Of a DNA stretch of 38,949 nucleotides, positions 1-38,949 are shown piece by piece. The translations under genes were made by a program, and so were the position numbers. This stretch comes from Candidatus Gracilibacteria bacterium S5_H10 (GTDB lineage Bacteria; Patescibacteriota; Gracilibacteria; Absconditabacterales; Absconditicoccaceae). The notes beneath the pieces were generated by a model. It saw only the letters and a list, made by a program, of their open reading frames with translations. It ran no database searches and was not told where the DNA came from. Within the stretch, counting starts at the first letter, position 1. Each line of letters starts with the position of its first letter. The stretch is from contig JAEHHG010000005.1 in assembly GCA_019248075.1 (NCBI GenBank), positions 1-38,949 on the forward strand. The letters run 5' to 3'.

Positions 1-171
1 GTTATGATCCAGCTGATTCACAACATGACGTTTTTTATACTGACGCAAAACAAAATAGAGCACAAAGAACAAAGAAATCCCAAATATAATAACAATACCA
101 AATAGCTGAATATACCATCACAAACGCATACCTTCAATATTGGGGATTGCTAAAAACGAAAAATCTGACAT
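1..171 (-). CDS. Membrane-anchored small protein, 5' part only (runs off left edge)
   Basis: Read on the minus strand from an ATG at 171, this frame gives 57 codons before the window ends. It has a short polar N-terminus, one strong hydrophobic helix (about residues 22-42, WYIQLFGIVIIFGISLFFV) and then YKKRHVVNQLDHN. That last stretch also occurs in the plus-strand gene at 199-522, because bases 1-39 are the exact reverse complement of 223-261. Joining this N-terminus to the plus-strand continuation would give a coherent 143-residue single-pass membrane protein. One internal TGA (Arg-Leu-TGA-Trp) is read as Gly. I do not recognise the family. The arrangement is either a real inverted segment or an assembly or amplification chimera. 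Confidence 0.5.
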
Positions 172-261
172 ACAAAAAATTATAATAAGACAATTAAAAT
201 GGTAAGGATTCAAAGGAGCGCATATAAAAAACGTCATGTTGTGAATCAGCTGGATCATAAC
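1..261. repeat. 39-bp perfect inverted repeat flanking a 183-bp segment
   Basis: Bases 1-39 and 223-261 are perfect reverse complements. The match stops at base 40/222 on the inner side and cannot be followed outwards because the window ends. The intervening 40-222 holds the start and membrane helix of a gene on the minus strand. Flipping 40-222 in place would fuse that start, in frame, to the plus-strand reading frame that continues to 522. This is what an invertible phase-variation segment would look like. It is also what a fold-back chimera at a contig end would look like. Confidence 0.85.
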
Positions 262-522
262 TATCATCAATCTCAGGATTTAGCAAAACAATTGCTTATC
301 CAAAAGATTCATCAATCCTCAGGCAAAGATAAGCTTGTATTATTCATTGAATATGTGGAAAAATTTGTTACAACCAAGGCCTATGCAAATCCATGAGAAC
401 TTTTGTCAGCTCATTGATTTACTCAACACGAGGTTGAGACATGTAAACGTGTGTTGTACACGGATGCATTGCTTTCTAAAGACATAGAAATGAAAATAGA
501 AAAAAGCTTCGCGATAAAATAA
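199..522 (+). CDS. Small hypothetical protein, possibly the displaced 3' part of a membrane protein
   Basis: This 107-codon frame ends at TAA 520-522 and contains two TGA=Gly codons (394 and 415). The first eight residues (MVRIQRSA) come from the segment between the inverted repeats. From YKKRHVVNQ onward the frame continues what looks like the cytoplasmic tail of the protein begun on the minus strand at 171. The tail is polar and helical and ends with a GFTQHEVETCKRVL-like segment. As it stands the protein has no membrane helix, so in this orientation it would be soluble and mislocalised, or not expressed. Family unknown. The final codons run into a CTTCGCGATAAA-type repeat. Confidence 0.5.
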
Positions 523-564
523 AATCATACCATACCATTGTCATTTACCACATAATTGAATCCT

Positions 565-2043
565 ATGCTGATCGATATGATAGAACAATATGACGCAGAA
601 AAGATAGCATTGTTTCGTGGTGTTTGGGAAAGAACGCTCTTACATCTCGCGCAACAGCAGGATCACAAAAAGATTCTTTCTTTTTTGTGTAAAGTCGGAA
701 TAGTTGATATTGATGAACGTGATAAACTTGTTGTTTTTGGTGTCCCTAATGAATTTATCCTTACCCAAGCCAAAAAATTTTTTGCAAAATCGCTTAAAGA
801 AGCTATCAATGAAGTATATAATGATCAGTTTTCTGTTAAATTTATTGTCTATGCAAAATTTTCTAATAATAATGACTTGCTCGTTGATCTCAAAAAACTT
901 TTGAACATAAAAGAGGTGAAAAAATCTGAACTTATGTCAGAGAAAAAAACTATCAAAAACGAATTGTCTCAATTTTTCGGCATTCTTTTTGATCCTAAAT
1001 TTACGTTTGATACTTTTGTTGTATGAGCGACCAATAATATTGCTTTTTCAGCTGCAAAAGCAGTAACTGCTAATCCTGGACAAGCATATAATCCATTGTT
1101 TCTTTATGGAACTGTTGGTCTTGGAAAAACACATTTGATGCAGGCGATAGGAAACGAAATCATGGCGAAATTTCCTGATAAAGTCGTTGTATATCTTCCC
1201 ACGAGTAAACTTATCGATGAAATCGTTACCGCAATAAAAGGCAATAAGCTCACCAACGTTTTGAAAAAGTTTGATGACGTAGATGTCCTGCTCATTGATG
1301 ATGTACAATTTCTTGCAGACAAAGATAAAACCCAAGAAATATTTCACAATATTTTCAATGATTTTCAACTAAAAAACAAACAAATCATTCTTTCTTCTGA
1401 CCGCCCTCCGAAAGAGCTCGTACATATCGAACCGAGACTCAAATCACGTTTTGCTTTAGGATTGGTCGCTGATATTAAATCACCAGATTTTGAGACAAGA
1501 ATCGCTATTTTACAATCTAAGCTCATGAACAAATGAGAAGATTTGGAATTCCATCTACTAGAAATCATCGCAAAATATATCAAGGAAAATGTGAGAGAGC
1601 TTGAATGAGCATTGAATATCTTATTGAGCAGAAAAGCTATTTTGCATAAAGATGTCAACGAAGAAGATGTTCATGAATGTCTCAAAACTTTATGATATAA
1701 AGTAGAGCAGAGTGCTGATGCCACACAAGCCGTTGTAGTTTCCAATACTAAATGAACGAAAAATTTTGATCTGCTTGTAGATATGGTGGCACAATATTAT
1801 GGAATTTCTGTCCAAGAATTGAAATCTGAATCGAGAAAAAAAGAAATCACCAATGCGCGTCAGATTTTGATGCTTTTGGCAAAAAAATATTTTAATCGAA
1901 CACTTGAAAGAATAGGTGATCATTTTGGCTGAAAAGGTCATGCTGCAGTTATCTACGCTATCAACAATACTGAGAAAAAAATTAAAAAAGACCAAGATAT
2001 GGCCCATGATTATGAAGTGTTTGTAGATTGGTTAGGAAAATAA
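565..2043 (+). CDS. dnaA: Chromosomal replication initiator DnaA
   Basis: This 492-residue protein is full length for DnaA. It binds DnaA boxes and ATP to open the replication origin. The AAA+ domain begins around FVVGATNNIAF (residues 151-161, Gly from TGA at 1024). Walker A GTVGLGKTHL is at about 182-191 and Walker B VLLIDDVQF near 241-249. The C-terminal DNA-binding helix-turn-helix carries FGGKGHAAVIYA (about 454-465), the domain IV signature, with the second Gly encoded by TGA. Several further TGA codons sit at glycines (for example LEGALN). A TTG at 556 would add three residues; I chose the ATG at 565. The N-terminal protein-interaction domain is weakly conserved. It stands alone on the plus strand, without dnaN after it, and ends in a terminator. 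Confidence 0.95.
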
Positions 2044-2060
2044 TTCTACCGTCTCGGCTT

Positions 2061-2110
2061 CATTCCTGCAGCTTGCCCCGCAGAATTGAGTGGGATGCCG
2101 GAATGACGTA
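2061..2110. repeat. GCCGGAATGACG-type palindromic repeat, copy A
   Basis: The minus strand of 2061-2085 matches the first part of copy B (5692-5721) with about two mismatches in 25 bases, and 2096-2110 (TGCCGGAATGACGTA) matches the end of copy B on the plus strand. Copy A therefore has both arms of a palindrome-like element. It lies between convergent dnaA and the next gene and is more GC-rich than its surroundings. It resembles short palindromic repeats that spread in intergenic DNA. Confidence 0.65.
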
Positions 2111-2122
2111 ACCATAGTGATG

Positions 2123-2147
2123 ACGGCAGGGGACTGTCGTTTTTTTT
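2123..2147 (+). terminator. Rho-independent terminator of dnaA
   Basis: Stem ACGGCAG (2123-2129) pairs with CTGTCGT (2134-2140, one G-U pair) around a GGGA loop and runs into eight T residues. It is 80 bases after the dnaA stop, just before the convergent gene's stop codon. Confidence 0.7.
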
Positions 2148-4182
2148 ATAAATTATCAAGCATGTTATCTGCTTCTTCGTGATCTTCTATGGTCTGAAAA
2201 TCAGCTGAATATCTATTGATGTTTTCAGAAACACTTTCGTCTTTTTCTATATTATCGACAAAGGTATTTAGATCATTGAGTGAAATTTTCCCGTTTTTAC
2301 TAAATCTATTGAAAAATTTGAGTGTTGATTTTCCTCGTTGTGAAGAGTAATCTACTGCACGTCTTTCTTGATTTATAGCTTTGAGCATTTTTTGTCGTCT
2401 TGGTTCTAAGTGATTTCGATGATCTTTTTTTAGTAAAGGATCTAGCCTTTTTATTAGGTTTTCACAGATGTTGTTTTCGTCAGATCTCATGTTTTCTGTA
2501 CTTTTGTCTCGGATCTCCATGAGCTTTCGTGCTTTCTTTTCAGTAATTTTTTCTGTTTTACTGTCTCTGTTGAGTTCCAGCATCACGGTTTCTGGTACGA
2601 ATGTCTTTTGCAATGTTTGTGCGGTGATATTTTTTTGTACATCTCTTTCGACGCGATTTTTTATCAATGCTTCTTGACCGTAATTTTTCATTAGTTCTTC
2701 ACTGATCTTGTCTTTGAGTGCTGTTTCAAAACTTTCTTGGTCTTGAGAACTTTCTAGTAGTTCATTGAAATATTTTTCTGATACTGTTTGCGCTTGTATA
2801 GTCAGCATATTCAATGTCGGTAGTTTTACTCCTAATTTATTTTTTCCTCATTTGTTTGCACCGAATGCAAATGTTTCTGAAGTTATATCATAATGAAGAA
2901 AATCATCTGATTGTAACTGTGCATCAGGATTGTTAAGATTGTAATAAAATCCTATCGTGTTTCCGTTGATAGTTTCGTTGATTGCGAGAATGTCGTCGTT
3001 GGTTTCATTCTGATCTGTTCCTTTTTGGATAGAAAATCCTTTTTGTGTGTCAGTTTCAAGTATATTAGCGAAATTTTTTTCGTCTATTTTATTATTGTCG
3101 AAATAGCTTGCTAAACCTCTGATACAGCTTCCCATTACTCTTTGCTTGATGATCTGTTGAGTCCTTTCCGGCAGATGTTCTTTGACGTCGTCTACTGCAT
3201 GGATGTAGGTGTCATACATTTCTGCACCTTTCATACTTTTGGCAATTTCATCATCTTTATCGTGAATTTCCTTATAGGATTTGATGATATCTTTGTTATT
3301 TTCTATCTCATTTCTTAACCTTTCATCCGGAATGAGTTTGACGTACGTAGCGAATTCTTCGTCGAAATCTTTGGACTCCGGAAGGATTGGCTTGCTGATC
3401 TTGTCGAATTTATCAGAAGTTTGTGTGTATTTGTTTAGGCTTTCGTTGTTTTCTACGATGACGTCTGTGTGCTCAGGATTGTCCAAGACTTTTTTCATCG
3501 TCGTCATCGGTGGCATGATTCCCAATTTGTCATTCAAGGCTTCATAGTTTTGCATGAACTCGCTGCCTTTGAGCTCGTCTTTGTTGGTCTCTGCAGTCAG
3601 ATAAAATTTGAGATAATCATCGACATTTAGCTCAGTGCCTTGTGTCTTTTTTGTAATCTGATCAATGGTGCTCTGGCTGATTGTTCCTTCTGTTTTCGCT
3701 GTTTGCACTTGTTCATCTGTGACTTTGTATTTACTGTCGAGCTTGTCGTAAGATTCTTTGGTTTTTTTTGCTTGTTCGTTGATGTCTTTAGTTTTTTCTG
3801 CTCATTGATTTGTTTGCTCTACTTGATTACTTAAATTATTATTTGTTGCTATTATTTCTTTGAATGTTCCTGTTTTGTTTTTTATAAAAGTATCCATATC
3901 TTCTCGTACTGCTGTGGTTTGTTCTTCGAGAGTTTTGCTTTTTAATATCCTATATTGGCTTCAAATAGGATTTTCTTTGATATAGGAAGTGATATCTTCT
4001 TGAGAAAAAAAATCGCTTATTTTTGGTTGCTGAAAAATATTGAGAAAAAAATCTTGCTTTTCTTTGTTGCCCGGCAATTTTTGCATTAAAGCCTCTTCAA
4101 TAGCAGTGTTTTTCGTTTCGTTATTTTTTTTTGTGTCTGCTATCTCTTGCGTGTTTTCTTGTGTTGATAATGTTTCTTGCAT
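2146..4182 (-). CDS. Large helical, charged hypothetical protein (678 aa)
   Basis: Reading TGA as Gly (positions 2848, 3802, 3961) joins three long frames into one 678-residue protein starting at ATG 4182. It is very rich in Glu, Lys, Asp, Asn and Thr, has almost no hydrophobic stretches and shows no signal peptide or membrane helix. Much of it should be helical or coiled coil (about residues 75-150 and 430-600). There are only two Cys (MGSCIRGL and NNICENL). I recognise no family. It is the last of three minus-strand genes. The two upstream ones encode a secreted helical protein and a lipoprotein, but a terminator lies between it and them, so it probably has its own promoter. A cytoplasmic scaffold or a surface protein exported by another route are both possible. 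Confidence 0.8.
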
Positions 4183-4197
4183 ATAACTTCTTGATAT

Positions 4198-4224
4198 AAA
4201 AAAGAGTATACCTTAAGTATACTC
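4198..4224 (-). terminator. Rho-independent terminator after the secreted helical protein
   Basis: On the minus strand GAGTATAC and GTATACTC (4217-4224 and 4204-4211) form a perfect 8-bp stem with a 5-base loop, followed by six T residues (4203 to 4198). It lies between the stop at 4254 and the ATG at 4182, separating the two genes. Confidence 0.75.
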
Positions 4225-4253
4225 ATAGTGTCGTATTTTGTCAAAAAAATTGC

Positions 4254-5030
4254 TTATTTACTTGCGTCAAATAGTGATTTCATGTGCGCAGAAGGTTCTA
4301 TGGAAAATTCTTGATATATGTTTTGTATTTCTATTACTAAATTTTTGATAGATGAATTACTTCTTACATCTTCTGGTGAAAATCATTGCATAGTTTTTTC
4401 GAGTTCACTAACTTCTTCTTCAAGTTCTTGTTGTGATTCTTGTAATTTTTTCTTGAGCTGTGCAGTTTTTTCTTCTAATCTTTGATAATATCATTTAAAT
4501 CGTGCTTTGTAGTCTGTATCAAGCTTTTCTATGTATTGGAAACTTTCATCAGTTATATCTGCATCATAGGTGTCTGAAAAAATTGTATTTCAAGGAAGCA
4601 TAAACTCTAGTGCTAATATGATTGCTCCTATTTTTTGTTTAGGGTCTTGGATGTTTGTTGCCATTTCGCTAAGCAACTTGGTTACTGCTTCTTTGTGTTC
4701 TTCGTCTCGAAAACTGTTGAGCATAGTTTCCAAATGTTCTTTCATATCAGGGTAGTATTTATCTACGTTTTCTATAGCGAAGTTGAGGATGTTTGTACTG
4801 TCTGGATTCTTTTCTCGCTGTGCTGCTTGCTGTTTTTTTGTGTCTATTTTTACTACGATCTCTTTGTCTGGATTATTTTTAAAGACTTCTTTGATCTCTT
4901 TTTGGACTGCTGAACTACTTGGATTTGCGTTTACGTTCAACGTGATAAAGAGGGTAGTCCCTACCACCGCTATCGCTTTGATAAACTTGGAGCTTGATTC
5001 CTTTGTCGTATGGCGCAGCTTGTTGAGCAT
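4254..5030 (-). CDS. Secreted helical hypothetical protein (258 aa)
   Basis: The protein starts MLNKLRHTTKESSSKFIKA and then has a hydrophobic stretch (AIAVVGTTLFITLNV) ending NANPSSS, a convincing Sec signal peptide with cleavage after NANA-type residues. The mature part is hydrophilic and helical. It includes a strong Gln/Glu/Lys coiled coil late in the chain (QRLEEKTAQLKKKLQESQQ and following). TGA codons at 4590, 4491 and 4383 are read as Gly. Translation ends at TAA 4254 after SLFDASK. It has no Cys and no recognised domain. It follows the ferredoxin-like lipoprotein with an 84-base gap, so the two may be co-transcribed and both act outside the cytoplasmic membrane. Confidence 0.8.
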
Positions 5031-5114
5031 AGCTTTTTTTGTAAAAAGTAAATCGTATCCATATGTAGCTAATTATAGACAATTTGTATTTCTTGTCAAA
5101 TCATTTGTTTGGTC

Positions 5115-5492
5115 TTACGCTACATCGATTGCTCTTTCGTTACAACGCATAATCGCTTGTTGTACTTGTGTCTCTCCTATATGATCCTGTGAGATTATCT
5201 CTGCTTTTCCGTTTTGCATGCTAAATGTCTCCGGTGCAATTCTTGCACATTTTCCGCATCATCTACATCTATCGTTTATGCTGATTGTCTGTTGGACTGT
5301 AGTGCTTGTATCCAAGTTTGTTGTATCTTGGTTTGTCGTTTCCTGAACTTCTGCGTCTTGGATTGTAGACGTGTTTGTCGGTGATATAGCTCAAATTGTC
5401 TCTGTGCTTTTTTGACATCCTCATAAGAGCGTAAGTAAAGAACATATCCCTATAACATTAGCAAAATTTCTTCGTTGTTTTAGTGTCATCAT
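5115..5492 (-). CDS. Lipoprotein with a single [4Fe-4S] ferredoxin-like domain
   Basis: This gene has no usable frame under the standard code. With TGA as Gly it gives 125 residues from ATG 5492. The N-terminus has a lipobox (LLTLLGGC, one Gly from TGA), predicting a lipid anchor at that Cys. About 45 Thr/Gln-rich linker residues follow, then a compact ferredoxin fold: CRGCGKCARIAPETF (three Cys as CxxCxxC), an acidic turn, and a fourth Cys in IMRCNERAIDVA. Single-cluster ferredoxins normally have CP after the fourth cysteine; here it is CN. An electron-transfer protein tethered outside the membrane is unusual for a reduced CPR cell. No redox partner is encoded nearby. The ATG at 5489 is an alternative start. 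Confidence 0.75.
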
Positions 5493-5691
5493 ACTATAAA
5501 AATAATAAAACGACGTGACTATATAAAAGTTCCTTAAATAAAACTTAAACGCTTCACTGAGAATGTTTTTTTCGGAATTCATATCTTGCTTTTTTATGTA
5601 ATTCCCGTGCTAAGGTTTGGAATATGGAATCTATTGTTATTGTTATTGTTTTTTTTGCTTGGATTCAGGCTGCACTACTTGACCCTCGTAG

Positions 5692-5721
5692 TTCTGCGGG
5701 GCAGGCTGCCGGAATGACGTA
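5692..5721 (+). repeat. GCCGGAATGACG-type repeat, copy B
   Basis: The sequence begins TTCTGCGGGGCAGGCTGCC and ends GGAATGACGTAG. It is nearly identical to the reverse complement of 2061-2085 and, at its 3' end, to 2096-2110. It is GC-rich in an AT-rich spacer. Confidence 0.65.
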
Positions 5722-5763
5722 GCGTAGTGTGTGTAGATTTCTTTGGTTTTGGTAATGACAAAA

Positions 5764-5797
5764 TAAAAAAAAGGACTTGGAAATTAGCTCCTTGTCC
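5764..5797 (-). terminator. Rho-independent terminator of clpC
   Basis: On the minus strand a hairpin formed by 5797-5773 (GGAC/GTCC with an inner GGA/TCC and a small internal loop) is followed by nine T residues (5772-5764). It starts about 25 bases after the clpC stop. Confidence 0.6.
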
Positions 5798-5820
5798 CTT
5801 ATTTCTTCCGTGAATTGGAA

Positions 5821-8400
5821 TTATTTTTTCTTTTTTGGATTCATAATTTTTTCAATCAATTTTGGTTCTATTTCATCTTGGATATATCTTTCGAGTGGTC
5901 TTGCTCCGTATTGAGGTTCATAGATTTTCTCGATAATTTCTTTGATCTGTTTGTCAGAATATTTTGGTAATTCTATTTCAGAATTTGTTTTTCGTGCAGT
6001 CAAGAAATCATTGATCTTGTTTTTCATAATCTTGGCCAAGGTTTCTTTGTCCAGATGTTTGAAGACAATTTTGTAATCAATTCTGTTGATCAATTCAGGA
6101 GTAAGGAAGTTTTTCATTTCTTCGATCACTCTTTCTTTGACTTGTTCAAATTCTTTGTCTTTGATATCTCATTTTTCTCCTGTAGCAAATCCTATGGTAC
6201 TTTGCTTTTTTACGAATTCTTCACTACCGATATTTGATGTCATGATGATGATTGTATTTTTGAAATCTATGATTCTTCCTTTTGCGTCTTTGAGTTGTCC
6301 TTCATCCAAAATCTGCAATAAGATATTCAAAACGTCGCTAGATGCTTTTTCTATTTCATCAAATAATATCACTGAATATGGTTTTCTTCTGACTGCTTCG
6401 GTGAGTCCTCCTCCTTCTTCGTATCCTACATATCCCGCAGGAGAACCTATCAATTTTGATACGGAATATTTTTCCATAAATTCAGACATATCTATTCTGA
6501 TCATTGCGTCAGGATTACCGAAATACTCTTTTGCGATAAGTTTTGCTAAGAAAGTTTTTCCTACACCGCTTGGTCCAAGACACAAAAATGATCCGATTGG
6601 TTTTGTATATTTGATGACTGATAATCTGCTTCTTGTGAGTGTTTTTACAATAGCATCGACTGCTTCATCTTGTCAGATGATATTCTTTTTGAGTGTTTCA
6701 TTGAGTCTTCTCAATTTCTCTATTTCAGATTCATTGACGATGTTTGTAGGAATTCCTGTTTTGTCAGCCAATACGTTTCCGATATCTTCATCCGTGATAT
6801 TTGGTCTGAGGTGGGTAGGAATGTTTTTGTTTGTTCTTATTTTTTGCATTTCTATTTTGGCTTCTTCTTCTTTTGCTTTGAGCTCTGCTGCTCCAAAATA
6901 GTCTTGCTTCTCAATAGCTTCTTCGATCTTGTTTTGGATCTTGGTCAATGTCTCTTCAAATTTTTTATAATCTTTGTCATTGTCGAGCTTTTGATTCATG
7001 GTTGATTTTCTTGCACATGCTTCGTCGAGGATATCAAGCGCCTTGTCTGGTAAAAATTTATTCATCATAAATCTTTTGCTGAGATTGATCGCTACATCGA
7101 TTGCTTCGTTATTGATTTTTACTCCGTGGAAATCTTCATAGGTCTTTTTTAATCCTAGAAGGATTTGTTTGCTCATTTCTATATCAGGCTCGTTGATGAT
7201 GACTTCTTGGAATCTTCTTTTGAGTGCAGCATCTTTTTCAATATATTTTTGATATTCATTGAATGTTGTAGATCAGATAAGTTTTATCTTTCCTCTAGAA
7301 AGAAGTGGTTTGAGCATCTGTGCTGCATCTCCGTTTTCTTGTCCTCCTGCACCGATGATAGTGTGGATTTCGTCGATAAAGAGGATGATATTGTTAGTAG
7401 GATCCATTGCTTCTTCAAGAATTGATTTCATTCTTGATTCAAATTCTCCTCTATATTTTGTCCCTGCAACTAATGTTCCCATATCGAGCAAAAATATTCT
7501 CTTGTTCTTGAGTTTTTCCGGTACATCATTTTGTGTTATTTTTTGCGCTAATCATTCTACAATAGCAGTTTTTCCAACACCAGCCTCTCCAATCAACAAG
7601 GGATTGTTTTTGTTTTTTCTGAGAAGTGTGTAAATGATTTGATTGATTTCATTGTCTCTTCCAATGATGGGATCAATCAATCCATCTTTGACTTCTTTGG
7701 TCAAGTCCGTACCAAAGTACTCTATAGTGAGTTTTTTTTCTTCTTTTTTGCTTTTGTCACCCGTCACCGCAGTGTTTTCTTTTTCGACAATTTCGCTTTC
7801 TACGGCATCTAAGAGCATGTTGATGTTGCTCATTTTTTGCATTTTTTCTATTTTCATAAGTTTAATCTTATTAACATCTAAATTGAACGTTATAAAGATT
7901 TTACTCAAGACTTGTAAAAAAGCAAATAGTCACATCTTTAATATGAGTGGGTTTTTGCTAAGTTTTTTATAGTTTTCACCTATTGTTTTTGTGTCTATGT
8001 GATGATTGTTTAGGTATTGAGTAAATTGATTTGACAAATCGTAAAATGATACAAAAAATAATACATCTACATCGACTTTCTTGGTTTTTTCGTTAATATG
8101 TTTAGTAAGCTCTTGGGAAATCTTTCTGTTGAGTGGAAGTTCTTTTGTATCGTTGAGTTTCATTCTTGTGTTGTCATTTGTATATTTACTTTGAAAATAT
8201 TCTTCTAATACGTCTTCTGGTATTTCGAGTAATTTCCAAAAAATAGTGTTAAGATCCTGGTGTTTGAGAAACATTGAAATTCCCCAAAAGAGATCTTCGC
8301 CATGGATTGTCTTTTGTCTATTGGTACATGCTAATGTATTTGCTTGAAGTATGCATGAGCTAGAATTGTCTGTTAGCATTGTCTGTATCTGTGAAAACAT
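5821..8400 (-). CDS. clpC: ATP-dependent unfoldase ClpC (double AAA+ Hsp100)
   Basis: This 859-residue protein unfolds substrates for the ClpP protease. The first ~155 residues are a poorly conserved Clp N domain. D1 has Walker A GEAGVGKT (271-278), Walker [10 protein letters not shown] and a downstream [12 protein letters not shown] loop. The middle region carries a UVR-like coiled coil ([20 protein letters not shown]), typical of ClpC. D2 has Walker A GPSGVGKT (609-616) and Walker [11 protein letters not shown]. The [10 protein letters not shown] loop matches the IGF-type ClpP-docking loop, which argues for ClpC over the disaggregase ClpB. The C-terminal small domain has [15 protein letters not shown]. 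Glycines at 6169, 6673, 7273, 7552 and 7930 are TGA-coded. No clpP, mcsA or ctsR lies in the window. Confidence 0.92.
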
Positions 8401-8555
8401 ACCTTTCGAAATCTAATGTAAAATCGTTATTTTCATACAGTATTTTTTTGAAAGAAGAATTCAATAGAACTAAAATAAAAAAATAGCTTTTCTTGATTAT
8501 AATGTGCTGATAATTACTCTAAGAGTATTCATTTATACTTTTTTTTATTGTCATT
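8401..8555. promoter_or_regulatory. Divergent promoter region between clpC and alr
   Basis: The 155-base spacer between divergent starts must carry both promoters. A TATAAT at 8498-8503 is a candidate -10 box for alr, about 50 bases before its ATG. No clear -35 box is visible 17 bases upstream. I found no CIRCE or CtsR-type operator on the clpC side. Confidence 0.3.
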
Positions 8556-9692
8556 ATGTTCTGATTTTTAAGGTCATTGTTTCATCCGAGCGTCAAACCT
8601 ATGAATATAGTTTGGCTTCGCAAAAGGATATTATTGGAAAATTTGGAATATCTTCAATCGCTCCAACCACAAGCAGGAATCTTTCCTGTATTAAAATCCA
8701 ATGCGTATGGACATGGACTCAAACAGATTGTTAGAATGTTGAGAAATAGCGGTGTCCCTTATCTTGCTGTAGATAGTTTCCCGGAGTATGCTGTTGCAAA
8801 AAAATATAGTGATATCCCAATTTTGATGATAGGAGAAACTCTGCTCGAAAACTATAAAAAATTTGATCTTAAAAGAACGACATTTTGTGTATATAACTTA
8901 GGTACGATCAGATATCTTGGAAGGTTAGGTAAGGCGATCAAAATCCATCTTTTTTTGAATACCGGGATGAATAGGGAAGGTGTTCAGGAGGATGAATTGT
9001 CCAATATCATAAATGAATTACAGAGTCATCCAACATTGGTTCTGGAATGAGTAATGTCGCATTTTTTTGATGCGGACAATATTTCTGATATGAATTTGAC
9101 TGAGCAGATTGCTCGTTTCAAACGTATGTATTACAAACTATTGGATGCAGGATTTGCTCCTGAACGAAGACATATAGGCAATAGCGCTGGTATGTTTAAA
9201 ATCTCTGATGACTTTTTTAATGCATATAGACCTGGAATCGCTTTGTATGGATACAATCCTTTGCGTAGTGATGATCCTTTGTATAAAAAGTGAAACAATC
9301 TTTTGCCTGTATTGTCTATTACTTCTAGAGTGATTAGCCTACAAACTGTTTGGCCTGGAGAATGAGTGAGTTATCAATATGAATATAAACCGTACGATAA
9401 AGAGACTATAGCGACTGTCCCTTTTGGATATGCAGAATGACTTTCAAGGACTGCTTCTGGTAAAATATTTATCAAACATCGTAAAACTTTTTTTCGTCAG
9501 GTAGGAACTATCTGTATGAATCTTTCTACGTATGTCGTAGATAGTGCTGTACATATTGGTGATGAAGTTGAAATACTCTCAGACAATCCTCGTGCAAAAA
9601 ATTCTTTGTATAATTTAGCTCAGCAGAGTTGAACTATTGTGTATGAATCGCTTGTGAAACTTGATAGAGGAATCAGGAGGGAAATAATATAA
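8556..9692 (+). CDS. alr: Alanine racemase (PLP-dependent)
   Basis: Converts L-alanine to D-alanine for peptidoglycan. The 378-residue length is normal for the family. The N-terminal TIM barrel contains VLKSNAYGHG with the PLP-binding Lys47. The C-terminal domain has GEGVSYQYEYK, which places the second catalytic base near Tyr273, followed by ATVPFGYAEGLSR. The usual CMDQ-like motif is changed to CMNLS. HIGNSAG and RPGIALYG are recognisable barrel motifs. TGA codons near 9048, 9291, 9363 and 9438 encode Gly; the 9363 one is in the active-site loop. ATG 8556 was chosen over TTG 8577 because it opens an uninterrupted code-25 frame. A ZIP transporter gene follows after 83 bases. Confidence 0.93.
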
Positions 9693-9775
9693 CTCAGTGA
9701 CTATGAACAAGGCAAAACATTCCTTTCACCTTTTACCTAGTTTCTTGTCCCAAATTTATTTTTTAAGTTAATGAT

Positions 9776-10516
9776 ATGTCTTTTTTGTATGCACTGATAA
9801 GTGTACTCATCGTGAGCGCTGTGGCGTTGGTAGGTATTGTTACTTTATGACTTCGTGTTGCTTTGTTGAAAAGAATAGTATTATTGTTGGTGAGTTTTTC
9901 TGCAGGTGCGTTGTTGGGTGATGTTTTTTTTCATCTATTTCCTGAAATGGCAGAGGAGTGACGATTGATTTCTTCGTCATTATGGGTGTTGTGATGAATA
10001 TTTTTTGGATTGTTTACGGAAAAAATTATTCGTCGAAATCATTGTCATATGCCGATCACCAAGGAACACAAACATCCGTTTGCGATCATGAATTTGGTCT
10101 GAGATATGGTTCATAATTTAATTGATGGATTAATTATTGGTGCAAGTTATTTGGTGAGCATTCCTGTCGGAATTGCAACAACGATTGCTGTTATTTTTCA
10201 TGAAATCCCTCAGGAAATGTGAGATTTTGGTGTGTTGATCCATGGCGGATTTACTAAAAAAAGAGCAGTATTTTTGAACTTTTTTACTGCGTTGACTGCG
10301 GTGCTTGGAGTAATAATTGCATTTTTGTTGTATCGTTATGTTGATGGTATGATTTTTGCATTGATTCCTTTTGCTGCTGGTACATTTATCTATATTGCAG
10401 GTTCTGACCTTATTCCTGAACTTCATAAAGAAAATAAATTGTCTCAAAGTATTTCCCAAATACTATTTTTCCTTCTTGGTATTTGAGTAATGTCACTGTT
10501 GTTATTGTTGGAATAA
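9776..10516 (+). CDS. ZIP-family metal transporter
   Basis: This 246-residue inner-membrane protein has seven to eight hydrophobic helices. It carries the two ZIP metal-site signatures: MVHNLIDGLIIGA in helix IV (His-Asn-x-x-Asp-Gly) and IFHEIPQEMGDFG in helix V (His-Glu-x-Pro-x-Glu). A short loop after helix III contains HCHMPITKEHKH, a plausible metal-binding stretch. ZIP proteins import zinc, iron or manganese. Under the standard code it is broken by at least seven TGA codons, all at plausible glycines. It may share a transcript with alr upstream and converges on the next gene through a shared hairpin. Confidence 0.88.
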
Positions 10517-10543
10517 AAAAAGTTCCTCTTATCCGGAGGAACT
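10514..10543 (-). terminator. Hairpin terminator overlapping two convergent gene ends
   Basis: AGTTCCTC (10521-10528) and GAGGAACT (10536-10543) form an 8-bp stem. The A-run at 10514-10520 supplies a T tract on the minus strand. The loop contains the TAA stop of the minus-strand gene, and the A-run overlaps the stop of the ZIP gene. Confidence 0.75.
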
Positions 10544-11023
10544 TACTCTGATACGATTTTGCTGTTGTTTTTGCAGCAATTTTTTCTTTTTTTCTTTTTT
10601 TCTCCATATTACTATGAAGCCTAATGTTGGACCTAAGATTACTGCTACGGGTATTGTATTGAGTAGTGCAATACTTAATTGGTCTTTTGTAACCCATCCC
10701 ATCCAATAAAAGATCAGTAGTCGAAAAAGGTATACAGGAATAAAAATCATAGCAAATGTCGTGGTGAATCTCCAACATTTGCTTAAAAATTTTTTTGTTC
10801 CTTTGTATGTACTATTGGCTAGTGTATCGTTTATAAATATACGATCTTCATATATTCCTGTAACAAGCCATTCTGTCAAAAGTGCTGTTATTTGTATGAT
10901 AGCACTTGTACTATCGTTTATTCCTAACCATAAAAAATGATACAAGAATATTATTCCATTCCACGCCAATTCAAGAACGTAGGTGATGGAAAATTTGTTC
11001 CAAACGTTCTTTTCTTTGTTCAT
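10529..11023 (-). CDS. Four-helix membrane protein, possibly AlaE-like
   Basis: This 164-residue protein has about four hydrophobic helices and a very basic C-terminal tail (WRKKEKKKKLLQKQQQNR). It has no internal TGA, and its stop codon lies in the loop of its own terminator. The order of segments (EWLVTGIYEDRIFINDTLAN, then IPVYLFRLLIFYWMG and a final helix ending in Arg/Lys) recalls the small L-alanine exporter family AlaE, and an alanine racemase lies two genes away. The likeness is from memory and weak. A generic small membrane protein is equally possible. Confidence 0.6.
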   Translation of the reverse strand: MNKEKNVWNKFSITYVLELAWNGIIFLYHFLWLGINDSTSAIIQITALLTEWLVTGIYEDRIFINDTLANSTYKGTKKFLSKCWRFTTTFAMIFIPVYLFRLLIFYWMGWVTKDQLSIALLNTIPVAVILGPTLGFIVIWRKKEKKKKLLQKQQQNRIRVSSSG

Positions 11024-11096
11024 AGTTTTGTGTGTTTTTTTTTGTTTTGGACACTACGTATATGTATTTTTTATAACGAAGCAAGTTCTTTTTGTT

Positions 11097-11672
11097 TTAT
11101 ATTTTCTTCAATACGTAGATGATTCTTTGAATATCTCAATCAAAAAGTTGGTAGGTATGTTTTTTTTGGACAATAAAATGATATTTTTTTCCAAAATGAA
11201 TAATATCCTGACTCTCTTCGGGTGTGTGTTGTTTGTATAATATTAAGCGGCCTCCTTTTTTGACGAGATGATGGACTCGTGGAAGTAATTTGTCTATATA
11301 TCCGACAGCTCTTGCAGTGACGTAATCATATTGTTCGTTATGTTCTTCTGCTCTTGTCCAGATTGCTTTAGCATTTTGTATATTTAGGTTTTCGATCATT
11401 GTGTTGATAGCGTCGATTTTTTTTCTTGTGGAATCTATTCCTGTACATTGAATATGTGGATTGCTTATTGCTATCGGCAAAAGAGGGAATCCTCATCATG
11501 TACCTACGTCACATAATGTTGTCCCTGGCTTGAATGCAAAAACCTTATTGATTTCCAATGAATCTTGAATGTGCTTGATTTGAATTCCCTCAGGATCCCT
11601 GATCGCTGATAAGTTGGTATATGAATTTATAGATATAAACTGATCTATTAACTCTTTTCGATTTTTTTCCAT
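11097..11672 (-). CDS. rsmG: 16S rRNA (guanine-N7) methyltransferase RsmG
   Basis: Methylates G527 of 16S rRNA using S-adenosylmethionine. The 191-residue protein starts MEKNRKELIDQFISIN and includes the family segment HIQDSLEINKVF. The SAM-binding glycine loop is DVGTGGGFPLLPIAI (55-69), with two of its glycines encoded by consecutive TGA codons. Further motifs are GIDSTRKKIDAI and ARAVGYIDKLLPRVHHLVKKGG. It ends QRIIYVLKKI, as is usual for RsmG. The TGA at 11136 truncates it under the standard code. It is divergent from the gene at 11786. Confidence 0.92.
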
Positions 11673-11785
11673 TGTTTGTACCTAGTATAGCTAAAGTTTT
11701 TGTGCTTTTTGATAATCTTGCTTTCTTTCTTAAAATCATTATAGTAGGTCACTGCATTCATTTTTTTTACTTATTTTGTGTCCTG

Positions 11786-12757
11786 ATGGTTATAAGAAAG
11801 TTGAAGCAAAAAAAAATACTAAATACAAAAGTGATGCTCTGGTTTGTTCTTCTTTGTGTTGGAACCTATTTGTTGATCAAGCTTGTTACTTCTGTTACTG
11901 AAAGATTTAGTCCTATTCCTTCTGAATCTCTCTACACTTTGGGTGCATCGCTTACCTTTTCTGGTAAAATTGTTGTAGATAATAATTTCCCTACGTATAC
12001 GCATTCTATTGAAATTTTGGAATGAAAAAAGATTTGACTCAAAAGTTCAACAATCAATCTCAATACATATATAGGTAAGAAGATTGAACTTGTCGGTAGA
12101 GTCAAAAATTATTTTAAATTGACTCCTGTTGTAGAAGTAGATACACTTAAAATTCCTGATCAATGACTCATTATCACTGCGAATAGATATTTTTTTGTGA
12201 AAGATTTGATGTATTTGGATCTTTCTACACAACCGCAATTGACTGCTGCAAAGTCATGAAATGATGTTCAGGTGCGATTCGATGATAAACCTGTCGTAAG
12301 TATAGAACGTTTCGTTTGTAGTAAAATCCTTAAGGCTCGTGATTGTACGTATCTGATTGCAAATTATATTCAAAACAACAAAGATAATTTTGCTTCATAT
12401 CGATCATATCCCTTTTATAAGCATGGTACATGATTTTGGACTACATTTGACGCTAATCTTTTTGGATTTTTGTTTAAAGATATTTCTGATGATATGATTC
12501 TGGATATCTCAAATATGTTTAGGATTGTTAACAAAGATTTCATTGTGCAAAACAAGATGGATCTTATCCAATCCAATTGCAAAAATGATTTTTCTCAGTT
12601 ATCTACCATACATATGGAAGGATCTCTTACCTATACCGATCCTTATACGCTTATCCTTGGTCTTCAATGAACTGATAAAAAAAAGAATCCTGTTACGTGC
12701 AGGCTCACGTTTGATGTGTGGGACAATCGAAATGTCGTTGATGTCCAATTCAATTAA
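11786..12757 (+). CDS. Membrane-anchored hypothetical protein (323 aa)
   Basis: The protein has a basic N-terminus (MVIRKLKQKKILNTKV) and one membrane helix (WFVLLCVGTYLLIKL), then about 285 residues that should be extracytoplasmic. A segment with ASLTFSGKIVV and YIGKKIELVGRVKNYF has the alternating pattern of a beta barrel or OB fold. The chain ends with another beta-rich stretch (VTCRLTFDVWDNRNVV). Four Cys are present. TGA glycines occur near 12023, 12164, 12257, 12431 and 12668. The open frame reaches back to a TTG at 11672, but ATG 11786 gives a proper positive-inside anchor. No family recognised. Confidence 0.75.
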
Positions 12758-12766
12758 TCCATATAT

Positions 12767-12818
12767 AAAAAACGTATGAAGTCGCTAGGTACTACCTATA
12801 TAGCTCATACGTTTTTTT
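12767..12818. terminator. Bidirectional terminator
   Basis: AAAAAACGTATGA (12767-12779) pairs with TCATACGTTTTTT (12805-12817) around a 25-base region that can itself fold (AGGTA/TACCT). It is placed between convergent gene ends, so it can serve both. Confidence 0.8.
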
Positions 12819-12836
12819 GATTATTATTTTATGGTG

Positions 12837-13337
12837 TTATTTTACATCTAATATTTTTACATCTTTTTTTCCTGTGTGAAGTCTCATTTTGACAGTGTCT
12901 CCTGCTTTTTTCCCTTTTATGGCGATTCCTATTGGTGATTCAAAAGATATTTTGATAGAATCTTTTTCTGTTTTGAGATTTTTATCGAATCCCATAGTTG
13001 TTTCTCATGTACCCACGATAGTAACGGTATACACATCATCATCTTCTGTTTGTAATGTTACTTTTGATCCGTAATCGATTATTTTGTCTGATTTGCTCTT
13101 TTTTTCTTCTTTGATGATTTCAACGTCGTCAATTAATGTGCTAATCTCTGATATTCTTGAGTTGATAAGATCTTTGTCTTCAAGTGCAGATTTATATTCA
13201 AAGTTTTCTGAAAGATCTCCCATTGCTTTTGCTTCTCATAATCTTTCTAAGACAGCAGGAAGTTTTACTTTTTTGAGCTCATTTAACTCTTGGACTAACT
13301 CTTCATATCACTCTTTGGTAAGATAGTTTTTTTTCAT
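12837..13337 (-). CDS. greA: Transcription elongation factor GreA
   Basis: GreA rescues backtracked RNA polymerase by stimulating transcript cleavage. The 166-residue length matches the family. It starts MKKNYLTKEGYEELVQEL, the classic LTxEGxxxL opening with the Gly from TGA. The coiled-coil tip carries MGDLSENFEYKSALEDKD, containing the acidic pair needed for cleavage. The C-terminal FKBP-like domain has ISFESPIGIAIKGKKAGD. TGA glycines also occur near 13236 and 13005. It is separated by 76 bases from the next minus-strand gene upstream, so the two could share a transcript. Confidence 0.93.
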
Positions 13338-13413
13338 AATGGACAGGTATTAAAGGTATAAAATACTCTCATACTAGTGAGAGAAAATGCTCTCGTTATT
13401 GAATTTTTTGGAT

Positions 13414-13764
13414 TTATTCCTTTGGTCTGTTTGGTTTTTCTCCTTGGTCGGAGAGGTGTTTCTTGAAATGATCAAAAGCGTGGATAGGAATATCTTCTAT
13501 GATTTTGAATCAGCTTTCTCCCGTAGATCGTTTGAATAATTTTCCGTCGTAATTGAATTTAAAATCACCTACTCGTTTTCCTTGTTTGTTTTTGTTGATG
13601 ATATATTCTACTCTGATCTCTGCAGTATCGTTTTTTGTGTAGATCTTCTTGAAATAAGAATCCATTTTACCTTCTAGATTTTTTTGGACAAGATCTTTTA
13701 TGATTTCTTGCATGTTTACAGGGACATCTACAAATTGGTAGGAAATTGTTGGTGTTTTTGCCAT
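13414..13764 (-). CDS. Probable ribosome hibernation-promoting factor (HPF/RaiA-like)
   Basis: The 116-residue protein has a beta-alpha-beta-beta-beta-alpha look: an opening strand (ISYQFVDVPV), a helix (EIIKDLVQKNLEGKMDSYF), strands (AEIRVEYIINKNKQGKRVGDFKFNY split by short turns) and a closing helix (IHAFDHFKKHLSDQG). That order and length match the N-terminal domain of HPF/RaiA proteins, which sit in the mRNA channel of idle ribosomes. The sequence match is weak, and the usual DMYAAID motif is replaced by EDIPIHAFD. One TGA Gly at 13510. It lies between Nudix and greA genes on the same strand. Confidence 0.5.
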
Positions 13765-13861
13765 AGTTCACTTTGGCTAGAAGATAAAAAGCGATAATAT
13801 TGTCTATATATGTAATCAATCAAAAAATTCAACTAGATTTGTGCTAAACTCTTGTGATTCA

Positions 13862-14362
13862 TTATCCAAGTTTTTGGATGAAGTCTTTTTTTATATTAAG
13901 GTTTTTTTGGTTTTCTTTGATGAATGCATAGCTTTTTCTAATAAGCTCCCTAATATCTTGATAATAAATGAGTGACAATACTTCTCCTAGTGTACATCGC
14001 TTGTGGATGCCGATATATCATTCTGCACGTTCTATTTTGACAACATCAGGATCTCCTGAATATTCCATCAAGAAATATGTTACATCTTTGTTCATTTGAC
14101 CTTTTTGATGTTCAGTATTTCTCAACTGTGTAGTTCCTAACTGTTGTTTTATTTTGATCTGATTGATGGGGATTCCAGTTTCTTCGCTCACTTCTCTCAA
14201 TGCAGCTTTGGTGATTTCTTCGCTTCATTGAATTTTTCCTTTGGGAGCAACTCGTTCTATCTTTCCGCTGAGTGCATGTCTCTTGATGAGTAAGTATCTT
14301 GGTTGTCCGTCTGAATCAATAAAATAAATAATTCATCCAGCGCTTTGAATAATCGGTAACAT
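13862..14362 (-). CDS. Nudix hydrolase
   Basis: This 166-residue protein has a complete Nudix box, GKIQGSEEITKAALREVSEE followed by TGI, fitting Gx5Ex7REVxEExGI. These enzymes hydrolyse nucleoside diphosphates linked to another group. The N-terminus (SAGGIIYFIDSDGQPRYLLI) is the usual first strand pair; the Gly-Gly includes a TGA. The substrate is not evident. The stop is TAA 13862. Two TGA codons near the box and one at 14018 break the frame under the standard code. The family includes dNTP-pool cleaners, diadenosine hydrolases and RNA-decapping enzymes; I cannot choose among them. Confidence 0.85.
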
Positions 14363-14419
14363 AATGGATTATTAAGATAATTTAAAAAAATGTGTGTGTG
14401 GAGTTGAGCAAAAATTTGT

Positions 14420-14794
14420 TTACATATTATTTTCTCAGAGGAGTTTTGTACTAATCCATTGAAATATTCTTCCTGCTATGTTTCATTTTTTTTGAGGTTC
14501 AGAAAGTGTATTGATAACTTCTTTTCCTGCGCTAATTCTATCTACTTTTTCAGGGTTTTCTTTTCATCGTTGTGTTGCTTTTTTTTCTCGTCATCAAGAT
14601 TTTTGTTCTGTCTGTATTTCCTGTTTTGCTTCTTTTTCACTATCTATTTTGTCATATGCTTTTTCTATTTGTATATCTAATGCTTCTGTATTTTTTTTTT
14701 CTTCTGAAAACTTGGGAGTAGCTGGAATATATTTTGCTTTTTCTACTCATCATCACTGGTTTTTTTCTACTTGTAACAGTTCTTTGTTTTCCAT
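14420..14794 (-). CDS. Charged hypothetical protein (124 aa)
   Basis: With TGA as Gly a 124-residue protein runs from ATG 14794 to TAA 14420. It is rich in Glu, Lys and Gln, includes Gly runs encoded by consecutive TGA codons (NQGGGVEK, KSGGREKK) and has a slightly amphipathic C-terminal helix (AGRIFQWISTKLLGENN). It starts 10 bases after the hrcA stop, so it is almost certainly co-transcribed with hrcA. In most bacteria this position holds grpE, but I see no GrpE features. Much of it is probably disordered. Confidence 0.65.
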
Positions 14795-14804
14795 GATTGT
14801 TGTC

Positions 14805-15476
14805 TTATTTACATAAAGATTGTAATATTTTTTTGAAGATCGCTACGTTTTTTTTGTAATTTACTCTTGTCGGCCCGATGATAGAAATGATACAATCATA
14901 GTCGTCGACAGTAATCTTTGCGTATAAACATGATATGAGTGTTTTGTGATCTTCAATAAAAGTATAATAAATCTGATTTTTTTTCAGGATTTTGCTGTCG
15001 ATGAATTTGACGATTCTCTTCTCTTCGATGAAGCGGATAATATTTCTTGTTGCTTCATATTCACTGACCATATCATCTTTGAGAAGATTGTTGATCCCTA
15101 AATAATAATATTCATCATTTCTGACAAATCCGACGACGACACCATCGGCAACGCCTCAGATGCTTTCTACCAATTGTTTTAATCATTCTCTTACATTCAA
15201 GACTTCAATGCTTTTTTCTTCTTCCTGCATTACGAGATAGTTTTCTATGTAGGTATTTAACCCTTGGATTGTCGGAACTCTTCCTGAACTATTGTAGGGT
15301 TGATAAACCATACCAGCTTTTTCGAGCTGGTTGAGATATTTTCTTAGCGTAGAAGGTGCGTATTCTGCATCTTCCAATGAATGCAAAAACTTTGAACCAA
15401 CAGGTTCTCCTTTGTTGATATAATTATCAATAACTACATCGAGTAAAGCTAAGAGTTTTTGATCAAAATCCGCCAT
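14805..15476 (-). CDS. hrcA: Heat-shock repressor HrcA, short form
   Basis: HrcA represses chaperone genes by binding the CIRCE operator. The N-terminal winged helix is clear: ALLDVVIDNYINKGEPVGSK, then STLRKYLNQLEKAGMVYQPY and SSGRVPTIQGLNTYIENY. The C-terminal part keeps SIIGPTRVNYKKNVAIFKKI, the closing motif of the family. At 223 residues it is much shorter than typical HrcA (about 340), so much of the central inserted domain is missing. TGA glycines at 15183 and near 15153. No CIRCE element was found upstream, and no groEL, grpE, dnaK or dnaJ is in the window. Confidence 0.8.
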
Positions 15477-15603
15477 GCTGAAATTGCACCGTCTTATTGT
15501 GTAAAATTCTTTTTTTTGTTAAAATGACTATATAGTTTTTCTCTAAATTCTCAAGTGAATCTTATATAAAACATTATCTATTACTTATTTTTTTCTTCGG
15601 AGA

Positions 15604-15743
15604 CATACTTTTTTGTCATTACCACAAAAAAGTATGCAAAAAAGGGCTAGGCGTCATTAGGGCAGTATTATGTTGATGATTATATCATATCTATATTAGA
15701 TTTTTGCTTGACCTACTTTTTATGCTGCTTTGGTAATGACGCC
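15604..15743. repeat. ACTTTTTTG/CAAAAAAGT hairpin repeat with flanking inverted pair
   Basis: CATACTTTTTTG (15604-15615) and CAAAAAAGTATG (15625-15636) are perfect complements around the loop TCATTACCA. A second inverted pair, GGCGTCATTA (15650) and TAATGACGCC (15734), follows. A related hairpin, ACTTTTTG...CAAAAAGT, followed as here by a run of A's, recurs at 31439-31463. Confidence 0.7.
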
Positions 15744-15749
15744 CAAAAA

Positions 15750-15777
15750 AAATAAAAAAACCTCTTTTTTGAGGTTT
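15750..15777 (-). terminator. Rho-independent terminator of the 15807 gene
   Basis: AAACCTC (15758-15764) and GAGGTTT (15771-15777) form a 7-bp stem with a T6/A6 loop. On the minus strand it is followed by a T-rich tract. It is 30 bases past the stop of the upstream minus-strand gene. Confidence 0.65.
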
Positions 15778-15806
15778 GTTTCTTTGCGGTATATGTTAAT
15801 TATAGT

Positions 15807-16310
15807 TTAGTCGGGCATAGATGTGTCTCTAGTAGAAATGATATTTCCTTTGGTTTCAAGCTGTTTTTGCCAAAGCATTCTGTTGATAGACATTCTGGTA
15901 GGTGAGGCATGGCAAAATTCATCTGCAGTCAATACGAGGAATCCGATAATTCCCTGCATGATGTAATTCAGATTAAAATCATTTTCCCATATCTTTTGTT
16001 TAATCTTTTGGATATCGACTATTTCCAGTCACTTTTGTGAGATATAAAAGGAAATGTTATGTTCATGTTCTTGATCAAAATCTTCGTGAAATATATGTTC
16101 AAGTTCGTTGATTTGATCTGTGTTTTGGTGGTCTAGACAGATAAGATATTCTTTTAAAGCATCTATATTTTGGAGGATGTTTTTTATCTTATAATAATGT
16201 AGATGTTTGAGAAAATCTTGTACCTCTTGTTTGAGATATCCAGCAATATCTAATGTTTCTATTTCATTGACAATATTTTTGCTAATAATGTCTTTTTTGC
16301 TTTCCGTCAT
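15807..16310 (-). CDS. Helical hypothetical protein (167 aa)
   Basis: The protein begins MTESKKDIISKNIVNEIETL. It is mostly helical, with a long charged first half, a His/Asp/Glu-rich patch (HIFHEDFDQEHEHN) that could bind metal, and a more hydrophobic second half (YIMQGIIGFLVLTADEFCHA). A single TGA Gly at 16029 joins the halves. It ends TRDTSMPD. I recognise no family. It lies 45 bases downstream of the ABC ATPase gene on the same strand and has its own terminator, so the two may form a transcript. Confidence 0.7.
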
Positions 16311-16355
16311 TCCTCCACCATTTTTAGATGAGATAAAATCAACTCGTATACTGAT

Positions 16356-17024
16356 TTATTTGATTATATGTATTTTTACTGCATGTTTTTCTTTAAGATA
16401 ATTGAGCAAATGGATATCGTGCGTGATAAGAAAAACAGTATTTCCTGCTTTGTGTGCTTGAATAAGGATATCTGCAACGATTTGTGTATTTTCTCGATCA
16501 AGATTTCCTGTAGGTTCATCGGCAATGATAAATTCTGAGTCATGGATAAGCGCTCTTGCAAGAGCTACTCTTTGTTTTTCTCCTGAACTCAAAAGTTTTG
16601 CTGGTTTGTCCAAAAGATGTTTTAGCGGTATCTTTTGCAATATTTGGTTTAACTTTGATTCTATAATGGTTTCACCGAGCTCGTAGAGATGTAATGGATA
16701 TACGATATTTTCTCTTACAGTGAGATCTTCTAATAATTGATAATCTTGGAAAATAATTCCCAATCTCTTTCTTAGAATCTGGATATCATCTGTAGTAAAT
16801 GTAGAGATATCTTGTGCATTATAGAATACTGATTTTTCTGGGGGAGTGAGTTTTCCTGTAAGGAATTTTACTAAAGTTGTCTTTCCTGTTCCTGAATGTC
16901 CTGTAAGCACAAAAAATTCTTTGGGCTGTAATGATAAGCTCAATTTTTCAAATAAGGGCGTAGGATTGTCTCGATATCCTCGACTGAGATTCCTGATCTC
17001 TATTAATGGAATTGATTTTTCCAT
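16356..17024 (-). CDS. ABC transporter ATPase, FtsE/LolD/MacB type
   Basis: This 222-residue ATPase has Walker A GHSGTGKTTL, Q-loop FQDYQLL, signature SSGEKQRVALARAL, Walker B FIIADEPTGNLD and the H-loop ITHDIHLL. ADEPTGNLD and the length are typical of the FtsE/LolD/MacB group, whose members couple to FtsX-like permeases for cell-wall hydrolase control or lipoprotein export. No FtsX-type permease is adjacent, so the partner must lie elsewhere. There is no TGA in the frame. The open frame extends to 17111, but ATG 17024 (MEKSIPLIEIRNLSRGY) gives the family length. Confidence 0.85.
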   Translation of the reverse strand: MEKSIPLIEIRNLSRGYRDNPTPLFEKLSLSLQPKEFFVLTGHSGTGKTTLVKFLTGKLTPPEKSVFYNAQDISTFTTDDIQILRKRLGIIFQDYQLLEDLTVRENIVYPLHLYELGETIIESKLNQILQKIPLKHLLDKPAKLLSSGEKQRVALARALIHDSEFIIADEPTGNLDRENTQIVADILIQAHKAGNTVFLITHDIHLLNYLKEKHAVKIHIIK

Positions 17025-17333
17025 GGATGAAAGACTAATGATAAAACGATAATAATTGTTCTGTTTTTTTGTTTTGCAATTTGCTTGTATATTTAAGTAT
17101 ATCTTCGCCAAGTTTATTTTGCAAAAGAAATGTATTGCTTCTTGGCGATTGGATTGACAAAGTTATCAAAATTGATGGAATTCGCCTCATATGTGACAAA
17201 TCTTTGCTTTGCGGGAAAATTAATGGCTTTTTGGTGATAAAGATTGAAAAAATAGTTGAAAATTCCGCTTATTTTCTTATCTTGAGTCAATACTTCTCAG
17301 ACTATTTGTCTTTTATCTTGTTAGTTCAAAAGA
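17025..17333. other. Spacer upstream of pheS containing an unexplained open frame
   Basis: These 309 bases lie between the divergent ABC ATPase and pheS genes and should hold both promoters. A plus-strand frame open from 17069 to 17437 overlaps the pheS start. Its part at 17144-17260 (GDWIDKVIKIDGIRLI and on) looks somewhat coding-like, but there is no good start codon and the frame runs into pheS out of register. I found no T-box-like leader. Confidence 0.35.
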
Positions 17334-18353
17334 ATGCTAGAATTGAAACATGCTTTATCGGAATTGGAGAAAGTCGTCGATGTGGCTCAGTTAGAAAATT
17401 TTTTTCAAATATATCTCTGAAAGAAAGGACTTCTTAATGAAGAATTCAAGGTGATGGTTGATCTTCCTGCTGAAGAAAAGAAGGAAAAATGAGCTAAACT
17501 CTCTGAAATTAAGACAAAGCTTACCCAAGCATATGAAGCTAAAGAACAGTATTTTAAGATGGGATATATCAATGAACAGCTTGAAAAGGATTTGATCGAT
17601 ATCAGTCTTGATGCTTCCAAAGATATATGAGCATATTCTTTGCTTGCAGAGATTAGGAGAGATGCTGAAGAAATTTGCAAATCTATGGGATTTATCGTAG
17701 AGTACGGTACAGAAATAGTGACTAAATTTGAAAACTTTGAATCAGTAAATATTCCGCTTACGCATCCTGCTACCGAAATGCATGATACTATTTATCTCAA
17801 TGACAAAGATGCCAGTGGAGAAAATTTGATTTTGAGAACGCACACTTCATCTATGCAAAATTATTTAATACAAAAATACTGATTACCACTCAAGGCGGTT
17901 GTCCCTGGAAGAACGTATAGATTTGAAAATATGGATGCCTCACATGACACGATGTTTTACCAGATGGAATGAATAGTTATCGATAAAAATATCAGTATCG
18001 CTCATTTCAAAGAAATGATAACTAAATTGCTTTCTGCATTACTTCATAAAAATGTAGAAACAAGGATGAGACCTGGATATTTTCCATTTGTAGAGCCTGG
18101 ATTTGAAATTGATGTGAGATATGAAATCTACAACAAAGAAACAGAAAAAAAAGAACTTAGTAATTGGATGGAAATCCTTGGAGCTGGTATGATCCATGCA
18201 AATGTCCTTAAGGAAGCTGGTGTGGATTCTACACAATGGAGTGGATTTGCCTTTGGTATAGGAATTAGCAGATTGGCTGCAGTTCGTTATTGAATTAAAG
18301 ATATTAGATATTTCACCAATGGTGACTTGAGATTTGCGAAAAGTTTTGCATAA
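17334..18353 (+). CDS. pheS: Phenylalanyl-tRNA synthetase alpha subunit
   Basis: PheS is the catalytic subunit of the alpha2-beta2 enzyme that charges tRNA-Phe. The 339-residue length is normal. After an N-terminal coiled-coil arm the class II core shows THPATEMHDTIYL, RTHTSSMQNYLIQ, the motif 2 region VPGRTYRFENMDASHDTMFY, and the C-terminal motif 3 SGFAFGIGISRLAAVRYG. TGA glycines occur near 17430, 17490, 17628, 17880, 17970 and 18291, several in conserved positions. The beta-subunit gene pheT usually follows pheS. Here a terminator and a convergent gene follow, so pheT must be elsewhere. Confidence 0.94.
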
Positions 18354-18363
18354 AACAATAAAA

Positions 18364-18431
18364 GCTCTGCAAACTTGCAGGGCGATAAACTGATACATTG
18401 ATAAAAAATCCGCGTCGACGGATTTTTTTTT
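18364..18431. terminator. Two consecutive hairpins, bidirectional terminator
   Basis: GCTCTGCAA/TTGCAGGGC (18364-18383) is a short hairpin without a T-run. AAAAAATCCG/CGGATTTTTT (18403-18412 and 18419-18428) is a strong stem with a CGTCGA loop and T-runs on both strands, so it serves pheS and the convergent gene. Confidence 0.8.
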
Positions 18432-18438
18432 GTTATGA

Positions 18439-18900
18439 TTATTTTATTGTATCAAGAATCGCTTGTTCTAACTTTTTTGGTTCATCGGTGCCTATTCTAT
18501 ATATTTTCCCATCCTCCATTTGTATTTCAACAGCGTTGAAGCCAGAAACATTGTAAATTCGCATCTTGCGACCTATTCATCTTCTTATCCCTCGTCCTGT
18601 ATATCGAGGATTCTTTACGGCTTTGGCAGAGACTATTTCGTTGAGGGGAAACTTTCTCTTATAGATACCATAGCTAAACTTGATACGCAAATTTTTTTCA
18701 TCAAGCTGAACGTGAAGTGACCAAAAGGAAACCAAAATAAATAACACTATTGCCATGGTTGTTGTAACACCAAGATTTGTCCCGGAATCTACGGATTTTG
18801 GTTCTAGCGAAGTGGTGATGTACATCCATAGAAACAACATGAATACAGCAAGTGTAACCGTGATCATCAGATATCCGATTTGGGTGTGTTTGTAGTGCAT
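18439..18900 (-). CDS. Membrane protein with a PH-like domain
   Basis: This 153-residue protein has two N-terminal hydrophobic helices (about residues 9-30 and 47-63, with MAIVLFILVSFWSLHVQL in the second), then a soluble domain: LDEKNLRIKFSYGIYKRKFP, a NPRYTGRGIRRGIGRK loop, AVEIQMEDGKIYRIGTDEP and a closing helix. This strand order with a final helix resembles the bacterial PH-like domains found in small membrane proteins of unknown role. One TGA Gly at 18577. It is 46 bases upstream of the glycosyltransferase start on the opposite reading order, so co-transcription is unclear. Confidence 0.6.
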
Positions 18901-18946
18901 GACATTTGATATAATGCTAAAAGTTTCTTATAAATTATTTATAATT

Positions 18947-20053
18947 TTACTTATTTTTCCATTTTTCTCTTATTTTTTTTGCGATGAGCTGTCTGTCTCG
19001 CTTGGTGCTTTTAAATTTTATAAATCCTTCTTTCAATGTCTGATGTTTTTTGTCTTTGACTAAAACTCCGCAGTCCTCATCTACTAATTCCGCAGTTGCT
19101 CATTGGGCGTATCCGAAGATTGGTACTCCCAAAAGCATTGCTTCCACGGTTCCGATTCCGTAGCTTTCTTTGGTTAGATTGATTAGTCATTTTGCATTGC
19201 TGATGATTTTGATTTTTTCATCAACATCTTGTATCCATCCTATAAAAATGATTGACGGACCTGCGATGGATTTTAGATATTTTTCATCGGGACCGCTTCC
19301 CATCATGATAAGTGGAACTTTCATGTCGTTGCATAATCTGATTATCTTGTCTGCTTCTCTGACAAAAGTCACTAATCTTCCTACGTAGAGATAATATTCC
19401 AAGGGAGTGTCCTGAATTGCTGGGAGAAAACATTTTTCACTAACGATAGGATATTTGATCTGAATATTTTTCATGTCATATATTTTTTCTGCGGTGTCGG
19501 CGGTATATTTACTATTGGCATAAATTTTATCGAACTTGGTAAATTTGAGATCTCGTTTTCTCAATTTGGGAGTTATTCGGTTAAATATTTTTCCTTTGAA
19601 TCCTGTGAGCTTTTCTTTGTATTCGTCATAGTGTGTTCGGATGTATTGCATAGGTGAATGAAGATAGAGTGTTGTTTTGATCCCCGAAATCGGAGTGATG
19701 TTTTTGGCTATGGCAAAGGAGGAAATCGTGATATGGTCAGGATGAATCTTTTTTATTTTACGAGAAAGTATTCTCATTAGGCTTGGATAAAAGACCATAA
19801 GATTACGATAATCGAAAAGCCATGAAAGTACTGGAACTTTGTGTGTGCTGCATCGTAAAAATATTTTGTTTAGCCATGCTGGTAATGCGGTGACAACTTC
19901 CAGTTCATGAAATTTACTGGTGAGTTTTTTTCTATCAGAAAAAATGGTGAAGACTTTTCCATGTTCAAGATGTTTTTCTTCATCAATGAGATCTTTGAGG
20001 ACATTGAGTGCTCATCCGGGTTGTATTCGACAATGAACAAAAGCAATCTTCAT
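18947..20053 (-). CDS. Glycosyltransferase, GT4-like (GT-B fold)
   Basis: This 368-residue protein begins MKIAFVHCRIQPGGALNVL, the first Rossmann strand and Gly loop of GT-B enzymes (one Gly from TGA). The linker strand YLYVGRLVTFVREADKIIRL and the donor-site segment ESYGIGTVEAMLLGVPIFGY support the GT4 family, in which the second Glu of an E-x7-E pair contacts the sugar nucleotide. It probably adds a sugar to a cell-surface polysaccharide or glycolipid. The acceptor cannot be read from sequence. No other polysaccharide genes flank it. Under the standard code the frame breaks at 19187 and near 20014. Confidence 0.85.
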
Positions 20054-20339
20054 AATTATAAAACTAAACGATAAAAAAACTTCGTGGATAAAGAAACTTT
20101 GTGGATAAAGACTTCGTATGATAAAATGATAAAAGCTTCGCGATAAATTTATCATTTCATCAATTTATCATTTCATCGGTTTATTAGTTCATCATTTCAT
20201 CGGTTTCTTCGTTTGTTAAGTTTGTTGTATCGTTTTATCGTTTCGAAGCAAGGAAAATATTTTGTGATGAGAACTGCTTGAAAATGTCAAAGAAAATCGT
20301 ATTACTCAATCAGATATTTTACGTTTTTTTTTAATAATA
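20054..20339. repeat. AT-rich repeat region with two DnaA-box-like sites
   Basis: Copies of a CTTYGYGATAAA-type unit run from about 20080 to 20145. Two of them read CGTGGATAA (20083-20091) and TGTGGATAA (20100-20108); the second is the exact complement of the consensus DnaA box TTATCCACA, 17 bases from the first. A perfect tandem direct repeat of 16 bases (AATTTATCATTTCATC at 20146-20161 and 20162-20177) and degenerate copies follow to about 20210. The layout recalls an origin (boxes next to AT-rich repeats), but related units without boxes occur at 505, 30701 and 35445. Confidence 0.55.
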
Positions 20340-20747
20340 ATGGATAGAGAAGAAAGATCATTTATAAAGAAAAATCTTATCAAACTTATTATCGGACTTA
20401 TATTGTTAGGTTTCTCATTTTCTTATATACAGAATCATCCAGCAGAAAAAGTTTCTATTTTTTCTGGATTTGAAGTCCTTCGACAGAAAGCAGTTGTATA
20501 TGTACACAAGATAACCAATACCAATTCTGAAGCTTTTCAAAAAAAATATGATTATGAAAAGACGTATCAAGAGCTTATTAATATGGCAAAAAATAAAGAA
20601 TGTGTAGATCCTGCTGTACTTACAGAAATCAATGAAACGTATTTTAAACTTAAAAAAGAAGGCGTCAAAACATTAGAAGAAAATTTGCCTGGATATATTC
20701 GTAAAGCAAATGAATATAAACATATGATAGACAATTGTATAAAATAA
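20340..20747 (+). CDS. Small membrane-anchored hypothetical protein (135 aa)
   Basis: A basic N-terminus (MDREERSFIKKNLIK) precedes one hydrophobic helix (LIIGLILLGFSFSYI), followed by about 100 residues of charged, helical sequence outside the membrane. Two Cys (KECVD and DNCIK near the C-terminus) could form a disulfide. There is no internal TGA. It stands alone between the repeat region and a strong terminator. No family recognised. Confidence 0.7.
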   Translation: MDREERSFIKKNLIKLIIGLILLGFSFSYIQNHPAEKVSIFSGFEVLRQKAVVYVHKITNTNSEAFQKKYDYEKTYQELINMAKNKECVDPAVLTEINETYFKLKKEGVKTLEENLPGYIRKANEYKHMIDNCIK

Positions 20748-20772
20748 TTCACTTTATCTTATGAATATTATA

Positions 20773-20802
20773 AAAAAACTCTGCAATATTGCAGAGTTTT
20801 TT
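20773..20802. terminator. Perfect palindromic terminator
   Basis: AAAAAACTCTGCAATA meets its exact complement, ending in GAGTTTTTT. The T-runs on both strands let it serve the gene at 20340 and the convergent rseP. Confidence 0.85.
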
Positions 20803-20818
20803 GTATTTATATTGTTTG

Positions 20819-22015
20819 TTATCCTATGAATGGAATCTTTATTGCTCGGTAATGCACCAAGTCTTTGAGCAAAATATATATTCCCATTCCCATCAAGAGG
20901 ATGAAGAATATAAGATTTATATATCATTCTATGTTGAAATATTTTTCTGGTTTTAGTCTTGCTATCCATTGGATGAGTACTCCTAATAGTCTTCCTCCAT
21001 CTAGTGCTGGAATAGGAAGAATGTTGAATATTGCTAATGCAAGCGATATCATGCCTGCGAATCAGAGATAAAGTTTTCGTCCTCATGCGTTGAGTAATGA
21101 TTCTCAAAATTTGATTGCTCCGGCTGGTCCTGTAAGTTTATTGAGTGACGATTTGATTCTGTTCTTATTGAGAGAAAGAAGATCGCTTCCTAATGTTCCT
21201 AATGCAGAAAATGTTAGTGATGTTTGTGCTTTTATTTCTTTCATCCCTATTCGCATGGATTGCGGAAATGAGAATTTTATTGGTTTGATGTCGATTTCTC
21301 CAGCAGAAAATGTCAGTCAGAGTATACAATTGTCAGCAGGACAATGTGTTTGTGTTGTTGTTTTTTTGTTGCCTCTTTCAAAAACCAAAGTGATGTCCTG
21401 ATTTATATTTTTTTTCAATATGTTTCCAATATTTCGTACATCTACGGGATCGTTATTGATTGAAAGAATGGTATCTCACGAAAGCAATCCCATCTTTTGT
21501 CCAAGAAGTCCGTCTGCCACTTTTTCTATCTTTGCTGGAGAAGACGTTAAATTTCCACTGATAAATCCTTCTTGTGCAAGGAAGTTCACGGTCGGCATGA
21601 GATAACTATTTTGTGTACTTAATACTGCATTTTCTGGGAGGATGGAAATAGGTTGTGTCCCCATAGTGAAAATCGCGCTGAAAAGTGCTCGTGCAAGAAT
21701 AAGATTCATTCCTACTCATGCAATCAGAATCAATGCCTTTTTATATATTTTTGCTTTTATGAAACTGTCTTTTGCCTGGAAATCGGCTTCATCTTTTGGA
21801 TCTTCTCCTTTGAGTCTGACGAATCCTCCGAGCGGTATTAGATTGAGAGAATATTCCGTTCCTGATTTATCGGTTCGTAACTTACATACTTTTGGAGGGA
21901 TACCGATACCAAATTCCAATACTTTTACTCCGCTTCTTTTTGCGCTGATGAAATGTCCTAGCTCGTGGATGAGTACAAGTCCCATGAACATCAAAATTCC
22001 TAGAATCAATGCCAT
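20819..22015 (-). CDS. rseP: Site-2 intramembrane zinc metalloprotease RseP
   Basis: This 398-residue protease cuts membrane proteins within the bilayer. The first helix carries the zinc site HELGH (residues 17-21). A PDZ domain follows (for example KVADGLLGQKMGLLSGDTIL and INNDPVDVRN). The C-terminal helix has FNILPIPALDGGRL, which supplies the third zinc ligand. LIPLGGFVRLKGED is the usual segment after the first helix. ATG 22015 places HELGH where the family has it; the frame is open to an ATG at 22081. TGA glycines at 21716, 21476 and near 21108. The target is unknown; in other bacteria it is an anti-sigma factor or leftover signal peptides. Confidence 0.93.
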
Positions 22016-22157
22016 AATTTTTTTGTCTAATATAACTAAAAATGCGTAATGAATTTGTCGCAGACTATTACTAGATAGCATGTTGTGTTTTTATTGTTGA
22101 TTAGTATTTACGAAATTGTATAAGTAAAACAACTCATTTTTATTTCTCTTGTTCTTT

Positions 22158-22973
22158 ATGAAATTGTTTGATGCTCACACCCATCTTAACACTGATCCTT
22201 TAGTTCAGGACCGAGAATGATATCTCAAAGCGTTTGTCGATGCATGAGGTGCGTGATTAGTTAATTCTGGCGCTGATGAACAATATAATCTCAAAGGTAT
22301 TGAGATAGCAAAATTATCTCAACATAGCTTTCCTTCTTTGATCGTGAAATCAACACTTGGTTTGCATCCTCAGGAATGTGTAGAAGGTGTTGTCACTGCT
22401 CAAAATATTCCTGAAAAAATAACTTGGCTCAAAAATTTATATCTGAACAACAAAGAACATATCGTCGCTATCGGTGAGTGCGGTATCGATCTTCATTATC
22501 CCCATTGACTTGAAACCTTGGATGTCCAGAAACAATTGTTTATCGAACATTGCAAGCTTGCTCGTGAATTGAATCTGCCCCTTGTCATCCATTCAAGAGA
22601 TGCTTTTGCAGAGACTTTTGAAATATTAAACGATTATACTGATCTTGTTATTTATTTTCATTGTCGAGGATATGGAGTGAAGGAATTTGAAATTTTGAAT
22701 TCGAAATGTAAAAAATTGTATGTAGGGTTTTGCGGTAATGTAACCTATAAAAATGCTGATAACCTTCGTGAGACACTTAAAATTGTCCCTTTGTCTCAAT
22801 TGCTTCTGGAAACCGATGCACCGTATTTAGCTCCACAAGTCATCCGTGGAGAAACTAATCATCCAGCAAATGTAGTATATATATACAACTTTGTTGCTGA
22901 GTATTTATCTATAAATCCAACCCTGCTTTCTGATCAGATAGAACATAATTTTCTTTCTGTGTATGCATTATAA
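22158..22973 (+). CDS. tatD: TatD-family metal-dependent DNase
   Basis: A 271-residue TIM-barrel hydrolase with DAHTHL (first metal ligands), STLGLHPQ, IGECGIDLHY, VIHSRDA, YFHCRGYG and the closing ETDAPYLAPQ with a following RGETNHPANV. These match the TatD 3'-5' exonuclease family, which removes nucleotides from DNA or RNA ends and may also act on D-aminoacyl-tRNA. The N-terminal third is broken by five TGA codons under the standard code. It starts 142 bases from the divergent rseP start and is followed after about 90 bases by another plus-strand gene. Confidence 0.92.
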
Positions 22974-23064
22974 TTATATTTTCATTGCCTTGACTTTTTG
23001 TTTATAATGTCTATGATTCTTTTTAGTTTTGATTTTTTTTGATTCATAATTTTTTGTGTATTTC

Positions 23065-23865
23065 ATGAAAGAAAGATTTTTGCAAGATTGTTCTGATCAG
23101 GTCGATATCCTTGTTGATCAATGACAACGTTTATTTGAAAGTTCTCCTCAGAAACTTGATTTTTTTTCGCATAATATTGGTCATCGTGTATATGACTTTC
23201 AACTCTATAATAGATCTATTGTTTTACCTACAACCAAAAAACTATTGTATGATATATGAATAACAAAAAAACAGATTTGTGAATGTATTTCTAATCTATT
23301 ACTTACTGATCCAGCTTTTTTTGTACATAATATGTTTTATACTAAGAAAATTTGTAGTATGAAATTAAAACTTTTGACTGTAGAATCAAATGTTTTTAAT
23401 TATCCACTTTTGAAATTTATAGAAAATATTATTCAAAATGGTACGATTATTGATATTATATGAACTATAGAAAGACTTAACTATGATTTAGTTCATTATG
23501 ATATCCAAGAAGATCCATGGTGTTCTTCTATAGATACTCATATTAAAGCTGCTCATCCTGACAAACTTAAACGTGCTATTCAATCATTGATTACTGCATT
23601 TGAGGCTAGGTATTCTCCTGGTGCATATACTCATATTCAGAATTTTAAAGAAAAATATTTACAGACACATATGTCTATGAATACTATAATGAATATAAAA
23701 AAAAATAATTATATATATTGTCCTCTTGATGAAGTATTATCAAAAGAAGAATATATGAATTTTTTCGTGGCTTTGGAATCGGCTCTATTTAAAAATATAT
23801 TTCCTTGATCCAAGGAATTCTATGAAAAGGAACTGGAAAATATTATGCCTGCTTTTAAACAATAA
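23065..23865 (+). CDS. Hypothetical protein (266 aa)
   Basis: With four TGA glycines the frame gives 266 residues, starting MKERFLQDCSDQVDILVDQG. It looks soluble and mostly helical, with no signal peptide or clear membrane helix. It is rich in Asn, Ile, Tyr and Lys and has six or seven Cys. Codon use is more AT-rich than in the neighbours (ATA, AAT and TAT are very common), which could indicate recent transfer or weak selection. It follows tatD and ends 11 bases from the convergent ATPase stop, without an obvious hairpin between. No family recognised. Confidence 0.7.
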
Positions 23866-23876
23866 TATATTGCTTA

Positions 23877-26357
23877 TTAGACACCGACTCTAAAAAAGAT
23901 TTCTTTGTCTACTAATTCTCTTTTCGTTCATCGCTTCAATGCAGAGATTTGTTTCATGATCTCTACTTTTTCTGGTATATTGAGCGCTGGTTTTAACCAA
24001 GGCAGATCTGTGGTAAAACTGAATGGTCTTGTTGGCTGATTATTGACTACTATTTTTGCTGCTGCTCTGAAGGTGTCTCCATTTACCATATCGATTGCTG
24101 AAAATTCCGGACCGAATTCTTTTTCCAAAAACTCTGCATCAGGAGCACCTACTTTATGAATAAATAAATTTCCTACGTTACCAAAGATAGTTTTGGAAAG
24201 ATCAAGATTTCCTCCCAATCATTCTTGTTTTAATTGATCAATATATTGGTGAGCTATGATTAATCATAATTTATATTTTCTTGCCTCAGACAAAATGCTT
24301 TCGATAGATTTGGAAACATAATTTTGGAATTCATCGATATAGAGAAAATATGGTATTCTTTCTTTTGGATCGAGCCTTGCTCTTTTTAGCGCGGAAAGTT
24401 TGAGTTGCATAGATACCATTCTTCCTACGAGCTTACTGTTTTCTTCTCCGGTAAGTCCTTTTGCTAAATTCACTAAAATTACTTTTTTGGAATTCATCGC
24501 GTCGAAGAAATTGAATGCAGATTTTGGTTGTCCAATAACGTTTCTGATATATGTCCCCGTTGTAAATGGTCAGAATTTTGCTTGCAAAAATGGGATGATC
24601 TCTGCTTTTTCTCTGTCACCCATTTTTTTGTATGTTTTATTCCATCGTGCTGCGATGATAGGATTTTTTACGTTTCTTATCTTGCTTTCTGCAAATGCAT
24701 CGTCAGTAAAGAGTCTCATGATATCTACCAGCGTTCCTCCTTCCGGTTGCTCCATTAATAAAAAACATGCATTACGGAAGTAATCTTGAATACGTGGTCA
24801 AAAGATTTCTTCTCCATACATAGAAACAAACATTTCTACGAGATCGTTGGTGACAACATCTCTTTCATCGTCATTTTCTGGTCCGTCCAAAGGATTGAAG
24901 GCAATCGGATAATCAGTATTGGAAAGATCAAAATAAATCAGATCATCTATTCTTTCTTTTGGAAAATATTTCATGGTGTCTTCTATAAGATCGCCATGAG
25001 GATCGATAATGCAAAAACCATTTCATAGTCTTATATCTTCCAATACACATGTTTTTATAAGCGTTGATTTACCGGAACCCGTCTGTCCGATAATATACAT
25101 ATGTCTGAATCTATCATCATTGTTGGTCATGATCTTAATTTCTTTTTTTACTCCTGCATAGGTGTTGTATCCGAGCATGATTCCGTCAGTCGGAATGTTG
25201 TCTGGAGCAGGGATAATCTTATATTTTTGTCGGCTGATGCGAGGATTTCTGTTGAATTTTGCGTTTGGAATATGGATGATAGAGGAGAGCTCTTTGATAC
25301 TCAGGATGAGTTTTTTGTCTCGTTTCGTCATATTTTTTATTGTGCCGTTGTCACTTCGAAATAATCTATTGATGAAGTCTTTTGCAAACTCTTGAATGTT
25401 TTTGGATTTTTTGAATTTGAGTGTGTTGAGTCCTATATAATTGTATTGACTGAATCATCTTGCAAGATCGTCGATAATCCTGTCTGTTCTACTACTATCT
25501 GGCGATGTTACCAGTGCTCTTATTCTGATGCTAAATATTTCGTCTTCGGTCTTTTTGTCCAAATCTCCTATTTGTTGTTGAGTAAGATCATTTTTTTTCT
25601 CGTCGTCTTTTGGTACGTCTTTGTTGTCTGTATTCGCGCTTGTAATACCTCTTCGTATGTCTTTGAGTAGCATTGCTACAAATCATTTGTTTTTCCCTTC
25701 TTTGATTTTTTTGGATTGCTTTCTGAGCTCCTTGAGCGCGTTTTCATCAAGCGGAGAAACAAGTATTTGTAAACACATTTTCTCGTCTGTGAACACTTTG
25801 GAATATGCAGAAAGAAGACTATCCATAGGATCAGCTTCAAATCCTTCGTAAGTTTTTATCGGATAGGCATTGGATTTTGTCAAAATAAATTCTCCACCTG
25901 CCATATATTTTCCTGCTTCCAATATTTTTGGTTGATCGATAGGATCTACTACCGCTCCTATATAAAATGATGAAATGAGCTTTTCCATATTGTCTACATG
26001 TTCTTCTGGCACTCCCATGATAAACTTTATTACTTCTTTTTCTATGAACATTTCCATGCTGATATAATTGTGTCAGAATTTTTTATATTTTCGTTTGTCA
26101 TCTATGATTGAATAAAAATTTTTATAAATCTGATTCATGATCTGAATGTTTTGTTTCATGTCTCTGATACTATCTCCACCATCATCGCCTCATTTTGTGG
26201 TTACGCTTTTTGGAATTTTGATTTGAAGATATCTTAATTTGCTTGCTTGTTGTTTTCTGTGATTTTTGTGCATCGACGAAAAAATAGATTTAATCACCAA
26301 TGATCAGATCAGTCGTATTCCTCATGCTATAATAACGATAATAAGTAGGTCAGACAT
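23877..26357 (-). CDS. Membrane-anchored VirD4/TraG-like ATPase
   Basis: Six frame fragments join through TGA glycines into an 826-residue protein. ATG 26357 gives a hydrophobic N-terminal anchor (MSDLLIIVIIAGGIRLIGSL). After a ~300-residue region comes a RecA-like motor: DRFRHMYIIGQTGSGKSTL (Walker A near 424), CIIDPHGDLIEDT, LVNLAKGLTGEEN, and Walker B YFLYIDEFQNY near 674. The order and spacing match the DUF87/TraM-recognition group of VirD4/TraG-type ATPases, hexameric motors at type IV secretion or conjugation machines. CPR genomes often carry such proteins without a complete secretion system. A paralogue lies at 31705. No relaxase or VirB channel genes are here, so substrate and partner are unknown. 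Confidence 0.85.
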
Positions 26358-26598
26358 AATGTATATTGCTATAATAAAACCTTTTATAGCTTGCTAATAA
26401 GTATACTCAATATATGCAAAAATGCAAATTATGTCTTTTTGTTTTGGACTGAGAATGTCTATTTGTCCACCAAAAATGTAAAAATGTTATCTAATGTGTT
26501 TTGTCCTTTGCTCCCGGGAGTAAAATAGTTTTTTCCCGTTGAGATTTCGCTTTACTTTAGTATATTTTATCAGGTATATTTATTCCATTATTTTGACT

Positions 26599-27540
26599 AT
26601 GATACTTTCGTGAAAAACGCTCTCTGTTTCTTTGCAAGAAGAACTCGTGCAAAAAAGGAAATTTTTTTTTGGCGATAGAAAAGCATATGTTGCTATTATT
26701 TTTCTTGGTGATGATTATTCATCTGCAACCTATGTGAAGCACAAAAAATCTTATGGAACATCTATAGGGCTTCCGGTTATCGTCTTTGGACAGAATCATC
26801 AAGCCGAATACGATAGGAATCAAGCCGGTAAATTCGATGATATCGGGATTTATATCAATCAGAAATATGATAGTGTTTGAAAGGTCATGGAATTGATAAG
26901 ATATCTGAATCATGATGATGAATGTGTCGGGATTATTATCCAACTCCCATTGCCTGAACAATTCGAACCGTACAAAGAACAATTGCTCGCTGCTATTACT
27001 CCGCAAAAAGATTTGGACTGACTAGGATGAGTAATTCTCTGACTTTCTGAAATAGGACTCGTTGACTTTATTCCTGCAACACCAAAAGCAGTATTGTATC
27101 TGCTTGAACAGTATAAACTCGATGACTTCAAAGGCAAGACTATCGCTATTCTCTGACAAAGCAATATCGTTGGAAAACCGCTCGCTATCCAATGTATCAA
27201 GAGAGGAGCAACCGTCTATACGTGTAATTCTTCTACTCCTTCTGAACAGATCAAAACGATAGCAAAGATGTCTGATTATATTATTTCATCTACTTGAAAA
27301 GTGCATTTGATTGATGATTCATTTGTTCGCAATGATAAAACACAAATTGTTGTTGATGTTGGATACGGACATATTGATGGAAAACCTGTTGGTGATGTGA
27401 ATATTGAAACAATCCAAGATAAAGTTGCTTCGTATACGCCAGTTCCTGGCTGAGTAGGGCCCCTTACGGTTGCGTGTATTTTCGCTAATGTATTTTCATT
27501 ACAGGATTACCAAGATGTGCTGAAACCATATAAACTCTAA
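26599..27540 (+). CDS. folD: Methylenetetrahydrofolate dehydrogenase/cyclohydrolase FolD
   Basis: FolD interconverts 5,10-methylene- and 10-formyl-tetrahydrofolate using NADP. Visible motifs are YVKHKKSYG with the catalytic Lys, [34 protein letters not shown] in the nucleotide-binding fold, and [15 protein letters not shown] near the C-terminus. Many glycines in these motifs (DLDG, ILG, PVPGG) are TGA-coded, making this one of the best proofs of code 25 in the window. The 313 residues slightly exceed the usual 280-300. It is divergent from the ATPase at 23877. The AT-rich 241-base spacer between them shows no other gene. Confidence 0.95.
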
Positions 27541-27641
27541 GACAATTTGAAATTTATAATTTGAAATTCGAAATTTTAAAACCTCTTGTAGCATTTGTGT
27601 TTTAAAATTGTAAACTCAAAATTTAAAATTTATTTTTTTTT
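27541..27641. repeat. TTTGAAATT-type AT repeat tract, copy 1
   Basis: After folD the DNA starts GACAATTTGAAATT and continues with variants of AATTTGAAATTCGAAATTT and their complements (TTTAAAATT). Related tracts lie at 35339-35375 and 37346-37441, the last with the same GACAATTTGAAATT opening. Confidence 0.65.
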
Positions 27642-28712
27642 ATGATGTATGATGTTCTTATTGTTTGATGAGGCGCGTCCGGGCTTTTTTGCTCTATGTT
27701 TTTGCCGAAAGAATGGAAGAAATGCATTATAGAAAAAACTGATAAACTCTGATCAAAAGTATTACTTTCTGGAGGGGAAAGATGTAACCTGACTAATATC
27801 CATTTGAATCCTGAATTGCATTATGTCGGTCAATCTCTGAAATCACTTCCTTCCTTGTTTCATGGATTTTGACCTGAAGATATGATTTCATTTTTGCAGG
27901 AACATGCTATAGAGACTAAAGTAGAGGAGCAGGGAAGAGTGATGCTTAAGAGTGGGAAAGCGAAACAACTAGTAGAATTTCTTATTGATGCATCCAAAAA
28001 AAATGAAACAGAACATTTGCTTTCGCATGAAGTCCATTCAATAAAAAAGTCTGATGAACATATCTTTGTCGTTATGACTTCTGCAGGTGCTTTTAGTGCT
28101 AAACGTGTGATTGTTGCAACGTGATGAATGACGTATCCGCAAATTGGAGCTACGTCGTTTGCTTATGAAATAGCTGAGCAGTTATGACTTTCTTTATCCA
28201 AACCACATCCTGCATTGTGTGGGATAGAAACCAAAGATGATGTCTCTTTGTTAGCATGAAATACGGTCCAGGCAACTGTGAACGTATATAATCAAAATAA
28301 ACTCGTTTATAGTTCCAAATGACCTTTGTTATTTACTCATTGGGGACTAAGTTGACCAGTGATCTTTGATGCTAGCTTGTATATAGATGATGATGCCAAA
28401 TATTCTTTACAGTTGGATTTTGATCTTTCATGAACAAGTAAAAAAGTTCTTCAATATTTTAAACTCGTGGAAGGAGATACACTCCGTGATTTTACTATAA
28501 AGACGTTGAGGCCGATCAATGAAGCGAAAGTGTCCGTTTGAGGAATTTTATTGAAAGATTTGGATCAATATTTTCAATCAAAAAAAATATCCTGACTATA
28601 TTTTATTGGTGAATCGCTCGATATCACTGGAAAGACTTGAGGATATAATTTGCAGCGAGCATGGACCAGTGCCTATATCTGTGCAAAAAAAATAATAGAA
28701 AAAAAGGGATAG
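27642..28712 (+). CDS. HI0933/YhiN-type FAD-binding oxidoreductase
   Basis: This 356-residue flavoprotein starts MMYDVLIVGGGASGLFCSM, a classic FAD dinucleotide fold in which two of three consecutive glycines are TGA-coded. The family-specific segment KVLLSGGERCNLTN follows at about 40-55, then VIVATGGMTYPQIGATSFAYE and, at the C-terminus, LYFIGESLDITGKTGGYNLQ. This is the HI0933/YhiN group, annotated as a putative flavoprotein; its substrate is not established. Eighteen or so TGA codons disrupt it under the standard code. It ends at TAG, which shows that TAG remains a stop. Its stop lies in a hairpin shared with the convergent gene. Confidence 0.9.
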
Positions 28713-28725
28713 AAATTTCTATCCC
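28700..28725 (-). terminator. Palindromic terminator shared by convergent genes
   Basis: GGGATAGAAA/TTTCTATCCC at 28706-28725 is a perfect 20-base palindrome, with a T-run on the minus strand (complement of A-rich 28698-28705). The TAG stop of the flavoprotein gene (28710-28712) lies inside the stem. Confidence 0.8.
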
Positions 28726-28733
28726 TAGCAACG

Positions 28734-29450
28734 TTATCTTTGTATAGTAAACGTCGTTGATTTTTTTTGTGGTTCAAACGGACCTTCATCTGTGTAGACG
28801 TCCAACATATAGTTACCATTCGACAGAAAATCTGTCGTAAATTCCATTGTTTTCAGTTTTTGCAGGAACTTGTTCAACTCTTGCACTTTTTGAATTTTTT
28901 CCTCAAAAGAAGCTGTGGATTCGATTTCTGCCATAGATTCCAAAAGCTCTTTTTCATTATCTTCTGAGACAATGAGGTTGCCTTTACCATCAAAGAGATT
29001 GTATTTGATGATATGCTGGTTCATGGAAATATTGAATGTCTCTTTTGGTAATGCGCCCGCGTAATTCTTTTTTTCCAGCTGGACATAGAGATGTGTTTCT
29101 GACATTTTTGTTCGCGGATCCCGTTTTTCTATCATCGAACAATAAAATGTCTGAACGGTAGTGAAGTAAATATTGTTACTTTCTTCACTATTGGTTGTGC
29201 ACTTGTATTGTGCATTCATTACTGGATTTTTGATAACATAGGAGTGCATTGTCGTAGGAATAGTGTCGATGGTTTTCCACGTATTTCCTATACTTTCCAT
29301 GACAAAAATATTGTCTTCGTAGCCCTTGTAGTCTACGATAACACTGATCGTCTTTTCGTATTCCATGTAAAAGCCTTGTATAGTTAACTGTCCCATGACA
29401 TTGCTGATTATCAAAAAAATGACAGCAAAAAAGAAGGTTTTTGTTTTCAT
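28734..29450 (-). CDS. Secreted hypothetical protein (238 aa)
   Basis: MKTKTFFFAVIFLIISNVMG is a clear Sec signal peptide (cleavage near NVMG-QLT). The mature protein is beta-rich at first (ISVIVDYKGYEDNIFVME, then YVIKNPVMNAQYKC), with Cys in KCTTN and FYCSM. A helical segment (EKIQKVQELNKFLQKLKTM) and a C-terminal strand pair ending STTFTIQR follow. The overall look is one or two Ig-like or fibronectin-like domains, but I cannot name a family. There is no TGA in the frame. It probably acts at the cell surface. Confidence 0.75.
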   Translation of the reverse strand: MKTKTFFFAVIFLIISNVMGQLTIQGFYMEYEKTISVIVDYKGYEDNIFVMESIGNTWKTIDTIPTTMHSYVIKNPVMNAQYKCTTNSEESNNIYFTTVQTFYCSMIEKRDPRTKMSETHLYVQLEKKNYAGALPKETFNISMNQHIIKYNLFDGKGNLIVSEDNEKELLESMAEIESTASFEEKIQKVQELNKFLQKLKTMEFTTDFLSNGNYMLDVYTDEGPFEPQKKSTTFTIQR

Positions 29451-29511
29451 AAGGTTTTTGTTTTTATATTTTATATATATTTTGTTTTAAATGTCAACCT
29501 TAATTCTTACT

Positions 29512-30432
29512 TTATTTTTTCATAAAATACTTGTGTAAGATAAGGTAGGTGATGTAAGCTATTCCTCAACAAAGAACGATAAAGAGTGGATAGGTCCATT
29601 TTCGATTTTCTGGTCAAGTCATCATGCTTCGTTCGGACATTCCTCCAATACCAGCAATCAGGGTCAATGGCATGAAAATAGAGTTGATAAAAGTAAGTCT
29701 TGTTATACTTTTGTTACTTTTGATACCGATGAATGTGTTGTATGCACTTAATAGTGAATCGTTTTTTTCCATCAATGCATTGATAGTTCTTGTAATTTTG
29801 GAAAGTTTTGATTTAAGGTCGTTGTAATAGGTAGCAAGATGCTTTTCATGGAATTTTTGTATGTGATGTATAAGTTCATCCATGATCTCTTCCTGTGAAA
29901 GAAAATTATGTTTTACAAAAATTTTATTAAGATCTTCGTTGATCAGATCGTCAATGACATTTTCTTCTCTTTTGTTGATATTCATTTGGATATCCAAAAG
30001 TTTTTGTGAAGAGACAGCTAATGATTTTAATGTCTTATCATAGAATCCATCTATGATCTTGTACAGGATATAGTATGGCGATGTTTTATATGAATCATCG
30101 ATTTCTTTTGTTTCTTTTTTCATTTTTTCGAAGATGTCATTCATTTTCGTTGATTCTAATCCTGTAGTCGTGATGATTAGGTTCTCTCCGATAATAACAT
30201 CCATTTCATTGAAGGTATATCTATGTTCTGCAGTTAAATATTTGGTGAATGTCATTGCTACAAAAAAATGATCGTTGCTCGTATCTATTTTAGATTGAGC
30301 GTTGATATCCAAGATATCTTCTATGATCATTTCATGTAAATGATATTTTTTGCTTATTGTATCAATCACTGTTTTGTCAGGTTCGCTAATGCATATCCAT
30401 TTCGTTTTTCCTATTTGTTGCTCTTTTTTCAT
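29512..30432 (-). CDS. corA: CorA-family divalent cation transporter
   Basis: This 306-residue protein has the CorA layout: a soluble alpha/beta N-terminal domain, a long helix (FLSQEEIMDELIHHIQKFHE and the following KLSKITRTINALMEKNDSLL) and two C-terminal membrane helices. Canonical CorA ends its first membrane helix with YGMN; here the motif is AGIGGMSERSMMTGPENRKW. GMS-type variants occur in divergent CorA relatives, so ion selectivity may differ from magnesium. The end of the second helix is YLILHKYFMKK. TGA glycines at 29614 and near 29562. It is 61 bases upstream of the secreted-protein start on the same strand, so the two may be co-transcribed. Confidence 0.88.
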
Positions 30433-30790
30433 TTCTTATGATGAGAAAGTAAATATTCAATAAGGCTATATTCGGCTTAATTATACTTTGAAATTGTTTT
30501 TTTGTCAAATTTTCTTCCTCTTTTTTGCTTTTTGATAACTAATGGTTTTCAAAAAACACTAAAAAATATTTATTGTAAATAGTAAAACAGGTATTTCCCT
30601 GTTTTTCTATAAAAAATCTTTTACGCTGACCTCATTTCTTGATTTCTTTTCTTTCGATGAATATACTTATAGTACACAAACAACTACAAAATGATCAATA
30701 CTTCGCAATAAACTGATAAATGCTCATGTTGTTCGCGATAAAATAATCACTTTATCAATTCATCATTTTATCATTTTATCATTAGTCATT
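30433..30790. other. Gene-free spacer with a hairpin and a CTTCGCGATAAA-type tract
   Basis: These 358 bases separate divergent genes. AAAACAGG/CCTGTTTT at 30584-30605 forms a short hairpin that looks like a stray terminator. From 30701 to 30789 the DNA is a degenerate repeat tract (CTTCGCAATAAACTGATAAA, TTCGCGATAAAATAATC, then several TTTATCA/TTCATCA units) reaching almost to the next ATG. No credible reading frame. Confidence 0.55.
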
Positions 30791-31222
30791 ATGGAAAACT
30801 TTAACGCAAAATTATCATCTGAATCAGTTCGTCATGTAAACACATTGATCCAAAAAATTGAAAGTGTTTGCAAGGATATCGAAAAAGGTCTTGCTCAATG
30901 TTTTGAGCTCAGCGGAGATTCAGTAGCTCAATATAGTGTAACTACTGCAGCAAAAGTAGATTCTGAATTTGTAAATGTTGTTATCGACAACATTACTAAA
31001 ATCAAACTTCATCTTGAAGATCTTAAAAAAGCATTGAATACAAAAGTGATTACTGATGTTGAAAAGATTATCGGTTCACTTCAAGATACTTCTGCTACAT
31101 TACAGACGTTTTTGTTGGCAAACAATTTCAATAATAATACATTTCAGCTCCCTGTAATGGAAATCCAAGCGACTATTGATCAAATTTTTGAAGAAGTGAG
31201 TCTAGTAGAAGAATACGCCTAA
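30791..31222 (+). CDS. Small helical hypothetical protein (143 aa)
   Basis: This soluble protein is almost entirely helical, with heptad-like spacing: VRHVNTLIQKIESVCKDIEK, INNITKIKLHLEDLKKALN-type stretches and VMEIQATIDQIFEEVSLVEE. It lacks a signal peptide and any TGA codon, and its codon choice (GAA, AAA, GCT, GTT, few rare codons) suggests good expression. The bundle-like pattern resembles small secreted or scaffold helical-bundle proteins, but I assign no family. It stands alone with its own strong terminator. Confidence 0.75.
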   Translation: MENFNAKLSSESVRHVNTLIQKIESVCKDIEKGLAQCFELSGDSVAQYSVTTAAKVDSEFVNVVIDNITKIKLHLEDLKKALNTKVITDVEKIIGSLQDTSATLQTFLLANNFNNNTFQLPVMEIQATIDQIFEEVSLVEEYA

Positions 31223-31252
31223 AGTAAGCGGTCTTTACAAATATATTTACTG

Positions 31253-31287
31253 AAAAAATCCCGCGGTATATCCGAAGGGATTTTTTT
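31253..31287 (+). terminator. Rho-independent terminator of the 30791 gene
   Basis: ATCCC (31258-31262) pairs with GGGAT (31277-31281), with an inner CGG/CCG pair set, flanked by A6 and T7 runs. Confidence 0.85.
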
Positions 31288-31704
31288 GTTTCTCGGAATC
31301 CGTATTCTAACTAAATTACATCATTCCAGTGTCACGGTTTGTACCTGGAATCCATATTTTTTTGTTCCGTGGAGGTACTTTTGTTTGGCTACAAAAAATC
31401 TTCTTATTTTTTGGGCGCTTCGCCCCAAACCCCGATTCACTTTTTGCCATTGCTGCAAAAAGTAAACAAAAAAATCTAGCCAGATACAATACTCAGGACA
31501 GATACTTATTGAACACCTTATCTACCAACTCGCCTCCGTCCCACCTATGGCGGGACCCACTCCTTCTCGTTTTGCTAAAATGCTTCGTCATTGGACATAT
31601 TACTATTTCGTGGCGTGTATCTGGCATTGTAGTTTAGTTTTTGAAATACTGGTAAAAAGAAAAAGCGGAAATTCTCCGCTTTTTTATTTTTTGATTTTGC
31701 TTCT
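31288..31704. repeat. GC-richer repeat cluster between convergent genes
   Basis: This spacer is clearly richer in G+C than its surroundings from about 31360 to 31630. It contains TTGGGCG/CGCCCCAA (31411-31428), ACTTTTTG/CAAAAAGT (31439-31463), a GTCCC-ACC...GGCGGGAC hairpin near 31537-31556, and ATCATTCCAG-like ends near 31320. The ACTTTTTG hairpin also occurs at 15604. No protein motif can be read in any frame; I take it as a composite of non-coding repeats. The last part holds the terminator of the following minus-strand gene. Confidence 0.6.
31661..31686. terminator. Terminator of the S1-fused ATPase gene
   Basis: AAAAGCGGA (31661-31669) and TCCGCTTTT (31675-31683) form a 9-bp stem with T-runs on both strands, about 20 bases beyond the stop at 31705. 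Confidence 0.75.
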
Positions 31705-34686
31705 TTATTTCTGGCTTCGAACGACTTTTTGTTCACCGTTGATTTCTTTGAATTCTTTGGCTTTGACTTTGATCTTATCGCCGATGTTATAATATTTTTT
31801 CCATTCGACTCATGCAGGAGCGATGATGAAATTTTTGTGCAATAATCCTTCTACTCATTTTACGGTAACGAACATTCCGTAATTGTAACTGAGTTTGATA
31901 TATCATTCATATTCTTGTCCTATCTTTATATCTTTGATAGTGAATCCGGTTTCATTGTTGCTTGGTATTTTTTCCGGAGCAAACGAAGCTGTTGTTTTAC
32001 TCGGAGCTGTTGTTGATTTCTCTGATTCTGCTGGTTTTGTCTGTGCAGGAAGTGTTTTTTCTATTTTTGCAATGTTTGGACAAAACTTCAAATAATTTTG
32101 TGTTTTGATTCCTGCCTGTTGGTAAATAGATTCCAACTGCTGCAAGGCATCGTTTTTATTCCCTATCCAAATCATCAAAGGACCACCATTGTTTTCTATT
32201 TGAATAGTTTGATGCTGATAAATGTCGACATGTACAGGAACTTCTTTTTCTCCAAAGCTTACTTTTCCTCCTTTGGCATATTTGTTATTTGCTTGATCTT
32301 CCAGTCATTTTGGTTTTGTATACCAGATCGCTTTGTGGGCAAAGTATTCTGTATCAAAAATGATTGCATCAGGTTCTACTCCATCAATGGCAAATTCAGT
32401 GAAATACGATGTGTGCTGTTCTACAAAGAGATCATGCAGATTTTCTAATTCTTCTTCGTTTATCCCCAATGATTCTAATCTTGCTTTTTCCATGATTTTT
32501 TCTTGTACGGAAAATGTCTTGTTGGATCGTGCAGTCATCAATTTTTCTAGCTGAGTCCTCTCCATTGCGTATCTTTGTCTTGATTGTTTTCTGATCTTGT
32601 CGATTAATTCGAGTGATCATTCGCCGATGAGGTTTGGTGGCAATGTTTTGGTGCTAAACGGGTCGGAGGAGATTCCGTCGATCATTAGTCTGGTATATGT
32701 TGTATATTTTGGTAGTGAAATTAAATCATTTACGGAAACCATTCCTTTGAATTGTCCTGTGATGACATCAGCATCATCTTTACCTACGGTAAATGCTATC
32801 GTTGTTCCTACGTTTCCAAAAATCGCATCTTTTATACTCTCCAAAAGCTGTGAGGTATATTGGTTGGCTACAATCAATGATAATTTATATTTTCTTGCTT
32901 CTGAAAGAATTGTCACGAATGATTCTGATGCAAAGTTTTGGAACTCATCGATATAGAGATAGAAATCCCTTCTTTGATGTACAGGAATATCTGCTCTGGA
33001 CATAGCATCGATCTGAAATTTTGTCACTAATAATGATCCAATCATGTTCGCATTATCTTCTCCGATCCTTCCTTTACTCAAATTCACTAGGATAATTTTT
33101 CCTTCATCCATCGCTGTTCTCAAGTTGAGTTTCGTTCTTGGTTGCCCAAAAATATTTCTGACTAATTTGGACGAAAGAAACTGTCCTACTTTATTGGTTA
33201 TCGGAGATATCGCTTCATCCCTTTGTTTGTCGTTCCATTTATTAAATTCTGATGTCCAGAATTTCAAAACGACAGGATCTTTTATGCAGGAGATAACTTC
33301 TTCACGAAAAGTCTTGTCCGTAAGTACTCTGAGGATGTGCATCAGTGTAGCGTTAGGATAATCTACGAGCGATATTACTACATTCCTCAAGATATATTCT
33401 AATCTTGGTCCTCGACTATTTTCAAATAATTTGTTGAATGTTGAAACGACTCCTGAAGCCACAAGATTTTTTTCTTCTTCAGTGTTTGCTTGTAATAGAT
33501 TAAATCCTATCGGAAAATCGGCATCTGCAACATCAAACAAAATAACGTCATTGATTCTATTTGTCGGGATGTGTTCAAGGACGGAATCGACTAATTCTCC
33601 ATGCGGATCCAATAAACACAATCCGTTTCCAGCTTTCATATCACTGATAATCATGTTGCTGAGAAAAACTGATTTACCTGTACCTGTTTTACCGACAATA
33701 TACATGTGTCTGAATTTATCTTCTTTTTTGATTCCAAATGTTATTTTTTCTCCTCTATAATCAGTGTTTCCTAGGATTGTAAGATCTTTTACGTCAGTAT
33801 TTTTGCTTGTAGGCAAATTTGTTGGGTAAGGCAGTTTTCTATATGGTGTATATTCTAATCCTTTATTGAAGTTTTCTATAGTCGGAATGTGAAAGAAATT
33901 TTCCGCTTGTGCATGAGCCATTCCGTGAAATCATTCAGATGTCTTTATTTTTATCTTTCCATTGGAAATAAACGGCGCAAATGCTGCAACGATATTTTTT
34001 TTGAGTGTCTCTTTTGTGTATTGATCTTTGCTTACAACTCTATAACTAAATGATCCAAATATCTCTGGTTTTTCTTCAACAGTTTTTTCTGCTGTTGTGC
34101 CGTCGGGATTTTTCTTTTTTGGTTCTCGGATTCGTTTGAAAATTTTGCTGAGATATTGTAAAAAATCTTTTTTGAGTCAGAACGTATACGTAAAATATAT
34201 ATCAAGCCTAGATTGTATATCTACCATGTTGTATAGTGCAAAGATTCCGTTCATCGGATCCATATACATTCCTCATCTTGTGAATTCATCTTTGTTGAGT
34301 ATTTTTCCTTCTTTGGAAAAATGGATCCACTCTCTTTTTTGTGGTATGGAAACAGGCTTTTCTAGCTCTATAAGATCTGAAGTGGGGTAGCTTGTGTAGA
34401 AAGTATTTTCAAAATAGTTTTTGAAGTCTTTTGGTACGCCGACATATAATTTGATCGAAGAAGAATTTCCGCTTATCATGAAAATGATCTTCTTCTGTTT
34501 GAGACTGATAATATTTTTGCTCACGGTATCTCGATGATTGACACCACGATCATTGTCTTTGAATGGTTTTATATGAAAAAAAACATACTCTGTTGCGTGA
34601 CTTGTTGTCGTCGGTGCAGTTTTCTTTTGTTTTTTTCCTCATGTTCAGGCAATCATTTGGCCTAATTTCTCTGCGTGTTTTAACAT
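31705..34686 (-). CDS. VirD4/TraG-like ATPase with C-terminal S1 RNA-binding domain
   Basis: Seven TGA glycines join fragments into one 993-residue protein from ATG 34686. The N-terminal ~250 residues include a mixed alpha/beta region. The motor has DKFRHMYIVGKTGTGKS (Walker A 332-339), CLLDPHGELVDSV, VNLSKGRIGEDNANM and Walker B YLYIDEFQNF (near 579), as in the paralogue at 23877. After a helical linker (IRKQSRQRYAMERTQLEKL) and an uncharacterised region comes a Pro/Thr/Ser-rich hinge. The last ~75 residues form an S1/OB domain: IGQEYEGYIKLSYNYGMFVT, VEGLLHKN and YYNIGDKIKVKAKEF. S1 domains bind RNA or single-stranded DNA. I checked the frame codon by codon across each junction; it is continuous. 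There is no N-terminal membrane anchor. Confidence 0.85.
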
Positions 34687-34990
34687 TTTGTTTTGAAATG
34701 AACTAAAGTTCCAAAGGAAATACAGTTGAAACTGTTGGTTTATATGTTTCGTTATTATATTTAATATTATATATATTTTATTATAAAAAGCAAGTATTTT
34801 GTGATAATAAATAATGGGACAAATCCACCCTTACCCTCCTTTATCAAGGAGGGAACGTTTCTCCCTTGATAAAGGGAGATGAAGAGGGATTTGTTGGCGA
34901 GATGTTTCGTATGTATTTTAGCTTCTGTTGAATAAACATGTTTTTTACATACATTATTCATTATTTATCTTTAATTATTAATCAGTTTAC
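34687..34990. other. Gene-free spacer carrying a 76-bp repeat
   Basis: These 304 bases lie between divergent starts. The first half is very AT-rich (34740-34815, runs of TATAT). The repeat at 34819-34894 stands out by its GC content. The remainder up to 34990 shows no gene. Confidence 0.55.
34819..34894. repeat. CCCTCC-TTTATCAAGG palindromic element
   Basis: ACAAATCC (34819) and GGATTTGT (34887) bound the element. Inside are two hairpins, CCCTCCTT/AAGGAGGG (34834-34853) and CTCCCTT/AAGGGAG (34861-34878), which are also complementary to each other. Elements of this form are scattered between genes in many bacteria. Confidence 0.7.
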
Positions 34991-35754
34991 GTGTATTTGT
35001 ATAGTTTTGATCGCTTTTTCGGCTTTGATAAGGTATGTATTTTAGCTGAAAATACCAGTAAAAAAACAGTGAAAGCAGGAGATTTGCTGATAGCAGGCAA
35101 TCAATATTTTTTGGCGTTAGGAAAAACAATAGCGTTTGCTGAACAATACCAGCATTTGGAAACTGTAAAAGCTGAATTGATATATCCGCATTTTCTCAAA
35201 AAAATTCACTGGATCTTCTTCATTGGATGGTGAAAACATATTATACGACCTACAAATCTGTGATGAGACTTTTTTGTACGAATGCTATAGAAAAGCTTCT
35301 TGAACGTGAAGGAAAGGTGAAAATACTCAAAAATAAAAAATTTGAAATTTGAAATTCGAAATTTGAAATTTGAAAGGAATGACAGACTCTGATTGTCTTT
35401 CCTGATTTGTGGACAATATTCAATATGGTTCCTGCGGAACGATTAAACGATAAAGTGATAAAACCCTCTAAAGAGTCCAAGTGATGAAATGAACATATAG
35501 CGTTCTTGTCGGCGACACAGACAGAGAAGCAAAAGGATATCCATCGATGGGAAATCAAGAAGGGGATGAAATCAGTTATTATCTGTACTTATGCTGAAAT
35601 ATTTCAAGATTTTCATGACTTAAAAAAGATAATTTTCGTTGATCCTCATAAGCGATATTATGCGAATCAACAAGATCCTAGGTATAAAGTAGGAGATGTC
35701 CTTGCTCAGATAGCAAAACTCTCTTGAGTAACGATAGAAACTTTGGGTGTATAA
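34991..35754 (+). pseudogene. Damaged PriA-like primosomal protein gene
   Basis: Two frames read together as a truncated PriA. Frame A (34991, GTG) gives an N-terminal DNA-binding-type segment (VKAGDLLIAGNQYFLALGKT). Frame B, open up to TAA 35752, gives LDLLHWMVKTYYTTYKSVMR, like the PriA LxLIxWIxEYY segment, then IVFPDLWTIF, RWEIKKGMKSVIICTYAEIF and YYANQQDPRYKVGDVLAQIA, like the YKQ..PRYHARDVA stretch. The frames meet at an A7 run (35198-35204); one extra A or a -1 slip joins them. The expected Walker A region is occupied by a TTTGAAATT repeat (35339-35375, read KFEIGNSKFEIG), the DEEH box is FVDPH, and the helicase C-terminal half is absent. Likely inactive as a helicase. Confidence 0.6.
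35339..35375 (+). repeat. TTTGAAATT-type repeat inside the PriA-like frame, copy 2
   Basis: AATTTGAAATTTGAAATTCG and the following AAATTTGAAATTTGAAA keep the reading frame open only because TGA means Gly, giving a repeated KFEIG unit. Related tracts at 27541 and 37346 are intergenic. Confidence 0.75.
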
Positions 35755-35802
35755 TATTACGAAATTTACATAAATACTAATTGAATTTTTTATAATGAAA
35801 AA

Positions 35803-35858
35803 ACACCTCTCTGGAGACCAGAAGAGGTGTAAATACATGTTGAGCCGCATGTATTTTT
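35803..35858 (+). terminator. Double hairpin terminator before the pilus genes
   Basis: ACACCTCT/AGAGGTGT (35803-35810 and 35823-35830) is followed directly by AAATACATG/CATGTATTT (35831-35839 and 35848-35856) and a T-run. It ends transcription from the PriA-like region. Confidence 0.75.
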
Positions 35859-36006
35859 ATTTTTTTATTTATTTTACTATTATTGTCAAGTCTTTTTGTT
35901 TTTTTCTTTGTTTTTGGCAGATGATAAATGATTACTGATTTACTGAATTTGATAATTTTTTTTTTCTGAATATACTTAATTGTTATTTTACTTTGTATAT
36001 AATTCA

Positions 36007-36579
36007 ATGAGTGCAGGAAGATTTCATTCTAGATGGAAAATATACTTTCAATGATTGCTTGTGATACTTGGTTTGTCATTTGTAGCTTTTGGGTATATTA
36101 AGGTTGATATGTTTTTGACTAATCAAAAAATCGCAGATAAGCGTGTGACACTTCAAGATCAGACGGAGCAGTTAGATTCTTATACTTTGCTTACAGGATA
36201 CAATAAGCTTCAAGCTGTCAAAATTCTTGAAGAAAAACAGGTAAATATGCCATGGTCTGATCATATTGCTAAGATGATTGCTATGTTGGAAGATATGAAA
36301 AAAATCGATACAAGTACAACAGATACTATTGCACTTTCTGACTTTAACGTCAGTTTGGACAAAATAACGTTGAAAGGACAAGTGTCCAATTTGTTACTCT
36401 TGTATTATTCTAATACTGCCAAAGGCGTAAAATCGCTTATTGATAGATTCTCTAGCTTGGATTTTGTCCAAAATATTCGTATCCAAACCTACGATAGAGT
36501 GGGTGATAACAATTATTATGAATTTGTTTTAGAAGCTAATGTTATTAACAATGCAGGAACAGGAAGTACAGCAGAATAG
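36007..36579 (+). CDS. Type IV pilus inner-membrane assembly protein, PilN-like
   Basis: This 190-residue protein has a short cytoplasmic start (MSAGRFHSRWKIYFQ), one membrane helix (LLVILGLSFVAFGYI) and a periplasmic-side domain starting with a coiled-coil stretch (NQKIADKRVTLQDQTEQLD). The later part (DFNVSLDKITLKGQVSNLLL, then FSSLDFVQNIRIQTY) has the ferredoxin-like fold pattern of PilN/GspL-C proteins, including the LKGxVxN strand. It precedes a PilO-like gene with a 29-base overlap and then pilC, the usual order. ATG 36007 keeps the cytoplasmic N-terminus. One TGA at 36052. The stop is TAG. No PilM gene is adjacent. Confidence 0.7.
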
Positions 36580-37345
36580 TCAAATCATCGATAGATTGCT
36601 TGGAGAGCAACAGCAGACAAAGTCTACTGAAATCGATGTGCTTGCAGAAGATAATCAAGTATTGATTACGACATCAAGAGTCGTCAGTATCAGATATAGA
36701 ATTTATTTTATAGTTCTCTTGTTGGTGCTTGTGATTTTTGTAAACAATATTCTTTTGCCTGCATGGGATAAATTTCAAGCCACGAAAACTGAAGTTAGTA
36801 ATATCAATCTTCAAATTTCTAGTTTTGAAACAAAGAAATTACAATCTGAAGCTGATCAAAAACTCATTCAAAAGATCGAAGATCAGCAATCAAACATTAT
36901 CTCATGTCTCAATACACAGACAAATTGTAGTTCGATAGATCCGTCTTTGAGGACAAATTTTTCCTTTGCGAGATCGTATATTCAGCTCAATAATTTGACC
37001 GATCCAAAAATGTTTGTCAATGAAAAGATCTTGCTCGCAAATATCAATGAATATTTGCTTAGAGATCCAGTGAGCAAAATAAAAAATGGATTGATCAACA
37101 AGATCGCTATAGGAGAACCAAAACAATTTTTCTGAAATTTATTCTACGTTCCGCTTAAACTCAATATTACGTTTGATACGAAGGACGCACTTCTTTCTTT
37201 CATCGACAATGTAGAAAAAAGAGTGCTTTCTGATGCTAATTATCGTGTTTTATACAAAATCGATAAAGTTAATTATGATATAGCAAACTATGCTACACAA
37301 CAACAAGTGGATATTGATATGAATGCTTACTATTACACAGACTAA
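36551..37345 (+). CDS. Type IV pilus inner-membrane assembly protein, PilO-like
   Basis: The 264-residue protein overlaps the preceding gene by 29 bases in a different frame. It has ~55 cytoplasmic residues rich in Gln and Glu, a membrane helix (IYFIVLLLVLVIFVNNILL), a coiled coil (FQATKTEVSNINLQISSFET) and a periplasmic domain ending VDIDMNAYYYTD. Beta strands near the C-terminus (YVPLKLNITFDTKDALLSFI, VLYKIDKVNYDI) fit the PilO/GspM fold. PilO pairs with PilN to link the platform to the pilus subunits. TGA at 37133. The sequence match is weak; the assignment rests on topology and neighbours. Two Cys (ISCLNTQTNCSS) are close enough for a disulfide. Confidence 0.65.
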
Positions 37346-37441
37346 ATAATTTGAAATTTATTTATTCTCGAAGGGGACAATTTGAAATTCATAATTTAAA
37401 AACATCTTAAAAATTACATATTCAAAATTTATAATTTACTA
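37346..37441. repeat. TTTGAAATT-type AT repeat tract, copy 3
   Basis: The spacer between the PilO-like gene and pilC contains AATTTGAAATTTATTTATTC, GACAATTTGAAATTCATAAT and complements such as TATTCAAAATTTATAATTT. The GACAATTTGAAATT start matches the tract after folD at 27541. Confidence 0.65.
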
Positions 37442-37451
37442 TTTGCAAGCT

Positions 37452-38588
37452 ATGGGGGAAACAGAAAAACAAGATATACAAGAGTACCAACCAGGGCCGA
37501 TTGATAGTACAATCGTATCTGCTTTACAATCTATGGACAGAGGAAGTTTCTGATCCAAAGATAAAATTTTGTTTTTCAAAGAAGTTGCGTATTTGCTCAA
37601 TGGATGAATCTCTCTTGTCGAAGCTATGAATATCATTGGTCAGAGTTCTGACAATTATGCGCTCAAAGAGATCTCAAGAAATATTTTAGCATTTCTTCGT
37701 AGAGGAAAGAGTTTTTCGTATGCACTCAATAGACTACCTGATTATTTTGATCAGTGAGATTATACCATTGTAAAAGCTGGAGAAATGTCTTGAAATCTTC
37801 CGATGATCCTTCAGTCTTTGGCTGGTGAATATGTGTATATCAAAGACATAAAAAATAAATATATCTGAGCTTTGATCTATCCTGCAATTCTTATCGTTAT
37901 TTCTATTGTGGCTGTTTTCGCTTTGTTTTTACTTGTTTTGCCAAATATCTTTTCTATAGCAGAAAGTTTCCAAAATCTTGAATTACCATGGATAACTAGA
38001 GCACTTAATGATATTTCTGTTTTTTTCCAAACACAATGGAAAACAATTTTATGAGTGCTTATTGGACTTGGATTGTTTGGCGGAATTTTCTTTTCTACAG
38101 AAGTGTGAAAAAAAAGTCGATTTAGCTTTTTGCTTAACATCCCTATGGTCGGTAAGATGACTAAATATTTTTATATCGTAAAATTTTGCAGATATACGAA
38201 GCTTATGATGAGTGCTGGAATGAACTATATCCAAACTTTTCAGCTGCTTAGGGACATTCTATGAATTCCTGCATATACGAATATGATTGAACGTGTATTG
38301 GTAGGTTTAGGAAAATGAGAAAACATTTACAATACCTTACAATATGAAACAGATCTGATTCCTTCCGACGTATCCGTGATGATCAAGGTCGGTGAAGAAA
38401 CAGCGAATCTCTCCAATTCTTTGGACAATGTTCTCAAGATGTATGAAGAAGATCTCAATACTATTATTATGCGTTCATCCAAAATTATAGAGCCAGTGAT
38501 GCTTATCTTTGTCGGTTGAATCGTTGTAGTCATCGCTCTTTGAATCTTTGGGTTAATCCTTCAGATTATGGAAGGAGCAGGAATGTAA
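37452..38588 (+). CDS. pilC: Type IV pilus platform protein PilC/GspF
   Basis: This 378-residue integral membrane protein forms the platform that couples the pilus ATPase to pilin insertion. It has the duplicated GspF-type domain: first copy KILFFKEVAYLLNGGISLVE with LPDYFDQGDYTIVKAGEMSG, second copy VKFCRYTKLMMSAGMNYIQT with LIPSDVSVMIKVGEETANLS. Hydrophobic helices follow the first copy (LIYPAILIVISIVAVFALFL) and close the protein (MLIFVGGIVVVIALGIFGLI). At least eleven TGA codons are read as Gly, including the GG of the domain motifs. The pilB/pilT motor genes are not in the window. Confidence 0.93.
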
Positions 38589-38615
38589 AATTTAATTAAA
38601 AATTAAGAATATAGG

Positions 38616-38638
38616 GGCGATTATTGGTCGCCTTTTTT
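38616..38638 (+). terminator. Terminator between pilC and the pilin gene
   Basis: GGCGA (38616-38620) pairs with TCGCC (38628-38632), loop TTATTGG, followed by six T residues. The short stem could be a partial terminator that lets the pilin gene be expressed at a different level from the assembly genes. Confidence 0.7.
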
Positions 38639-38695
38639 CGTTGAAAGCTTTGAAACAATCACTACATATATATAATTCTTTATTTACTTGAAAAT

Positions 38696-38949
38696 ATGAA
38701 AAAACATATAGTTCTTCGTAATAAATGATTTACACTTATTGAGATTGTTATCGTACTTGTGGTCATAGGAATACTTATGGCAGTGACCATGAATTTCTGA
38801 TCTAACCGTATTGTTGATCTCAAAGCTCAATCTCTCAAAGAAGATTTTATCGGATGGTATAATGAAATTTATAGTCAGAATATGACGTCAAGTTTTCGTG
38901 ATGGAACAAAATATACAACATTAACTGTTGGATTCCAAAGTTGAGTCTG
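38696..38949 (+). CDS. Type IV prepilin (3' end cut by the window)
   Basis: The 84 visible codons begin MKKHIVLRNKGFTLIEIVIV, the class III prepilin signal. Cleavage is expected between Gly11 and Phe12, with the conserved Glu at mature position 5. Gly11, the residue prepilin peptidase requires, is encoded by TGA. The hydrophobic assembly helix continues (LVVIGILMAVTMNF), followed by the start of the globular domain. Whether it is the major pilin or a minor, pseudopilin-type subunit cannot be told from this fragment. It lies downstream of pilC after a hairpin, with 107 bases between. Confidence 0.9.

What the first reader, a model, noticed from the sequence alone, without database searches (positions are those of the whole stretch)
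31705..34686. Secretion-type ATPase fused to an S1 RNA-binding domain
The 993-residue protein joins a VirD4/TraG-like DNA-pumping motor with a C-terminal S1/OB domain, separated by a helical linker and a Pro/Ser/Thr hinge. The reading frame is continuous through every TGA junction. I know of no standard VirD4/TraG family member with an S1 domain. The combination suggests a motor that binds RNA or single-stranded DNA, for example in nucleic-acid uptake or transfer by an episymbiont that may depend on host nucleotides. It lies one gene from a type IV pilus cluster, the machinery many bacteria use for DNA uptake.
Basis: partly seen in the sequence, partly recalled or inferred. Interest (0 to 1): 0.75.

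Follow-up and report, generated by a model that had tools for sequence, protein, structure and literature searches.

The report
DNA-pump-like motor carrying an RNA-binding tail
A molecular motor of the kind that pumps DNA between bacteria carries, in one whole lineage of tiny parasitic or predatory bacteria (Absconditabacterales/SR1), an added RNA-binding tail that no other group of the motor surveyed here has, which suggests a motor that handles RNA or single-stranded nucleic acid.

Summary
The gene is on the MINUS strand (34686→31705), 993 residues under code 25, with ten in-frame TGA=Gly codons. It has an intact VirD4/TrwB/HerA-type ATPase (about 300-715) and a genuine C-terminal S1 domain (about 916-993): Pfam 1.4e-5, profile match to bS1 domain 3 at 5e-15, and all 50 best structural matches of the tail are S1/OB domains (Z 10.0-11.6). 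It is neither a misassembly nor a frameshift. Of 46 genomes of the same GTDB family (Absconditabacterales), 44 have the S1 tail; it shares one reading frame with the ATPase wherever both lie on one contig, except one genome with a frame break. The fused proteins form one clade (SH-aLRT 99). Orthologues elsewhere in the class, and ATPases of other Patescibacteria, carry no S1: one gain at the base of the lineage. The S1 tail is nearly as conserved as the motor (65% vs 70% pairwise identity). The pilus-gene link holds only inside the genus. No held paper describes the fusion. Most likely: a membrane-anchor-less, coupling-protein-like translocase whose S1 tail captures single-stranded RNA (or ssDNA). 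Direction and substrate are unknown.

The parts
31705..34686 (-). Whole gene: 993-aa S1-tailed VirD4/HerA-type ATPase (code 25 plus probably CGA=Trp)
33907..34599 (-). N-terminal domain, residues 30-260; no TM helix; fast-evolving (32% mean pairwise identity in the lineage); in several other CPR a separate gene just upstream of the ATPase
32542..33789 (-). VirD4/TrwB/HerA-type ATPase domain, residues 300-715 (70% mean pairwise identity)
33667..33693 (-). Walker A GKTGTGKSV, residues 332-340
   Evidence: most positions invariant across 27 CPR sequences
32929..32955 (-). Walker B YIDEFQNFA region, residues 578-586 (D580 E581 invariant)
32047..32451 (-). Optional alpha/beta middle domain, residues 746-880; present in 22 of 34 S1-fused proteins, missing or not alignable in the rest, duplicated in tandem in one genus (L026/L043)
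31951..32046 (-). Disordered Ser/Thr/Pro/Lys hinge, residues 881-912
   Evidence: pLDDT < 50; 13% identity
31708..31950 (-). S1 (OB-fold) RNA-binding domain, residues 913-993; Y936, F939 and H950 conserved throughout
34991..35754 (+). Divergently transcribed PriA-like gene, apparently broken into two frames in this window; the most widely conserved neighbour (four genera)
23877..26357 (-). Second VirD4-type ATPase (826 aa, N-terminal hydrophobic helix, no S1): paralogue, not part of the fusion

Best explanation
The protein is one of the chromosomal VirD4/T4CP-like ring ATPases that Patescibacteria carry. In the ancestor of Absconditabacterales it gained a C-terminal S1 domain, and its lineage has no N-terminal membrane anchor. 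Shown here: an intact ATPase core, a real S1 fold with the canonical aromatic/His surface, a single origin, strict retention and strong conservation. Inferred: it assembles as a hexamer like TrwB/HerA; the S1 domains hang on a flexible hinge at the mouth of the ring, where C-terminal extensions of coupling proteins recruit substrates; there they capture single-stranded RNA (or ssDNA) and feed it to the motor, which moves it by ATP hydrolysis. It may dock on the T4SS whose VirB4-like ATPase is also encoded, or act freely in the cytoplasm. Direction (import, export or internal processing) is not determined.
For: ATPase: Pfam over gathering; best structural match TrwB, Z 30.3 over 369 residues, then DndH C-domain, VirB4, DotL, HerA; Walker A and B kept in 27 sequences. 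S1: Pfam; bS1 domain 3 at 5e-15; all 50 best structural matches are S1/OB domains; Y936 and F939 in 34 of 34, H950 invariant in 13 of 13. Single origin: 40 fused sequences one clade, SH-aLRT 99. Retention: 44 of 46 family genomes, same ORF where both parts lie on one contig. Constraint: S1 65% vs ATPase 70%, N-domain 32%, hinge 13%. No TM helix in the S1 clade against 7 of 17 class orthologues with a clear one. A VirB4-like gene exists elsewhere in the genome. Coupling proteins that lack a membrane domain, and coupling proteins with acquired C-terminal domains, are known (PMC7434980).
Against: No binding or translocation data exist. The acidic residue of the canonical S1 RNA surface (PNPase D64, from memory) is Lys here and the basic one (R68) is Lys, and net charge varies (-4 to +7), so RNA binding is likely but not assured; S1 domains can also bind proteins. 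No T4SS gene is seen linked to it outside the genus. A VirD4-like t4cp was not essential in S. epibionticum (PMC12102498).
Confidence: 0.5

Rival explanations
1. A HerA/FtsK-like cytosolic DNA translocase for DNA processing, replication restart or defence, not for transport; the S1 domain is a ssDNA or RNA tether.
For: DUF87/HerA is the top Pfam hit; HerA structures match well (Z 21-25); no membrane helix; the most widely conserved neighbour is a divergent PriA-like gene in four genera.
Against: The best structural match is TrwB (Z 30.3) with other T4SS ATPases close behind; no HerA partner nuclease was found among the window proteins scanned; the PriA-like gene is degenerate, and appears broken in this window.
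Confidence: 0.25
2. The S1 domain is a protein- or ribosome-docking module: the motor is a protein-export coupling ATPase and S1 binds an effector, an adaptor or the ribosome.
For: Coupling proteins can acquire C-terminal domains (PMC7434980), and the Dot/Icm coupling complex recognises effector proteins (PMC7251119); the canonical acidic S1 surface residue is lost; Patescibacterial T4SS mostly lack relaxases, so protein export is plausible (PMC12102498).
Against: The S1 fold keeps the aromatic/His nucleic-acid face in every member examined; its best sequence match is bS1 domain 3, which belongs to the mRNA-binding part of bS1 (from memory).
Confidence: 0.2
3. The fusion is an artefact: misassembly, a frameshift, or read-through of a true TGA stop between two genes.
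For: One relative (G006) shows the gene in two frames; reading needs code 25.
Against: The same single frame in independent assemblies from many genera, including single-contig genomes G013, G017 and G033; TGA=Gly is established for SR1 (PMC8629427).
Confidence: 0.01

Closest known systems
Chromosomal VirD4-like T4CP homologues of Patescibacteria (5,713 in 2,918 genomes; PMC12102498)
   Same: Same ATPase family, chromosomal, mostly not beside virB4; in the same class the orthologue has the N-domain and ATPase in the same order
   Different: None of the orthologues or ATPases read here outside Absconditabacterales carries an S1 domain; several have an N-terminal TM helix that the S1 clade lacks
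TrwB/VirD4 type IV coupling proteins
   Same: RecA-like motor fold (Z 30.3); Walker motifs; TraG-D_C segment
   Different: No TM anchor; a larger N-domain in place of the membrane domain; an S1 tail instead of the usual acidic C-terminal domain
HerA / DndH / VirB4 ATPases
   Same: Fold (Z about 20-29); DUF87 hit
   Different: No HerA partner nuclease recognised nearby; S1 tail; sequence identity only 12-19%
Ribosomal protein bS1 domain 3 and other S1 domains (PNPase, Tex, NusA, RNase R)
   Same: OB/S1 fold and the aromatic/His face
   Different: Attached to a translocase ATPase instead of a ribosome, exonuclease or transcription factor
Archaeal CedD DNA-translocating ATPase (NF053655)
   Same: Best NCBIfam lead for the motor by E-value (3e-9)
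   Different: 36 bits against a cut-off of 600, so not a member; the match covers only two stretches of the motor

Membership tests
VirD4/TraG-type coupling ATPase (broad superfamily) | RecA-like motor with Walker A/B and TraG-D_C/TrwB homology | tested here: met
VirD4/TraG-type coupling ATPase (classical VirD4 subfamily) | N-terminal transmembrane domain | tested here: not met
   No segment over 1.1 on a 19-residue hydropathy window in the window protein's first 300 residues; TMD-less coupling proteins exist as another subfamily
VirD4/TraG-type coupling ATPase | Docks on a T4SS channel and delivers substrate | not testable with these tools
   A VirB4-like gene exists in the genome, but unlinked
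VirB4 (TIGR00929) | Score over curated cut-off | tested here: not met
   21.6 bits against 643; a separate VirB4-like gene exists, which also scores under that cut-off
CedD DNA importer (NF053655) | Score over curated cut-off | tested here: not met
   36.1 bits against 600
S1 RNA-binding domain (PF00575) | Sequence score over gathering | tested here: met
   25.8 against 22 bits
S1 RNA-binding domain (PF00575) | Five-stranded OB fold | tested here: met
S1 RNA-binding domain (PF00575) | Canonical RNA face (two aromatics, His, Asp, Arg) | tested here: inconclusive
   Y936, F939, H950 kept; the Asp position is Lys and the Arg position Lys
S1 RNA-binding domain (PF00575) | Binds RNA | not testable with these tools
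   Needs an assay
HerA helicase | HerA-type N-terminal barrel and a NurA/SIR2/DUF4297 partner | tested here: inconclusive
   Fold similarity only; no such partner among the window proteins scanned against Pfam

The most novel reading that the evidence does not exclude
A T4SS-derived ATPase repurposed as a dedicated RNA translocase: the S1 tail selects RNA (for example RNA of the prey cell that these predators consume, or their own RNA delivered into the host) and the ring moves it across the cell interface. That would be an RNA-transporting member of a motor superfamily known for DNA and protein.
Probability: 0.13. Interest if true: 0.9.

Novelty: new variant of a known kind. Interest (0 to 1): 0.52.

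Why it matters
Absconditabacterales include predators whose way of taking up host material is unknown. A strictly retained, lineage-defining motor with an added nucleic-acid-binding tail is a concrete candidate for handling host or own nucleic acids, and it is testable with two small constructs (the S1 tail and the ATPase ring). It also gives a clean single-gain marker of the lineage, and shows a VirD4-like motor acquiring a domain not reported with this motor family in the held literature.

Tried and rejected
Frameshift/misassembly: rejected by 44 genomes. Spread by phages or plasmids: the viral contig scan found no relative of the tail; the phage and plasmid hits listed stay between residues 63 and 710 (ATPase and part of the N-domain, no S1) at 21-39% identity. 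S1 fusion elsewhere in the phylum: in a draw of 380 genomes from the phylum, the S1-tail hits listed outside this genome were mostly ORFs of about 350-530 and 700-840 aa (sizes of bS1 and PNPase); the 14 fetched have no ATPase match beside them. Linkage to type IV pili as evidence of uptake: genus-only. DNA uptake for nucleotides as a general patescibacterial need: weakened by the viable comEC mutant. Laying the whole genome in the script box was not available. One batch of Pfam scans and two alignments were first sent with wrong coordinates and repeated.

Full report
WHAT IS THERE. The frame 31705-34686 is open under table 25 on the minus strand: 993 residues from ATG at 34686, ten TGA codons read as Gly. 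Under table 11 it breaks up. The parts along the protein are: an N-domain (about 30-260), the ATPase (about 300-715), a helical stretch (691-739), a folded alpha/beta domain (about 746-880), a disordered hinge (881-912), and the S1 domain (913-993).

THE MOTOR. Pfam gives DUF87/HerA, FtsK, TraG-D_C and TrwB_AAD_bind over gathering. The model's best structural matches are TrwB (Z 30.3, 369 residues, rmsd 3.3), DndH C-domain, VirB4, DotL, then HerA. Walker A (332-339) and Walker B (D580 E581) are kept in 27 diverse sequences. It belongs to the broad VirD4/VirB4/HerA superfamily, but is under the cut-offs of the named NCBIfam equivalogs. VirB4 is a separate gene elsewhere in the genome (itself under the curated cut-off, as in all relatives searched).

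THE TAIL. Pfam S1 1.4e-5. A profile of the tail from 13 proteins matches E. coli bS1 domain 3 at 5e-15, and PNPase and RNase R more weakly. AlphaFold2 of the C-terminal 250 residues has block-mean pLDDT of about 80-93 over the S1 part, and all 50 top structural matches are S1/OB domains with rmsd 1.4-3.7. Of the classical RNA face, Y936 and F939 are in 34 of 34 and H950 in 13 of 13 sequences; the Asp position is Lys and the Arg position is Lys.

DISTRIBUTION AND ORIGIN. All 59 relatives have the motor. The S1 tail is found at E < 1e-15 in 44 of 46 genomes of the same family; in G010 the gene runs off its contig and in G035 only a weak hit is seen. Where both parts lie on one contig they share one frame, except G006, where one frame break splits the gene; in G026 the two parts lie on two contigs. 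Named members are Absconditabacteria / candidate division SR1. Orthologues and related ATPases in the rest of the class have no S1 (0 of 23 loci read, one of them cut by a contig end). Of 67 loci outside the main SR1 set fetched from other CPR and a few stray bins, only one had an S1 hit, and it is itself Absconditabacterales. On the ATPase tree the 40 fused sequences are one clade, SH-aLRT 99, beside the class orthologues. Hence one gain, then strict retention. G020 appears to have two S1-tailed copies (L132, L226).

CONSTRAINT. Mean pairwise identity in 34 proteins: ATPase 0.70, S1 0.65, middle domain 0.42 (alignable in only 22), N-domain 0.32, hinge 0.13. The S1 tail is therefore under selection close to that of the motor, while the middle domain is optional (missing or not alignable in L028-L034, L045, L046; doubled in L026/L043).

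MEMBRANE ANCHOR. Seven of 17 class orthologues have a clear N-terminal TM helix; no S1-clade protein does at its homologous start (L009/L035 show one only in an over-extended start). Some class orthologues without S1 lack it too, so loss of the anchor and gain of S1 need not be one event. Coupling proteins without a TM domain are a known subfamily (PMC7434980).

CONTEXT. Type IV pilus genes (PilC-like at 37443-38588) lie near the gene in every genome of the same genus whose upstream flank could be read far enough (G000, G002, G004, G005, G008), but no PilC homologue is seen in the flanks read from other genera, apart from one weak match about 5 kb away in L200. The more widely conserved neighbour is a divergent PriA-like gene (four genera). 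A second VirD4-like ATPase (23877-26357) with an N-terminal hydrophobic helix and no S1 lies about 5 kb away.

HOW IT MOST LIKELY WORKS (inference). A ring ATPase related to coupling proteins, without its own membrane anchor, with six S1 domains on flexible hinges at the mouth of the ring, where coupling proteins recruit substrate. S1 would hold single-stranded RNA or ssDNA and the ring would move it. Substrate, direction and partner are open. Rivals: a HerA/FtsK-like cytosolic DNA motor; S1 as a protein- or ribosome-docking module. A general role in feeding on host DNA by competence is weakened by the viable comEC mutant of S. epibionticum (PMC10633639), although uptake of host DNA by ComEC and pili has been proposed for Vampirococcus (PMC8080830).

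COMPARISON WITH WHAT IS KNOWN. Patescibacteria carry thousands of VirD4 homologues, mostly away from virB4, of unknown role (PMC12102498). I found no held paper that mentions an S1 RNA-binding domain on such an ATPase (the one paper holding both words concerns the F-plasmid outer-membrane core complex; the library lacks most subscription journals). I therefore file it as a new variant of a known kind.

GENETIC CODE. CGA aligns mostly with Trp at residues 52, 425, 720 and 990, and W990 becomes invariant when CGA is read as Trp. This is the CGA/CGG=Trp reassignment predicted for Absconditabacteria by Shulgina and Eddy (PMC8629427), not a new code.

Noticed in passing
window 31705-34686 (residues 52, 425, 720, 990): CGA codons stand where relatives have Trp: this genome follows the SR1 code with TGA=Gly and CGA/CGG=Trp (PMC8629427), so table 25 alone misreads some residues.
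   Followed up: yes
window 34991-35754 (+): A PriA-like gene, divergent from the motor, conserved beside it in four genera, appears broken into two frames in this window; related copies (L038, L042, L154) run through. The position of the usual helicase DEEH motif reads DPHK here.
   Followed up: partly
C-termini of ATPases in L048-L114: About half of the S1-less ATPases of other CPR end in a short conserved tail, roughly (L/I)xxG(E/D)x(I/V)x(F/I) (30 of 62 by a pattern), which resembles the first strand of the S1 domain; perhaps a docking peptide or the remnant of a domain.
   Followed up: partly
L026 / L043: The optional middle domain (residues 746-880 of the window protein) is duplicated in tandem before a single S1 domain.
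   Followed up: no
L132 / L078 and L226 (one genome, G020): Two S1-tailed ATPases in one genome; in one of them the N-domain is a separate upstream ORF.
   Followed up: partly
window 23877-26357 (-): A second VirD4-like ATPase (826 aa, N-terminal hydrophobic helix) about 5 kb away; neighbours the S1 motor in the same genus.
   Followed up: partly
window 30791-31222 (+): A small 143-aa protein of unknown family, kept near the motor in at least two genera (L038, L042 and the window's genus).
   Followed up: no
CPR loci such as L085, L086, L052, L080: In other CPR the N-domain is a separate gene directly upstream of the ATPase; in the Gracilibacteria class it is mostly fused.
   Followed up: partly
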